Shown here in pieces: positions 1-48,952 of a DNA stretch of 48,952 nt. Every line of letters starts with the position of its first letter. Within the stretch, counting starts at the first letter, position 1. Source of the stretch: Candidatus Woesearchaeota archaeon (GTDB lineage: Archaea; Nanobdellota; Nanobdellia; Woesearchaeales; ARS49); the NCBI GenBank assembly GCA_002687275.1, contig NYZT01000029.1, positions 1 through 48,952 on the forward strand. Reading direction: 5' to 3'. Made by a program: the position numbers and the translations under genes. The notes under the pieces are model-generated. The model saw only the letters and a list, made by a program, of their open reading frames with translations, searched no databases and was not told where the DNA came from.

Positions 1-465
1 GATCCTTGTGAGCTTTCTTAGCCTGTCGGTTACTTGTTTTAGGTTAGCGTTTGGTGGCACCACGCAGCCTGCTTTTGGGTTTGGCATTTTTCCTTTGGGC
101 CCAAACACCTTTCCAAAGGTCTTGGCCACGTCTGCCATGATGTTGGCTTGGGCGATGAAGTGGTGGTGGTCTTCTGCTAATTTCTTCAGAACCTTTTTGT
201 CTTTGTACTTGCTGAACTCTTCTGTTAGTATGACGGTGTCGCAGCACTCTTTTGCCTGGGCTTGGAGTTCTGGGCCTACTAGCGCACATATTTTGATTTT
301 CTTGCCTGTGGCGTGGGGTAGTTGTACGAAGACGTCGATCTGGTTGTCTTGCTTCTTGATGTCCAAATCTTTCAGCGCGATGATGAGCTCGCCTGATTGG
401 GTAAACTTCCGTTTAGGTGAGCTCTCTTTTGCAGTCTTCCACGCTTTTAGGAATTCTTCTTTCAT
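1..465 (-). CDS. rpl1: 50S ribosomal protein uL1, 3' part beyond the window
   Basis: Large-subunit protein of the L1 stalk, which helps move deacylated tRNA out of the E site. 155 residues are visible, ending in the frame of base 1, so the C-terminal part lies outside the window. Recognised from the run GKVFGPKGKMPNPKAGCVVP around residue 120 followed by NANLKQVTDRLRKL, typical of archaeal L1. The start at 465 is chosen because GGAGGG (470-475) sits at ideal Shine-Dalgarno distance. An in-frame ATG at 480 would add five residues and is less likely. A TATA box at 524-536 predicts transcription start near 503, giving a leader of about 38 nt. The usual L11 gene is not upstream, so L1 has its own promoter here. 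Confidence 0.93.
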   Translation of the reverse strand, partial: MKEEFLKAWKTAKESSPKRKFTQSGELIIALKDLDIKKQDNQIDVFVQLPHATGKKIKICALVGPELQAQAKECCDTVILTEEFSKYKDKKVLKKLAEDHHHFIAQANIMADVAKTFGKVFGPKGKMPNPKAGCVVPPNANLKQVTDRLRKLTRI

Positions 466-536
466 AGTCCCTCCTGCCATGCGACGCATGGTAGTGTTCG
501 GGTTATGGTAAAAGTTGGAAGGTAGTTTATAAAGCT
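466..536 (-). promoter_or_regulatory. uL1 promoter and leader with hairpin upstream of the Shine-Dalgarno
   Basis: Reading the minus strand, a TATA element (agtttataaagct on the plus strand, 524-536) is followed about 26 nt later by the predicted transcription start near 503. The leader holds a perfect inverted repeat, CCATGCG-A-CGCATGG (477-491), then GGAGGG and the L1 start at 465. Archaeal L1 proteins are known to repress their own translation by binding their mRNA. That this hairpin is the binding site is inference. Confidence 0.55.
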
Positions 537-855
537 ACTCTTTTAATCCGTAGCTTTCCCGAAGGGCTTGGTGGAAGGGTCTAGTAAGAACCGCAGGCAG
601 TACCACTTCGAGCATGTAGAGTCTTTGTACAGGCGCTAAAACACCCTTGGGTCCTGCAGCATAATCTTCTGGGTCTCCGTCTCGAATTGCTATCTCTAGC
701 TGTTCTTTGAACTGCACCACGGTAAGGGCGGTGTCTGCTTTTTCAACGTTGTCTGCCAGCCGCGAGCAAAGGGCGCCTTCTCCAGGAGCCACGTCATCTA
801 CGTGCCTCCCAATGTTAGAAAGTCTTGCTGCCGGTAGCGCGGTTTGGGTTATCAT
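535..855 (-). CDS. hypothetical protein, 106 aa
   Basis: Not recognised. A soluble-looking, mostly helical 106-residue protein without cysteine clusters, signal peptide or obvious catalytic motif; the C-terminal half is hydrophobic-helical (PVQRLYMLEVVLPAVLTR). The ATG at 855 is supported by a TATA-like element at 878-888 (minus strand), 26 bp away, the leaderless spacing seen throughout this window. Its stop codon lies against the uL1 TATA box, so it is probably a separate transcript and not part of a ribosomal-protein operon. Real-gene confidence rests on promoter geometry and a clean ORF, not on homology. Confidence 0.6.
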   Translation of the reverse strand: MITQTALPAARLSNIGRHVDDVAPGEGALCSRLADNVEKADTALTVVQFKEQLEIAIRDGDPEDYAAGPKGVLAPVQRLYMLEVVLPAVLTRPFHQALRESYGLKE

Positions 856-890
856 GTATGCTGCTATTTTTGAAGAAGTAATAAAGCTAG

Positions 891-1211
891 CTATTGTTCG
901 TAGCTGTCCACAGCTCTTTTTAGGGCTACAGGGTCAACTTTTCTGAGGTCCATCCGACCTTGATAGTTTATGTGGCAGGGGCTGATGCCTGCTCTAACAC
1001 AGAAGTCTCTTTGGTCCTCCACGCTCTGGCCGGGCTGTCCGTCTTGTATGCTCATAGCCACCTTGGCCTTGCTCATGTTGCGGTACCATAGGCGGTTTTC
1101 CTTCCATGAGTCGTTAATGGTTGTTGCTATGACTAATACGCTGGTAACCACAAATGCTGTCGTGCCTATTCCTGCGGCTAAAATCCCGGTTAGATCTCGA
1201 ACTTTTGTCAT
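891..1211 (-). CDS. hypothetical single-pass membrane protein, 106 aa
   Basis: Residues about 8-30 (TGILAAGIGTTAFVVTSVLV) form one strong transmembrane or signal-anchor helix. The polar C-terminal region carries a Cys pair eight residues apart (FCVRAGISPC), possibly a disulfide outside the cell. Family not recognised. The start at 1211 is supported by a TATA box (ctatataagg, about 1230-1239) 25 bp upstream. A second TATA-like element (tagtatataaatg, 1248-1260) lies between this one and the end of the uppS gene, so two promoters may act in tandem or the second may be a decoy. Confidence 0.65.
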   Translation of the reverse strand: MTKVRDLTGILAAGIGTTAFVVTSVLVIATTINDSWKENRLWYRNMSKAKVAMSIQDGQPGQSVEDQRDFCVRAGISPCHINYQGRMDLRKVDPVALKRAVDSYEQ

Positions 1212-1262
1212 AAGAACCCTTCTGTCACTCCTATATAAGGACGATCTAGTATATAAATGCTT

Positions 1263-1958
1263 CTACTTTCCGTATCGTCGCTCGCGTTTTCCGTACTCTT
1301 CCACGATTTGGAGGAGGTCTTCTTCCTCAAATTCTGGCCAGTATTTTTCTAGGAAGAACCATTCGGAGTACACGCTCTGCCAGGGCAGGAAATTGCTCGT
1401 TCTTTGATCTCCGCCGGTTCTGATGACAAGGTCTGGCTCGTCTTTTAGGTAGAGGTTTTCTTCAAAAGTGTCTTCGTTGATCTTGTCAACGTCTAGCGTT
1501 CCTTCTTTTACTTGGTGGGCTATCTTGGTGATGGCGTCCATGACCTCTTCTCTTCCTCCGTAGGCAAGAGCGAAGTTGACCATTCTTGGTCCGTGGTCTT
1601 TGGTGAGGTCCATAACCTCTTTGATGATGTCTTGGAGTGGTTGTGGGAGTAGTTTTGTGCGTCCTATCACGTTGATGCGTACGCCGTCTTCTTTTAACTC
1701 GGCCAGTCTTGCCTTTAGTTCCTCGAATCCCTCGCAGAACAAGTTCATGATGTAGTCTAGCTCGACTTTTGGTCTTCCTAAGTTTTGCATGCTGAAAGCA
1801 TAGAAGGTTACTTCGTTGATGCCGAGTTTTTTGGTCCACTCAAGCACTTTGTGTACCTTGTCCTTGCCCCACTCGTGGCCCTTCCATGGTTTTACCATGA
1901 GGCGCTTGGCAAACCGTCTGTTGCCGTCGAGAATGATGCCGATATGTTTTGGGACCAT
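1263..1958 (-). CDS. uppS: cis-prenyltransferase (polyprenyl diphosphate synthase, UppS family)
   Basis: Condenses isopentenyl diphosphate in cis onto an allylic diphosphate to make the long polyprenyl lipid that carries glycans across the membrane. 231 residues, normal family length. The N-terminus HIGIILDGNRRFA holds the catalytic Asp (residue 11) and phosphate-binding residues. The C-terminal signature IRTGGDQRTSNFLPWQ and a downstream SEWFF match the family's last conserved block. The ATG at 1958 is preferred over a GTG at 1967 because a TATA box (ctttaaaaatg, 1980-1990) sits 26 bp upstream. The glycosyltransferase and UDP-sugar dehydrogenase elsewhere in the window fit a dolichyl-phosphate glycan pathway, though not linked in an operon. 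Confidence 0.93.
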   Translation of the reverse strand: MVPKHIGIILDGNRRFAKRLMVKPWKGHEWGKDKVHKVLEWTKKLGINEVTFYAFSMQNLGRPKVELDYIMNLFCEGFEELKARLAELKEDGVRINVIGRTKLLPQPLQDIIKEVMDLTKDHGPRMVNFALAYGGREEVMDAITKIAHQVKEGTLDVDKINEDTFEENLYLKDEPDLVIRTGGDQRTSNFLPWQSVYSEWFFLEKYWPEFEEEDLLQIVEEYGKRERRYGK

Positions 1959-2001
1959 GGGGCTCACAATCAGGAGGTTCTTTAAAAATGTTGTGAAACC
2001 G

Positions 2002-2490
2002 TCAATGCTCTATTTTTGTTTCTTCTTGCAGCTCGAACAGCCTAACAAAGGCAGCGTCTGATAGCTTAATCCCTGCTTCTAGACAGGCGGCGGCGAGTGC
2101 TTTTGCGCTCTCGTCATGGGTCTCGCCGAGCTTGAAGTTGATTGCTTGCTGGTATGTTTCTTTGGTGAGGAATCCTTCGTTCATGCCTAGTGCTACATTT
2201 TTTCCTTTTTTCTTGACCTCGCCGTTTTCTAAGTTTATGGTGATGTCTTCCTTGCTCCAAAGCTTGTCATTTTTTTCAAAGCCGTGGTTTTGTAGCTCTC
2301 GTTGGACTAGCGCTTGGACTGCTTGCTTGTGGTTTTGGAGTTCTGGGTAGGGATACTCTTCTGCTTTTTCTGGTCGTATCACCTTGCCGAGGTAGGCGGT
2401 CACTCGTTGCCTGGCACCGTACTTGGTCCACTCGTTCTCCACAAGGTAGGCGTAGTCATTGCCCGATATTTTCTTGACGCGAACGAACAT
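2002..2490 (-). CDS. hypothetical protein with N-terminal FVR...YLGK module
   Basis: 162 residues, no family name. The first 40 residues (FVRVKKISGNDYAYLVENEW, then RVTAYLGKVI) form a beta-rich module resembling the N-terminus of IS1634-type transposases, and recur at the start of the Fic-like gene at 26520. The rest is charged and helical (KALAAACLEAGIKLSDAAFVRLF). The start at 2490 is chosen over the longer reading frame because a TATA element (ggataaaagcg, 2511-2521) lies 26 bp upstream. Divergent from the UDP-sugar dehydrogenase, with separate promoters in 90 bp. Confidence 0.72.
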   Translation of the reverse strand: MFVRVKKISGNDYAYLVENEWTKYGARQRVTAYLGKVIRPEKAEEYPYPELQNHKQAVQALVQRELQNHGFEKNDKLWSKEDITINLENGEVKKKGKNVALGMNEGFLTKETYQQAINFKLGETHDESAKALAAACLEAGIKLSDAAFVRLFELQEETKIEH

Positions 2491-2580
2491 GGTGCCCGTC
2501 TGTTTGTGCAGGATAAAAGCGTTTGGGTTATGAATCACAAATCCAGAGCGTTTAAGAAGAGGGAGAAGGGGATGGTTTCT

Positions 2581-3408
2581 ATGGTTATTGGCATCATTGG
2601 CTATGGTGTTGTTGGAAGAGCCCTGGCGAAAGGCTTTTCGCTAAAGCACGAGGTGGTTTTCCATGATCCTTATGTTGCCTCTGCCTCGTTTGAGGACGCT
2701 TGCAAGGCAGACGTTGTCTTTGTCTGTGTTCCCACGCCGATGCAGGACGACAAGATTGACTTATCCATCGTGGAGAGTGTTGTTAAGCGAGCGGCATCGT
2801 TGGTCAAAGGAATCCTTGTCATCAAGAGCACGGTGGTGCCAGGCACCACGAAAAGCCTGGCTGAAAAATATCCACACGTTCGTTTTTGCTTTAATCCTGA
2901 GTTCCTAACAGAGAAACAGCCTTACGAGGACTTCATGAATGCTGACAGGATCGTGCTTGGGGTCGAGGACGAGGAGGTGGGGAAGAGGATGCAGGAGGTG
3001 TACGCCACCATCCAGCCTGGCGTTCCGGTGATGACTGCTGATTTTACCACTGCAGAGCTTGGTAAGTACATGGCGAATGCCTTGCTTGCAACTAAGGTGG
3101 TGTTTGCGAACGAGATTGCGCAGGCTGCAGAAAATCTTGGCGCAGATTACGAACAAGCAAAAGCCATCTGTACGGCTGATCGGCGTTTTGGCGGCTCACA
3201 CTTGGACGTGAGCGAGGAAGGGGGCTTTGGTGGTAAGTGCCTGCCGAAGGATTTGGTTGCGTTGATCGGTAGACTTCGTGAGATCGGCTGTGATACTTCG
3301 GTGCTCTCTGCAGTGTGGAAAAAGAATCTGAGCGTCCGCTCGGTGCGTGACTGGGAAAACATTCCGTTTGTGACTAGCAGCAAACCCTTCAAAAAGATAG
3401 AACCGTGA
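2581..3408 (+). CDS. UDP-glucose/GDP-mannose dehydrogenase family protein, short form
   Basis: NAD-dependent oxidation of a nucleotide sugar to its uronic acid is the family reaction. Rossmann motif GIIGYGVVG begins at residue 4; VCVPTP and STVVPGTT follow; the central helix has NALLATKVVFANE; the catalytic cysteine is C220 in GGFGGKCLPKDL. At 275 residues the protein lacks the roughly 110-residue C-terminal UDP-sugar-binding domain of standard enzymes, ending just after the dimerisation domain, so substrate binding must differ. The ATG at 2581 is chosen because a TATA box (cgtttaagaag, 2549-2560) lies 26 bp upstream; 2572 is an in-frame alternative. The stop abuts the convergent gene's stop. 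Confidence 0.88.
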   Translation: MVIGIIGYGVVGRALAKGFSLKHEVVFHDPYVASASFEDACKADVVFVCVPTPMQDDKIDLSIVESVVKRAASLVKGILVIKSTVVPGTTKSLAEKYPHVRFCFNPEFLTEKQPYEDFMNADRIVLGVEDEEVGKRMQEVYATIQPGVPVMTADFTTAELGKYMANALLATKVVFANEIAQAAENLGADYEQAKAICTADRRFGGSHLDVSEEGGFGGKCLPKDLVALIGRLREIGCDTSVLSAVWKKNLSVRSVRDWENIPFVTSSKPFKKIEP

Positions 3409-3714
3409 TTACTCAGGCGCCTCTGCTTCGAGGCTAGGTACTGACGCGCTTTTGAGAACATCACTTATCTCTTTGCCTGACATTTGTTGGCCATGTACCG
3501 TGAGATGTCTGTCAATGACCTTTAGGGTGGCTTGATGTGCGTCCTCTGCAAAAGGGTCCATTTCGTATTGCACTCTTGTTGTTTTTGTGTTAACACCTTC
3601 GAGAATGCCCCTAAATAGATTTCCTGCCCCAGTGAATGTACCATACAGTAGGATTCCGATGCCTACATATCTTCCTAAGGGTGTCCTGCAAAATTCTAAA
3701 AACTCGTTTGTCAT
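3409..3714 (-). CDS. hypothetical membrane-anchored protein, 101 aa
   Basis: One hydrophobic segment near residues 15-37 (YVGIGILLYGTFTGAGNLF) followed by a charged tail (KVIDRHLTVHGQQMSGKEIS). Family not recognised. Start at 3714 is supported by a TATA-like element (ctaataagctt, 3735-3745) 26 bp upstream. The stop codon directly abuts that of the UDP-sugar dehydrogenase on the other strand without spacer. Confidence 0.62.
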   Translation of the reverse strand: MTNEFLEFCRTPLGRYVGIGILLYGTFTGAGNLFRGILEGVNTKTTRVQYEMDPFAEDAHQATLKVIDRHLTVHGQQMSGKEISDVLKSASVPSLEAEAPE

Positions 3715-3750
3715 GTGTTTTGGAGATGTTGTTGACTAATAAGCTTTTGC

Positions 3751-4023
3751 CTATTTCAGCACCTTTGCTTGGTCTTTGAGTTTGGAGATCTCTTTGCGTA
3801 GTCTTTTGCAGGCTTCCACGACGACTTTCTTTGGATCTGCGCCGTCTGTCTCCACAAGGATGCGGGGTGTTTCGATGAGTGGGTGGGGTACGTTGTACCC
3901 GGTGCTCTTGACGTGGCTGTCTGTTTCGAGCTCTTGCTTCAATGCGTTGGCTATCGTGCTGGTCTCTCCCTCAACGTCAAACAACAGCTTGTCTTTGCTC
4001 TCTTCGAGAATCTTGATTTCCAT
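3751..4023 (-). CDS. rpo11: DNA-directed RNA polymerase subunit Rpo11 (L)
   Basis: Small assembly subunit of archaeal RNA polymerase; pairs with Rpo3 (D) to form the platform equivalent to the bacterial alpha dimer. 90 residues, normal for the family. Recognised from GETSTIANALKQELETD, then TGYNVPHPLIETPRILVET and a C-terminal helix ACKRLRKEISKL, in the order of the Rpo11/RPB11 fold. The start at 4023 is set by a TATA box (cctttaaaaagg, 4043-4054) 26 bp upstream, so it is transcribed alone. Confidence 0.93.
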   Translation of the reverse strand: MEIKILEESKDKLLFDVEGETSTIANALKQELETDSHVKSTGYNVPHPLIETPRILVETDGADPKKVVVEACKRLRKEISKLKDQAKVLK

Positions 4024-4060
4024 TAAGTAATCAACAGTTGGTTCCTTTAAAAAGGTTGTC

Positions 4061-4657
4061 TTATTGGCACTTGCTCACGAGCACGTTGTTCACTCTTATC
4101 GTTGTCCAGACCTTGCCTAGCCTTGCGGAGTAGAATGCTGGTCTGTCATCGTCTGTTCCCACGATGGGGCGGGCAAACTCGTGTTGCTGGAGTAGTAAGT
4201 CCAGCTGGTTGATGGCGTCGTGTGCTCGAGATAAGGATCTTTCTAGTAAGAGGGTGGCTGTTATTATTTTGTTCTTGTTCTCGCATCTGAACAGGTCGAT
4301 GCTGGCGTTGATCAGGGTCTCCTCGCCGTGTAGCACCATCTCTGCTAGCGGTCGGGGGTCTAGCACTTGTGATTCTAGGAAGTGTTGCTGGCTCTGGAGC
4401 ATGCTGAGGCGTGTCTCTATTAACAGGCTGCTGGCTTCTTTCTGTGGCTTGCCATCGAGCTGTGCTTGCAAGCTTTTGAGATCGGTGATGTGCGCTTCAA
4501 TGGTGTCTAGTGGATTCATCTGCCCATCGATGGCTTCTAGCTTCCACCCTGGACCGCCATGTTTGATGCTTAGTTGGTCTACTTGTTTTTCCACGCCAGC
4601 AAAGTCGAAGCTTGGCGCGCAGCCAACCAAGAGCAGTAACAGTAAGACGCGTTTCAT
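4061..4657 (-). CDS. putative lipoprotein, 198 aa
   Basis: N-terminus MKRVLLLLLLVGC is a short signal with a lipobox-like LVGC, predicting lipidation at Cys13 and anchoring outside the membrane. The remainder is alpha-helical (LKSLQAQLDGKPQKEASSLL, LDLLLQQHEFARPIV), with further cysteines near the middle and C-terminus. No known family recognised. The start at 4657 is strongly favoured: a TATA box (gcttaaaaata, 4678-4688) lies 26 bp upstream, inside the 3' end of the neighbouring gene. The two adjacent genes encode similar-sized helical proteins and may act together, but have separate promoters. Confidence 0.72.
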   Translation of the reverse strand: MKRVLLLLLLVGCAPSFDFAGVEKQVDQLSIKHGGPGWKLEAIDGQMNPLDTIEAHITDLKSLQAQLDGKPQKEASSLLIETRLSMLQSQQHFLESQVLDPRPLAEMVLHGEETLINASIDLFRCENKNKIITATLLLERSLSRAHDAINQLDLLLQQHEFARPIVGTDDDRPAFYSARLGKVWTTIRVNNVLVSKCQ

Positions 4658-4679
4658 GAGAGAGAGGTTTTCGTATTGC

Positions 4680-5264
4680 TTAAAAATATTTTGCTTCTGC
4701 GCAGCCAATGACGTGCTTGGTTAGCTCTTGGAGTCCTTCATTTAGGGTGGCGTGCGCCTCATGTTCTTGGATCGCGTAGTGAGCGACGCTTTCCCAGTCC
4801 TTGTCCTCAACGCTTTGGGTTTGAGAATTCAAGGATCGGTCGAGCAGGGCAAAGCTTTTGTGCACCCTGGACAGCTGTCGGGCACAGTCTATGGCGGCCT
4901 CTCCGGCAAACGCTTGCATGTTTTTCTTGGACTGCATAACTTGGGTTAACGCCTGCCGTGCCATGTTGGCTCTCTTTTTGTGACGGCCCTTCAGATGCGG
5001 GATGGCTTCTTTGAGTTGGGTGTGGCTTTGCTCCACCACTTTCTGGATGAGCAACGCGGTTCCTGCCTGTTGGATGTTTCCTAGAGATTGCAACAATCGA
5101 TCATTCAGCGCAGGAAGGTGACGCAGCAGGAAGGGATTCTCTCTGCTCTGGGCCTGTGCCATCACGTGCTGCTTGCTTCTTCGCGCTTGGAACAGATCGT
5201 GCAATAATGCGTGTTCCACACTGCTCCCTTCTTCGTGCTGGAAGAGCCAGCTAAACGGGTCCAT
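4680..5264 (-). CDS. hypothetical helical protein, 194 aa
   Basis: Almost wholly alpha-helical and Gln/His/Lys rich (LKEAIPHLKGRHKKRANMAR), with no signal peptide or membrane helix; probably cytoplasmic. Family not recognised. A TATA element around 5288-5296 places the start at 5264 in the leaderless position. Its last codons contain the TATA box of the downstream lipoprotein gene. Size and helical character resemble that lipoprotein, suggesting a functional pair, but no sequence similarity is claimed. Confidence 0.68.
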   Translation of the reverse strand: MDPFSWLFQHEEGSSVEHALLHDLFQARRSKQHVMAQAQSRENPFLLRHLPALNDRLLQSLGNIQQAGTALLIQKVVEQSHTQLKEAIPHLKGRHKKRANMARQALTQVMQSKKNMQAFAGEAAIDCARQLSRVHKSFALLDRSLNSQTQSVEDKDWESVAHYAIQEHEAHATLNEGLQELTKHVIGCAEAKYF

Positions 5265-5309
5265 GGTTGCTATGCCAGGGCTTCGGTCTTATATGGTTTT
5301 CGCTCTGAG

Positions 5310-5354
5310 GAGTGGTACTCGCCAGTCGTAATAGTTTATATATGAGTGGTCTCC
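5310..5354 (+). promoter_or_regulatory. ppsA promoter with repeated GAGTGGT elements around the TATA box
   Basis: The TATA box (agtttatatatg, about 5333-5344) lies 26 bp before the ppsA start. Two copies of GAGTGGT flank it: GAGTGGTACTC (5310-5320) and GAGTGGTCTC (5344-5353). Each is also a small imperfect palindrome. The downstream copy would block polymerase if bound, so this looks like an operator pair. No binding protein is known. Confidence 0.45.
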
Positions 5355-5365
5355 CCTTTTAGGGT

Positions 5366-7765
5366 ATGAACAAGAAGCATGCCCTCGTGCTCTGGTTTAA
5401 AGAGGTGGGCATAGAGGATGTGGGCCTTGTTGGCGGGAAAAACGCCAGTCTGGGTGAGATGTACCAAAATCTTACCAAGCAAGGGGTTCGTATTCCTAAC
5501 GGGTTTGCGGTAACCGCAACAGCCTACCGTCATTTCTTGGAAAAAAACAAAGCAGACGTCCAGATAAAGCGGGCGTTGAAGGGGTTGAACCATCAAGACG
5601 TTCGCGCCCTAGCCAAGGCGGGTGAAGCATGCCGCCACATCATCTCCCATTGTGACTTTCCTCATGACCTAAAGCAAGAGATCATTGTTGCCTATCGCAA
5701 ACTGTCCAAAGAGGCCAAAAGACAGCACGTTGATATCGCCGTAAGAAGCTCTGCAACCGCAGAGGACCTTCCTGACGCGAGCTTCGCCGGCCAGCAAGAG
5801 ACCTTTTTGAACATCCGCGGCGAGCATGATCTCATGGACGCGTGCAAGCGCTGTTTTGCTTCCTTGTTCACCAACCGAGCGATTGCCTACCGCGCAGAAA
5901 AGGGCTTTGATCACTTCAAGGTTGCCCTGAGCATTGGCTGCCAGCGCATGGTAAGAAGTGATGCAGGCAGCGCAGGAGTGATATTCACGCTTGATACAGA
6001 GAGCGGCTTTCCTAACGTTGTCTACATAACCGGCAGTTATGGCCTGGGAGAAAACGTGGTCCAGGGAGCGGTCAACCCAGACGAGTGGTACGTCTTCAAG
6101 CCAACCCTGAAGCAGGGCTTCCACAGCATAGTCCAAAGAAGGTTGGGGGAGAAGGCCACCAAGATCATCTACTCCAAAGACAGCACAAAGCCCATCAAGA
6201 CGGTGCCCACGCCACAGAGCCATCGCGAAACTTTCTGCTTGGGTGACGAGGGCGTGTTGCAACTTGCCGCCTGGGCGTGCATTATTGAGGATCATTACTC
6301 CAAAAAACGAGGGCACTGGACGCCCATGGACATCGAATGGGCCATTGACGGTTTTACAAAAGAGTTATTCATAGTCCAGGCACGGCCAGAAACCGTCCAG
6401 TCCAACAAGAATCGCGACTCGTACGAAGAGTTCAAACTCGAGAAGGAGGGCGAGCTGTTGGTCTCTGGAAAAGCCGTGGGTAAGAAGATAGCGGTTGGCA
6501 AGGTTAACATAATAAAAGAGGCGCACGACATCGAGCGGTTCAAGCCAGGAGAGATCCTCGTCACCGAGATGACTGACCCAGACTGGGTACCTATAATGCG
6601 TCAGGCAAAAGCCATAGTCACCAATCGCGGCGGAAGGACGAGCCATGCAGCCATTGTTTCTAGAGAGCTAGGCCTGCCTTGTATCGTAGGATCGAATGAC
6701 GCCACAGAAAGACTAAAGCAGGGCCAGGACGTCACGGTGTGCTGCTCAGAAGGAGAGTTAGGAAAGGTCTTCAAGGGCCAGCTCAAGTTCACGGTGAAAA
6801 CAATATCTCTAAAGAGCATCCCTAAGCTACCGGTCAACATCATGATGAACATTGGCAATCCTGACGAGGCGTTCGATCTTGCCATGCTGCCCCATCACGG
6901 AGTTGGACTAGCAAGAGAAGAATTCATCATCAATGAATACATCAAAATCCATCCTCTAGCGTTGTTACGTCCGGAGAAGGTGGAGAAGGATGCTAAGAAA
7001 AAGATAGAACAGCTAACAAAAGGGTATAAGGACAAGGCACAGTTTTTCGTGGACAAGCTAGCAGAAGGCATAGGAACCATCGGTGCTGCGTTCTATCCTG
7101 AAGATGTTATTGTTAGATTTTCTGACTTCAAGAGCAACGAGTACGCCAACCTTATCGGAGGGAAAAACTTCGAACCAGTAGAGGCCAACCCCATGATTGG
7201 GTGGCGAGGGGCTGCGCGCTACTACTCAGAAGCCTACGCGCCTGCCTTTGCGCTAGAATGCAAAGCGCTAGCAAAGGCTCGGGACGAGTTTGGCCTACAC
7301 AACATCAAGTGCATGATCCCTATGTGTCGTTCACCAGAAGAAGGAAAGAAAGTGTTGAAGATCATGGCCCAGAACGGGTTAAAGCAACACCAAAAAGGCT
7401 TGCAAGTGTACGTGATGTGTGAGATCCCTGTGAACGTAGTTCTTGGCGAAGAGTACGCCAAGATCTTTGATGGGTTTAGCATTGGCAGCAACGACCTCAC
7501 CCAGTTCACCATGGGGGTGGATAGGGACTCAGAACTCATCGCCCATCTGTATGACGAGCGAGGAGAGGCCCTGAAGACCATGCTCTCGCTGGCAATCCAT
7601 AACGCCAAGAAGCACAAGAAGAAGATTGGCATCTGTGGGGATATGCCCTCGACCTATCCGGAGATGGCGGTGTGGCTTGCCCGGCTAGGCATTGATAGTA
7701 TCTCTCTATCTCCCGACGCTATTGTGTCCACGACGCTGTACCTGGCAAAACACTTGAAAAAGTAG
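5366..7765 (+). CDS. ppsA: phosphoenolpyruvate synthase
   Basis: Converts pyruvate, ATP and water to PEP, AMP and phosphate, the entry to gluconeogenesis; can also be reversed in some archaea. 799 residues, full length. N-terminal ATP-grasp half starts with VGGKNASLGEM and has VRSSATAEDLPDASFAGQQE; the mobile phosphohistidine domain has H427 in GGRTSHAAIVSRELGLPC; the C-terminal TIM barrel has the conserved Cys757 in GICGDMPSTYPE (most homologues have QAPS). The TATA box at about 5333-5344 predicts a leaderless mRNA starting at the ATG. Transcribed alone; flanked by possible operator repeats. Confidence 0.96.
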   Translation: MNKKHALVLWFKEVGIEDVGLVGGKNASLGEMYQNLTKQGVRIPNGFAVTATAYRHFLEKNKADVQIKRALKGLNHQDVRALAKAGEACRHIISHCDFPHDLKQEIIVAYRKLSKEAKRQHVDIAVRSSATAEDLPDASFAGQQETFLNIRGEHDLMDACKRCFASLFTNRAIAYRAEKGFDHFKVALSIGCQRMVRSDAGSAGVIFTLDTESGFPNVVYITGSYGLGENVVQGAVNPDEWYVFKPTLKQGFHSIVQRRLGEKATKIIYSKDSTKPIKTVPTPQSHRETFCLGDEGVLQLAAWACIIEDHYSKKRGHWTPMDIEWAIDGFTKELFIVQARPETVQSNKNRDSYEEFKLEKEGELLVSGKAVGKKIAVGKVNIIKEAHDIERFKPGEILVTEMTDPDWVPIMRQAKAIVTNRGGRTSHAAIVSRELGLPCIVGSNDATERLKQGQDVTVCCSEGELGKVFKGQLKFTVKTISLKSIPKLPVNIMMNIGNPDEAFDLAMLPHHGVGLAREEFIINEYIKIHPLALLRPEKVEKDAKKKIEQLTKGYKDKAQFFVDKLAEGIGTIGAAFYPEDVIVRFSDFKSNEYANLIGGKNFEPVEANPMIGWRGAARYYSEAYAPAFALECKALAKARDEFGLHNIKCMIPMCRSPEEGKKVLKIMAQNGLKQHQKGLQVYVMCEIPVNVVLGEEYAKIFDGFSIGSNDLTQFTMGVDRDSELIAHLYDERGEALKTMLSLAIHNAKKHKKKIGICGDMPSTYPEMAVWLARLGIDSISLSPDAIVSTTLYLAKHLKK

Positions 7766-7863
7766 TCACAACGTTCTAGTAGTAAGGAAAGTTTACATAG
7801 TGGCATCTTGGCCGGAATGGTAAGTACTAGCGTCTTAGTATCGGTTTGGTAGAATGGTAGACT

Positions 7864-8328
7864 ATGTACTGCCGCGCGAACCGAGTCTGGAGAAGAGATA
7901 ACCTCGTTGTGCTAGACCATCCTGCGCCCTCCGAATTCTTTGATGAGTCACGAAACGGTGTGAGGCTGAAAGGGGACTATGTCAGTTTGGTGTTTGACGA
8001 GCGTCCTGGAAAGCTAAGCACTAAGGGAAACTACACGATCAAAAGCGTGATCTCGATGTGGCAGGTCGTCCCTCTACCAAGCGTCATGGCTATGGTTGAG
8101 GCCAAAATCCAGGATGCCGCGGCAAATGGGAAGCGTTTTTCTCACGGATGGATAGATGATCTTGTTTGGCGTGCTGAGATGGGCAGGAGTGCGATACGAC
8201 AGGTTAGAGGGAGACCAGAAATCGAACTATACCTAGGTGCGATTAACCGAAAGGACAGGAACCTCAAGGGTCGGACGATAGTGGTGTCTGATTTTGATTC
8301 TGCAGCGAGCAAAAGCATGTACGAATAA
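7864..8328 (+). CDS. hypothetical protein, 154 aa
   Basis: Not recognised. Soluble, beta/alpha mixed, rich in Arg and Asp, with KGDYVSLVFDERPGKLSTKG early and IELYLGAINRKDRNLKGRTI late. An in-frame stop just before 7864 rules out a longer start. The upstream 98 bp after ppsA hold no other supported gene: a TATA-like gtttacata (7791-7799) would give a 43-nt leader, and a weaker cttagtatc (7834-7842) would give the usual leaderless 26-bp spacing. There is no convincing Shine-Dalgarno sequence. Confidence 0.6.
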   Translation: MYCRANRVWRRDNLVVLDHPAPSEFFDESRNGVRLKGDYVSLVFDERPGKLSTKGNYTIKSVISMWQVVPLPSVMAMVEAKIQDAAANGKRFSHGWIDDLVWRAEMGRSAIRQVRGRPEIELYLGAINRKDRNLKGRTIVVSDFDSAASKSMYE

Positions 8329-8359
8329 CTTTTTATGTCACGCGCAAAAATTAGGTGAT

Positions 8360-8704
8360 ATGTTTCGTAAGAGTCAAGATTGTAAGCGTAAGGGACCATG
8401 GACTTTTTTTTCTCACGAGCATCTTTCTGACCAGGCCAAACTTGCTGGAGTTCCTGAAAACGGCATCCAGGCCCTCTTCGCCCATCACGCGGTAGTCGAG
8501 GTAAACGGTAACAAGCGAGAGTTTGTATACGATCCTATAAAGAGACATTTGACTAAGACGGGTCGTCTAACGCATAAGGCGCTTAAGGGAAGACTGTTTG
8601 AGGTCTATCATCTTAGGGGTGCGCAGTATGAAGCCGCATTGCATTCTGTGACGCCTTACGAAGAGCGTTTGGCGCTGGCAAGAGAACTCAACGCTTTGCA
8701 ATAA
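8360..8704 (+). CDS. hypothetical basic protein, 114 aa
   Basis: Not recognised. Begins MFRKSQDCKRKGPWTFFSHE, with alternating charged and aromatic residues, and ends in a predicted helix (PYEERLALARELNALQ). Could be a small winged-helix-like protein judging from the SDQAKLAGVPENGIQALF segment, but this is weak. The start at 8360 is chosen over the longer frame because a TATA box (ctttttatg, 8329-8337) is 27 bp upstream; a partial AGGTGA also precedes it. The 3' end overlaps the convergent Trm-G10 gene by 17 nt. Confidence 0.62.
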   Translation: MFRKSQDCKRKGPWTFFSHEHLSDQAKLAGVPENGIQALFAHHAVVEVNGNKREFVYDPIKRHLTKTGRLTHKALKGRLFEVYHLRGAQYEAALHSVTPYEERLALARELNALQ

Positions 8705-9614
8705 CAATCTTCCGAGTGAGCAATCTGTGCGAGTAGGCTTCTAACTCGTAGCAAACAGACAGCCCTGCCTTCTTGACCAGCGCAGGCACGTCTGCCCAGT
8801 GTGGATACATTATGGCTGCCTTTCCCTTGAGGTTGCGCCCGAGCATGGAGATCATGGCTTGGTATGTTTTTTCCAAGTCCTTCCTTGTGGTGCCCCTGCC
8901 GTAGGGCAGGTCTAGCGCGACATGGCTGAGTTTTTTGTTGAGCTTGGTGCTATCTGCCTTTGTTAGCTTTGAAGAGACACCAAAATACTGCAGGTTTTGC
9001 TGTGCCTTGGCAAGCAACCTACTGTCGATGTCAACACCCTCGCACGTAAAGCCTAGCAACGCTGCCTCGAGCAGCAATCCTCCGCTGCCACACATGGGAT
9101 CCACAAAGGTTCCCTTCTTGATTCCGGTCAGGTTGACCATCGCTCTTGCGAGCTTGGGGTGCATAGTGGTGGGGTGCTTTGCCGGACGGTTCCTCCCTCT
9201 TCTTTCCTCGAACTGAGAGTCATTCTCACCATGCAGCTGGCACACGTGTATCTTGTCGCGACCAAACACCATGACGTGGTTGGTGGGCGTGTGCAGGTTT
9301 ACCTGCTTGCCTGACTTTGTCTTGATAAAATGGCCGAGCAAGGGAGCAGGTAGCGGGCTCCTGCTGGTGGTGACACGGAAATCTTTAGTTATTTTCCAGT
9401 CATGGGCTTCGAACGCCTTTTGCATGCCTTTTTTTGTGCACGAAAACAGCAGGGTGTAGGTGGCTTTCGTGAATGCGAGCCTTTTTTCTAATCCTTTTAG
9501 CGAGGCCTCTACAAACACGAGGTCGCCGTTCTGCTTTGCTGACTTTCCTGCTAGCGTCTCTATCTCGGCCTGTGCGATGGCAGGAAAGTCTTGGGTTATC
9601 CACGCAACGTCCAT
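8688..9614 (-). CDS. tRNA (guanine10-N2)-methyltransferase, Trm-G10/Trm11 type
   Basis: Methylates N2 of G10 in tRNA using S-adenosylmethionine. 308 residues. N-terminal THUMP-like RNA-binding region (about 1-125), then the family linker RPAKHPTTMHPKLARAMV, SAM motif VDPMCGSGG (171-179) and catalytic motif LDLPYGRGTT near 236, where Asp-Leu/Pro-Pro-Tyr is typical of N2-guanine methyltransferases. The ATG at 9614 is the most likely start; a longer in-frame extension runs through the divergent promoter and is rejected. The 3' end overlaps the preceding plus-strand gene by 17 nt. Confidence 0.9.
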   Translation of the reverse strand: MDVAWITQDFPAIAQAEIETLAGKSAKQNGDLVFVEASLKGLEKRLAFTKATYTLLFSCTKKGMQKAFEAHDWKITKDFRVTTSRSPLPAPLLGHFIKTKSGKQVNLHTPTNHVMVFGRDKIHVCQLHGENDSQFEERRGRNRPAKHPTTMHPKLARAMVNLTGIKKGTFVDPMCGSGGLLLEAALLGFTCEGVDIDSRLLAKAQQNLQYFGVSSKLTKADSTKLNKKLSHVALDLPYGRGTTRKDLEKTYQAMISMLGRNLKGKAAIMYPHWADVPALVKKAGLSVCYELEAYSHRLLTRKIVIAKR

Positions 9615-9620
9615 TTCTTT

Positions 9621-9630
9621 TCTATATAGA
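9621..9630. promoter_or_regulatory. palindromic TATA box tctatataga between divergent genes
   Basis: A perfect 10-bp palindrome. Its centre is 25.5 bp before the ATG at 9651, the leaderless spacing found across the window. In the other direction it is only 11 bp from the Trm-G10 start, too close for that gene, which probably uses a weaker element further away (cataaaaacc region near 9648) or a short leader. Confidence 0.6.
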
Positions 9631-9650
9631 AGAAAATTCGGAAGGTTTTT

Positions 9651-9941
9651 ATGCCTGTCGGATGTTTTCCGGATATGGGTCGGGGCCGTCCTCCAGGGAG
9701 CATCGTTCGCGAGCGAATCATCGCCATTCTCACAGAGGTGGGCAAGGCGTATGGTTATAAGATTCATAAGCTCTATCTAGACCGTTTTCCTCCTACCACG
9801 GTGGAGAACATTTACTACCATCTTCGCCAGGGGGTAAAGATTGGCCTGTTCAAGGTGGCTGCGGTTAAGACAGAAAAGGGCAAGTATAGCTGGGGCAACA
9901 ACGTAGAAAAAAGATACTATTCTTTAGGGAAACGTTCATAA
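9651..9941 (+). CDS. small winged-helix-like DNA-binding protein
   Basis: 96 residues (88 if started at the ATG at 9675). The sequence IVRERIIAILTEVGKAYGYK, then TTVENIYYHLRQGVKIGLFK, has the helix-turn-helix and wing order of winged-helix proteins, ending in a beta-wing with KTEKGKYSW. Function is probably transcriptional, target unknown. The palindromic TATA box at 9621-9630 favours a leaderless start at 9651, while the sequence MGRGRPPGS at 9675 looks like a natural N-terminus; undecided. Followed after 23 bp by the metallopeptidase gene, which has its own TATA. Confidence 0.7.
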   Translation: MPVGCFPDMGRGRPPGSIVRERIIAILTEVGKAYGYKIHKLYLDRFPPTTVENIYYHLRQGVKIGLFKVAAVKTEKGKYSWGNNVEKRYYSLGKRS

Positions 9942-9964
9942 AGGGTGTGTTCCTAAACGCCCGT

Positions 9965-10885
9965 ATGCGTCGCGTATGGTGGTTAACGACAACGCTGGCC
10001 GCTCTTGTAGGGGTGATGATTTGTAATTATGAGCCTCCCAAGCGTATTATTCGCACGTCAACGTCATCTTCTGTGCCTGCTCCAGAGTCTGTTGCTGCCA
10101 AAACCGTGGACATCGCTCCCTCTTGGCCACCTGACCTAGAGAGAACGATATCCTTTCATCAAGCACAGCAGGATCCAGAAGTATGGAACCAGTTCTTGCA
10201 AGAATTTGCCCTGCTTGACGATCGCGTAGACCTGCCAGACTATGCCACCGTGGTGCTGGTGGATGAGGAGGTAAGAAAAACCCTTCCGGACAACTTTTTT
10301 AGTCCAGGAGTTGTTGCAAGAACAAGGCCGGCCAAGCGAGGCACTAAACTGGGGGGCGGAGAAGACATCATCATTTACTTTTTGCCCAAGCTTTTCCGTG
10401 ACGCAAGCACGCAGAACGAGTATGACGTTGCCTCATGGTTCCTCCATGAGATCAAACACGCGCACCAGTACCATTCGGATGTTGACGGAATTCCCTGGGG
10501 TGCGGTGCCTGACCTTCTTCAGGTGGCAAACCCTTCTGGCCTTATCGATTTGATGGAGGTGGCTAGCCTGCATGCTGAGATAGAACATCCTAACTTCCAG
10601 GCATGTTCTCCTTCATTCCAGAACGCCAAGGCAAAGTGGTACCTTTTCCATTATTCCAACCTGCTCAGAAACGTTAGCGAGTCAGGGTCAGAAGTGTTTG
10701 GGGCGAGATACTTTACCGAATGCGCGTTTGGTAGCAGGGCCTGCCGTGATATCTATCTTCCAGGGGAGGGATGGCATTACTACGAAATAAAGCTTGATCC
10801 CACGCGTATTGTTGCTGATGGCGAGGAAATATTCTTTCCCGAGAGTGTCGCTCCGCGACTAGAATACTTTCGCGATCTTAGATGA
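9965..10885 (+). CDS. membrane-anchored HExxH protein, putative zinc metallopeptidase
   Basis: 306 residues. N-terminal helix VWWLTTTLAALVGVMIC forms a signal anchor (or a signal ending in Cys), then a Ser/Pro/Ala-rich linker and an extracytoplasmic domain. H161-E-I-K-H165 is an HExxH zinc motif, and the following AHQYHSD offers further ligands. C-terminal cysteines (ECAFGSRAC) could form a disulfide, consistent with an exported domain. Not assigned to a peptidase family. The ATG at 9965 is set by a TATA box at about 9934-9943. It ends 8 nt inside the convergent site-2 protease gene, so two membrane proteases are tail to tail. Confidence 0.72.
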   Translation: MRRVWWLTTTLAALVGVMICNYEPPKRIIRTSTSSSVPAPESVAAKTVDIAPSWPPDLERTISFHQAQQDPEVWNQFLQEFALLDDRVDLPDYATVVLVDEEVRKTLPDNFFSPGVVARTRPAKRGTKLGGGEDIIIYFLPKLFRDASTQNEYDVASWFLHEIKHAHQYHSDVDGIPWGAVPDLLQVANPSGLIDLMEVASLHAEIEHPNFQACSPSFQNAKAKWYLFHYSNLLRNVSESGSEVFGARYFTECAFGSRACRDIYLPGEGWHYYEIKLDPTRIVADGEEIFFPESVAPRLEYFRDLR

Positions 10886-12005
10886 ATCCTGCGGCAATGT
10901 TTCCTATAACCAGCAAGAATGCTGCCGCGCTAACAAATCTCCATAGTTTTGGTCTTTGCCAGTGATCAAGCACGAGCTTGAGCATTCTTCCACCGTCTAG
11001 AGGTCCGATGGGTAGCAAGTTGAAGAGCGCGATGCCGATGTTCAAAGCGAACAACCATCTGAACAGTCCTAAGAACCAGATGGCTATGTGATCGATGGCG
11101 TTCTGTGGCGTGACGAGCACGCTGTCTTGGAGGTTCAACCCCATGTATGCCTTGCCAGGATCATCCTCCCTCGCGCCAAGCGCAAATGGATAGCTGGTCT
11201 CATTCGTGGTTATCGCCCATTCTTGGTTAGGCTTTGAGCTTTCTAAGATTTCCATGAGATCCTTTGTATCTGTGACCTCCTGCCCGTTGACGCCGGTTAT
11301 GCGTATGCCTTCTGGCAGTCCTGCGTCACTCGCCGGGCTGTTTTCTATAACGCTAGTCACACGAACCCCTTGTGCGTGTACGATGTCTTGGACCGCCCAG
11401 GCGGTTCCTAGCGCGAATAGCAAGAAGAGTATGCCAAACACGATGTTGGCGAGCGCTCCTGCTGCAAAGATGCCTAGTTGCTTTTTTATGCCTTGCTTTT
11501 GCAGGTAGGCCTCGTCTGGCTCTACGAATGCTGCAGGGATGATGGGAAGCACTGCGCAAAGGAAGGCGATTCCCGAGCTTCTTACGGGTACTTTGAACGT
11601 TCGTGCTGCGACGCCGTGGCTTAGCTCGTGAACGAGTGCGATAACGAAGATGCTGATGATCCAGTAAAGGAAGGGAACGTAGAACACTCCTTTTGCTTCT
11701 ATGGGGAGCACGGGTACGACGCCAGATGCCCCTCCTTGGAAGAGTTTTACCGTGACGCGTACGAGTTCTACAAGGATGAGCGCCATGCCGGCAAAGCCAA
11801 CGCCTATACCTAGGGTGTATACTGTGTTAAACAGGCGGGGGAAGCGGTTTGCGATCCTGCTCATGCTTTTCAGCCCGATGCCTGTGCGCATTAAGACTAC
11901 GTACAGGAGCGGAAAGGCTCCTTGGATCTGGACCTTGCGTCGGTGCCGCCACAAAAGGAGGCACACCAACGCTATGAAGATTATGGTGAGCAACCCGTCG
12001 TTCAT
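10878..12005 (-). CDS. site-2-protease-like membrane zinc metalloprotease (M50) with PDZ domain
   Basis: Intramembrane protease, 375 residues with several transmembrane helices. Zinc motif H126-E-L-S-H130-G in ALVHELSHGVAAR; second zinc/aspartate motif NLLPIGPLDGGR near residue 335; a PDZ domain lies between (about 205-300, with NSPASDAGLPEG and ITGVNGQEV). The usual role is cleaving membrane-anchored regulators or remnant signal peptides; the substrate is unknown here. It starts inside the eL40 stop (ATGA overlap, 4 nt), so it is the third gene of an aIF5A-eL40-protease operon, an unusual partner for translation genes. Confidence 0.92.
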   Translation of the reverse strand: MNDGLLTIIFIALVCLLLWRHRRKVQIQGAFPLLYVVLMRTGIGLKSMSRIANRFPRLFNTVYTLGIGVGFAGMALILVELVRVTVKLFQGGASGVVPVLPIEAKGVFYVPFLYWIISIFVIALVHELSHGVAARTFKVPVRSSGIAFLCAVLPIIPAAFVEPDEAYLQKQGIKKQLGIFAAGALANIVFGILFLLFALGTAWAVQDIVHAQGVRVTSVIENSPASDAGLPEGIRITGVNGQEVTDTKDLMEILESSKPNQEWAITTNETSYPFALGAREDDPGKAYMGLNLQDSVLVTPQNAIDHIAIWFLGLFRWLFALNIGIALFNLLPIGPLDGGRMLKLVLDHWQRPKLWRFVSAAAFLLVIGNIAAGFI

Positions 12006-12163
12006 TTTTTACGTTTCGCCTTGAAAGCCCTGCCGGCACAATTGCGGCATTTGATTTCTTCTTTGACGAATTTGATACTTGGCCCTCGCATGACGGTTTT
12101 GCACCGTCTGCACACGAACTTGCTAATCCTTAGTCGTGCCTCTGCTTCGGGGAATTTTGCCAT
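12002..12163 (-). CDS. rpl40e: 50S ribosomal protein eL40
   Basis: 53-residue zinc-ribbon ribosomal protein of the large subunit, the archaeal counterpart of the ribosomal part of eukaryotic ubiquitin-L40 fusions. Sequence begins MAKFPEAEARL, with Cys pairs in FVCRRCKTV and IKCRNCAGR and a basic tail KAKRKK. Its ATG overlaps the aIF5A stop by one base (TAATG) and its stop overlaps the next ATG, so translation is coupled in a three-gene transcript driven by the aIF5A promoter. Confidence 0.93.
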   Translation of the reverse strand: MAKFPEAEARLRISKFVCRRCKTVMRGPSIKFVKEEIKCRNCAGRAFKAKRKK

Positions 12164-12561
12164 TAGTTACCCTCCCTAACTTGTTTGATCACCTTGTCAT
12201 CGCCGATGACCCAGTACAGCACTAGGCTTCCTTCTTTTACCTGGCCACTGAGCTCTTCAGGGATGGGTAGGTCTAGTGTTTCGTAGGTCTCTTGGTCCAT
12301 GACGTTTGCGGTGTCGCCAGAAACGCTCATGACCTGGGCGTTTCGTTTTTCGATGATGGGAACTTCTACTGAGGATTGTGAGCCCATGACGATGTCTTTC
12401 TTCTTGTTGCCCACCAAGCTTACGGCTACGATTCTGCACTTGGCGTGGCCGTGCTTGCCGCTCTTGCTCGTGGCTGTGTCTACTACCTTGCAACACACGC
12501 CCTCGATGAGGATGAAACTGCCAACTTTGATGTTATTAGCAGGAACATTCTTTGTATCCAT
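12163..12561 (-). CDS. eif5a: translation initiation factor aIF5A
   Basis: Helps the ribosome form difficult peptide bonds and assists termination; needs hypusine (or deoxyhypusine) on a loop lysine. 132 residues from the ATG at 12561. The hypusination loop SKSGKHGHAK is intact, in the N-terminal SH3-like domain, followed by an OB-fold C-terminal domain (VPIIEKRNAQVMSVSGDTAN). The start at 12561 matches a TATA box (gagtttataaagg, 12581-12593) 26 bp upstream. First gene of the operon with eL40 and the M50 protease. The modifying enzyme is not in this window. Confidence 0.95.
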   Translation of the reverse strand: MDTKNVPANNIKVGSFILIEGVCCKVVDTATSKSGKHGHAKCRIVAVSLVGNKKKDIVMGSQSSVEVPIIEKRNAQVMSVSGDTANVMDQETYETLDLPIPEELSGQVKEGSLVLYWVIGDDKVIKQVREGN

Positions 12562-12597
12562 GATTCTGCTCACAAGTTGGGAGTTTATAAAGGTTTG

Positions 12598-13551
12598 CTA
12601 CTGCATGAGCGCTGTTAGTTCGTCGATGGTGCTGACTTCTGGGTGGTGGAGGAGAGCGTTCACTAATTTTTTTGTGGCTTCGTTGTTGTACACCGCACCG
12701 TTGACTCTCTCCACGCCTACCGTGGTGATGTTGCCGATGTCGCCTGCGTCATGTCTTTGCAAGCCCGCGCTTGTGGGGCAGTCTGCGCCCTTGGCCACGG
12801 CAAAACCTAAGAGGTCGTATGCTCCTTGTTGGTACAGCACCTGGAAGTGCATTACCCCTTCTGCAACGTGACAAGCCATTAGAGAGGCGCTGCCGCTTCC
12901 GGGTCTGACGTTGGCTATGCCGTAGTCTCGGCCGTCCTTGACTTCTGGGTGGTGGATGTATCTGAAGATGCCTTCTAGCTTGCCGTCCATGCCGGGCATT
13001 CTTTCTTTGTATCTGGCAGGGATGTACGCGCATCCTCTGAGCTCGCCAAGAGCTGAGCTTCTGCTGGGAGAAAGAAAAGTGGCTCGTCTTCGTGGCAGCC
13101 GTTCTTTTTCGTGTACGAGGGTCTCCTTCCAGCTTCTCCTTCCGGTAACGTACAGGTATTGTGTCTCTCTGGTGGGCTGGTAGACGCTGACAAAGTCTAT
13201 GTTTTGTGTGGCGGGATCGAGATGTGCTAGCACGCTGCTCCACAGCTCTCCACCTATCAAGCGTATCGTGCTTCCGTCTACAAGGTCGACCACCCAGCAG
13301 GGCTGGCCTGGTTCTGCGTGGTCGCCTGTCTCCTCTCCGACAAAGCCACTTGTCGTGCCAAACTCTTCTTCAAGCTTGATGCGTAGTTCTTCTTCGATGG
13401 CGATGTCTGTTTCTGCGGTTATGTCGTCCGTGCTTGAGGTGACCCCGGCTTCTTTTTTCCATCGCTGGAGGTACCTGTCTGCCATGTGCTCATCCACGAC
13501 CTCTCTGTGGATTGCGGGTGCGGCACGTACGATGTTGTCAATGAGGATCAT
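12598..13551 (-). CDS. inositol-monophosphatase-family sugar phosphatase
   Basis: Mg-dependent phosphatase superfamily (inositol monophosphatase, fructose-1,6-bisphosphatase and related). 317 residues. Metal-binding motifs are GEE at 72-74 and WVVDLVDGST at 86-95, close to the canonical WVVDPIDGT; the second Asp site appears as YDLLGFAVAKGADC, replacing the usual WD...AGG block. The departures mean substrate cannot be predicted; inositol-1-phosphate is one candidate, relevant to archaeal inositol lipids. TATA box (ctcttaaaggt, 13573-13582) at the leaderless position for the ATG at 13551; monocistronic. Confidence 0.8.
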   Translation of the reverse strand: MILIDNIVRAAPAIHREVVDEHMADRYLQRWKKEAGVTSSTDDITAETDIAIEEELRIKLEEEFGTTSGFVGEETGDHAEPGQPCWVVDLVDGSTIRLIGGELWSSVLAHLDPATQNIDFVSVYQPTRETQYLYVTGRRSWKETLVHEKERLPRRRATFLSPSRSSALGELRGCAYIPARYKERMPGMDGKLEGIFRYIHHPEVKDGRDYGIANVRPGSGSASLMACHVAEGVMHFQVLYQQGAYDLLGFAVAKGADCPTSAGLQRHDAGDIGNITTVGVERVNGAVYNNEATKKLVNALLHHPEVSTIDELTALMQ

Positions 13552-13582
13552 GCGGTGTGAAGAGGGAGGGAGCTCTTAAAGG

Positions 13583-14194
13583 TTAGCACAGGCGTTTGAG
13601 CTTTTGTTCGCAGGCTAGCGCGTTTTTGAACTGTTTTTCTTTTGTTCTGAACTGTTTGGTGTGGTAGCGGGTGCTCTTGCCGTGTTTGAACTTTAGGTGT
13701 TTGTGGAGGAGTTCGTGGTACATGACGTAGTCTAACAATTCTTCGTCTTGGAGTGCCGCGCTTATCCTGATGGTGTCTGTGCCGTAATCGTACGTGCCGA
13801 GTGTTCTGGTGGCGTGCTTGCCCCAGATGAGGTTGGGAGGTTCTATCATGCCGCTGAAATATTCTTCATTAACTCTGCTGAAGCTTGCCTCGAGTTGCGG
13901 GTCTGACTTTGTTTTTAGCACGCCTAGATGTGCGTGCTTCATGAAGTTATGGTAGAGGTCTATGTACAAGGTTTGCTCTTTCTTTTTTAGGAGTTTGCAT
14001 GCGAGTAGTTGGGCGATGCCGAGCCGGATGTCTTTGCTGACTCTTTTCCATTGTTTTGCTAGGTTGAGGGTCACCAGATTTCCTTTTCTTTGGATGTTGG
14101 CGTTGTATCCTTTGAACCGGCCGCTATACCGTACCTCGGTCTCAACGTCTACCTTTTTCCACATGAGCCAGATGGCTTCGTACAAAATGTCCAT
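13583..14194 (-). CDS. SprT/YgjP-like zinc metallopeptidase
   Basis: 203 residues. The C-terminal zincin motif is MYHELLHKHLKFKHG with a downstream HTKQF, matching the HExxH...H arrangement of SprT-like and YgjP-like (WLM-clan) proteases. The N-terminal half has a beta-rich region (RYSGRFKGYNANIQRKGN) and basic helices (KQWKRVSKDIR). SprT-like enzymes degrade proteins crosslinked to DNA; YgjP functions are poorly known. No zinc-ribbon at the C-terminus. TATA element agtatttatgg (14213-14223) supports the ATG at 14194. Confidence 0.8.
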   Translation of the reverse strand: MDILYEAIWLMWKKVDVETEVRYSGRFKGYNANIQRKGNLVTLNLAKQWKRVSKDIRLGIAQLLACKLLKKKEQTLYIDLYHNFMKHAHLGVLKTKSDPQLEASFSRVNEEYFSGMIEPPNLIWGKHATRTLGTYDYGTDTIRISAALQDEELLDYVMYHELLHKHLKFKHGKSTRYHTKQFRTKEKQFKNALACEQKLKRLC

Positions 14195-14233
14195 GGAGTT
14201 ATTTTGTGTAAGAAGTATTTATGGTTTGCGTGC

Positions 14234-15334
14234 TTACTCTCCCATATCATATCTTAGCACGGCTGCCACCAGTCCTAGCTCTTTTATCTGGTTGCCTTCG
14301 GTGGTCTCGGTGCTGATCATCTTCAGTTCGGTGTTGTACTGGCTGCACAATTCTTCGAGTTCTTCCACTGTCTCGTCTGGCACTGCCTCTGAAACCAGGA
14401 GGGTCTGGACGGCTCCTAACTCTACTGCAGCCCTGCAATCCTTCTCGCCATAACGAACTTTGCCAGGTTCTTTGGCTAGCAATTCTAGGAATTGCTGGAC
14501 TGATTGTTTCTCATCGGTTATCGCTGCTTCTTTCAGCAGGTCTTGGCTTTTTTCTACCAATTCTCTCAGTCCGAAGTCGTCTGTGTAGGAGAGGTCTTTG
14601 ATGCCGATGATTTTCTTTTGTACGTCGCCAGTAAGGAAGCCGCTGTCCACGAGCGCGTACTTTGCTGGCCCTGGACCTCCCATGATGATGCCTTTGAGAT
14701 CGTTTCCTAGGGGTAAGAACTTGTCTTTCATGAGGTCTGCGACTTTTTTGTAGTGTTGTTTGATGGCTAGTTCGCGATTGCTCGCAAACCGTACGGATGA
14801 TTGCCCTCCTGCTTTCATTTTCCCGGGAATGTGGCTGTGGCTTTTTGCTAACGGGATTATTGCTTTTCCTTTCAGCAAAGCAATGTTTGCGTCTCTTGCG
14901 TCTACCACGACTAGTCCGTACGTTTCTTTGGTGGTGAGCATCTCTTGCAAGATGTCCACTTTGAAATCCTTGTCACAACGGTACAATCTGGTGTTCAACG
15001 GATTTGGTGGCTCGATGCTCCAAACTTTCACGTCAACCTTCCCTTCTCTTGCCGCGACGTTGCCAGAGAACGCTGCCAATCCGTTAGGAGGTGTTTGTTT
15101 GTACAAGCGTAGGTGTACGATCATTCTTTCCAGAGCGTCAATAACGTTCTTTCTCGTCACCGCACTCTTGATGTTTGTGGCAGTACCCTGCTCTTGGCTA
15201 AGGTGCTGGATGATCTTGTTCATGTCATACCCTTTTGGCACGTAGACCGTGACGAACTCGGTATGTAGAGCGCGGTGGCTAGTGATGTCTTTGATGAACT
15301 TTTTCAGCTTGTACAATTGTTGGGCTGAGGCCAT
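14234..15334 (-). CDS. prf1: peptide chain release factor aRF1
   Basis: Recognises all three stop codons and triggers peptide release. 366 residues. Domain 1 carries N54-I-K-S57, the stop-codon-reading motif; domain 2 has G176-G-Q178 in MKAGGQSSVRF; domain 3 ends with the typical ELGLVAAVLRYDMGE. It is shorter than the about 410 residues usual for archaeal aRF1, and the missing part maps to domain 3's cysteine-containing minidomain. TATA box (gcttataaatg, 15356-15366) gives a leaderless ATG. A short palindrome (15364-15377) overlaps this promoter. Confidence 0.96.
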   Translation of the reverse strand: MASAQQLYKLKKFIKDITSHRALHTEFVTVYVPKGYDMNKIIQHLSQEQGTATNIKSAVTRKNVIDALERMIVHLRLYKQTPPNGLAAFSGNVAAREGKVDVKVWSIEPPNPLNTRLYRCDKDFKVDILQEMLTTKETYGLVVVDARDANIALLKGKAIIPLAKSHSHIPGKMKAGGQSSVRFASNRELAIKQHYKKVADLMKDKFLPLGNDLKGIIMGGPGPAKYALVDSGFLTGDVQKKIIGIKDLSYTDDFGLRELVEKSQDLLKEAAITDEKQSVQQFLELLAKEPGKVRYGEKDCRAAVELGAVQTLLVSEAVPDETVEELEELCSQYNTELKMISTETTEGNQIKELGLVAAVLRYDMGE

Positions 15335-15363
15335 AGTGCTACCCCCACGAAACGGGCTTATAA

Positions 15364-15377
15364 ATGTTGACCAACAT
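15364..15377. promoter_or_regulatory. inverted repeat ATGTTG-AC-CAACAT at the aRF1 promoter
   Basis: A 6-bp inverted repeat with a 2-bp centre, overlapping and just upstream of the aRF1 TATA box. It could be an operator, or help TFB contact. The divergent eL43 TATA box (ctttaaaaag, about 15394-15403) lies 20 bp further. Function unknown. Confidence 0.35.
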
Positions 15378-15425
15378 CCGCCCTCATCAGCAACCTTTAA
15401 AAAGGCCCTTTATTTTTCTGAGTCA

Positions 15426-15671
15426 ATGGCAAAAAAGCAGGGACTTGGGGCGGTGAAACGATTTGGCTCTCGCTATGGACGCACGACAAGGTTTAAGCGT
15501 GCCCAGATAGAGAACGAACAAAAAAAGCCCCAGAAATGTCCGTACTGCATGAAGCCTAAGGCAAAGCGCCAAAGCATTGGCATCTATGATTGCAAAGCAT
15601 GTGGCTCTACGTTCACAGACGAGGCATACTCGGTGGGCAAGGTACGCGTGGTAAAAGAGGTTGAAGAATAA
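15426..15671 (+). CDS. rpl37ae: 50S ribosomal protein eL43 (L37Ae)
   Basis: 81-residue zinc-binding protein of the large subunit. Begins MAKKQGLGAVKRFGSRYG, with zinc cysteines C38 and C41 (CPYC) and C56 and C59 (CKAC). First gene of a four-gene operon with rpoP, prefoldin beta and UPF0147, an arrangement known in many archaea. The ATG at 15426 is 27 bp after the TATA box at 15394-15403. The stop overlaps the next start by one base. Confidence 0.95.
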   Translation: MAKKQGLGAVKRFGSRYGRTTRFKRAQIENEQKKPQKCPYCMKPKAKRQSIGIYDCKACGSTFTDEAYSVGKVRVVKEVEE

Positions 15672-15808
15672 TGGTCAAGTACGTGTGTTTCATGTGCGAA
15701 AAGCGCATTAGTGAGGAGATGATGGGCAAGCGAGTACGCTGCCCTTACTGTGGAAGCAAAATCCTATTCAAAGGCAGAAGCAAGCCAACAACGGTTAAAG
15801 CAGTATGA
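15671..15808 (+). CDS. rpo12: DNA-directed RNA polymerase subunit Rpo12 (P)
   Basis: 45-residue zinc-ribbon subunit of archaeal RNA polymerase, homologous to eukaryotic RPB12, which helps assemble the Rpo3-Rpo11 platform. Zinc cysteines are C6, C9, C24 and C27; the remaining sequence is basic (KILFKGRSKPTTVKAV). Starts at TAATG overlapping eL43 and ends in ATGA overlapping prefoldin beta by 4 nt, so translation is coupled across the operon. Confidence 0.95.
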   Translation: MVKYVCFMCEKRISEEMMGKRVRCPYCGSKILFKGRSKPTTVKAV

Positions 15809-16131
15809 CCAAAAAAGAAGTCCAGGAAAAGTTTGGCCAACTTCAGGCCATGGAACAAAACGTCCAGCAGTTGACCCAGCAAAAGCAGCAACTGCAGAGC
15901 AACTTTTTTGAGCTAGAAAGTGCTGAGAAAGAACTCAAGAACGCAAAAACCGCATTCCGTATCGTTGGAAACCTAATGGTGCAAGCCAACAAGGACGATC
16001 TCTCCAAAGACGTAACCTCAAAAAAAGAAATTCTTGAACTCAAGATAAACACGCTAGAAAAACAAGAAAAAAAGTTGCGTGAAGAAAGCCAAACCTTGCA
16101 ACAAACCATAATGAAGGACATGCAAAAATGA
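15805..16131 (+). CDS. pfdB: prefoldin subunit beta
   Basis: 108-residue chaperone subunit; prefoldin hexamers catch unfolded proteins and pass them to the thermosome. Two long coiled-coil helices (QLTQQKQQLQSNFFELESA; LELKINTLEKQEKKLREES) flank a short beta hairpin (FRIVGNLMVQ), the beta-class layout. Overlaps rpoP by 4 nt and the next gene by 4 nt. Confidence 0.93.
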   Translation: MTKKEVQEKFGQLQAMEQNVQQLTQQKQQLQSNFFELESAEKELKNAKTAFRIVGNLMVQANKDDLSKDVTSKKEILELKINTLEKQEKKLREESQTLQQTIMKDMQK

Positions 16132-16349
16132 CTAACGATCCTGTCATCAACGTGCTAGAGGAGGTTTCTCAGGAAGATGTGCCTAAGAACGTCCAGGAAA
16201 AGTTGTCACGCATTATCACGTTGTTGCAAAGCGAGGCCCCCCTGTGCAAGTGTAAAGCAAGAGACGCAGTAGAAGAACTATCCCATGACGTAGCCCTAGA
16301 AGACTTCACCAGGACACAGCTGTTGAACGTCATGGTCATGCTCGAATAA
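16128..16349 (+). CDS. UPF0147 family protein
   Basis: 73-residue helical protein of an archaeal family of unknown function. Typical segments are VLEEVSQEDVPKNVQEKLSR and ALEDFTRTQLLNVMVMLE. Last gene of the eL43-rpoP-pfdB operon, overlapping prefoldin beta by 4 nt (ATGA). Its 3' end overlaps the convergent membrane-protein gene by 14 nt. Confidence 0.88.
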   Translation: MTNDPVINVLEEVSQEDVPKNVQEKLSRIITLLQSEAPLCKCKARDAVEELSHDVALEDFTRTQLLNVMVMLE

Positions 16350-16803
16350 ACTTGTTCTGCACCGCAACCAAACCTTCTTTTGTCTCTATCAACGTTTCCA
16401 CTATTCCTACCTTGACCACCTTGCCTGAGGCTTGCCTGGTGGTGACTTGCCTGCCTTCAAGCTGAGGCTTTCGCTTCCGCCAGTTAGGAATTACCTCGAT
16501 AGCCTCAAGAACTATGGTACCTATCGCGAGCAGGCCTACCACAACACCTAGACCTGCTAGCACCCATGTCAACACGCCAACCGTGTGTAAGGCTACTCCG
16601 ATGGTGGCAACGTATAACAAGTACTGGGTAACAATGGAGAATGAGCGTTCGATCTCTAGGCCAACATGCTTGGCAAACCGGTTAACCTCAGCCTCATGGA
16701 GCACGCGATATGCCAGGGCCTTGCCAATCCTGGACAGCATGAATCCTATGAACAGGATGATGACGGCTTCTGCCACCAGCTCAAGGATGTGTAAGAGGTT
16801 CAT
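16336..16803 (-). CDS. small MscS-like membrane protein
   Basis: 155 residues with three hydrophobic helices (about 10-30, 60-80, 82-105; e.g. VLAGLGVVVGLLAIGTIVLE) and a C-terminal beta-rich cytoplasmic segment (GRQVTTRQASGKVVKVGIVE, ETLIETKEG). The glycine/alanine pattern of the third helix followed by a short beta domain recalls MscS channels, but the large MscS vestibule is missing, so this is a minimal relative or an analogue. Shares a single TATA box with the divergent DRG gene. ATG at 16803. Confidence 0.72.
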   Translation of the reverse strand: MNLLHILELVAEAVIILFIGFMLSRIGKALAYRVLHEAEVNRFAKHVGLEIERSFSIVTQYLLYVATIGVALHTVGVLTWVLAGLGVVVGLLAIGTIVLEAIEVIPNWRKRKPQLEGRQVTTRQASGKVVKVGIVETLIETKEGLVAVQNKFIRA

Positions 16804-16823
16804 ACGTCATGCATACCAAAAAT

Positions 16824-16833
16824 GCTTTTAAAG
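16824..16833. promoter_or_regulatory. single TATA box serving two divergent leaderless genes
   Basis: The near-palindromic cttttaaagg is centred at about 16828.5, 25.5 bp from the ATG at 16803 on the minus strand and 25.5 bp from the ATG at 16854 on the plus strand. No other TATA candidate fits either gene in this 50-bp intergenic region. Confidence 0.7.
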
Positions 16834-16853
16834 GTTTGGTGACTTAGAGGCTT

Positions 16854-17942
16854 ATGGACTACGATGCAGAGATAAAGCGCCTACAAGATGAGCTGCGCGA
16901 CACCCAGTACAACAAGGCCACAGAACACCATTTTGGCGTTGTCAAGGCAAGAATTGCTGAGCTGAGGCGAAGAAACGAGAAAAGAGTCGCCGCAAAATCA
17001 GGAGGCAAGGGCTTTGACGTCAAAAGGTCTGGCAACGCAACAGTGGTGTTGCTAGGCTTTCCTAGCGTGGGAAAGAGCACGCTGCTAAACAAGCTGGTGG
17101 GCACGAAAAGCAAGGCCGCTGCGTACGCGTTCACCACGGTAAGCGTGGTTCCTGGACTGCTAGAGTACAACCACGCAAAAATCCAAATACTAGACGTGCC
17201 AGGAATCGTCCACGGCGCAGCCTCTGGCAGAGGAAGAGGCAAAGAAGTCTTAGGGGTGATTCGTAACTGTGACGCCATACTGGTCGTGGTGGACGCACAG
17301 CACCCAGAACACTATGACGCATTATTACGCGAGGTAGAAGAGTTCAACGTTCGCGTCAACCAAGCCCTGCCTGACGTAAAAGTGACCAAAAAATCCAAAG
17401 GAGGCATAGACCTCCACAGCACCCTCAAGCTTTCTTTGGATAAGGAAACCATAAAAACCGTGCTCAATGGCATGCGCATCAACAACGCCGAGGTCATCAT
17501 TCGAGAGGACATCACCGTAGACCAGCTGATCGACGTCGTGGAGGGGAACCGCGCCTACATCCCTGCATTGGTGGCCATAAGTAAGATAGATCTTGTCGAC
17601 AAGAGAACCCGAGAACGATTAATCAAAAACATAAAACCCGACGTCGTCGTTAGTGGGGAAACTGGCGAAGGAGTCAGGTCACTAAAGCGCAAATTGTACA
17701 AAAAATTGCGATTCATGCGCATCTTCATGAAGGAAGTGGGCAAAAAAGCAGACATGGACATCCCCCTCATCGTGCGCAAAGATAGCACGGTGCAGGAGAT
17801 CTGCGAAAAGGTGCATAGGGATCTTGCAAAGAAGTTCAAGTACGCCCGCATCTGGGGTCCCACGGCAAAGTTCGGCGGCCAGGTCATTCGGGATAAGGCG
17901 AGGGTGCTACAAGACCAAGACGTTATTGAGATCCATTCTTAG
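16854..17942 (+). CDS. drg: DRG-family GTPase (OBG superfamily, TGS domain)
   Basis: Developmentally regulated GTP-binding protein, a translation-associated GTPase conserved in archaea and eukaryotes. 362 residues. Basic N-terminal helix region (1-55), GTPase motifs GFPSVGKST (G1, 68-76), DVPG (G3), SKID (G4); the DRG insertion VKVTKKSKGGIDLHSTLKLS lies between G3 and G4; a TGS domain occupies about 290-362 (VRKDSTVQEICEKVHRDLAK). Leaderless from the shared TATA box. 3' end overlaps the convergent zinc-ribbon gene by 20 nt, the largest overlap in the window. Confidence 0.95.
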   Translation: MDYDAEIKRLQDELRDTQYNKATEHHFGVVKARIAELRRRNEKRVAAKSGGKGFDVKRSGNATVVLLGFPSVGKSTLLNKLVGTKSKAAAYAFTTVSVVPGLLEYNHAKIQILDVPGIVHGAASGRGRGKEVLGVIRNCDAILVVVDAQHPEHYDALLREVEEFNVRVNQALPDVKVTKKSKGGIDLHSTLKLSLDKETIKTVLNGMRINNAEVIIREDITVDQLIDVVEGNRAYIPALVAISKIDLVDKRTRERLIKNIKPDVVVSGETGEGVRSLKRKLYKKLRFMRIFMKEVGKKADMDIPLIVRKDSTVQEICEKVHRDLAKKFKYARIWGPTAKFGGQVIRDKARVLQDQDVIEIHS

Positions 17943-18270
17943 CTTTTTGGTCTTCCAGGGCGCTCTGTGTCAAGTCCCACATCGCTGCGAGATTTTCTGG
18001 ATCTCTCTCGCCAGGCTTTTTCACCCTGCCGTACTCTTCGTAGTGCTTGCCACAGCCAAGGCAGGCGTAGCCTATCTGCGTCTTCTTGACCCGCACGGTT
18101 CCGTTGGTGGTTGTGTTGCGAACATGGTGCTCATACACACTCGTGGATGAGCACTCGCCGCACTGGTTAGGGCTACCAACGCCTACCCAGCTCAACATTA
18201 CTTCGAGGCGGCCGTTCAATCGCACATACTTATTCTTTCTTCTACGACTCGTAACTGTGTCCATGCTCAC
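17923..18270 (-). CDS. zinc-ribbon protein, 115 aa
   Basis: Two CxxC pairs (QCGECSSTSVYEHH and YACLGCGKHYEE) separated by a basic stretch form a zinc ribbon, as in TFIIS-like or ribosomal-type domains. The N-terminus is basic (SRRRKNKYVRLNGRL), suggesting nucleic-acid binding. Family not named. TATA box (cagtatataaagg, 18291-18303) favours the GTG at 18270; the ATG at 18264 is a close alternative. It converges on the DRG gene. Confidence 0.72.
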   Translation of the reverse strand: MSMDTVTSRRRKNKYVRLNGRLEVMLSWVGVGSPNQCGECSSTSVYEHHVRNTTTNGTVRVKKTQIGYACLGCGKHYEEYGRVKKPGERDPENLAAMWDLTQSALEDQKAKNGSQ

Positions 18271-18346
18271 TCAGGGCAGATATCGCCTGACAGTATATAA
18301 AGGAATCGTCCCCAATAGGTAACAGGTTCAATGCCTCCGCCGGGCC

Positions 18347-18796
18347 CTACACAGGTATCCTTCTGTTCTTGGGTACGTAGTTGAGGAGGAGGCCTTCTTT
18401 GAGATTGCCGCAGCCGAGAATGTCTTGGTTGTGTTTGATGAGTACGAAGCCTGCGGTGCCCTGCAAGGGCACGTCCTCACCTCGCAGCCATGCCCTTGCT
18501 TGGTCTTCATCCAGCTCGAGAATGTTTTGGGTGGCTGTCTTCGCAACCATCTGCGCCCCTTCGATGCTTAATCTTACTCCCTTGCCGATCTCTGCCACGT
18601 ACAGGCCCACGCTGCTCACGTTGAGTTTTTCCAACTCTACTTTTTCTATGTCACGATTGATCAGGTAGAGCTTGTGTCTGTCTGTCAGAATCAATGCATA
18701 CCGGTCCATCCAGTCTAGTTTTGCTCCGTAATGTTCTTCTATCTGTTGGAGGATGGGCTTTGCTTGTTTCCTGTTGAGCGGGTTTATACTCCCCAT
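18347..18796 (-). CDS. PUA-like RNA-binding domain protein (NOL1/NOP2 C-terminal type)
   Basis: 149 residues. Resembles the PUA-like domain that follows RNA m5C methyltransferases (RsmF/NOP2), but stands alone: NRKQAKPILQQIEEHYGAKL at the N-terminus, a PUA core with VGLYVAEIGKGVRLSIEGAQ, and GCGNLKEGLLLNYVPKNRRI at the end. Probably binds rRNA or tRNA, perhaps with a separate methyltransferase. The ATG overlaps the aIF5B stop by 13 nt, so it is co-translated with aIF5B, linking it to translation. The 76 bp beyond its stop hold only the neighbour's promoter. Confidence 0.82.
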   Translation of the reverse strand: MGSINPLNRKQAKPILQQIEEHYGAKLDWMDRYALILTDRHKLYLINRDIEKVELEKLNVSSVGLYVAEIGKGVRLSIEGAQMVAKTATQNILELDEDQARAWLRGEDVPLQGTAGFVLIKHNQDILGCGNLKEGLLLNYVPKNRRIPV

Positions 18797-20499
18797 ACTG
18801 GGTTGTGCTCCCGCATGATGGTTGCGATTTCTTTCAGCACCTTCTTGTCATCTTCGGTTAGGGTGTCTTTGAACTCTTTGTATTGCAGGAACTGTTCTTC
18901 TGAGATCTCGCTGTAGAGTATTTGGTTTTCGCTTACCTGTCTGCCCACGGTGACGTCAGGTAATGATGCTGCACCTTTGTCGTTCTTTTTGAGATGGTCC
19001 ACTTGTTTTTTCTCTTGCTGGATGCCTTTCAGTATCGTGACGTGCTCTCCCTTGTCGTTCATCAACGGAATGTTGTTTCGTAGCTCTCCTTCTTCTACCT
19101 GGACGCCTACTATTGCGGGATTGCTCTGTCTGAACACGTACCCTTTCATCACCATGACCTTGCATGGCTTTACTAGCTCGTTGAGTTTTTCTAGTTCGAT
19201 GCGTTTTTTCTGCTTGGCCGCCCATTTTTGGTAGGCTTCTATCAGGCGATAGATGACGTCGTTGGTGATGGCGCCTTCTTGTTTGGGAACGTTAAATCCT
19301 AAGACAACGGCGTGCAGGGAATTCTTTTCTTTCATGCTTTCTGCGTCGGCAAGATCTTTTTTGGTTATGTTGCCGATGCCTGCTTTCTTGACAGGTATGT
19401 CGTGTTTTTTCAGCAGCATGACGAGGGCTTCCAAGCTTCCTAGGGAGTCTGCTTTTGCTATGACGCCTTCCTTGTCTGCCTCGATTAATACTTCTCTGAC
19501 CTCTTTCTCCACTTCTTTTTTGGCTTTTGTCTCGCTCATGCCTGCTATGATGGGCATGCCTGCTGCCACTTCTTCCACTTTTGGGCAGACTATGCGTACG
19601 CCGGTGCTTGCGAACGCTTCTTTGACGGGTTTGAACTTTGCCACTCTCATCTCTTGCATGGGTGCGGGTTGGAAGAGGGCTTTGATTTTTGCAACCACGG
19701 GCTTGTCCACGCCGCCCATGACTATGGTCTGGCCTTGTTTGATGCTGCCGTCGTAGATGATGGCGTCAACCACTTTGCCGACACCTTTCTGGTCTTTTAT
19801 CTCTAGCACCGTGCCGCGTGCGATGTCTGTGGTTACTAACTTTTCTCCCAAGAATCGTTGGGCGAGTCCTGCCACGGTCATTAATAGTTCTGGTATGCCT
19901 TGGCCGGTTTCCGCACTCACAGGGATGACTGCTAGTGTTTTGGTGTGGTCTTGGATTCTGTCAAAGCGTTCTGCCTCAAAGCCGAGCTCGTATAGTTTTC
20001 CTATGGTTTCGTACAGTTTTGTCTCGAAGACTTTTTGGACTGAGGGTATGGCGTTGCTGGCTGCCTCGCTGAGCGTGACGTCGTTTTTCCATCCTTTGAT
20101 GAGGTCGATCTTGTTGAGCGCTATCACGAACGGAATCTTGTACTCTTTCAAAACTTTGACGCACTCGAGGGTTTGTTCCATGGGTCCCTCGTTGATGTCT
20201 ATGACGAGTATGGCGATGTCGGCTAGGTTGCCCCCTCGTTTTCTTAGGTTGACAAAGGCTGCGTGGCCTGGTGTGTCAACAAAGAGTAGTCCGGGGATGG
20301 TGAGTTCCATGCTCATGGCTTTGAGCAGTGGCTTGCAGATTTTTTCTAGCACCGTGCTACCTATAATACTCGCTCCGATAGCTTGGGTTATCCCGCCTGC
20401 TTCTTTTTCTTGGACTGCGCTGCCCCTAATCTTGTCTAACAGGCGTGTCTTGCCGTGATCGACATGGCCCATGATGGTGACGATGGGTTGGCGGATCAT
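18784..20499 (-). CDS. infB: translation initiation factor aIF5B
   Basis: GTPase that promotes ribosomal subunit joining. 571 residues, normal for archaeal aIF5B. GTPase motifs are GHVDHGKT (11-18), the switch EAGGITQAIGAS, DTPGHAAF and NKIDL; domain II has IKDQKGVGKVVDAIIYDG; the C-terminal domains III and IV contain VIAKADSLGSLEALVMLLKK and VMVMKGYVFRQSNPAIVGVQ. TATA box gctttttaaatga (20518-20530) gives a leaderless ATG. Followed with overlap by the PUA protein. Confidence 0.96.
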   Translation of the reverse strand: MIRQPIVTIMGHVDHGKTRLLDKIRGSAVQEKEAGGITQAIGASIIGSTVLEKICKPLLKAMSMELTIPGLLFVDTPGHAAFVNLRKRGGNLADIAILVIDINEGPMEQTLECVKVLKEYKIPFVIALNKIDLIKGWKNDVTLSEAASNAIPSVQKVFETKLYETIGKLYELGFEAERFDRIQDHTKTLAVIPVSAETGQGIPELLMTVAGLAQRFLGEKLVTTDIARGTVLEIKDQKGVGKVVDAIIYDGSIKQGQTIVMGGVDKPVVAKIKALFQPAPMQEMRVAKFKPVKEAFASTGVRIVCPKVEEVAAGMPIIAGMSETKAKKEVEKEVREVLIEADKEGVIAKADSLGSLEALVMLLKKHDIPVKKAGIGNITKKDLADAESMKEKNSLHAVVLGFNVPKQEGAITNDVIYRLIEAYQKWAAKQKKRIELEKLNELVKPCKVMVMKGYVFRQSNPAIVGVQVEEGELRNNIPLMNDKGEHVTILKGIQQEKKQVDHLKKNDKGAASLPDVTVGRQVSENQILYSEISEEQFLQYKEFKDTLTEDDKKVLKEIATIMREHNPVWGV

Positions 20500-20584
20500 A
20501 CTGCTATGGGTGGCAGCTGCTTTTTAAATGATGTCGTTTGTCGTCATCGCCCCTGTCTGGATCGTTTACCACTCGAGAGTGCGT

Positions 20585-20610
20585 GCTTAGCGCATCTTTT
20601 TAAGCTAAGC
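20585..20610 (+). promoter_or_regulatory. 7-bp inverted repeat flanking the TATA box of the CARDB-like surface-protein gene
   Basis: GCTTAGC (20585-20591) and GCTAAGC (20604-20610) flank the TATA element atctttttaa, 12 bp apart. The start codon of the gene it serves is at 20629. This is the arrangement of an operator blocking TBP access; alternatively it could form a hairpin. Regulator unknown. The rest of the 129-bp gap holds the aIF5B promoter at 20518-20530. Confidence 0.5.
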
Positions 20611-20628
20611 CCACTTTCCAGTAGCAAC

Positions 20629-21564
20629 ATGAGGTCTGTAAGAACGTTGGGTGTTGTGTTCGCGCTTTTGTTATGCGCCACAGCCGCCCTCGCCCTTCCC
20701 CTAACGATTGATAGCGTAGAGCTAGATGAGGTACGCCTTGTTTCTGGCTCTGTCAATCGCTTGGATGTCGAGCGAGACGACGAATTCACGCTTCGCATCA
20801 AGGTAACCCCAACCGCACAGTTGGACAACGTGGAGATCCTTGCGTTTATCTCTGGCTACGAGCACAACGACCGACTAGAAGAGCGCATCTCTGACGTTGT
20901 GGAACTATTCCAGGCAGATGCCAACGTTTCCTACGTACGCAAGCTCAAGCTGAGCCTGCCTAACGAGGTTGACCGAGACGATTACAAGCTACGCTTGATC
21001 GTTTCTGACAGGTTTGGCGCGGCTACGGTTACTGACTTCGACCTCCACATCAACAGCCAACGCCATGACGTGTTGATCAAAGATATAACGCTTATCCCTA
21101 ACGTTGTGAGAGCCGGCGGAGCCGTACTCGCAAAAGTAAGAGTGGACAACAAGGGCCAAAAGACAGAGAACGACGTACGTGTTTCTGTGGCCATCCCTGC
21201 ACTAGGGGTGCACGGTGTTGACTACATCGACCGTGTCAAGTCTGAGGATGAGGAAGAGACAGAAGAGATCTTCCTGCGCCTGCCAAGGTGTAGCAAGCCT
21301 GGCCTGTACGAAGTCGTTGTTTCTGCTCACTACTCAGATAATAGACGATCCTCAGAGGCAAGAACGCCTGTTAACATCATCGAGGATGCTAACTGCAACC
21401 AAGTTAAAGAACAAAAAGAAGACAAGCCTGTGTTGCAGATCCAACCGCAACCACCACAGCCTCAGCCCGAAAAGCCAAAGCGTGGTGTCTTAGAGATCAT
21501 TCTCCTAACGCTTGTAGGCTTGCTAGCCTTGCTTGGTCTAGCTATCGCAATCAGCAAGCTTTAA
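20629..21564 (+). CDS. exported CARDB-like surface protein with C-terminal membrane anchor
   Basis: 311 residues. Signal peptide RTLGVVFALLLCATAALALP, two immunoglobulin-like repeats (about 30-165 and 165-265; the second begins DVLIKDITLIPNVVRAGGAV and resembles a CARDB domain), a Pro/Gln-rich linker (QPQPPQPQPEKPK) and a C-terminal transmembrane helix (LEIILLTLVGLLALLGLAIA). Displayed outside the cell, probably in adhesion or envelope structure. TATA box flanked by an inverted repeat. The stop shares a TTAA tetramer with the convergent gene's stop. Confidence 0.82.
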   Translation: MRSVRTLGVVFALLLCATAALALPLTIDSVELDEVRLVSGSVNRLDVERDDEFTLRIKVTPTAQLDNVEILAFISGYEHNDRLEERISDVVELFQADANVSYVRKLKLSLPNEVDRDDYKLRLIVSDRFGAATVTDFDLHINSQRHDVLIKDITLIPNVVRAGGAVLAKVRVDNKGQKTENDVRVSVAIPALGVHGVDYIDRVKSEDEEETEEIFLRLPRCSKPGLYEVVVSAHYSDNRRSSEARTPVNIIEDANCNQVKEQKEDKPVLQIQPQPPQPQPEKPKRGVLEIILLTLVGLLALLGLAIAISKL

Positions 21565-22103
21565 CCTGACACTCGAGGTTGACCTGTGTCTGGCACTTGG
21601 TCTGTTCTTGGCTGTAGAGGCGGTTTGTACGCGCTGCCTCGGTCTACAAAGCTCGTGTAGAACCTGCTGCCATACGCCTCATTCTCGCCATAGCCTGAGA
21701 AGGTGTTTCCACCAACATAGGGCGTCTGTTCTCGCAAACCATATCTTTGCTGACGGGTCATGCCTGCCGAGCTAAATCGTGCGCCATAGGATTCTTCAGC
21801 GCCATAAGCATCAGAGTCGGGGTACCAGTCACCCACTGCCTCGTAAGGGTAGTTGGTGTTAGGGTATGGTGGTCCTTGCAACGCAGGACTCTGCTCGTAG
21901 ACAGGAATGCTCGTGTCATACGCGTCTAAGGGTACTGGAGGTGGGATGTAGTCCACCTGTACGTTGCCTATCGGATCCACAGGAACGATCACGGGTGGTG
22001 ACTGCGCCCAAGGATTTCCTTGCATGCTGATCGTAGCCACGGCAACGATAGCGATCAAGGCTAAGATATAGATTGAATGGTCGTGTTGTTGTTTTTTTGC
22101 CAT
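21561..22103 (-). CDS. Tyr/Pro/Gly-rich exported protein, 180 aa
   Basis: N-terminal signal anchor (SIYILALIAIVAVATISMQ), then about 140 residues of low-complexity sequence rich in Pro, Tyr, Gly and Ser (ending QPRVSG), without cysteines. A short pattern recurs: YGARFSSAG and YGSRFYTSF, each preceded by an acidic/Tyr stretch (AYGAEES, GYGENEA). Probably an unstructured surface protein. It sits opposite the CARDB-like protein, sharing a TTAA double stop. TATA box tttatatatat (about 22127-22137) supports the ATG at 22103. Confidence 0.7.
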   Translation of the reverse strand: MAKKQQHDHSIYILALIAIVAVATISMQGNPWAQSPPVIVPVDPIGNVQVDYIPPPVPLDAYDTSIPVYEQSPALQGPPYPNTNYPYEAVGDWYPDSDAYGAEESYGARFSSAGMTRQQRYGLREQTPYVGGNTFSGYGENEAYGSRFYTSFVDRGSAYKPPLQPRTDQVPDTGQPRVSG

Positions 22104-22174
22104 AGCGCCAAAAAGAGCGCAGGTGTTATTTATATATATCGTTTTTATACTGCACTCGAAGTCACGCCTGTTCT

Positions 22175-23959
22175 GTGGTTACTATTAGGGGCAAGATTAA
22201 AAAGGACCTCCAAAGTCTACCCTCCATGGACGCCAAGACGCTGATCAAGAAGTATCTGGACTTTTTTGCTAGCAAACAGCACGTAGTCATTCCTAGCGCT
22301 AGTCTTGTTCCTGAGAACGATCCCACAGTCCTATTCACCACGGCAGGAATGCATCCCTTAGTTCCCTTCTTACTCGGACAGCCACACCCACAAGGTAAAC
22401 GGATATGTGACGTCCAAAAATGCATACGCACGACTGATATCGAAGAGGTAGGAGATGACACCCACCTCACCTTCTTTGAGATGCTCGGAAACTGGTCGTT
22501 GGGAGACTATTTCAAGAAAGAAGCCATCGAGTGGAGCTGGGATTTCTTAACAAGCAAAGAATGTCTCGGCATACCCAAAGAAAGACTGGCCATCACGTGC
22601 TTTGCGGGCGATGATGATGCACCCAAAGACGAGGAGGCTGCAGAGGTGTGGCGAGGTCTTGGCGTGCCAGAAGAACGCATAGCCTTCCTACCAAAAGAAG
22701 ACAACTGGTGGGGGCCAGCAGGAAAAACAGGTCCTTGCGGGCCAGACACCGAGATGTTTTATTACAAAAAAGACAATCCGCCCACAAAATTTGATCCTGA
22801 AGATGAGAATTGGGTGGAGATCTGGAACAACGTGTTCATGCAGTTCAACAAGCAAGAAGACGGAGAGCTGAAACCGCTCTCCAAGCCCAGCGTGGACACC
22901 GGCATGGGCGTTGAGAGAACCATTGTGGCACTACAAGGCAAGCTAACCGTGTATGATACTGAACTGTTCCAACCCATACTCGCAACCATAAGAGAGTTAG
23001 CAGAAAAGCAAGACCACAAAGCAGAGAGAATCATCGCGGACCATATCCGAACCGCCACCTTTGTGCTAGGTGAGGACACCGGCGTTGTGCCTTCCAACAT
23101 GGACCAAGGCTACATCCTAAGAAGGCTCATCAGGCGTGCGGTACGGTACGGCAGGAACTTAGGCATCGACCAGACCTTCTGTCACGTGGTGGCCAGCGTG
23201 GTCATCAAAGAATACAAAACACGCTATCCTGAGCTGCTGAAGAACGAATCAAGAATTGTTGAGGAATTGCAGCGCGAAGAGAAACGCTTCAAAGAAACCC
23301 TAGAGCAAGGGCTGAAAATCTTTGACAAGATAGCAACCAAAGATATCACTGGCGACCAAGCCTTCCTGCTCTTCCAGAGCCACGGCTTTCCCTTAGAGCT
23401 TACCGTAGAGCTAGCAAAAGAGAGAGGGTTTAACGTGGATGAAAAAAGCTATCACGAGGCCTTCAAAAAACACCAAGAGGCAAGCAAGGGCGACAAGTTC
23501 GCCTCAGGCCTTGCCGACCACTCAGAAAAAACCATTAGTTTGCACACCGCCACCCATCTACTCCATGCAGCCTTGCGGAAGATCTTTGGCGATGAAGTAC
23601 AACAAAAAGGCAGCAACATCACGCCAGAAAGATTACGCTTTGACTTCAGCTTTCCAAGAAAATTGACCCAAGAAGAAAAAGAACAGGTAGAAAAGCAGGT
23701 CAATACTTGGATACAGACAGGCACTGATGTGACAAGAGAAGAGATGCCTCTTGCAGATGCAAAAAAGGCAGGCGCCATCGCGTTCTTTGGCGAGAAGTAC
23801 GACGAGCAGAAGGTCAGCGTCTTCACCATCCCTGGCATAAGCAAGGAAGTGTGCACCGGCCCGCACGTCAAGAACACCAAAGATGTTGGCACGTTCAAAA
23901 TAAAGAAAGAAGAAAGCATTTCTGCAGGCGTGCGAAGGATCAAGGCGACGGTTAACTGA
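22175..23959 (+). CDS. alaS: alanyl-tRNA synthetase, bacterial-type and lacking the C-Ala domain
   Basis: Charges tRNA-Ala. 594 residues from the GTG, 577 from the ATG at 22226. Class II core with LVPENDPTVLFTTAGMHP and FFEMLGNWSLGDYF, then VDTGMGVERT and an editing domain with zinc ligands HTATH and CTGPH. The typical archaeal N-terminus with its cysteine motif is absent, and the sequence reads like Patescibacteria (CPR) enzymes. It ends right after the editing domain, so the C-terminal DHHA1/C-Ala domain is missing. Start is uncertain: the TATA box (tttttata, 22142-22149) favours the GTG; homologues begin near the ATG. Confidence 0.93.
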   Translation: MVTIRGKIKKDLQSLPSMDAKTLIKKYLDFFASKQHVVIPSASLVPENDPTVLFTTAGMHPLVPFLLGQPHPQGKRICDVQKCIRTTDIEEVGDDTHLTFFEMLGNWSLGDYFKKEAIEWSWDFLTSKECLGIPKERLAITCFAGDDDAPKDEEAAEVWRGLGVPEERIAFLPKEDNWWGPAGKTGPCGPDTEMFYYKKDNPPTKFDPEDENWVEIWNNVFMQFNKQEDGELKPLSKPSVDTGMGVERTIVALQGKLTVYDTELFQPILATIRELAEKQDHKAERIIADHIRTATFVLGEDTGVVPSNMDQGYILRRLIRRAVRYGRNLGIDQTFCHVVASVVIKEYKTRYPELLKNESRIVEELQREEKRFKETLEQGLKIFDKIATKDITGDQAFLLFQSHGFPLELTVELAKERGFNVDEKSYHEAFKKHQEASKGDKFASGLADHSEKTISLHTATHLLHAALRKIFGDEVQQKGSNITPERLRFDFSFPRKLTQEEKEQVEKQVNTWIQTGTDVTREEMPLADAKKAGAIAFFGEKYDEQKVSVFTIPGISKEVCTGPHVKNTKDVGTFKIKKEESISAGVRRIKATVN

Positions 23960-24638
23960 ACAACTTCCTAATAACGTCAAACGTGTAGAGCATGATGGCT
24001 CGCGCTTGTTCTTTGGTGGGGTAGAAGGGTTCTTGTTTTTGGTGGACGCTGTGGATGCGTACCTGGTTGATGAGGTGGATCTGGTTGCCTAGTCCTGGGT
24101 CAATGGTGATGTTGGCCTCAGCCATTTTTCCTATCAGATTCCCCAGGCCCATGCCGGGCGCTTTCTCTAACAGGTCTTTTCCTGTTGCTTCGAAATATTT
24201 CCGGTGTAAGGCAGCCTCTAGCACCCTGCCGCACAGAATGACCGAGCTTCTGTAGGCTCCATGGCTAAAACAGATGTCGATCTCTGCCTTGTCTGCCTCT
24301 ACCTGTTCTGAGATGCCTGGCACGGTGAAGTCAGGACTCTCCGTAATGATTGGCTCTGCCATCTGGACCTGGCCGAGCTCCATGAGCGTGCTAGCGATCT
24401 TGTCTGCATCCTTTGCCTGCTGCAACGCTTCTACTAATGATTGCACTTCGGCATCTGGCATGCTGGCTGCGGCCTGCTGCAATCGTTCAATCGCGCTCCA
24501 GTACGCTTTTCTGTTTGCGTCTGCTCGCTGCTCCTCAAACTTGGTAAAACTTCCCTCTTCGCCTGCCAGCCCTGTCCTTCTCGCAGCCTCAAAGCTGACC
24601 CTGACAACCTGCAGCGCTTTTTTGAAGGCCTGCGTCAT
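23952..24638 (-). CDS. HEPN-like (DUF4145-type) protein
   Basis: 228 residues. The C-terminal 120 residues (HGAYRSSVILCGRVLEAALH, then LINQVRIHSVHQK and PTKEQARAIMLYTFDVIRKL) match the helical DUF4145/HEPN pattern. R194-I-H-S-V-H199 is an R-x4-H motif, the catalytic signature of HEPN ribonucleases. The N-terminal half is helical and could be a partner-binding region. HEPN proteins often act in RNA cleavage or defence, but a housekeeping role is possible since no toxin-antitoxin partner is adjacent. Divergent from pyrG; both promoters share the motif ACCACCGAT. TATA (tataag on the minus strand, 24663-24668) supports the ATG at 24638. Confidence 0.78.
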   Translation of the reverse strand: MTQAFKKALQVVRVSFEAARRTGLAGEEGSFTKFEEQRADANRKAYWSAIERLQQAAASMPDAEVQSLVEALQQAKDADKIASTLMELGQVQMAEPIITESPDFTVPGISEQVEADKAEIDICFSHGAYRSSVILCGRVLEAALHRKYFEATGKDLLEKAPGMGLGNLIGKMAEANITIDPGLGNQIHLINQVRIHSVHQKQEPFYPTKEQARAIMLYTFDVIRKLFS

Positions 24639-24670
24639 GACCTCTCCTAGTTTTTACAGTTCTTATACTC

Positions 24671-24742
24671 ATCGGTGGTAGAACATAACGGTTTAATACG
24701 ATTCCAAGCACTACGCTCTAACCTAGTCATTCCACCACCGAT
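24671..24742. promoter_or_regulatory. shared 9-bp motif at the divergent pyrG and HEPN-gene promoters
   Basis: ATCGGTGGT at 24671-24679 and ACCACCGAT at 24734-24742 are exact inverted copies. Read in each gene's direction both give ACCACCGAT placed 3-5 bp before TATAA, so each promoter has the element in the same position. The 136-bp gap also contains a TATA-like ggtttaatacg (24690-24700) with no matching gene. Confidence 0.55.
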
Positions 24743-24774
24743 ATCGCTATAAAGGTGTGTGCTGTGTCATAATC

Positions 24775-26475
24775 GTGACAAACTATATCGTCGTAGCTGG
24801 TGGAGTGATGAGCGGGGTAGGAAAGGGCATCGCTGCTGCTAGCATAGGAAAAATCCTGCAAAACTATGGCTATTCTGTCACCGCGGTCAAGATTGACCCG
24901 TACATCAACTGCGACGCAGGCACCATGCGACCCACAGAACACGGAGAGGTATGGGTCACCATGGACGGTGGAGAGATAGACCAAGACCTAGGAAACTATG
25001 AGCGCTTTCTGGGATTTCCCATACCCCGGCTCAACAACATCACGACAGGCCAGATCTACAAATCCCTCATTGGCAGAGAACGCAAGGGCGATTTCTTAGG
25101 ACAGACCGTGCAGTTCATCCCGCACGTGATTGACGAGATCAAAAAACGCGTGTGTGATGCTGGCAAGGGTTTTGACTTCGTCATCGTGGAAGTGGGGGGA
25201 ACTATAGGAGACTATGAGAACCTGCCATTCATGTTCGCCATGAAGAGTCTTGAGCGAGAGATAGGACATGAACACGTAGCGTATGCACTCATAACCTACC
25301 TTCCGGTGCCAGGAAACATTGGTGAGATGAAAACTAAACCGACACAGACAGCCATACGATTGCTGTCCGAGTACGGCATCTTCCCTGACTTCATCTTGTG
25401 CAGGGCAGACCTGGATCTGGATGACGTGCGCAAGGGAAAGATCGAGACGTACGCAAACATTAGCTCAGAAAACATCATCAGCGCGCCAGACGTCAAGAGC
25501 ATCTATGAGGTTCCACTAAACTTTGAGCGACAGCATCTAGGGATGAAATTGCTAAAAAAGTTTGGCATCCAACCAAAACAAGTCATCAGCTGGGATGAGT
25601 GGCAGCAGCGAGTGCGACTGATCCTTGAGCCAGCAAAAAAAATCAACGTCGCCATCGTGGGCAAGTATGTAAGCACAGGAAAATTCACGCTCAAAGATTC
25701 CTACATCAGCATCTACGAAAGCCTCACCCATGCTGGAGCAGAGAATGACGTGGGCATGAACGTTGCATTCGTTGACGCAGAGGACCTTCCTGATCTTTCC
25801 CAGTTTGACGGCATCCTCGTGCCTGGCGGGTTCGGCACGACAGGTGTTAACGGAAAGCTGCAAGCCATCCAGTTCGCCAGAGAAAACGACGTGCCGTACC
25901 TAGGATTGTGCTATGGCATGCAGTTAGCCGTGGTAGAGTTTGCCCAGAACGTTTGCTCATTGCAAGCGCACTCCGCGGAGATAGATCCTAACGTTCCGGA
26001 CAAGGTCATAGACCTCATGCCCGAGCAGGGCAAGGTTGAAGAAAAAGGAGGCACCATGCGGTTGGGTGGCTATGTTGCCAACCTGTTACAAAACTCGTTA
26101 GTGCATTCCTTGTATGTCAAGCGCATGAAAGAGGATGCTGAGGAAGTAAAAAAGCTGCCCACGGCACGACAGGGCATGGTGGGCAGGAATCCTGTCATCG
26201 AAATCCATCGTCATAGATACGAGGTCAACCCTGACTATCTGACCAAACTCCAAGATCGAGGTCTTGTCATCAGTGGCTATCACAAACGAGTGGATGGCAC
26301 CATGCTTGCCGAGTTCATCGAACTCCCCCACCATCCTTTCTTTGTGGGCACCCAGGCACATCCTGAGTTTAGGAGCAACCTCCTGAACCCAGCACCCTTG
26401 TTTTCTGGATTTGTTCGCGCCTGTCTAAACAAAAAACAAAAAATCGAGACCGTCCAAGAGCCAGGGGCCGCGTAG
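24775..26475 (+). CDS. pyrG: CTP synthase
   Basis: Makes CTP from UTP, ATP and glutamine. 566 residues. The N-terminal amidoligase domain has YIVVAGGVMSGVGKG and DPYINCDAGTM; the C-terminal class I glutamine amidotransferase has C379 in LGLCYGMQLA and the His-Glu pair in AHPEF. The GTG at 24775 is selected because the TATA box (gctataaag, 24746-24754) is 25 bp upstream and family proteins begin with such a sequence; an upstream GTG at 24757 is not needed. A shared promoter motif links its control to the divergent HEPN gene. Confidence 0.96.
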   Translation: MTNYIVVAGGVMSGVGKGIAAASIGKILQNYGYSVTAVKIDPYINCDAGTMRPTEHGEVWVTMDGGEIDQDLGNYERFLGFPIPRLNNITTGQIYKSLIGRERKGDFLGQTVQFIPHVIDEIKKRVCDAGKGFDFVIVEVGGTIGDYENLPFMFAMKSLEREIGHEHVAYALITYLPVPGNIGEMKTKPTQTAIRLLSEYGIFPDFILCRADLDLDDVRKGKIETYANISSENIISAPDVKSIYEVPLNFERQHLGMKLLKKFGIQPKQVISWDEWQQRVRLILEPAKKINVAIVGKYVSTGKFTLKDSYISIYESLTHAGAENDVGMNVAFVDAEDLPDLSQFDGILVPGGFGTTGVNGKLQAIQFARENDVPYLGLCYGMQLAVVEFAQNVCSLQAHSAEIDPNVPDKVIDLMPEQGKVEEKGGTMRLGGYVANLLQNSLVHSLYVKRMKEDAEEVKKLPTARQGMVGRNPVIEIHRHRYEVNPDYLTKLQDRGLVISGYHKRVDGTMLAEFIELPHHPFFVGTQAHPEFRSNLLNPAPLFSGFVRACLNKKQKIETVQEPGAA

Positions 26476-26519
26476 TGTATAAACGAAAGGTTTAAATATT
26501 TGTAGTGTATAGTCCTTTT

Positions 26520-27416
26520 ATGGTGTTCGTACGTAAGATAAAGGGATATTACGTGCTCGCTCACTCCGTGCGTGAGGGTGCTAAAGTAGTACAAAAAACA
26601 AGGTATCTCGGTAAAAACCTTCCTTCCAAGCAGCAGCTGGAGATCCTTAAGCGCACATTCCTGCAGGATATGCGTAGCCCTAAGAACATCTACCTCTCGC
26701 AAGAAGATCTGGCCAAGATTGAGGAGAAAAAGAAGAGGTATGAGTGCGAACTCAAGAGGCTGACAGGCCTGGAACGGACAAAAAGATTTGAGCAGTTTAT
26801 GATTCGGTACACGTATGATAGCAGTAAGCTGTCAGGGGTAGATGTAACGCTCCGCCAAACCTACCTCATACTTAAGGACGGCCGCATTCCAAAAGGATTC
26901 ACTAATCTCAAAACCGCCAAGGAACTTGAGAATCATGAGCGGGGCGTGGTGGCCATAACAAAATACGAAGGCACATTAACCATTGCATTCATGAAGAAAT
27001 TACACAAGATCCTCTTTATCGGTGTAGAGGACGAGATTGCTGGAAAGACGAGGGATGAGCTGAAGAGAAATGTGCGCATAGGCGGAACAACGTATGTGCC
27101 CCCAAGATGGAACGTGTTGGCCAAGGAGCTCAACACTTTTTTTGGGTGGTATAAGACGGAGAACCGAAAGTTGCATCCTCTGGAACTCGCTGCGCTGGTC
27201 CATATCAAGATAATCTCTCTACAGCCGTTTGCAGATGGGAACAGTCGCCTCGCCCGATTGCTCATGAACTGGATATTGTGGAAGAAAAAATATCCTCTCA
27301 TTGACATTCCTGCCGAAGACCTAGAAAAGTATTATGACGTGTTGGATACGTACCAGATTGAAAAGAATGAGAATCCGTTCGTACGTTACATCGTAAGGAA
27401 GTTCCTTAGCGCTTAG
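26520..27416 (+). CDS. Fic-family protein with degenerate active-site motif
   Basis: Fic proteins transfer AMP or other groups to target hydroxyls. 298 residues: an N-terminal module FVRKIKGYYVLAHSVREGAK...YLGK (1-35), helices, then the Fic fold with TYDSSKLSGVDV near 100 and Q235-P-F-A-D-G-N-S-R243. The canonical motif is HPFxDGNGR, so the catalytic His is Gln and the last Gly is Ser. In the usual inhibitory position SSxIEG the Glu is Ser. The protein is otherwise intact, so it may be a non-AMPylating Fic or a binding protein. TATA box tttaaatattt (26491-26501) gives a leaderless ATG; stop shared with nreA in a TTAG tetramer. Confidence 0.82.
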   Translation: MVFVRKIKGYYVLAHSVREGAKVVQKTRYLGKNLPSKQQLEILKRTFLQDMRSPKNIYLSQEDLAKIEEKKKRYECELKRLTGLERTKRFEQFMIRYTYDSSKLSGVDVTLRQTYLILKDGRIPKGFTNLKTAKELENHERGVVAITKYEGTLTIAFMKKLHKILFIGVEDEIAGKTRDELKRNVRIGGTTYVPPRWNVLAKELNTFFGWYKTENRKLHPLELAALVHIKIISLQPFADGNSRLARLLMNWILWKKKYPLIDIPAEDLEKYYDVLDTYQIEKNENPFVRYIVRKFLSA

Positions 27417-28555
27417 AACGACAATAGGTTCATCTGCGTCTCTTTCAGTATCTTTGAGTGATTGAATAGCTCGCCCAGGTCAAAGCCGTGGTGCTCCTGG
27501 ACTAATCGTTTTGCGTACGCGAGCATGCTTTCCTTGTTCGGAAAACCAATCGCTTGTTGGGAGAGCGCGTGTCTTGTGGCTTCTCTTGTCACCCAGACTC
27601 CTAGAGGGGTGTCGTAGGCAGGCGTCACGAAACGAAACACAAGCACGCTGGCTTGGCGCTTCAATTCTGCTAGCTTTTCTGTGATGGCCAACCTTACGCT
27701 GTAGTACCCTCCTGTGCAGTTTTCTGCGTATCTTGATCTTCCTCTAAACCCTTCGTAGTCTGTGCTGACCTCTAGGCGTTGTTTGGCTGGCAGCATCATC
27801 TCGAATAGTTCGTACTGCCATCGTTCTGGAAGCATCATGACGAGGTAGTGGTTGCCTAGGTAGCTGCCGTAGTACATTTGGTAGTCTGCGGTGGACTGTT
27901 CTTTGAGGTTTTTGAGCACGTGCTTGGCGAGCATGTCGTCTGTCGCTGTTATGCTCCACCTCGTGGGTACCAATTTTTTGGCTAGTCCTAGCGTGCCCAC
28001 GCTTAATATTCTGCTGAGGTAGTGCTCGTCAAAGCCTGCGTTGTACAAGGTTTCTATCTGTTCAACACTTTTCAACTCATCATGAACTACCTTGTCGACC
28101 TTGGTGGGGATTTTTGCGTTGCTCGTGAGCTTTATCTTGCTGAGTTCTGCGCTTGGCCCTGTTGGGGCTGCGACGTCGTCTGTTGCTAGGCTCCAGTGCG
28201 GTTTTTTCTTTAGCTGCACCTCCACATCCACCGGTCGCATGGCCAACGCGGTCAGCTGTGCGAACTCTACTGGCTCGTGCACCTTTGTCTTTACCTGGCT
28301 GTTGACCAGTGCGCCTCGAAAGCCTACCACTTCGTTTGTGCCGTAGTTTTCGTGGTGCCAGTATCGTGGAGCATCATACTGCCAGGTGTGCTGTCCTTGT
28401 TCTGGCGGGCACAACAATCCTACGTTGACGTGGGGGTAGCCGTACCGGCCGACAAAAGGGGCGGGTGCTGAAGCTTGGAACTTTTCCCCCAATCCCTTCA
28501 TCTTTTGGAACTTCACGTCTGTCTTCAGTATTTCCTGCCATTTCTTGACGAGCAT
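27413..28555 (-). CDS. nreA: DNA repair protein NreA with C-terminal PCNA-interaction box
   Basis: Archaeal Nre proteins act with PCNA in DNA damage tolerance. 380 residues. Conserved blocks include PAPFVGRYGYPHVNVGLLCP near 34, WHHENYG and FRGALVNSQVK, and VPTRWSITATDDMLA near 200. The last seven residues, QMNLLSF, fit a PIP box (QxxLxxF), as in other Nre proteins. TATA element aatttaatact (28576-28586) places the ATG at 28555 26 bp downstream. Convergent with the Fic gene, overlapping by 4 nt. Confidence 0.88.
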   Translation of the reverse strand: MLVKKWQEILKTDVKFQKMKGLGEKFQASAPAPFVGRYGYPHVNVGLLCPPEQGQHTWQYDAPRYWHHENYGTNEVVGFRGALVNSQVKTKVHEPVEFAQLTALAMRPVDVEVQLKKKPHWSLATDDVAAPTGPSAELSKIKLTSNAKIPTKVDKVVHDELKSVEQIETLYNAGFDEHYLSRILSVGTLGLAKKLVPTRWSITATDDMLAKHVLKNLKEQSTADYQMYYGSYLGNHYLVMMLPERWQYELFEMMLPAKQRLEVSTDYEGFRGRSRYAENCTGGYYSVRLAITEKLAELKRQASVLVFRFVTPAYDTPLGVWVTREATRHALSQQAIGFPNKESMLAYAKRLVQEHHGFDLGELFNHSKILKETQMNLLSF

Positions 28556-28601
28556 CCCCTCCCCAAGACACCACAGAATTTAATACTTACGCACCGAAAT
28601 G

Positions 28602-28660
28602 ATTAAATACTCCAATGTTTGGCGTAGACAATATACCCTCGCGAGGGTAGGAGGATTACC
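28602..28660 (+). promoter_or_regulatory. promoter, palindromic leader and Shine-Dalgarno of the helical-protein gene
   Basis: TATA gattaaatact (28602-28612) predicts transcription start near 28633, giving a leader of about 28 nt, exceptional in this window. A perfect 14-bp palindrome ACCCTCGCGAGGGT (28635-28648) is followed directly by GGAGG (28650-28654) and the ATG at 28661. The palindrome could form a hairpin next to the ribosome site or be a DNA operator at the transcription start. Confidence 0.6.
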
Positions 28661-29791
28661 ATGGGCATATTAAAGGCACTTTTGAAAGAACGAGCAGTAT
28701 CCTTGGAGAAGGTCGATACAAAATACATAGACGCTTCATTTCGACAAGGCATTCTGGATGTAGAGAAATCTATTGCTGATGAAACTGGCGAGATTGGTGC
28801 TATATCCACTGCCGCTGCGGCTAAGGCTGCGGCTTTTGGCAATTTGAAATCCCAGGCAAAACAAATGGCTTTGGATCGTCAAGCAGAAGACAGGGCTGAG
28901 AAAGTGGGCGTCTCTGTCATCGGAGCAATCTCCGCGCTGACAGATGCCGCAGTTAATGATGCAGTCGAAACCGTTAGGGATGTAGGAAATGTCATTGTTA
29001 TGCTCTTTAGGCCAGGTATTAGCTTTGCAGAGTATATGATTGCTTTCGCTAAGATCAACAAGGCGTATCAAACGCGAATGGCTAAGCACAGAGAGCACTT
29101 GGCGAAGCAAACCGAACAAGTCAGGAGTGAAGCAGATGCGTTAGCTGAGGCCATAGTCAAGCAATGGAAAGTCGTAAAAAAGGTCAATGCCGTTGTCCCT
29201 AAGGCAGCAGCAGTGACTGCAGCATTAACAACCGGTCAGGGCTTCGACCGTTTCTTAAATGCCGCGAAAGCTCAGGATGCAGACGTTGCAAGCCTGCTGA
29301 CGAATGCGAGGAACTTCATAACAAATTCGCAGTCTCGCATCAAGGCTATTGAAAATGAGATCCAACGAGTAGAAGCTGAATACCAGCCGTTTATTGACGC
29401 AACTGAAAGAGCGCGGACTGCTAGGTCAGACGAAGAAAGGAAAGTTGCTCTCGCAAAGGCGGTGGCAGCTGCTAAGAAATTCTGGAATGCTTTCAAGGCT
29501 AACCAGATCGCACAGGATTGGCAGCTTTTCAAGCAGGGGATAAACCAGGTTAGAAGCCGTCTAGCACAAATCCAGGCTTCAACTGTGAACCGCTTTTATC
29601 CTGCAGACCCTTCTTGTGCAGAGTTACGTACTGCGCAGGCAAACGAGCGAGACGCGCTCATCGCGGTCTTGTTGCGAATTAGGACACAGCAAAGACAGTT
29701 GGGTCAGCTAGGCGCGGTATCGGGTAATGTGTCCACTGCGAACGGCAATGCGTTGCACCAAGCAATAACCGCACTTCGTCAAGTGCAATAA
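28661..29791 (+). CDS. hypothetical alpha-helical protein, 376 aa
   Basis: Ala/Lys/Gln-rich and nearly all helical, with heptad-like stretches (RIKAIENEIQRVEAEYQPFI; AVAAAKKFWNAFKANQIAQD), suggesting coiled coil. One amphipathic-hydrophobic stretch (VIVMLFRPGISFAEYMIAFA, about 110-130) could touch a membrane. No cysteine pairs in zinc spacing. Not recognised. It is one of only two genes here with a clear Shine-Dalgarno and leader, and its coding style looks different from its neighbours, which could mean horizontal transfer or special regulation. 9 bp separate its stop from the next, convergent gene. Confidence 0.78.
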   Translation: MGILKALLKERAVSLEKVDTKYIDASFRQGILDVEKSIADETGEIGAISTAAAAKAAAFGNLKSQAKQMALDRQAEDRAEKVGVSVIGAISALTDAAVNDAVETVRDVGNVIVMLFRPGISFAEYMIAFAKINKAYQTRMAKHREHLAKQTEQVRSEADALAEAIVKQWKVVKKVNAVVPKAAAVTAALTTGQGFDRFLNAAKAQDADVASLLTNARNFITNSQSRIKAIENEIQRVEAEYQPFIDATERARTARSDEERKVALAKAVAAAKKFWNAFKANQIAQDWQLFKQGINQVRSRLAQIQASTVNRFYPADPSCAELRTAQANERDALIAVLLRIRTQQRQLGQLGAVSGNVSTANGNALHQAITALRQVQ

Positions 29792-29800
29792 TTTTTTTCT

Positions 29801-30550
29801 TTAAATTAAACTTAGTACTGGTCGTTTAGGTTGGTGGCTGTGTCCTGCGGCTTCTGCCCAATACGCCGAGAAACCCTGACGGATGAGACCTGCTGCTCCG
29901 GGGATATTTTCTGCTCTAAGAACAAGCTCTTGCTCGTTGATTCCGTTTTCTTCACACACGCCCACGACATTCTTCCAAACGATAGGAACATCTTCTGGAT
30001 CTGTGCAAGCTGCTGCTCTATCTAGTGCATAGTCAATGGCGAGCCATTCTTCATCCCTTCCAGAACCGGCTAATGTTAGAAGAGCGTCCGCGGATTGTTG
30101 CATGCCCTTTCGCTCTCTAACCAAGGCATGGTATTGATCAAAGGTGTGTGGGGGTATTCTCTTTTCGTCTAGGAGAAGTTCGTTTAGCTCGCCAAAATCG
30201 TCCACCTGGATTACGTCGATGCCCTCAAGCACCTCGATGAGAGTTGCAGGGGCAGGACGGGTTATCCCATCATTTGGACTGGTTAACCACCTGCCTACCG
30301 TTTGTACTATTCCCTTCTTGCGGTATCCTGGATGGGCCACTCGCGCTAGATACGTGTTTAGCATGCTTGCCCAGTTTTGTTGACCGATCTCCGACAGTGG
30401 CTCGACGTCCTGGATTACCTGCCTATAGTGGCGGAAGAACGCATATGCCTTGGCAAAATGCACTTGTGGACTCATATCAGGAAAATTCTTATAATCCGAT
30501 TTTGGAAACAACGCTTTTTCGTCTGATTTAGTGAATAGTTCCGTCCCCAT
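29801..30550 (-). CDS. hypothetical protein, 249 aa
   Basis: Not recognised. Soluble, mostly helical (HFAKAYAFFRHYRQVIQDVE, then ELVLRAENIPGAAGLIRQGF), acidic, with no signal peptide. A central segment reads like a helical repeat (EEWLAIDYALDRAAACTDPE). TATA box gccttttaaagg (30568-30579) supports the ATG at 30550, so it is transcribed alone. Convergent with the 28661 helical protein and separated by 9 bp; the two unknowns may be related in function, but nothing in sequence proves it. Confidence 0.72.
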   Translation of the reverse strand: MGTELFTKSDEKALFPKSDYKNFPDMSPQVHFAKAYAFFRHYRQVIQDVEPLSEIGQQNWASMLNTYLARVAHPGYRKKGIVQTVGRWLTSPNDGITRPAPATLIEVLEGIDVIQVDDFGELNELLLDEKRIPPHTFDQYHALVRERKGMQQSADALLTLAGSGRDEEWLAIDYALDRAAACTDPEDVPIVWKNVVGVCEENGINEQELVLRAENIPGAAGLIRQGFSAYWAEAAGHSHQPKRPVLSLI

Positions 30551-30601
30551 ACAGTTACTAGTGGAATAAGCCTTTTAAAGGTGACCTATAGAGTGCATAT
30601 G

Positions 30602-30757
30602 TCATAGCTTGACTGCTATGGGCTCGCTCTCTTGGTAGTGGGGCTCGTCTTTTGCGTCTTTCCTGAACTGGCTGCAGGACTTCTTGCTCTCCCAGAAAAA
30701 CCAGCATTTCCTGCCAAACGTCTTAAAACTCCGGCATCCTTGACAGACAACACTCAT
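30602..30757 (-). CDS. small cysteine-rich protein, 51 aa
   Basis: Sequence MSVVCQGCRSFKTFGRKCW... with C5, C8, C18 and C28, a CxxC pair and two single cysteines suited to a small zinc site, followed by an aromatic FFWESKK stretch and a charged tail. No family named. Translation from the ATG at 30757 runs 51 codons to a TGA at 30602. A TATA box (half of the mirrored element at 30780-30788) is 27 bp upstream, the leaderless spacing. It is divergent from the DHH gene. Confidence 0.7.
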   Translation of the reverse strand: MSVVCQGCRSFKTFGRKCWFFWESKKSCSQFRKDAKDEPHYQESEPIAVKL

Positions 30758-30779
30758 GAGCGTTTTAACCCGGTTTACT

Positions 30780-30803
30780 CTTAAAAAGGTAACGCTTTTT
30801 AAG
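30780..30803. promoter_or_regulatory. mirrored pair of TATA boxes
   Basis: CTTAAAAAG (30780-30788) and CTTTTTAAG (30795-30803) are exact inverted copies 6 bp apart. One serves the minus-strand small protein (start 30757), the other the plus-strand DHH gene (start 30824); each TATA lies 25-27 bp from its start. Confidence 0.6.
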
Positions 30804-30823
30804 CACGCTTGGTTCTGCGTTTT

Positions 30824-31834
30824 ATGCTTACCAAAGAAGAAATAGCCATCCTAGGAAAGGCAATAGAATCTGCACAGAGACCTTTCGTGTTCTTCCATGA
30901 CGATCCAGACGGACTGGCAAGCTTTTTGTTGCTGTACAGGAAAATACAGCGAGGAAAGGGGTATCCCTTGAAGGCAGCCCCCAATCTTACAACTGATTAT
31001 TCCCATCTTTCTGGAGATTACGGCGCAGACAGCGTCTTTATCCTCGACATAGCCATGGCAGACCAAGCATTCCTAGACTCCCTAAAACTCCCCACGATAT
31101 GGGTAGACCATCATGTATTACAATCGCCCAAAAATGTCACCTATCTCAACCCCCAAGCAAGAAAAAAGAACATACCAACACCTGCGTTGTTGTGGCCGCT
31201 GGCAAGAAAGGAAGATCTTTGGATCGCCACGGTTGGCTGTGTAGGAGACTGGCACGTTCCTAGCTTTGCAAAAGAGTGCAAAAAACAGTATCCCTACCTG
31301 TTTGGCAAGATGACCATCGAGGAGCTGTTGTTCAACAGCAAGATTGGCGTGTTAGCAAGAGTGTTCTCCTTCTGTCTTAAAGGGTCTACCTCCGACGTGA
31401 ACACCAACGTTAAGATCCTTACGAGGATACAAGATCCTAAAGAAATCCTAGAACAGACAACCCCCCAAGGAAAATACATCTGGCGATACTACACAAAGAT
31501 CAACGTCCAGTACGAACGTCTTAGGGAGGAAGCCCTAAAATCCGTAAAAGACGACCCCTTGCTGGTTTTTACTTATGGAGATGATCGGTTGAGTCTGACT
31601 AAGGATCTAGCAAACGAGCTCCTAGCCAAATATCCTGACAAAATCATTGTTTTGGGGAGAAGAAAGTCAGGCGAGGTGCGCTGCTCCTTGCGTTCTGGCG
31701 AAAAAATCAACGTCCGCGAGAGGCTCATGAGGGCCCTGGCCAAGGTAGAAGGTAGAGGTGGCGGCCACGAACAAGCGTGCGGTTGCGCCATAAAAGAAGA
31801 AGACTTTGAGCGGTTCCTCGACGAATTACGGTGA
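30824..31834 (+). CDS. DHH-family phosphoesterase (RecJ-like)
   Basis: 336 residues. Motifs of the DHH superfamily: HDDPDGLAS near residue 25, ILDIAMAD, WVDHHV (the DHH motif) and C-terminal GGGHEQACGCAI (DHHA1 nucleotide-binding domain). Such proteins are Mn-dependent nucleases or cyclic-dinucleotide or nanoRNA phosphodiesterases; archaeal members include GINS-associated nuclease and single-stranded exonucleases. Substrate cannot be decided here. The ATG at 30824 fits a TATA box at 30795-30803. The next gene has its own TATA at 31836-31844. Confidence 0.88.
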   Translation: MLTKEEIAILGKAIESAQRPFVFFHDDPDGLASFLLLYRKIQRGKGYPLKAAPNLTTDYSHLSGDYGADSVFILDIAMADQAFLDSLKLPTIWVDHHVLQSPKNVTYLNPQARKKNIPTPALLWPLARKEDLWIATVGCVGDWHVPSFAKECKKQYPYLFGKMTIEELLFNSKIGVLARVFSFCLKGSTSDVNTNVKILTRIQDPKEILEQTTPQGKYIWRYYTKINVQYERLREEALKSVKDDPLLVFTYGDDRLSLTKDLANELLAKYPDKIIVLGRRKSGEVRCSLRSGEKINVRERLMRALAKVEGRGGGHEQACGCAIKEEDFERFLDELR

Positions 31835-31867
31835 ATTTTATAAATCTGCGCTTTCTTATATGCCTGA

Positions 31868-33853
31868 GTGAAGATGCGTAGGAAAAAGAAGAAAAAAAAG
31901 AGTAGAAACTCAGGGCCTAAACCTGAAGGACGCTATGCCGTGTGGGACAGCGACACAGGACCCAAATGGGCACATCCTACAGACACTATGTACGCCACGG
32001 TCACTGGTGGGGTGACCAACAGGCGTCAAGCCCAGGATGGCATGGAAGGGTTGGAATACCTAGAGCCTGATAAGCGACCAGACGACGCCGAGCAGTACGC
32101 AAAACAGCTACGTGCAGGCATAGCAGAACTAAGCCACAGAACGTGGGCCATGAACCTGGTGTACCTTCCAGGCTTCCATCACACCCGGTTTGCAAAATAC
32201 CTACTCCAAGAATTTGGTCAAGAGGCAGGAATATTCACCCGAACAGGAATCAACCCTGAAAACCTCAACGATCTTATGGTCTTAGGAGAGCTAGATCTCA
32301 CCGATGACCAGGTAGGTGAGCTAGCGCGCGTCACACAAGCTCGAATGAACAGAGGTGAGGACCGCGTGAAGCTAGCGAGCACGGTCAAAGGATGGTACAC
32401 AGGAAACACCGTGCACGCAAACTCAGACAACATGAAATTTCTCGCCCAAGGAGACGGAGAGCTAGCAGAATTCTGCAGAAAACTTAGCAACCAAGAAGAG
32501 CAAAGCCCGGTACGCACGGCTTATTTCAGATTGCGCCTGATCAGCCAGGCGGTAAACGAGTTCACAGAAGGCAGAAACACTAGCTCGCGAGAGACTCGCG
32601 AGTTACCTAAGGCCGGCAGGGCGGGCGCTTCAACGAACGATCTCAACGCGATCCGTGAGGAAGTAGGCGCGGTGGCAGACGGCATCAACAGCCCTAAGAG
32701 CAATCGTCAGTTCAGAAAGCGGGCAAGAAATTTTAGGATGGTTGACGAGATTCCCGAAGGAGCGACACAATACCGCCCAGACCTCGTCCATCCTGTTGGC
32801 GAGATCATGGATCTCCAAACAGTGCTTGAGCACCGCCTCGTTTTGAACTGCTTGGTAGGCGAAGCAGTCCATCTCTGGGCAAGAGATAACGTCCAGAACA
32901 ACGGAACTTTTCTTGGATCTATACTAAACAACTATCTTTTCCATTACGGCCGCCACATGGAAGGCTATAAAGAATCACTACAAGAGACTAAAGGCGGACC
33001 CAAAGTTAGGGTTTCCAAAGACGTGCGACAGGTGGTTCCCGAATTACACCGTGCTATAGAACACGGACGTATTGACGAGGTCATAAACCAACAGTTAGAT
33101 CTTAACCTTCCCCCTAGGACGGTCTACTCAGCCATCCAGGGCCTTTGCAAGCTCATCACCAACCTACCAAAACTGTACTGGAGGTTCCTCCGTTGCTGGT
33201 CTGAGGCATATAATGCAGAAGACGCCAAACAGGTGTTGGCAGAACAAGCGCGATGTGGTGAACAGCTAAAAAACAGATACCAGATGGATGCAGGGGACCA
33301 TCGCCTGCTTGTTGACAATCGAATGTTTGATAACAACAACCCCTTCTTCTGTACTGACCATGACAGAACCACCCGCACAGAGGAAGGAAAGGAAGAATAC
33401 TTCCGTACCCGAAGATGGAAGCACGCGTTCGATGATGGCGGGACATTTGTAACCAAAGAATATGTGCGAGAGGTTCTCCAACAGTATGGCATTCTCAACA
33501 TGCTCCCCTTGATTCCTCCAAACAATTTTGAGGAGTTGCCTAAAGGAGAGTACAACAGTCATGGAATAATAAAACCTCTTCTAGCTAGTGTCTCACTTAG
33601 ACTCCCTAGAAAAACAGAGAGGGAAAGGGGAGGGGATTTCCTTAAGGTTCGCTATGATGATGCGTTATTCCCTACGGGTATCCCCTTAATTTGGTTTGGG
33701 ATGCACGCGAGAGTTTATTTTCCCGACACGCCCCAAAATTTCATCATAGCTCGGAAGGGCACTCCTGATAAAGACGCACAAATCGTCCTTTACGAGCCCC
33801 GTACTTTCCACAGTGGTGGCTTCTCGGAGAAGCCTTCCCATATTATTTTATAG
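31868..33853 (+). CDS. hypothetical protein, 661 aa
   Basis: Large orphan. Begins with a Lys-rich tail (MRRKKKKKKSR), then a soluble, mostly helical body with no transmembrane helix; identifiable stretches include ELDLTDDQVGELARVTQARM and LVGEAVHLWARDNVQ. Cysteines are few and not in zinc spacing. The C-terminal 120 residues are more beta-like (GIPLIWFGMHARVYFPDTPQ). No family recognised. The GTG at 31868 fits a TATA box (ttttataaat, 31836-31845) 26 bp upstream; an ATG at 31874 is an alternative. Confidence 0.78.
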   Translation: MKMRRKKKKKKSRNSGPKPEGRYAVWDSDTGPKWAHPTDTMYATVTGGVTNRRQAQDGMEGLEYLEPDKRPDDAEQYAKQLRAGIAELSHRTWAMNLVYLPGFHHTRFAKYLLQEFGQEAGIFTRTGINPENLNDLMVLGELDLTDDQVGELARVTQARMNRGEDRVKLASTVKGWYTGNTVHANSDNMKFLAQGDGELAEFCRKLSNQEEQSPVRTAYFRLRLISQAVNEFTEGRNTSSRETRELPKAGRAGASTNDLNAIREEVGAVADGINSPKSNRQFRKRARNFRMVDEIPEGATQYRPDLVHPVGEIMDLQTVLEHRLVLNCLVGEAVHLWARDNVQNNGTFLGSILNNYLFHYGRHMEGYKESLQETKGGPKVRVSKDVRQVVPELHRAIEHGRIDEVINQQLDLNLPPRTVYSAIQGLCKLITNLPKLYWRFLRCWSEAYNAEDAKQVLAEQARCGEQLKNRYQMDAGDHRLLVDNRMFDNNNPFFCTDHDRTTRTEEGKEEYFRTRRWKHAFDDGGTFVTKEYVREVLQQYGILNMLPLIPPNNFEELPKGEYNSHGIIKPLLASVSLRLPRKTERERGGDFLKVRYDDALFPTGIPLIWFGMHARVYFPDTPQNFIIARKGTPDKDAQIVLYEPRTFHSGGFSEKPSHIIL

Positions 33854-33873
33854 GACAGGTCTTGTTAGCCCTC

Positions 33874-34287
33874 ATGGTCTACAGTCTAAAGAAGCTGAAG
33901 AGCATGTCGCGCTTTGAGCTGGATCGCGTGTGGAAAGGCATAAGCCACCATCGTACTCCTGTAGGAAGGTTGCGTGGCTACGTGCTCTCGCACCCGTCCA
34001 TCGTGGGAACCGTGTTCAACGGAGTCATCGAGAGTTTTTGGGGCGGAAGGATGTTTCTTCCTGGAAAAAAGTGCAAGAACCTTATCGCAGGTCAGGCTTT
34101 TCTCCAAGCAAGAACGCACGAGGGCAAGAGCTTGTTTGATGACCTGCCATGCTTGGTGGTTGACTACTCGCGCCATCCTCTAGGGAGGTGGTTCAGGAAC
34201 GAGATTAGAATGATAGGCAACGGAGTCTACCTGTGCAGGGCATACATTTTCAATCGTTTCTTGTGGCATGAGGCACTCGTGCGGTAG
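33874..34287 (+). CDS. hypothetical basic protein, 137 aa
   Basis: Not recognised with confidence. Segments FWGGRMFLPGKKCKN and VDYSRHPLGRWFRNEIRMIG, ending GVYLCRAYIFNRFLWHEAL, suggest a beta-barrel with some resemblance in order to DUF4334/GXWXG-type proteins, a weak call. Basic N-terminus (VYSLKKLKSMSRF). TATA element tattttatagg (33843-33853) overlaps the stop of the 661-residue gene and gives the ATG at 33874 at 26 bp. The tRNA-Gly TATA box begins right after its stop. Confidence 0.62.
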   Translation: MVYSLKKLKSMSRFELDRVWKGISHHRTPVGRLRGYVLSHPSIVGTVFNGVIESFWGGRMFLPGKKCKNLIAGQAFLQARTHEGKSLFDDLPCLVVDYSRHPLGRWFRNEIRMIGNGVYLCRAYIFNRFLWHEALVR

Positions 34288-34320
34288 GTTTATAAGATGG
34301 CGTGGTGTTTTCTCGTATAC

Positions 34321-34391
34321 GCGTCGATAGTTCAATGGCAGAATATCGGCCTTCCAAGCCGAGGATCAGGGTTCGAATCCCTGTCGACGCA
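34321..34391 (+). tRNA. tRNA-Gly (anticodon UCC)
   Basis: 71 nt, no encoded CCA. Acceptor GCGTCGA pairs with TCGACGC; anticodon stem TCGGC/GCCGA with loop CTTCCAA, giving UCC; T arm CAGGG-TTCGAAT-CCCTG. Discriminator A. A TATA box (gtttataaga, 34288-34297) is 26-28 bp before the 5' end. No intron. The convergent small membrane protein gene stops 1 bp past its end. Confidence 0.95.
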
Positions 34392-34392
34392 T

Positions 34393-34530
34393 TTACGCTA
34401 GCATTTCCCCGCGGTCCATGCAGTAACCGAGGGCTGAGCCGAGCATGGCGCCATAAAAGCCTGCTGCTGCAGCGCCCACCACGAAACCTACGAGAGTTGC
34501 AGGCACGGTGTGCGTATTATTGTTTGTCAT
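34393..34530 (-). CDS. tiny glycine-zipper membrane protein, 45 aa
   Basis: Sequence MTNNNTHTVPATLVGFVVG, then AAAAGFYGAMLGSALGY and a charged tail. The helix has small-residue GxxxG/AxxxG spacing, typical of tightly packed or self-assembling membrane peptides. It follows the 64-residue membrane protein gene and overlaps it by 14 nt, so the two are co-transcribed. Stops beside tRNA-Gly. Function unknown; a holin- or toxin-like peptide is possible but unproven. Confidence 0.6.
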   Translation of the reverse strand: MTNNNTHTVPATLVGFVVGAAAAGFYGAMLGSALGYCMDRGEMLA

Positions 34531-34711
34531 TTTGTTTCCTCTGTCTGCGAAAAATATAACCTATGAAGAAGGCGAGCATCCATTTAAAGTTTTCGATTAA
34601 CCAATCCGTTTCCTTGACAAGAATGGTGATGAATCCCGCGACCATACCTATACTCATGAGTATTTGCAGTACCTCTGGCTTCCACGCCTTCCAGCAATCC
34701 ACCGCAGTCAT
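34517..34711 (-). CDS. small membrane protein, 64 aa
   Basis: Two predicted transmembrane helices (EVLQILMSIGMVAGFITILV and NFKWMLAFFIGYIF), with a basic tail RRQRKQNDKQ that would face the cytoplasm. First gene of a two-gene unit with the 45-residue peptide. The start at 34711 rather than longer in-frame options is set by TATA spacing (ttttacat region, about 34732-34739). Its promoter is divergent from that of the next gene, with a tandem palindrome between. Confidence 0.6.
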   Translation of the reverse strand: MTAVDCWKAWKPEVLQILMSIGMVAGFITILVKETDWLIENFKWMLAFFIGYIFRRQRKQNDKQ

Positions 34712-34748
34712 ATGATGGACGCCGAATATTTGTTTTACATGCGTTGCT

Positions 34749-34770
34749 GGAAAATTTCCGGAAAATTTCC
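34749..34770. promoter_or_regulatory. tandem 11-bp palindromes GGAAAATTTCC
   Basis: Two perfect copies, 34749-34759 and 34760-34770, directly adjoining, each symmetric about a central A. They lie between the divergent promoters: the plus-strand TATA (actttaaaag, 34776-34785) is 5 bp beyond. A dimeric regulator bound cooperatively on one face (11-bp period, one helical turn) is the natural reading. No regulator is identified nearby. Confidence 0.6.
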
Positions 34771-34807
34771 GAGAAACTTTAAAAGGGAGATGTTCCTTTG
34801 TTCTGGC

Positions 34808-35062
34808 ATGAAATGGTACGAGCGGGCATGGGTGGGTCCGGCACTGTTTGCTAGTGGCATGGTGCTTACATTCCAACTCCTTGTAGGTACGGTTCCTGCT
34901 TATGATCAAATCAAAATGGGAAAAACTCCTGCCCAGGTGGAGGCAAACCTTCGCTACGGCAACTGGGCATTCAAACCCCTAAGCAGGCCGGGAAGGGAGA
35001 TAGCGTACGTTCCCTCACGACTGGGAAGCCTGTTTTCTGGTTCTGTTGAGGACGCAGAGTAA
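34808..35062 (+). CDS. small membrane-anchored protein, 84 aa
   Basis: One N-terminal transmembrane helix (WVGPALFASGMVLTFQLLVG), then a soluble tail with PAQVEANLRYGNWAFKPLSR. Not recognised. The ATG at 34808 is 27 bp after the TATA box at 34776-34785. Upstream lies the tandem palindrome. The next gene, the PIG-L deacetylase, has its own TATA overlapping this stop. Confidence 0.62.
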   Translation: MKWYERAWVGPALFASGMVLTFQLLVGTVPAYDQIKMGKTPAQVEANLRYGNWAFKPLSRPGREIAYVPSRLGSLFSGSVEDAE

Positions 35063-35094
35063 TATTTTATAAAGCCCCTCTTGATTGTGTTCTT

Positions 35095-35727
35095 ATGGTC
35101 CACACCTTGGTGATATGTGCGCATAATGACGACCAGATAGTCGGGGCAGGCGCCACGCTGGCCAAAGATGCAGCTCAGGGCAAAACGTTCAAGACCGTGA
35201 TCTTTTCTTATGGGGAGCTAAGCCATCCCCATCTAAAGCCAGACGTTGTCGTACAAAAAAGAATGAAGGAAGGCGTGAAGGGGGACAAGTTGCTAGGAAG
35301 CAAGGGGACTGTTTTTTTGGAATTGCCAGAAGGAAAATTTCTCTCCCAGGCCACCAAAGCAAAACGGGCCCTGGCAAAACTTATCAGAAAAGAAAATCCT
35401 AAGCGTGTGTTCACGCACTCGCCTAACGATCTCCACCGAGACCACCAGGCCGTGTTTTCCATCGTTCAATCCCTAAGAAAGTCTAGAGTGCTCACCTGTG
35501 CGGTGTACTCTTTTGAGGTGTGGACGTTGCTGCCGGTAAGACAAAGAAAGCAACACAAGCTGGTGGTGGATGTCTCTAACCATTTCCAGAAAAAAATGAG
35601 GGCATTCTTTGTCCACCAGTCACAGATAGGAAGTATTATCAGCCTCACGTGGAAGTTGTATATCATGAACCGTATAGACGGGCTACGCTATGGTTTTAAA
35701 TTCGCAGAGGTGTTCAGGCGAGTATGA
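35095..35727 (+). CDS. PIG-L/LmbE-family zinc deacetylase
   Basis: Hydrolyses the acetyl group of N-acetylglucosamine conjugates in glycolipids or thiols. 210 residues. The zinc/catalytic motif reads AHNDDQ instead of the usual AHPDDE: His and both Asp residues are kept, Pro becomes Asn and Glu becomes Gln. The second zinc-site motif HRDH is present near residue 120. TATA box (attttataaag, 35063-35073) gives a leaderless ATG. The stop overlaps the glycosyltransferase start (ATGA), so the two proteins are made from one transcript, like PIG-A/PIG-L pairs. Confidence 0.86.
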   Translation: MVHTLVICAHNDDQIVGAGATLAKDAAQGKTFKTVIFSYGELSHPHLKPDVVVQKRMKEGVKGDKLLGSKGTVFLELPEGKFLSQATKAKRALAKLIRKENPKRVFTHSPNDLHRDHQAVFSIVQSLRKSRVLTCAVYSFEVWTLLPVRQRKQHKLVVDVSNHFQKKMRAFFVHQSQIGSIISLTWKLYIMNRIDGLRYGFKFAEVFRRV

Positions 35728-36812
35728 GAGTGCTCATCGCTTCTGACACGAACTCCCCGCGAGTAGACGGAGTCTCTGGTTTCTTGCTAAACCTAGAACC
35801 ACACCTCAAGCAGTTTAACGTCAAGATCATCGCGCCTAACTTTGGCGTTCCTCTGAATCGCTTTCCTGTAACCAAGACAAAACTGTTGCGCATTCGTTTT
35901 GGGGATTTCTATTTTAGCATGCCCAGCTGGGGAACGATCAAGGCGATGGTGGCAAAAAGCGACGTTGTGTTCGCACAAAGCATAGGTCCTGTTGGAGGAC
36001 TAGCCATTCTTGCAGCGCACAAGCAAAAAAAGCCTGTTGTTTTGTATGCCCACGTCATGGACTGGGAGATTGCGGGAAGCGCCGTGAAAAAGTTCAAGAC
36101 GCTGACAAGATTTTTTGTGAAGCTTGTCGCTCGCTGGCTTTACCGGAAGTGCTCACAAATCATTGTTGCGAGCTCTAGAAGCGCAGACCTCATCGGTAGC
36201 ATTGGCGTGGACACTCCAAAGATAGTGATCCCGCTAGGTATTGACACCCAAAAATTCAAGCCTAGTGACAAGAATGCTGCAAAGAAGAAACTAGGCTTGC
36301 AGGGCAAGCGCGTGGTGGGCTTTGTTGGAAGATTGGCGCATGAGAAAGACCTTCCTACGCTGCATGCTGCGTTTAAGGAAGCACAAAAGAAGGTTCCTAA
36401 CATGAAATTGTTGGTCGTGGGTACGGGTATCACAAATATACTTCCTGAGGATGAGGATGTGCGGTTGGCAGGCCCGCAGACAAACATCGTGCCTTACCTG
36501 CAAGCCATGGACGTGTTCGTGCTCCCAAGTCTTACAGAGACGAACAGTCTTGCCACCATGGAGGCCATGGCGTGTTCTGTTCCTGTTATCGTAACTCCTG
36601 TTGGTAGTATTGGGGACTATGTTGTCGAGGCAAAGAATGGCTTTTTCTTCCCTCGCCAGGACGTCAAGGCCCTCACCGAACGCTTGATATCCCTGCTCTC
36701 CAGCCCTGCCACGCGGCTAAAGATCGGCAGAGCCGCCAGAGAGACCATACTGCAAGACAGACAGTTCGACAAGACAGCTAAAGAAATTGCTAACGTGCTG
36801 AAGGATGCTTAA
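35724..36812 (+). CDS. GT4-family glycosyltransferase
   Basis: 362 residues, retaining glycosyltransferase of the GT-B fold. N-terminal acceptor domain starts RVLIASDTNSPRVDGVSGFL; the C-terminal donor domain has VGFVGRLAHEKDLPTL and the E-x7-E motif in ETNSLATMEAMACSVPVIV. GT4 enzymes use UDP-GlcNAc, GDP-mannose or UDP-glucose; its overlap with a PIG-L deacetylase favours a GlcNAc donor. Predicted at the cytoplasmic face of the membrane, acting on a lipid acceptor. Ends in a 4-nt overlap with smc. Confidence 0.9.
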   Translation: MRVLIASDTNSPRVDGVSGFLLNLEPHLKQFNVKIIAPNFGVPLNRFPVTKTKLLRIRFGDFYFSMPSWGTIKAMVAKSDVVFAQSIGPVGGLAILAAHKQKKPVVLYAHVMDWEIAGSAVKKFKTLTRFFVKLVARWLYRKCSQIIVASSRSADLIGSIGVDTPKIVIPLGIDTQKFKPSDKNAAKKKLGLQGKRVVGFVGRLAHEKDLPTLHAAFKEAQKKVPNMKLLVVGTGITNILPEDEDVRLAGPQTNIVPYLQAMDVFVLPSLTETNSLATMEAMACSVPVIVTPVGSIGDYVVEAKNGFFFPRQDVKALTERLISLLSSPATRLKIGRAARETILQDRQFDKTAKEIANVLKDA

Positions 36813-39800
36813 ACCTTCAAGCTGACCACGTTGCTTCGTCCGGCTTCGGGGTTCATGCTGACGCCGTAGAGGATGTCTGCTTGGTTGATGAGGGCGTCGT
36901 TGTGCGAGACAATGATGTATTGGGCTGACTCGCCGTATTCGTGGATGAGCTTGGCGAGCTTTTCGCTGTTGGCCTTGTCTAGGGCTGCGTCTACCTCGTC
37001 CATGACGTAGAAGGTTGCGGGGTCGTGTTCTTGGATGGCAAAGAGGAAGCTTAGCGCCGTCATTGTTTTTTCTCCGCCTGACAGGGAGCGAATGTCGAGG
37101 TGTTTGCCCTGGCTTACCTCTACGCGCATGCTCATGCCTGCTTCGAAGGGCTCTTCTCGGCTTCCGAGCGTGAGCGTGGCAGTCCTTCCTTTAGGATTGA
37201 GCTCGGCGAAAATTCTTTGGAAGTGTTCGTTGATGCTGTCGAAGGTGTCTAGGAACATCTTGGACTTGTTCACCTCTATGTCTTCCATGAGTTCGATGAC
37301 GCTTTCTTTTTCTTTCAACAGCACGCCCTTTTTCTCTTGCAGCACGTTGAACTCTTTTTCTGCGATGTCGTAAACGTCAAGGCTCCGTAGGTTGACGTTG
37401 CCTACGCCTGCGAGTTTTCTTTCGCCGTCGTTGATTAATTTTTGTAGCAGTTCTTCGTTTTTGCCGTGGTCTAGCTCGACGCCTGCGTATTGTGCCATGG
37501 TTTCGTTGATGGTGGCCATCTCTGCTGCAACTCGTGTCTCCTCTACCGATATCGCGTTCTCTTGCATTTCTTCTCTTCTGCTTTCTTCTTCTACCATGAG
37601 CTGGCTTCGTTCTTTTTGGTTGATGTCGTGGGTAAACTTGTCGCGTTTGGCGAACATGTCTTTGAACTGTACGTTGGCTTTGGCTTGTTCTTTTTCTTTG
37701 TGTCGGAGTTCTTCTTCTTGGGATTTGATGTTGTCGGTTAATTGTTGTATTTTGTCTTTGTGGGCTTTTTCTTCTCTTTTCAACTCCTCGAGGAGTTCTT
37801 TGTTTTTCTCCACGTCTGCGCCTATGACTTCTGAGATTTTTACTTGTAGTCCGTGGAGTTCTGTTTTGACCTTGGAGAGGCTCTCTTGTAGGTTTTGTCT
37901 TTGCTGTTCAAAGGCATGTAGTTCTGCTAGCACGGTTGGGTTTCGTATTTGTTTGGTCTGTTCTCGTAGTTTTTGTCTTTTGGTCATGTGTTCTGTGATG
38001 GTGGCGGTGTTGTCATCAATTTCGTCTTTGACCTTTTCGAGTTTCTTATCAAGGTCTTTTTGTTTTTCTTGGAGTTGCTGTTTGTAGTCTTTGCCTTCTG
38101 CTTCGTCCACGACGTGCAGGCTTTTCTCAAGTTTGATGATTTCTCCTTCGAGGGTTGCTTTTTCTTGTCGTAGCTCGGTTATTCTTTGGTCGGTTATGGC
38201 TCTGCTTTTTTCGAGCATGTGTTCTTTTTCTTCTAGGCCTACTAGGTCTTTGCTGGTTTTTTCTATTTTGCCGGTGAGATCTTTTTCTTTGAAGGCGCTT
38301 CTTCTTTTTCTGAAGCCGCCGGTCATGCTGCCTGCTTTTTCGAGTAGGTCTCCTTGTAGGGTGACCATTCTGTGCTTGAGGCCGACTTTTTTGGCTTCTT
38401 CTAGGTCCTTAACAACGAGGGTGTTGGCTAGCACGAATTGGAAGATGGCTTGGTAGCGGGGGTCGTACGTTACATGGTCTATGGCGCGTTTGATGCCTGG
38501 GGGCGGTGTCTCTATTTTTGGTGGTTTGATCTTGTTTAGCGGTAGGAAGGTGGCCACGCCCATTTTTCTTTCGCGTAGGAAGCTGATGCAGTTCTTGGCT
38601 ATGCTGTCGGTTTCTACCACGATGCTGGTGAGTCTTGCTCCGGCGGCTACCTCTAGCGCGATGGTGTGTTGGCCTTCTACTTCGCCGAGCTCGCCGACGG
38701 TGCCCACGACGCCTTGTACTTGTTCTTTGATTTTTTTGGCTAGCACGTCTACGTTTGCCGCTCGGAACTCTGCTTGTTTGATCTCTAGCGCTGCGAGCTC
38801 TTGTTTTGCCTCTTGGACTTTTTGTTTTATCTTGCCTAACTCTCCGGCTTCTTTGCTGTCTCGGTTTAGTAATTCATTGAGTTCTTTGACCGCTCTTTTG
38901 AAGGTTTCTTTTTGTTTTTTGAGCGTGGCGAGCTCTTCTTTGTGTTTGGAGAGCATGTCTTTGTAGGCTTCTTCTTGTTGTTGGATGGTTTGGAGCTGGT
39001 ATTCTGCGCGATCCTTGTCTCGTAGTGTTTGTTGTTGTTCTTCTCGGAGTCCGTGTACTTCGGTTTGTAGCTTTTCGAGTTCCTTGTCTATTTCTTCTAT
39101 CTGGAGTTCGGTTTCGTGGGCTGAGTCTAGCCCTTTTGCTTTTTTGAACTTGGTTAGCTTGTCTTCTGCTGTCTTGAGCTGTTTTTCTACCTCTTCTTGT
39201 TGTCCTTCTTTTGCCTTTTTTTCTGTCTCTACCTCTTGGGTTCTGTTTTCTGAGCTTTTGAAGGTCTCTTTGATCTCTTGCTGTTGTTTGGTTAGTTTGG
39301 CCAGGGTCTCTCTTAGCCCTTGTATGCGTTCTTTGTTGGTGGCCAGGCTTACCTTGAGCACTTCGACTCGTTGTTGTATCTCTGCGGCCTCAACCTCGCC
39401 TTTGCTTTCTATCTCTTTGTTTAGCGTGTTGAGTTGTTCTTTGGCTATGCTGATCTCATTCCCTATCGTGCTTGCCTTCTCTCGTAGCTCGCCTATTTTT
39501 TTCTTTATTCCTTGGCTTCGCTCTTGGAGTTTTGCCCGGCTTTTTTCTTTGGTGTTGTACTGTTTGTGTAGGAGGCTTGCTTTGTAGACTTTGACCTTGT
39601 CTGCGGTGTCTTTGTAGATGATGGCTTGGTCTCGTTCTTTTTTTAGTTCCCTAAGGTGTCCTTGTCGTTCTTTGAGCACGATTTCTGCTTCGTTCAGGCG
39701 CTGGTCTACCTTGGCTAATTCTTTTATGGCCTGTTGTTTTTTCTCTTCGTACACGCCGATGCCGGCTATCTCTTCTATGATTTGCCTTCTATCCACGGGA

Positions 39801-40276
39801 TTCATCTCTACGAGTCTGGTGATGTCTCCTTGCATGATGATGTTGTAGCCGTCTGGGTCTATTTTTGCTGTTCGTAGTAGTTCTATTACTTCTTGTCTTG
39901 TCACCGTGGTGTTGTTGATTTTGTATTTTGAGGCACCGTCTTTTCTCACCACGCGCGTTACCTTGACTTCCTTCTCTTCGAAGGGGAATATCTGGTGTTG
40001 GTTGTCAAAGAAGATGCTTACCTCTGCGCTGTTGGCTGGCTTTTTTGTTTTTCCGCCGTTGTAGATGAGGTGGGCGCTTTTTTCTGCTCGGAGTTGCTTG
40101 GAGCTGCTTTTTCCTAGCACAAAGCAGACGGCGTCTGCAACGTTCGATTTTCCACTGCCGTTCGGCCCTAGTATGCAGGAGAACTTCTCGTTAAACACTA
40201 GTTCGGTGCGCCGGGCAAAGCTTTTGAAGCCTTCCATCACGAGTTTGGTGATTCTAGTTCCCTTAGGTTCTTCCAC
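36809..40276 (-). CDS. smc: chromosome segregation ATPase SMC
   Basis: 1155 residues. N-terminal Walker A GPNGSGKS (37-44), Q-loop and long coiled coil; a hinge around 500-650 (VVGTVGELGEVEGQHTIALE) followed by the second coiled coil; C-terminal signature LSGGEK near 1065 and Walker B YVMDEVDAALD near 1090, forming the ABC ATPase head. Forms a dimer that extrudes or bridges DNA. The GTG at 40276 is chosen because the TATA box (ggctatataatgc, 40297-40309) is 26 bp upstream. ScpA is not adjacent. Convergent with the GT4 gene. Confidence 0.97.
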   Translation of the reverse strand: MEEPKGTRITKLVMEGFKSFARRTELVFNEKFSCILGPNGSGKSNVADAVCFVLGKSSSKQLRAEKSAHLIYNGGKTKKPANSAEVSIFFDNQHQIFPFEEKEVKVTRVVRKDGASKYKINNTTVTRQEVIELLRTAKIDPDGYNIIMQGDITRLVEMNPVDRRQIIEEIAGIGVYEEKKQQAIKELAKVDQRLNEAEIVLKERQGHLRELKKERDQAIIYKDTADKVKVYKASLLHKQYNTKEKSRAKLQERSQGIKKKIGELREKASTIGNEISIAKEQLNTLNKEIESKGEVEAAEIQQRVEVLKVSLATNKERIQGLRETLAKLTKQQQEIKETFKSSENRTQEVETEKKAKEGQQEEVEKQLKTAEDKLTKFKKAKGLDSAHETELQIEEIDKELEKLQTEVHGLREEQQQTLRDKDRAEYQLQTIQQQEEAYKDMLSKHKEELATLKKQKETFKRAVKELNELLNRDSKEAGELGKIKQKVQEAKQELAALEIKQAEFRAANVDVLAKKIKEQVQGVVGTVGELGEVEGQHTIALEVAAGARLTSIVVETDSIAKNCISFLRERKMGVATFLPLNKIKPPKIETPPPGIKRAIDHVTYDPRYQAIFQFVLANTLVVKDLEEAKKVGLKHRMVTLQGDLLEKAGSMTGGFRKRRSAFKEKDLTGKIEKTSKDLVGLEEKEHMLEKSRAITDQRITELRQEKATLEGEIIKLEKSLHVVDEAEGKDYKQQLQEKQKDLDKKLEKVKDEIDDNTATITEHMTKRQKLREQTKQIRNPTVLAELHAFEQQRQNLQESLSKVKTELHGLQVKISEVIGADVEKNKELLEELKREEKAHKDKIQQLTDNIKSQEEELRHKEKEQAKANVQFKDMFAKRDKFTHDINQKERSQLMVEEESRREEMQENAISVEETRVAAEMATINETMAQYAGVELDHGKNEELLQKLINDGERKLAGVGNVNLRSLDVYDIAEKEFNVLQEKKGVLLKEKESVIELMEDIEVNKSKMFLDTFDSINEHFQRIFAELNPKGRTATLTLGSREEPFEAGMSMRVEVSQGKHLDIRSLSGGEKTMTALSFLFAIQEHDPATFYVMDEVDAALDKANSEKLAKLIHEYGESAQYIIVSHNDALINQADILYGVSMNPEAGRSNVVSLKV

Positions 40277-40307
40277 GACTAAACCGCAAGATTTCGGCTA
40301 TATAATG

Positions 40308-40541
40308 CTATCTGTTCCTTCTAGCTCTGAGACCAAAAAGCCCTATCGTGCTGGACAGGCTTTGCATGCTTAAGAGTAGCGTGGCTATGGCAAAGGCCCA
40401 CATGAGGTTCTTATCTGATAGCGCTTGTGACATGCCTCTGCTGAGATTGATGAGGTCAAACTGGTGGAGGAGGAAGAGAACGACGAGTATGAGTCCGCCT
40501 ACTCCGAGAAATAAACTGTTGGCTTCTACTTCGTCTGGCAT
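40308..40541 (-). CDS. small membrane protein, 77 aa
   Basis: Two transmembrane helices (LFLGVGGLILVVLFLL and WAFAIATLLLSMQSLS) joined by a short loop, with a basic C-terminus (LRARRNR). Not recognised. TATA element (gattatttaa, 40561-40570) lies 26 bp before the ATG at 40541. It is divided from smc by 31 bp that hold the smc TATA box. Confidence 0.62.
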   Translation of the reverse strand: MPDEVEANSLFLGVGGLILVVLFLLHQFDLINLSRGMSQALSDKNLMWAFAIATLLLSMQSLSSTIGLFGLRARRNR

Positions 40542-40562
40542 ACTCTTGTGCCAATACTTGGA

Positions 40563-41204
40563 TTATTTAAAAGTGTCGAGATTTTGCTGTTTGCTGGCCG
40601 CCACCATTTTTTTGTAGGGTGCCCAGCTTTTTCTGAACAAAGATGGGTGCTTGTCCCAGTATTTTTCTAAGAATATTTTTGTTTTTGGGTCTGAGGGATA
40701 GCCATTACCGAAGTCGATGCCTACCTTTTCTTTGAGTTTTGCTATGGCGTCGTCTCGTGTTACCTTGGCGATGATGCTTGCTCCAGAAACTTCTGGGTGG
40801 TTGAGGTCGGCCTTGTGCTCGAAGAGTATGTGTGTGGTCTTGTCCTGGACTCTTGCCTTGACGTAGTCTCCCCAGGCTTCGATGTTGGGGCTGGGGCAGT
40901 CCACGACCGCCTGTTTTGGTTGTAACTTGTTGAGTATCTCTGCGACTTTTTCTGCCTCCAACCAGTTCAGATTGCTCTCTCCTAGCACTGCTGCGTCTAT
41001 CTCTTCTGGTGACACTGTGACACAATACCATTCGCACTGCTGCTTGAGCTTGGGTGCTAGTTCTCTTCTTATGGCGTCTGTGAGTAGTTTGCTGTCCTTG
41101 ACGCCTAGATTTTCTAGCACGTCCTTGTCGTGGGTTTTCAGCCCGCACATGACCAAGGGGCCGATGACGGGTCCTCTTCCTGCTTCGTCAATACCACAAT
41201 ACAT
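40563..41204 (-). CDS. rnhB: ribonuclease HII
   Basis: Cleaves RNA in RNA-DNA hybrids and excises single ribonucleotides. 213 residues. Active-site acidic residues are D6 and E7 in MYCGIDEAGRGP, the Asp in VVDCPSP, and the last in HKADLNHPEVSGASIIAKVT. The ATG at 41204 is chosen over a longer frame because a TATA box (ggtttaaaaaacc, 41224-41236) is 26 bp upstream and the family begins GIDEAGRG. Confidence 0.95.
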   Translation of the reverse strand: MYCGIDEAGRGPVIGPLVMCGLKTHDKDVLENLGVKDSKLLTDAIRRELAPKLKQQCEWYCVTVSPEEIDAAVLGESNLNWLEAEKVAEILNKLQPKQAVVDCPSPNIEAWGDYVKARVQDKTTHILFEHKADLNHPEVSGASIIAKVTRDDAIAKLKEKVGIDFGNGYPSDPKTKIFLEKYWDKHPSLFRKSWAPYKKMVAASKQQNLDTFK

Positions 41205-41235
41205 GGTGTTGGGTACTAGAATCGGTTTTTTAAAC

Positions 41236-41592
41236 CTATGTGAAGAGCGGGGCGCGGCACTGGTTGCACCAGTTTGCATCATCTGAAAGTTTTACGCCGC
41301 ACTTCTGGCAGGTTATTTTGTCTCTAATCTCGAGCACTTGGACGAGGGAGTGTTTGAACAGGTCAAACAATTGGTTGACCGTCTTTACATCTGGATCCCT
41401 TTCGTCCTTTTGCGCGGTGATGAGGGCGACTAGGTTTGGCACCCAAGATGCTTTGCCCACAAACCACTTATTTGCTAGTTCGTTACAGATGGCCAAGGTT
41501 GTGAGGCTCTCTGCGAGTTCTGATTGCAAGTACTGAGCGTGGGACTTACGCATGAGGTTCAACAGCTGCTCTCTTGCTGTTTTTTTGTCCAT
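41236..41592 (-). CDS. helical protein with C-terminal zinc ribbon, 118 aa
   Basis: The C-terminus ITCQKCGVKLSDDANWCNQC is a CxxC...CxxC zinc ribbon; the preceding 90 residues are helical (ALITAQKDERDPDVKTVNQL). Not recognised by name. Similar small zinc-ribbon proteins are common in archaea and may bind nucleic acid or proteins. A TATA-like tctagtataact (41609-41620) precedes the ATG at 41592. Confidence 0.65.
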   Translation of the reverse strand: MDKKTAREQLLNLMRKSHAQYLQSELAESLTTLAICNELANKWFVGKASWVPNLVALITAQKDERDPDVKTVNQLFDLFKHSLVQVLEIRDKITCQKCGVKLSDDANWCNQCRAPLFT

Positions 41593-41664
41593 GTGGCGGG
41601 GGTGATTTTCTAGTATAACTATCTTATCAAAGCCTTTTTAAACTGTGTTCCTTTCTTTCTTGTT

Positions 41665-41739
41665 AGCGGGGTGGGGAAGTCTGGAGTTCCCGGGGGGCTC
41701 ATAACCCTCAGGTCGTTGGTTCAAATCCAACCCCCGCTA
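41665..41739 (+). tRNA. initiator tRNA-Met (anticodon CAU)
   Basis: 75 nt. Acceptor AGCGGGG pairs with CCCCGCT, giving the A1-U72 pair of archaeal initiators; anticodon loop CTCATAA; the anticodon stem has three consecutive G-C pairs next to the loop, the initiator hallmark. T arm contains GTTGG-TTCAAAT-CCAAC. Discriminator A; CCA not encoded. TATA box (ctttttaaac, 41634-41643) 26 bp upstream. Confidence 0.94.
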
Positions 41740-41757
41740 ACTTTTACAAAAAGTTAG
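41737..41757. terminator. hairpin directly after initiator tRNA-Met
   Basis: Perfect 9-bp inverted repeat CTAACTTTT-ACA-AAAAGTTAG beginning in the last three bases of the tRNA gene. It probably ends or processes the tRNA transcript. Not followed by a long T run. Confidence 0.5.
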
Positions 41758-41773
41758 GATCAAAAGTCCTTAA

Positions 41774-41793
41774 GGAGGATCTTGCGATCCTCC
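41774..41793. terminator. hairpin downstream of the ClpX-like gene
   Basis: Perfect 8-bp inverted repeat GGAGGATC-TTGC-GATCCTCC, lying between the ClpX-like gene's stop (41810) and the tRNA. Read on the minus strand it is followed by a short T-containing stretch (acttttgatcc), so it may terminate that gene. Intrinsic terminators of this type are uncommon among the tightly overlapped genes here. Confidence 0.45.
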
Positions 41794-41809
41794 GAAGACA
41801 AAAAGCTGG

Positions 41810-42772
41810 CTATACCTCAAGAATGCGTCTGGCATATCGTGCGTCTATCCTTCGTGATTTTCCACGATGGTCTTCCTGTTCGAATTCGAAGTTTTCCAGT
41901 AGTTCGTCAACGGCTGAGTTGATGCCTCTTGCGCCCTCCCCTGCCTCCATGGCGTACGCGATGATGTAGTTTCGTGCTCCGTTGGTAAAGGTTATGCCTA
42001 TGTCTAGCTCGTAGCTAAAGTATTCTATCATGCTATTCAGTTTTCCTTTTCTCAGGTCGAGGATGGATCGTAGCTGGCGTTCGTCTAAGGGGTTGGTGTG
42101 CACCATCCTTCCAAATCGGGCGAGGAATTCTGGCTTGAAGCCGTATTCTAGGAGGTCTTGTCGGGTGGCGTGAGCTAAGAGGTTTTCTGGAACGTCTTTT
42201 GGTTGTGTGAATCCAACGGGGGAACTGTACCGCTCGCGTACTATTTCTTCTAGGTCAACAAACGCGCCGGTAGCTACGCAGAGCATGTCGTGGGTTTTTA
42301 TATCGTAGATTTCTGTTCCTTCTGCGAACGCGATCACCTCATCTTGGAGGTCTTCCTCCATGTCTCGCTCGCCGCGCAGCCCTAGCTTGTCTATCTCGTC
42401 TATGTGAACGACCATGAATCGACCGTCGTCAGGATCGATGTCCTCAAAGCTGTCCATGAAGTTTGGGCCGGTGTGGCCTGAGCTGCTCTTGCCGGTCGCG
42501 GTCACTCGCCTGTAGGGAAGATTGCAATACTCGCAGAGCGTCTGCATCATGAGCGTTTTGCCAGACCCTGGAGGACCATACATTAGCGCGTTTGTTTTTG
42601 GCACGTCTGCGCCTCGTGCGCGCCTTGACTGCCGTGAGAAGAGCACGCATAACGATTTCATGGCTTCGTCCTGTCCTACGACGTGCTCCTTGAGCTTGGA
42701 GTAGAGAAATTTTGGTCGGAAGCCAGTTATTCTCTTTTTTTTCCTTACTTTCTTCTTGGCCTTTCTTGGCAT
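41810..42772 (-). CDS. ClpX/HslU-like AAA+ ATPase without zinc domain
   Basis: 320 residues. Lys/Arg-rich N-terminus (PRKAKKKVRKKKR), then AAA+ core: VVGQDEAMKSL, Walker A GPPGSGKT (66-73), Walker B HIDEIDK (123-129), sensor/arginine region with EFLARFGRMVHTN, C-terminal GARGINSAVDELL. This order matches ClpX, but the N-terminal zinc domain and the canonical GYVG pore loop and IGF loop are absent, and no ClpP gene is in the window. ClpX is rare in archaea, so it may be an unfoldase working alone or with another partner. TATA box (aagatataag, 42791-42800) gives ATG 42772. Confidence 0.85.
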   Translation of the reverse strand: MPRKAKKKVRKKKRITGFRPKFLYSKLKEHVVGQDEAMKSLCVLFSRQSRRARGADVPKTNALMYGPPGSGKTLMMQTLCEYCNLPYRRVTATGKSSSGHTGPNFMDSFEDIDPDDGRFMVVHIDEIDKLGLRGERDMEEDLQDEVIAFAEGTEIYDIKTHDMLCVATGAFVDLEEIVRERYSSPVGFTQPKDVPENLLAHATRQDLLEYGFKPEFLARFGRMVHTNPLDERQLRSILDLRKGKLNSMIEYFSYELDIGITFTNGARNYIIAYAMEAGEGARGINSAVDELLENFEFEQEDHRGKSRRIDARYARRILEV

Positions 42773-42845
42773 GAGGGGAATGTGTGCGCCTAAGATATAA
42801 GCATTCCGCATCATTTTTAAACTACCGCTGCCATTATGCGTATAT

Positions 42846-42930
42846 GCCGCGGTGGCACAGTCTGGTTACTGCGTGAGATTGCTAATCTCATTTCCTTCGG
42901 GATTCCCCGGTTCAAATCCGGGCCGCGGCG
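42846..42930 (+). tRNA. tRNA-Ser (anticodon GCU)
   Basis: 85 nt with a long variable arm. Acceptor GCCGCGG pairs with CCGCGGC; anticodon stem TGAGA/TCTCA with loop TTGCTAA, giving GCU; T arm CCCGG-TTCAAAT-CCGGG; discriminator G, as required for serine. No encoded CCA. TATA box (tttttaaact, 42814-42823) 27 bp upstream. The next base after the discriminator begins the TTG of the following gene. Confidence 0.95.
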
Positions 42931-43290
42931 TTGAAAACAGTATTGGTGGTAGGACATTGCACGAGGGACGGTCTGCTATTAGAAAATATGGCGCGTCAGG
43001 CGGGTGCACGTACTGTGGACTTACAAACGTGGGGTGAGGCACAGACATACATCGAGCGGGGGAAACCTGCGGATTTGTACCTAGTAAATGCTTTGCTGAC
43101 TGCCAACGGTGAGCATGGAGTAGAACTCATTGGGGATGTGCGACAATTGCGGAGGGAAGCAAAGTGTATGCTTGTTTCAGAATATGAAGATGACCAAGAA
43201 ATCGCAGAAACACAGGGGGCCATCCCTGGTTTTGGCAAGGACGAGTCGCGAGTAACTATCCAGGAAAAGATCCGAGCGGCCCTTCAGTAA
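42931..43290 (+). CDS. pseudo-receiver domain protein fused transcriptionally to tRNA-Ser
   Basis: 119 residues with the beta/alpha order of a CheY-like receiver: KTVLVVGHCTRDGLLLENMA, then PADLYLVNALLTANGEHGVE and a late PGFGKDES. The usual phosphoacceptor Asp is Asn (VNALL) and the acidic pocket residues are missing, so it should not be phosphorylated. The TTG at 42931 is the first base after the tRNA and includes the first beta strand; an ATG at 42988 would cut that strand off. No TATA lies 25-27 bp before either start, so the mRNA likely comes from 3' processing of the tRNA transcript. Confidence 0.72.
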   Translation: MKTVLVVGHCTRDGLLLENMARQAGARTVDLQTWGEAQTYIERGKPADLYLVNALLTANGEHGVELIGDVRQLRREAKCMLVSEYEDDQEIAETQGAIPGFGKDESRVTIQEKIRAALQ

Positions 43291-43322
43291 CACTTTTATA
43301 CCGCGATCTTTCTTGTCTTGTA

Positions 43323-43538
43323 ATGAGCGTAGGATTGAACCGACCTGGAGATCTGAGAGATGAGGTGAACAAGCTGGACGAGGCTGTGCGTGTCGCAGAC
43401 ACGCCCGGACCTACAGAGGGTCAAAAGGTGAAGAGTCTGGCAAAGCAAATGCTCTTCTGGCTCGTTATCGCCGTCGTTGCTCTAGGCGCGATGTACTATT
43501 TTGCCAAGCCGTTTATCGCAGATCTAGGACTCTTGTAA
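43323..43538 (+). CDS. small single-pass membrane protein, 71 aa
   Basis: A polar N-terminal half (NRPGDLRDEVNKLDEAVRVA) and a C-terminal transmembrane helix (MLFWLVIAVVALGAMYYFA) with a tail facing out. Not recognised; could be a tail-anchored regulator. TATA box (cttttatacc, 43293-43302) is 25 bp before the ATG. Its 3' end overlaps the convergent zinc-ribbon protein gene by 15 nt. Confidence 0.65.
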   Translation: MSVGLNRPGDLRDEVNKLDEAVRVADTPGPTEGQKVKSLAKQMLFWLVIAVVALGAMYYFAKPFIADLGLL

Positions 43539-43667
43539 TAGTTCAGCGGTTGTCTTTGGCTTGAACTCGACTATCTGTGAAGAGGCACACATGGGGCACA
43601 TTTTTGGCATCTCTTTTCGTAAGAATGCGTAGTGGCAGTGCATGCAGTAGAACCTTTCTTTGGTCAT
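43524..43667 (-). CDS. small zinc-ribbon protein, 47 aa
   Basis: Sequence MTKERFYCMHCHYAFLRKEM then CPMCAS: C8/C11 and C24/C27 form a rubredoxin-like or zinc-ribbon knuckle pair. The C-terminus is charged. Probably a nucleic-acid- or protein-binding zinc knuckle; not assigned to a family. The ATG at 43667 has a TATA box (gtatttatatg, 43690-43700) 26-28 bp upstream. Overlaps the convergent small membrane protein gene. Confidence 0.68.
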   Translation of the reverse strand: MTKERFYCMHCHYAFLRKEMPKMCPMCASSQIVEFKPKTTAELLQES

Positions 43668-43699
43668 GAAAAATCCGAAGAGCCACCGGTATTTATATG

Positions 43700-43984
43700 T
43701 TACGTTGAGTAGTACGCAACGCAGAATTCTACCGCGCCTCTTTCATCATCCACACAGCTCTTCACCTCGGGGAAGGAGCAGAAGTTGACAGGAGCTGCTA
43801 GAACGTCCTCATCAGCATAGTCTTCATACAGTTGCTGGGCGTTGTCCACGATGCAAGCGCTTTCGTACGTGTCAAACACGGCAACCTTGTACCCGGTTGT
43901 CTGTCCTTGGAGGTTGAGGCCGACAAGGCCGACGGCTAGCAAGCCTACCACCAAGAGTACGATGCTTGCGTGATGTTCGCTCAT
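43700..43984 (-). CDS. hypothetical exported protein with signal anchor, 94 aa
   Basis: A hydrophobic helix near the N-terminus (SIVLLVVGLLAVGLVGLNLQ) followed by a soluble part with cysteines in CIVDNA, FCSFPEVKSC and FCVAYYST, likely disulfide-bonded outside the cell. Not recognised. The ATG at 43984 is chosen over upstream TTG and ATG codons because the TATA box (cttaaataag, 44007-44016) is 26 bp away. Its promoter mirrors that of the divergent transglutaminase-like gene. Confidence 0.65.
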   Translation of the reverse strand: MSEHHASIVLLVVGLLAVGLVGLNLQGQTTGYKVAVFDTYESACIVDNAQQLYEDYADEDVLAAPVNFCSFPEVKSCVDDERGAVEFCVAYYST

Positions 43985-44007
43985 ACCTGGCATGTCAAAG
44001 TCCAAGC

Positions 44008-44034
44008 TTAAATAAGTTTCCCAAGATTATTTAA
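44008..44034. promoter_or_regulatory. mirrored TATA boxes TTAAATAA / TTATTTAA
   Basis: Exact 8-bp inverted copies (44008-44015 and 44027-44034) 11 bp apart. The first serves the minus-strand exported protein (start 43984), the second the plus-strand transglutaminase-like gene (start 44057), each about 26 bp from its start. Confidence 0.55.
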
Positions 44035-44056
44035 ATCAGACAGCGTACGCTCGTCC

Positions 44057-46012
44057 ATGAGGTGGCTGTTATTCCTACTGCTCGTACCTGGCGTGCTAGC
44101 ACTAGAGGATGATCTCTTTACGAGAAGCCGGGCCACGATTGACATCAACCTAACGGGATCTGTTGGCGTGGACAAGGTGGGGTATGCTCGACTAGACTTT
44201 TTGACCGTAGACCTGGCCTTTGTTCCCAAGAATGATCCGGGACAGCTAGTGCGCTCGTTGGTGCCTAACCGGCCAGCGCAGGTCTTCACAGATAAGGTGC
44301 GTTACACGTGGGACAATCCAAAGGAAACTAACTTTGAGTATGGTGCCGCGGCAACCGTACAGACCTCCAGCCTTGGCCAGGTGTACAGCCCTGTGCCCTA
44401 CCCTTTTGACATTCGCAAGGTGCCTGTAACATTCAGAAAATACCTACAATCTACCTCGTTGGTGGATAGCAACCACCCTTCTGTCCAAGAGGTGGCGAGA
44501 GAGCTGCGCGAGGGAGAGACAGAGATGTGGAGCCTGGTTAGTAAGGCTGCTATCTGGGTGCGAGACAACGTCCAGTACAATCTTTCCACGCTCAACGTGC
44601 CTGCCTCTAAGTCTGCTTCATGGGTGTTGAGCACGAGAAGCGGGGTGTGCGCAGAGCTAACAACCTTATTTGTTGGGCTGATGAGAAACATGGGCATCCC
44701 GGCCCGATTCGTGAGCGGCGTGGCGTACACAAATTCTGATCTTTTCCCACTAAAATGGGGGGGCCATGCCTGGGCAGAGGTGTTCTTCCCTGACTATGGA
44801 TGGATACCGTTTGACGTCACGTTTGGTGAGTTCGGCTGGATCAATCCTGGCCATGTCAAAACCTTGACGAGCCTAGACACAACAGATCCCAGCACGAGAT
44901 TCAAATGGAAGGGGACAGGCGTCCAGCTACGCCTAAAACCCTTGACTATCGAAGCGAGCGTGAGGAGTCTTGGCCCTAAGGACGCTCCGTTTGTGGACTT
45001 AGACATGCGCGTGGCAAAAAACCGGGTGGGTCCGGGATCGTATAGTTTGTTAGTGATTGACATAGAAAACAACCGAAACATCTACCAGACCGTGGAGCTC
45101 AAGATGGCCAAGGTAAAAGAATTGCGGCCCCTTGAGGAGAGAAAGTACGCCATTCTTCCTCCGCGAGGCAAGCAAACCGTGTTCTGGGCGGTCAAGGTCA
45201 CCGAAGACTTGCTAAAAGGATTCCAATATGCCATCCCCTTGTATGTGTACACCGTCCATAACGAGACCGTGGAGACCACGCTGTCTGCCTCAGAAGAAGG
45301 CTACGTGTACGGGTTTAACGATATAACCAAAGAACAAGCGTTGCTGAAAGAGGAGTCAGACAAAAAACTCAGCGGGGACGTACAGTTTATGTGCATACCA
45401 GAGAAGCCCTTTGTCTATAAGTACGAAACAACCGCTGTCAAGTGCACGTTCAGCACGCCTAACGATCTAGGTGAGATGAGTCTGTGCGTGCAGCAATGCA
45501 CGCCTTGGAAGGGCACGCTCATGAGCGTTCCCTTATACTTCACCAAGGCAGGCTTCCAAGAGATAACCGCGACCTTACGCGGGGAGGACGTCACGAGAAG
45601 TTCACGCATCATGCTAGAGATGCTAGACACGCCAGCCATAAACGTGGCGGACATCTCCCCTCCAACTGAGGTGAGCTTTGGGGAGCAAAAAGATCTTTCC
45701 CTGACCCTCGAAAAAACAAGCTTTGCCAAGCCCGAAAACGTCAAAGTGGTGCTGTCCTGGTCTGGTCACTCCCAGGTTATCGACATAGAAAAGCTCGGTG
45801 TTGACCAGCCCTTACTCTTCACCATTGCAGGAGAGAGTCTGAACCGAAAACGAACGCTGCTCAACCTAGACATCACTTGGGAGGACAAGAACGGCAAGCA
45901 GTACGACCACCATGACAAGTTCCTCGTCCACACCACCGACGTACGGTTCTACCAACACTTCCTGCTGTTCTTCCGAGACTTCTTCAGAAGCGTTGGAGAA
46001 GTGTTTAGCTAG
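44057..46012 (+). CDS. secreted transglutaminase-like protein with C-terminal membrane anchor region
   Basis: 651 residues. Signal peptide (LLFLLLVPGVLALEDD), an N-terminal beta domain, then the transglutaminase-like core with C198 in SGVCAELTTLFVGLM, H237 in GGHAWAEVFFPD and D253 in IPFDVTFGE, the Cys-His-Asp triad. Three further beta-rich domains follow (Ig-like, e.g. EITATLRGEDVTRSSRIM), ending FQHFLLFFRDFFR-like aromatic residues that may sit at the membrane. Function may be protein cross-linking or proteolysis on the cell surface. TATA box (attatttaaat, 44026-44036) gives a leaderless ATG. Confidence 0.85.
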   Translation: MRWLLFLLLVPGVLALEDDLFTRSRATIDINLTGSVGVDKVGYARLDFLTVDLAFVPKNDPGQLVRSLVPNRPAQVFTDKVRYTWDNPKETNFEYGAAATVQTSSLGQVYSPVPYPFDIRKVPVTFRKYLQSTSLVDSNHPSVQEVARELREGETEMWSLVSKAAIWVRDNVQYNLSTLNVPASKSASWVLSTRSGVCAELTTLFVGLMRNMGIPARFVSGVAYTNSDLFPLKWGGHAWAEVFFPDYGWIPFDVTFGEFGWINPGHVKTLTSLDTTDPSTRFKWKGTGVQLRLKPLTIEASVRSLGPKDAPFVDLDMRVAKNRVGPGSYSLLVIDIENNRNIYQTVELKMAKVKELRPLEERKYAILPPRGKQTVFWAVKVTEDLLKGFQYAIPLYVYTVHNETVETTLSASEEGYVYGFNDITKEQALLKEESDKKLSGDVQFMCIPEKPFVYKYETTAVKCTFSTPNDLGEMSLCVQQCTPWKGTLMSVPLYFTKAGFQEITATLRGEDVTRSSRIMLEMLDTPAINVADISPPTEVSFGEQKDLSLTLEKTSFAKPENVKVVLSWSGHSQVIDIEKLGVDQPLLFTIAGESLNRKRTLLNLDITWEDKNGKQYDHHDKFLVHTTDVRFYQHFLLFFRDFFRSVGEVFS

Positions 46013-46042
46013 GTTTATAAGTCATGCTTAGACATAACCGCT

Positions 46043-47368
46043 ATGGGGTTATCTGTAGCTAAGTGGGGAGGCAGTTCGCTATCCACCCAACAAAAAATTC
46101 TCGAGGCTCAAAAGGTTATGGCGGCTGATGGTAGCCGAAGAGTGGTCGTGGTCAGCGCTGCTGGCACTAGTGAGGAGCACACGATCAAGCTCACCGATGA
46201 TTGTTACGCACTAGCTGCCGAATCCGATACAGCGGCAATGGGTCTGAAAGTGGAGGCCATTATTGCGCGGTACGAAGCAATCTATCCTGGCCAGAACATG
46301 GACGGGATAAAGAAGGAATTAGAGTCCCGTCTTGATGTTGAGTTTCCTACCCGTGCCCTAAGAACAGAAGCGATAGCTGCATGGGGGGACGAGGCACAAG
46401 CGCACCTGTTTGCGGAATTATCCGAGCGTATCTACGCCGACCCTGCCAACTTCTTGCGAGTGGCCGAGGTTCGTGGTCGTATAGCTGTGCTCCCAGAGAG
46501 CTACGACATGATGGCAAAGTTTTTCAGCGATGGTGAGTTTGTCGCACCAGGATTCTCTGGCCGCACGGTAGACGGAATCATCCGCACCTTAGGCAGAAGC
46601 GGCTCTGACCGAACACAGATGGAAATAGGCGCAGGCCTCAACGCCGACGTGTGCGAAAACTTTACCGATCAGCTAGGGGTCTACACTGCCGATCCGAGAC
46701 TAGTTGAGAACGCCACGCTTATCTCTGAGATAACCTACGACGAAATGAGAGACCTTGCCCTAGGAGCAGGCATCATCCACGCCCAAGCCCTACACCCAGT
46801 AAAAAAGAAAGGCATTCCTGTTCACGTACGAAGTGCGAGCGAGCCAAACCTCGAAGGAACCCTCGTCGTGTATGACCGCCAGGCAGATCCTGACCGAGCG
46901 ATTGTTGGGGCTGCATGCAAGACAGGTTATTGTTCAGTGGACATCTCCCAAGATGGCATGAATGACCAGGTAGGTGTGTTGGCAGACGTTACAAGAGTGT
47001 TCAAAGATCAAGGTATCTCTATTGAGTTTCCCACATCGGGCATTGACGACTTTTCCTTAGTGTTCCACCAAGACCAGCTTACAGGACGCGCACCCCTTAA
47101 CACCCTCTACAAGGCACTGGTCAAGGGAGGACTTCTAGAAATGGACGACATCTCGTTCCAAGATAACATGGCTTGTGTCGTGGTGGCAGGCAAAGGACTC
47201 GTGGGCAGAAGAGGAACCCTCGCAGAGATCATGGGAACTCTTGGTGATACAGGAATCAACGTTCGTTTTGTCTCTCAAGGACCAAAAGAACGATGCATCG
47301 TCATGGGTACTGACGCAGACAAGGGACCGCTTGCACTAAGGACCCTCCACGCCGCCTACCTCGAGTAA
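46043..47368 (+). CDS. lysC: aspartate kinase
   Basis: Phosphorylates aspartate, the first step towards lysine, threonine and methionine. 441 residues. The amino-acid-kinase core begins SVAKWGGSS (KWGGSS instead of the usual KFGGTS) and has VVVVSAAGTS, then FSGRTVDGIIRTLGRSGSD; C-terminal ACT domains (GVLADVTRVFKDQGISIEFP; RRGTLAEIMGTLGDTGINVR) imply allosteric feedback control. No other pathway gene is adjacent, so it may supply a single pathway or have been acquired alone. TATA box (gtttataag, 46013-46021) 26 bp before the ATG. Confidence 0.92.
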   Translation: MGLSVAKWGGSSLSTQQKILEAQKVMAADGSRRVVVVSAAGTSEEHTIKLTDDCYALAAESDTAAMGLKVEAIIARYEAIYPGQNMDGIKKELESRLDVEFPTRALRTEAIAAWGDEAQAHLFAELSERIYADPANFLRVAEVRGRIAVLPESYDMMAKFFSDGEFVAPGFSGRTVDGIIRTLGRSGSDRTQMEIGAGLNADVCENFTDQLGVYTADPRLVENATLISEITYDEMRDLALGAGIIHAQALHPVKKKGIPVHVRSASEPNLEGTLVVYDRQADPDRAIVGAACKTGYCSVDISQDGMNDQVGVLADVTRVFKDQGISIEFPTSGIDDFSLVFHQDQLTGRAPLNTLYKALVKGGLLEMDDISFQDNMACVVVAGKGLVGRRGTLAEIMGTLGDTGINVRFVSQGPKERCIVMGTDADKGPLALRTLHAAYLE

Positions 47369-47401
47369 ATCTTTATAAACACAGCACGCCCTGCATCGTA
47401 C

Positions 47402-48952
47402 ATGAAAGTTGTTCCAGACACGAGCGCGCTAATAGAGTGTTTTCTAAGCCGAGAGGCCGTGAAGTTGAAAATAAAAGAAATACTCATCCCCGAGGCAGCG
47501 CTGGCAGAATTAGAACACCAAGCCAACAGGGGAAGGAGCACCGGCTACGTTGGCGTCGAGGAAGTAAAGCGCATCTATGACATAGCACAAAAGCAAGGCA
47601 TCGCCATCAAGTACGGCGGCAAGCGACCCTCTGCCTTTGAGATCGACCGAGCAAAAAGCGGAGAGATCGACGCAGCCATACGACAATTAGCGTATGACGA
47701 GGACGCAACCCTGGTCACAGGAGACACAGTACAAGCCAAGGTGGCAGAAGCCAAAGGCATCAAAGTAATCTTTGTAAGCAAAGAGATAAAACCCAAAAAA
47801 CTACTCCTAGATGACTTCTTTGACAAGAACACCATGAGCGTCCACCTTAGAGAGTTCGTGCCACCCAAAGCCAAAAAAGGCACGCCTGGCAAGGTAGACA
47901 TTGTTGACATAAGAAAAAAGCCCATGAGCCATGTCGAGGTAAAAGACGTAGCCAAAGAACTCATAGAAGAGGCACGATCAAGACACGGCGCCTTTGTCGA
48001 GATAGAAAGACCCGGCAGCACCATCATTAGCCTGGCAGGCTACCGAATAGTCGTGCTCAAACCCCCCTTCTGTGACGGTTGGGAGGTCACCGCAGTACGA
48101 CCCGTACGCCACCTATCCTTTGAAGACTACAAACTATCCGAAAAACTACGCGGAAGAATAGCAGAACAAGCAGAAGGCATATTGATTGCTGGAGCGCCAG
48201 GAGAAGGAAAAAGCACGTTCGCCCAAGGACTGGTGGAAGAGTACGCCAAACAATCCAAAGTCGTGAAAACCGTAGAGGCACCCAGAGATTTGGTGTTGCC
48301 AGATACGATAACACAAATGGCAGCCTCCCTCGGAAGCCCAGAAGAACTCCACGACATACTATTACTGTCCCGGCCAGACTACTCCCTCTTTGACGAGATG
48401 AGAAACCCTGCAGACTTTGGGCTTTATGCAGACCTAAGATTGGCAGGAGTGGGCATGATAGGGGTCGTGCACGGCACAAACCCCCTAGATGCCATCCAAC
48501 GCTTTATTGGTAAGATAGAACTCGGCGTCATACCCCACATTATTGATACCGTGGTGTTCATCAAAGGTGGACAAGTAGCAAAAGCGCTAAGCGTCAGCAT
48601 GCAAGTAAAAGTGCCCTCGGGCATGACCGAGGCAGACCTAGCAAGACCGGTCGTGGTGGTGGAGGACCACGAGACAGGAGACGCCCAGGCAGAAATCTAC
48701 AAGTACGGCGAAGAAACCGTCGTCGTACCAGTAAGCGCCGCACAGCAAGGCTCGCCCATGGAAGAGCTAGCCGCCAACCAAATCCAACAGCAACTCCAGA
48801 GATACCACGACAGCATACGCGTAGAGGTAAGCAACAACCGCGCGACAGTGTACGCACCCTCCTCAATCATAGGAGATATTATCGGAAGAGAAGGAAAGAA
48901 CGTACAAAAACTGGAAAAACAAATAGGCATGCGCCTAGACGTACGCGAGAGC
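47402..48952 (+). CDS. PINA-type PIN-ATPase-KH protein, 3' end outside the window
   Basis: 517 residues visible, open to the last base. N-terminal PIN nuclease fold with MKVVPDTSALIE (D6) and GEIDAAI; central ATPase with Walker A GAPGEGKST from residue 264 and SRPDYSLFDEMR as Walker B; C-terminal KH domain beginning around IIGDIIGREGKNVQKLEKQI. This PIN-ATPase-KH order is that of archaeal PINA, a hexameric branch-migration/Holliday junction ATPase and RNA/DNA-binding factor. TATA box (tctttataaac, 47370-47380) 26-27 bp before the ATG at 47402. Confidence 0.93.
   Translation, partial: MKVVPDTSALIECFLSREAVKLKIKEILIPEAALAELEHQANRGRSTGYVGVEEVKRIYDIAQKQGIAIKYGGKRPSAFEIDRAKSGEIDAAIRQLAYDEDATLVTGDTVQAKVAEAKGIKVIFVSKEIKPKKLLLDDFFDKNTMSVHLREFVPPKAKKGTPGKVDIVDIRKKPMSHVEVKDVAKELIEEARSRHGAFVEIERPGSTIISLAGYRIVVLKPPFCDGWEVTAVRPVRHLSFEDYKLSEKLRGRIAEQAEGILIAGAPGEGKSTFAQGLVEEYAKQSKVVKTVEAPRDLVLPDTITQMAASLGSPEELHDILLLSRPDYSLFDEMRNPADFGLYADLRLAGVGMIGVVHGTNPLDAIQRFIGKIELGVIPHIIDTVVFIKGGQVAKALSVSMQVKVPSGMTEADLARPVVVVEDHETGDAQAEIYKYGEETVVVPVSAAQQGSPMEELAANQIQQQLQRYHDSIRVEVSNNRATVYAPSSIIGDIIGREGKNVQKLEKQIGMRLDVRES

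Follow-up and report, generated by a model that had tools for sequence, protein, structure and literature searches.

A protein gene begins on the very nucleotide that follows a tRNA-Ser gene in the stretch of Woesearchaeota DNA analysed here (48,952 nucleotides, hereafter the window; it belongs to a 1.09-Mb, 55-contig assembly, in which the analysis was carried out on the stretches around tRNAs). The promoter of the tRNA and cleavage by RNase Z probably stand in for an mRNA promoter at this junction, i.e. the tRNA would punctuate a joint transcript ("tRNA punctuation"). With less assurance, we lean towards a broader reading of the comparative data, according to which protein genes of no common function throughout the archaeal family would draw on a tRNA gene for both promoter and processing, RNase Z would give rise to leaderless mRNAs whose first codon is set by a +1 pyrimidine rule, and genes would switch between this layout and an ordinary leaderless promoter. 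The features of the locus are as follows.

42812..42820, + strand: promoter of tRNA-Ser, TATA box CATTTTTAA (first base 34 nt upstream of the tRNA; score 10.6 with the TATA matrix)
42846..42930, + strand: tRNA-Ser(GCU) gene, discriminator G at 42930, CCA not encoded (Rfam RF00005; ARAGORN)
42930..42931, + strand: predicted RNase Z cut site between the discriminator G and the U of UUG (from the sequence and the specificity of RNase Z)
42931..43290, + strand: receiver-like (pseudo-receiver) ORF, TTG start, 119 codons (intact frame; 65% identity to the sister protein)
42988..42990, + strand: internal in-frame ATG, disfavoured as start (TATA score -5.6; no near Shine-Dalgarno-like sequence; coding-type substitutions upstream; beta strand 1 upstream)
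43293..43300, + strand: TATA box of the next gene (from the sequence; conserved in the sister species)

The limits of the tRNA gene are those of the Rfam model (54.4 bits); ARAGORN gives 42845-42931, i.e. one base more at either end, and the Rfam limits fit a 7-bp acceptor stem (GCCGCGG/CCGCGGC) followed by the discriminator G42930. The ORF lies on the same strand at a spacing of 0 nt, the +1 T after the tRNA being the first letter of its TTG, so the direct abutment described in the initial annotation is borne out by both Rfam and the ORF list. Since there is an in-frame stop within the tRNA sequence, 5' of the TTG at 42931, an ORF start further upstream is impossible. A TATA matrix trained on the tRNA promoters of eight relatives found no usable box for the pseudo-receiver gene (scores of -3.6 for the TTG and -5.6 for the ATG at 42988), and the tRNA-Ser box is the sole strong promoter upstream of it; the earlier observation that the tRNA has a good TATA box and neither start codon has one therefore stands. 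The block AAGCATTCCGCATCATTTTTAAACTACC at the tRNA-Ser promoter is identical in the sister species. The next gene codes for a 71-aa membrane protein (43323-43538), and its TATA box lies 30 nt before the ATG, which is the usual leaderless promoter layout here. Divergent from tRNA-Ser is the gene of an AAA ATPase (window 41810-42814; sister L006:6850-7833), which is strongly different between the sisters, the flanking genes being conserved. An overlap between the tRNA-Ser TATA box and the first ATG listed for this gene (42814) makes the ATG near 42772 a likelier start.

RNase Z is known to cut 3' of the discriminator base of tRNAs. We infer from the anatomy of the locus that the pseudo-receiver gene would be transcribed from the tRNA-Ser promoter as a single tRNA-mRNA precursor, that the RNase Z cut would make the mature tRNA 3' end and the mRNA 5' end at once, and that the released mRNA would start with UUG and be translated leaderless. 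The RNase Z gene is intact in the window genome and in its sister (TIGR02651, 338 bits vs. a cut-off of 293). A precedent for the RNase Z step is the crRNA that is released between tRNA-like elements in Haloferax (PMC4946936). Another close parallel is found in the tRNA-sRNA precursors of Nanoarchaeum, where the downstream RNA is zero-spaced, as here, and its 5' end was proposed to come from RNase Z (PMC3491384); the downstream product is a guide RNA in that system, whereas here it is a protein-coding message. Leaderless initiation at UUG is the weakest step of the proposed mechanism. Leaderless UUG mRNAs, as well as those with a leader of 1-4 nt, gave no activity in a Haloferax reporter (PMC4574771), which is a real objection and the main one, even though it leaves those cases unaffected in which the tRNA is followed by T and then ATG (T|ATG, see below). 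The promoter-made leaderless mRNAs of Sulfolobus avoid UUG at 0 nt, probably via RNA polymerase signals (PMC7531240). Since RNase Z products would begin with a pyrimidine, this rule would be reversed here: UUG would be the only usual codon at 0 nt, and AUG would be used from +1 (U|AUG).

The locus can be compared with that of a sister species of the same genus, a Candidatus Woesearchaeota MAG (contig JASMHM010000004.1). The two share the gene order RNase HII, tRNA-Met, AAA ATPase, tRNA-Ser, pseudo-receiver gene and 71-aa membrane protein, and the pseudo-receiver proteins are 65% identical over 119 residues in a gap-free alignment from the start. The sister keeps the tRNA, but a spacer of 33 nt (TACTTTTTTAAACTCCACTCATACGTTATAGAT) separates it from the gene, which starts with an ATG that aligns with the TTG of the window. 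This spacer holds a TATA box (9.8 at -31, where the window copy scores -3.6) and a T6 run, which could also terminate the tRNA transcript. The window sequence equals that of the sister minus 33 nt between the +1 T and the TG of the start codon (two species compared, no outgroup). Zero spacing is thus a species difference that arose by one small indel rather than a conserved design of the pseudo-receiver gene; as a conserved feature of this gene it is ruled out by the spacer of the sister, whose promoter and ATG likewise speak against conserved selection for zero spacing at this locus. The refuting case named in the initial annotation, a relative in which the gene is far from any tRNA and starts at another codon, was found in one half only: the sister uses a different start codon, yet has the gene close behind tRNA-Ser.

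The name pseudo-receiver, which came with the initial annotation, suits the protein as a description but does not stand for a proven family. The match to Response_reg (PF00072) is below threshold (E=0.093, 13.3 bits vs. a cut-off of 30.2), and the residues needed for phosphorylation are replaced in both species: the phospho-acceptor Asp by Asn (LVN) and the acidic pair by GH (VVGH). A structure model of low confidence (pLDDT 60, pTM 0.53) suggests a receiver-like beta/alpha fold; response regulators are among its best structural matches, the best PDB match being the response regulator 2qxy (E=2.4e-4, TM 0.60). The first beta strand of this low-confidence model (residues 4-8) lies upstream of ATG42988.

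Where the protein starts also bears on the possibility that the joint transcript is translated uncut, the tRNA forming a structured 5' leader, or that translation begins at an internal codon. Archaea offer an example of such a layout, as TK0306 of Thermococcus kodakarensis has a tRNA-Lys within its 159-nt 5'-UTR that is apparently co-transcribed with this protein gene (PMC4247193), and the ORF in the window contains in-frame TTG (42943), GTG (42946) and ATG (42988) codons. The two loci differ in that tRNA-Ser runs straight into the start codon in the window, and the message would be leaderless once cut. We consider translation of the uncut transcript, or from an internal start, unlikely. Firstly, at a distance of 0-2 nt the folded acceptor stem would block the upstream contact of the ribosome. 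Secondly, excision of the tRNA is needed for its function anyway. Thirdly, ATG42988 is not preceded by a Shine-Dalgarno-like sequence. Finally, the changes between the window and the sister in the first 19 codons, from the TTG to ATG42988, number 5, 3 and 14 at codon positions 1, 2 and 3, respectively; these substitutions are of the coding type, and the protein start therefore lies upstream of 42988. Minimum-energy folding of the joined tRNA-mRNA did not recover the cloverleaf.

Support for processing by RNase Z, which the initial annotation had proposed, comes from the family rather than from conservation at the window locus, which is absent. In eight genomes from this GTDB family, the surroundings of 214 tRNAs were searched for the dominant same-strand ORF starts 0-100 nt after a tRNA (n=82), and expected numbers were taken from a flat distribution. 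Starts at 0-2 nt amount to 14 out of 82, vs. 2.4 expected (p=1.4e-7), and nine of these 14 are at +1; when only ATG starts are considered, 8 out of 67 are at +1 (p=3.6e-7). An ATG at +1 opens a frame of at least 80 codons in 8/9 cases, as compared to 28/85 for ATGs at +3 to +30 (p=0.0017). The corresponding enrichment of open frames for TTG at +0 is weak on its own (3/8 vs. 12/95, p=0.09), so that the strong spacing statistic rests on T|ATG and not on TTG at +0. A pyrimidine (T or C) opens the trailer of 210 of the 214 tRNAs (98%). Because of this +1 pyrimidine a start at 0 nt must be TTG, and ATG can occur only from +1 (T|ATG). The claim that zero spacing is hard to explain as chance thus has two sides: it holds for the family-wide excess at 0-2 nt, but the single locus in the window could be the outcome of one 33-nt indel.

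Of the 13 genes at 0-2 nt that are 80 codons or longer, none scores above 4 with the TATA matrix, as compared to 67% of the genes at 30-60 nt. This bears on another explanation, namely that a shortened mRNA is made from an internal or unrecognised promoter and that the abutment is functionally meaningless. There is a weak TATA-like match, CGTTGAAAA (score 6.3), at the tRNA-Ser/ORF junction, and it could start an RNA within the gene, some 30 nt after the TTG and still 5' of ATG42988. Such an RNA would, however, remove beta strand 1, the genes at 0-2 nt lack boxes at the proper place as a class, and the family-wide excess at 0-2 nt would be left unexplained; we regard an internal promoter as very unlikely. 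Genes at 0-2 nt would rather use the tRNA as promoter and processing signal. Shine-Dalgarno initiation was rejected for this class, as a 4-base match is present in just 2 out of 13, and some genes 13-24 nt after a tRNA do have a good Shine-Dalgarno sequence. One example is found behind tRNA-His (G000:C21:45666-45736 in the window assembly and G001:C9:159471-159541 in the sister), where a gene lies 13 nt downstream with GAGGTG as Shine-Dalgarno sequence in the gap in both species. The product (MPKGMKDYYPE...) we take to be a histidyl-tRNA synthetase. This is a second, leadered way to place a gene behind a tRNA.

A pattern scan of 26 family genomes gave 22 cases of pyrimidine plus ATG directly 3' of a tRNA, about 15 of which open long frames, and 28 plausible cases of tRNA|TTG, about seven of which are real genes. 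Bare counts of TTG at +0 were discarded as a family-wide signal, since most of the 28 are not gene starts and the enrichment is weak as given above; a TTG at +0 was accepted as a start only when backed by homology or by a long frame. The genes concerned are diverse. TruD, a tRNA pseudouridine synthase, has its gene directly behind a tRNA in two genera, with TTG at 0 nt in one and T|ATG in the other (L087/G007, L115/G009), an ACT-domain protein gene has TTG at 0 nt, and genes of an alpha/beta hydrolase and a methyltransferase have T|ATG. Behind tRNA-Leu(UAG) (G000:C36:1369-1452 and G001:C11:71823-71906) there is a TTG at 0 nt in both species, and the genes that follow look different, an ACT-domain protein in one species and a 139-aa protein in the other; because of this difference the site appears to be reused. 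The diversity of the genes also argues against the regulatory version of the earlier proposal, in which the level of the pseudo-receiver would be coupled to tRNA processing. Such a coupling would follow if processing limited the supply of mRNA, and the anatomy is compatible with it. Yet nothing in the data points to a limiting or regulated processing step, a shared promoter without regulation gives the same anatomy, and functionally unrelated genes at 0-2 nt are more in keeping with a device for gene expression at large than with a sensor, so that we judge regulation of this kind to be highly improbable.

The layout is present outside the family as well, but it is rarer there. A real ORF at pyrimidine|ATG was found in 10 of the 26 family genomes; of the 115 genomes from the remainder of the order, at most 5 have one (p ~1e-5), the latter count being an upper bound estimated from the readable loci; for any hit in genomes of the phylum that are at least 90% complete, the numbers are 7/8 vs. 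11/92. Base composition was considered as the cause of the family enrichment and dismissed, as the GC content is 0.47 at the family loci and 0.40 at those of the other members of the order.

An informative case is dph2N, a small gene (about 84 aa) that codes for the N-terminal portion of a Dph2-like protein of diphthamide synthesis and occurs in 19 of the 26 family genomes (L310-L328 in the family genomes; G001:C12:44686-44937; G000:C26:48878); its stand-alone form suggests a split dph2. Both species of the window's genus have dph2N with TTG at 0 nt from tRNA-Asn, i.e. here the arrangement is kept between species, which is not so for the pseudo-receiver gene, and 13 of the 17 differences in the first 25 codons of this pair are at third positions. 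The gene follows tRNA-Ile by 1 nt (T|ATG) in another genus and tRNA-Asn by 8 nt in a third one. The homologous ATG start in most of the relatives that have no tRNA close by has a TATA box 31-33 nt upstream; in one further copy the box precedes, by 31 nt, another in-frame ATG located upstream. All scored copies that lie no more than 8 nt behind a tRNA lack a TATA box, as does one distant copy that lies 76 nt after a tRNA-like hit. Thus dph2N occurs in two layouts, with a leaderless promoter of its own or directly abutting a tRNA, and at least two different tRNAs are involved in the latter. This alternation is hard to attribute to chance, and it establishes the TTG as a true start in the dph2N case.

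At the window locus one may still ask whether the spacer and promoter were lost recently by a chance deletion that left the gene silent or decaying. There is a single sister genome for comparison, and it has the spacer, the TATA box and the ATG. In addition, the gene is confined to its genus when the 26 family genomes are compared: a search of 96 relatives found no homologue of the protein except in the sister, scans of genome contigs gave nothing convincing past the sister, and two bacterial matches of about 30 residues each were dropped. On the other hand, the frame is intact and of the same length in the two species, with dN about 0.26, dS about 1.2-1.3 and dN/dS about 0.2 over the pair, and the same genome contains the tRNA-Asn/dph2N junction, where TTG at 0 nt has been kept in both species. 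We therefore see a silent or decaying gene as quite unlikely.

Messages in animal mitochondria have little or no leader. The punctuation by tRNAs in these organelles is similar to the arrangement proposed here inasmuch as the mRNA ends are defined when RNase P and RNase Z cut out the tRNAs (PMC8437803). The two differ in that one polycistronic transcript spans the mitochondrial genome, whereas here there are single tRNA genes with their own TATA promoter and one abutting gene, in an archaeon, with UUG or U|AUG as start. The archaeal leaderless mRNAs that are made from promoters resemble the proposed messages in having the start codon at or near the RNA 5' end, as would those family genes whose start is preceded by a TATA box at 31-33 nt. 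Their 5' end is a triphosphate and they avoid UUG at 0 nt (PMC7531240), as opposed to the 5'-monophosphate and pyrimidine proposed here. We found no report in the open-access literature of a recurrent archaeal layout with start codons abutting tRNAs.

If our reading is correct, tRNA punctuation as known in mitochondria would extend to the free genomes of a prokaryotic lineage, and one enzyme would make both tRNA 3' ends and mRNA 5' ends. The messages would be natural, leaderless UUG mRNAs with a 5'-monophosphate and would provide a test of terminal UUG initiation by archaeal ribosomes. Matched pairs, i.e. the same gene with a promoter and abutting a tRNA, offer material on promoter loss in small genomes. 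For gene finders the practical point is that true starts may touch tRNA genes.

Two other tRNA loci of these genomes deserve mention. Around tRNA-Ala (G000:C43:10219-10296 and G001:C8:179177-179254) contig C43 of the window assembly, which is not the contig of the window, is identical to the sister for at least 45 bases on each side and diverges in the following ORF; this contig is possibly contaminated or mis-joined. A second tRNA (G000:C43:38230-38325 and G001:C16:7675-7770) has no normal anticodon according to ARAGORN ('???', 'at') in either species, and since its Rfam score is good despite this call, it probably holds an intron.
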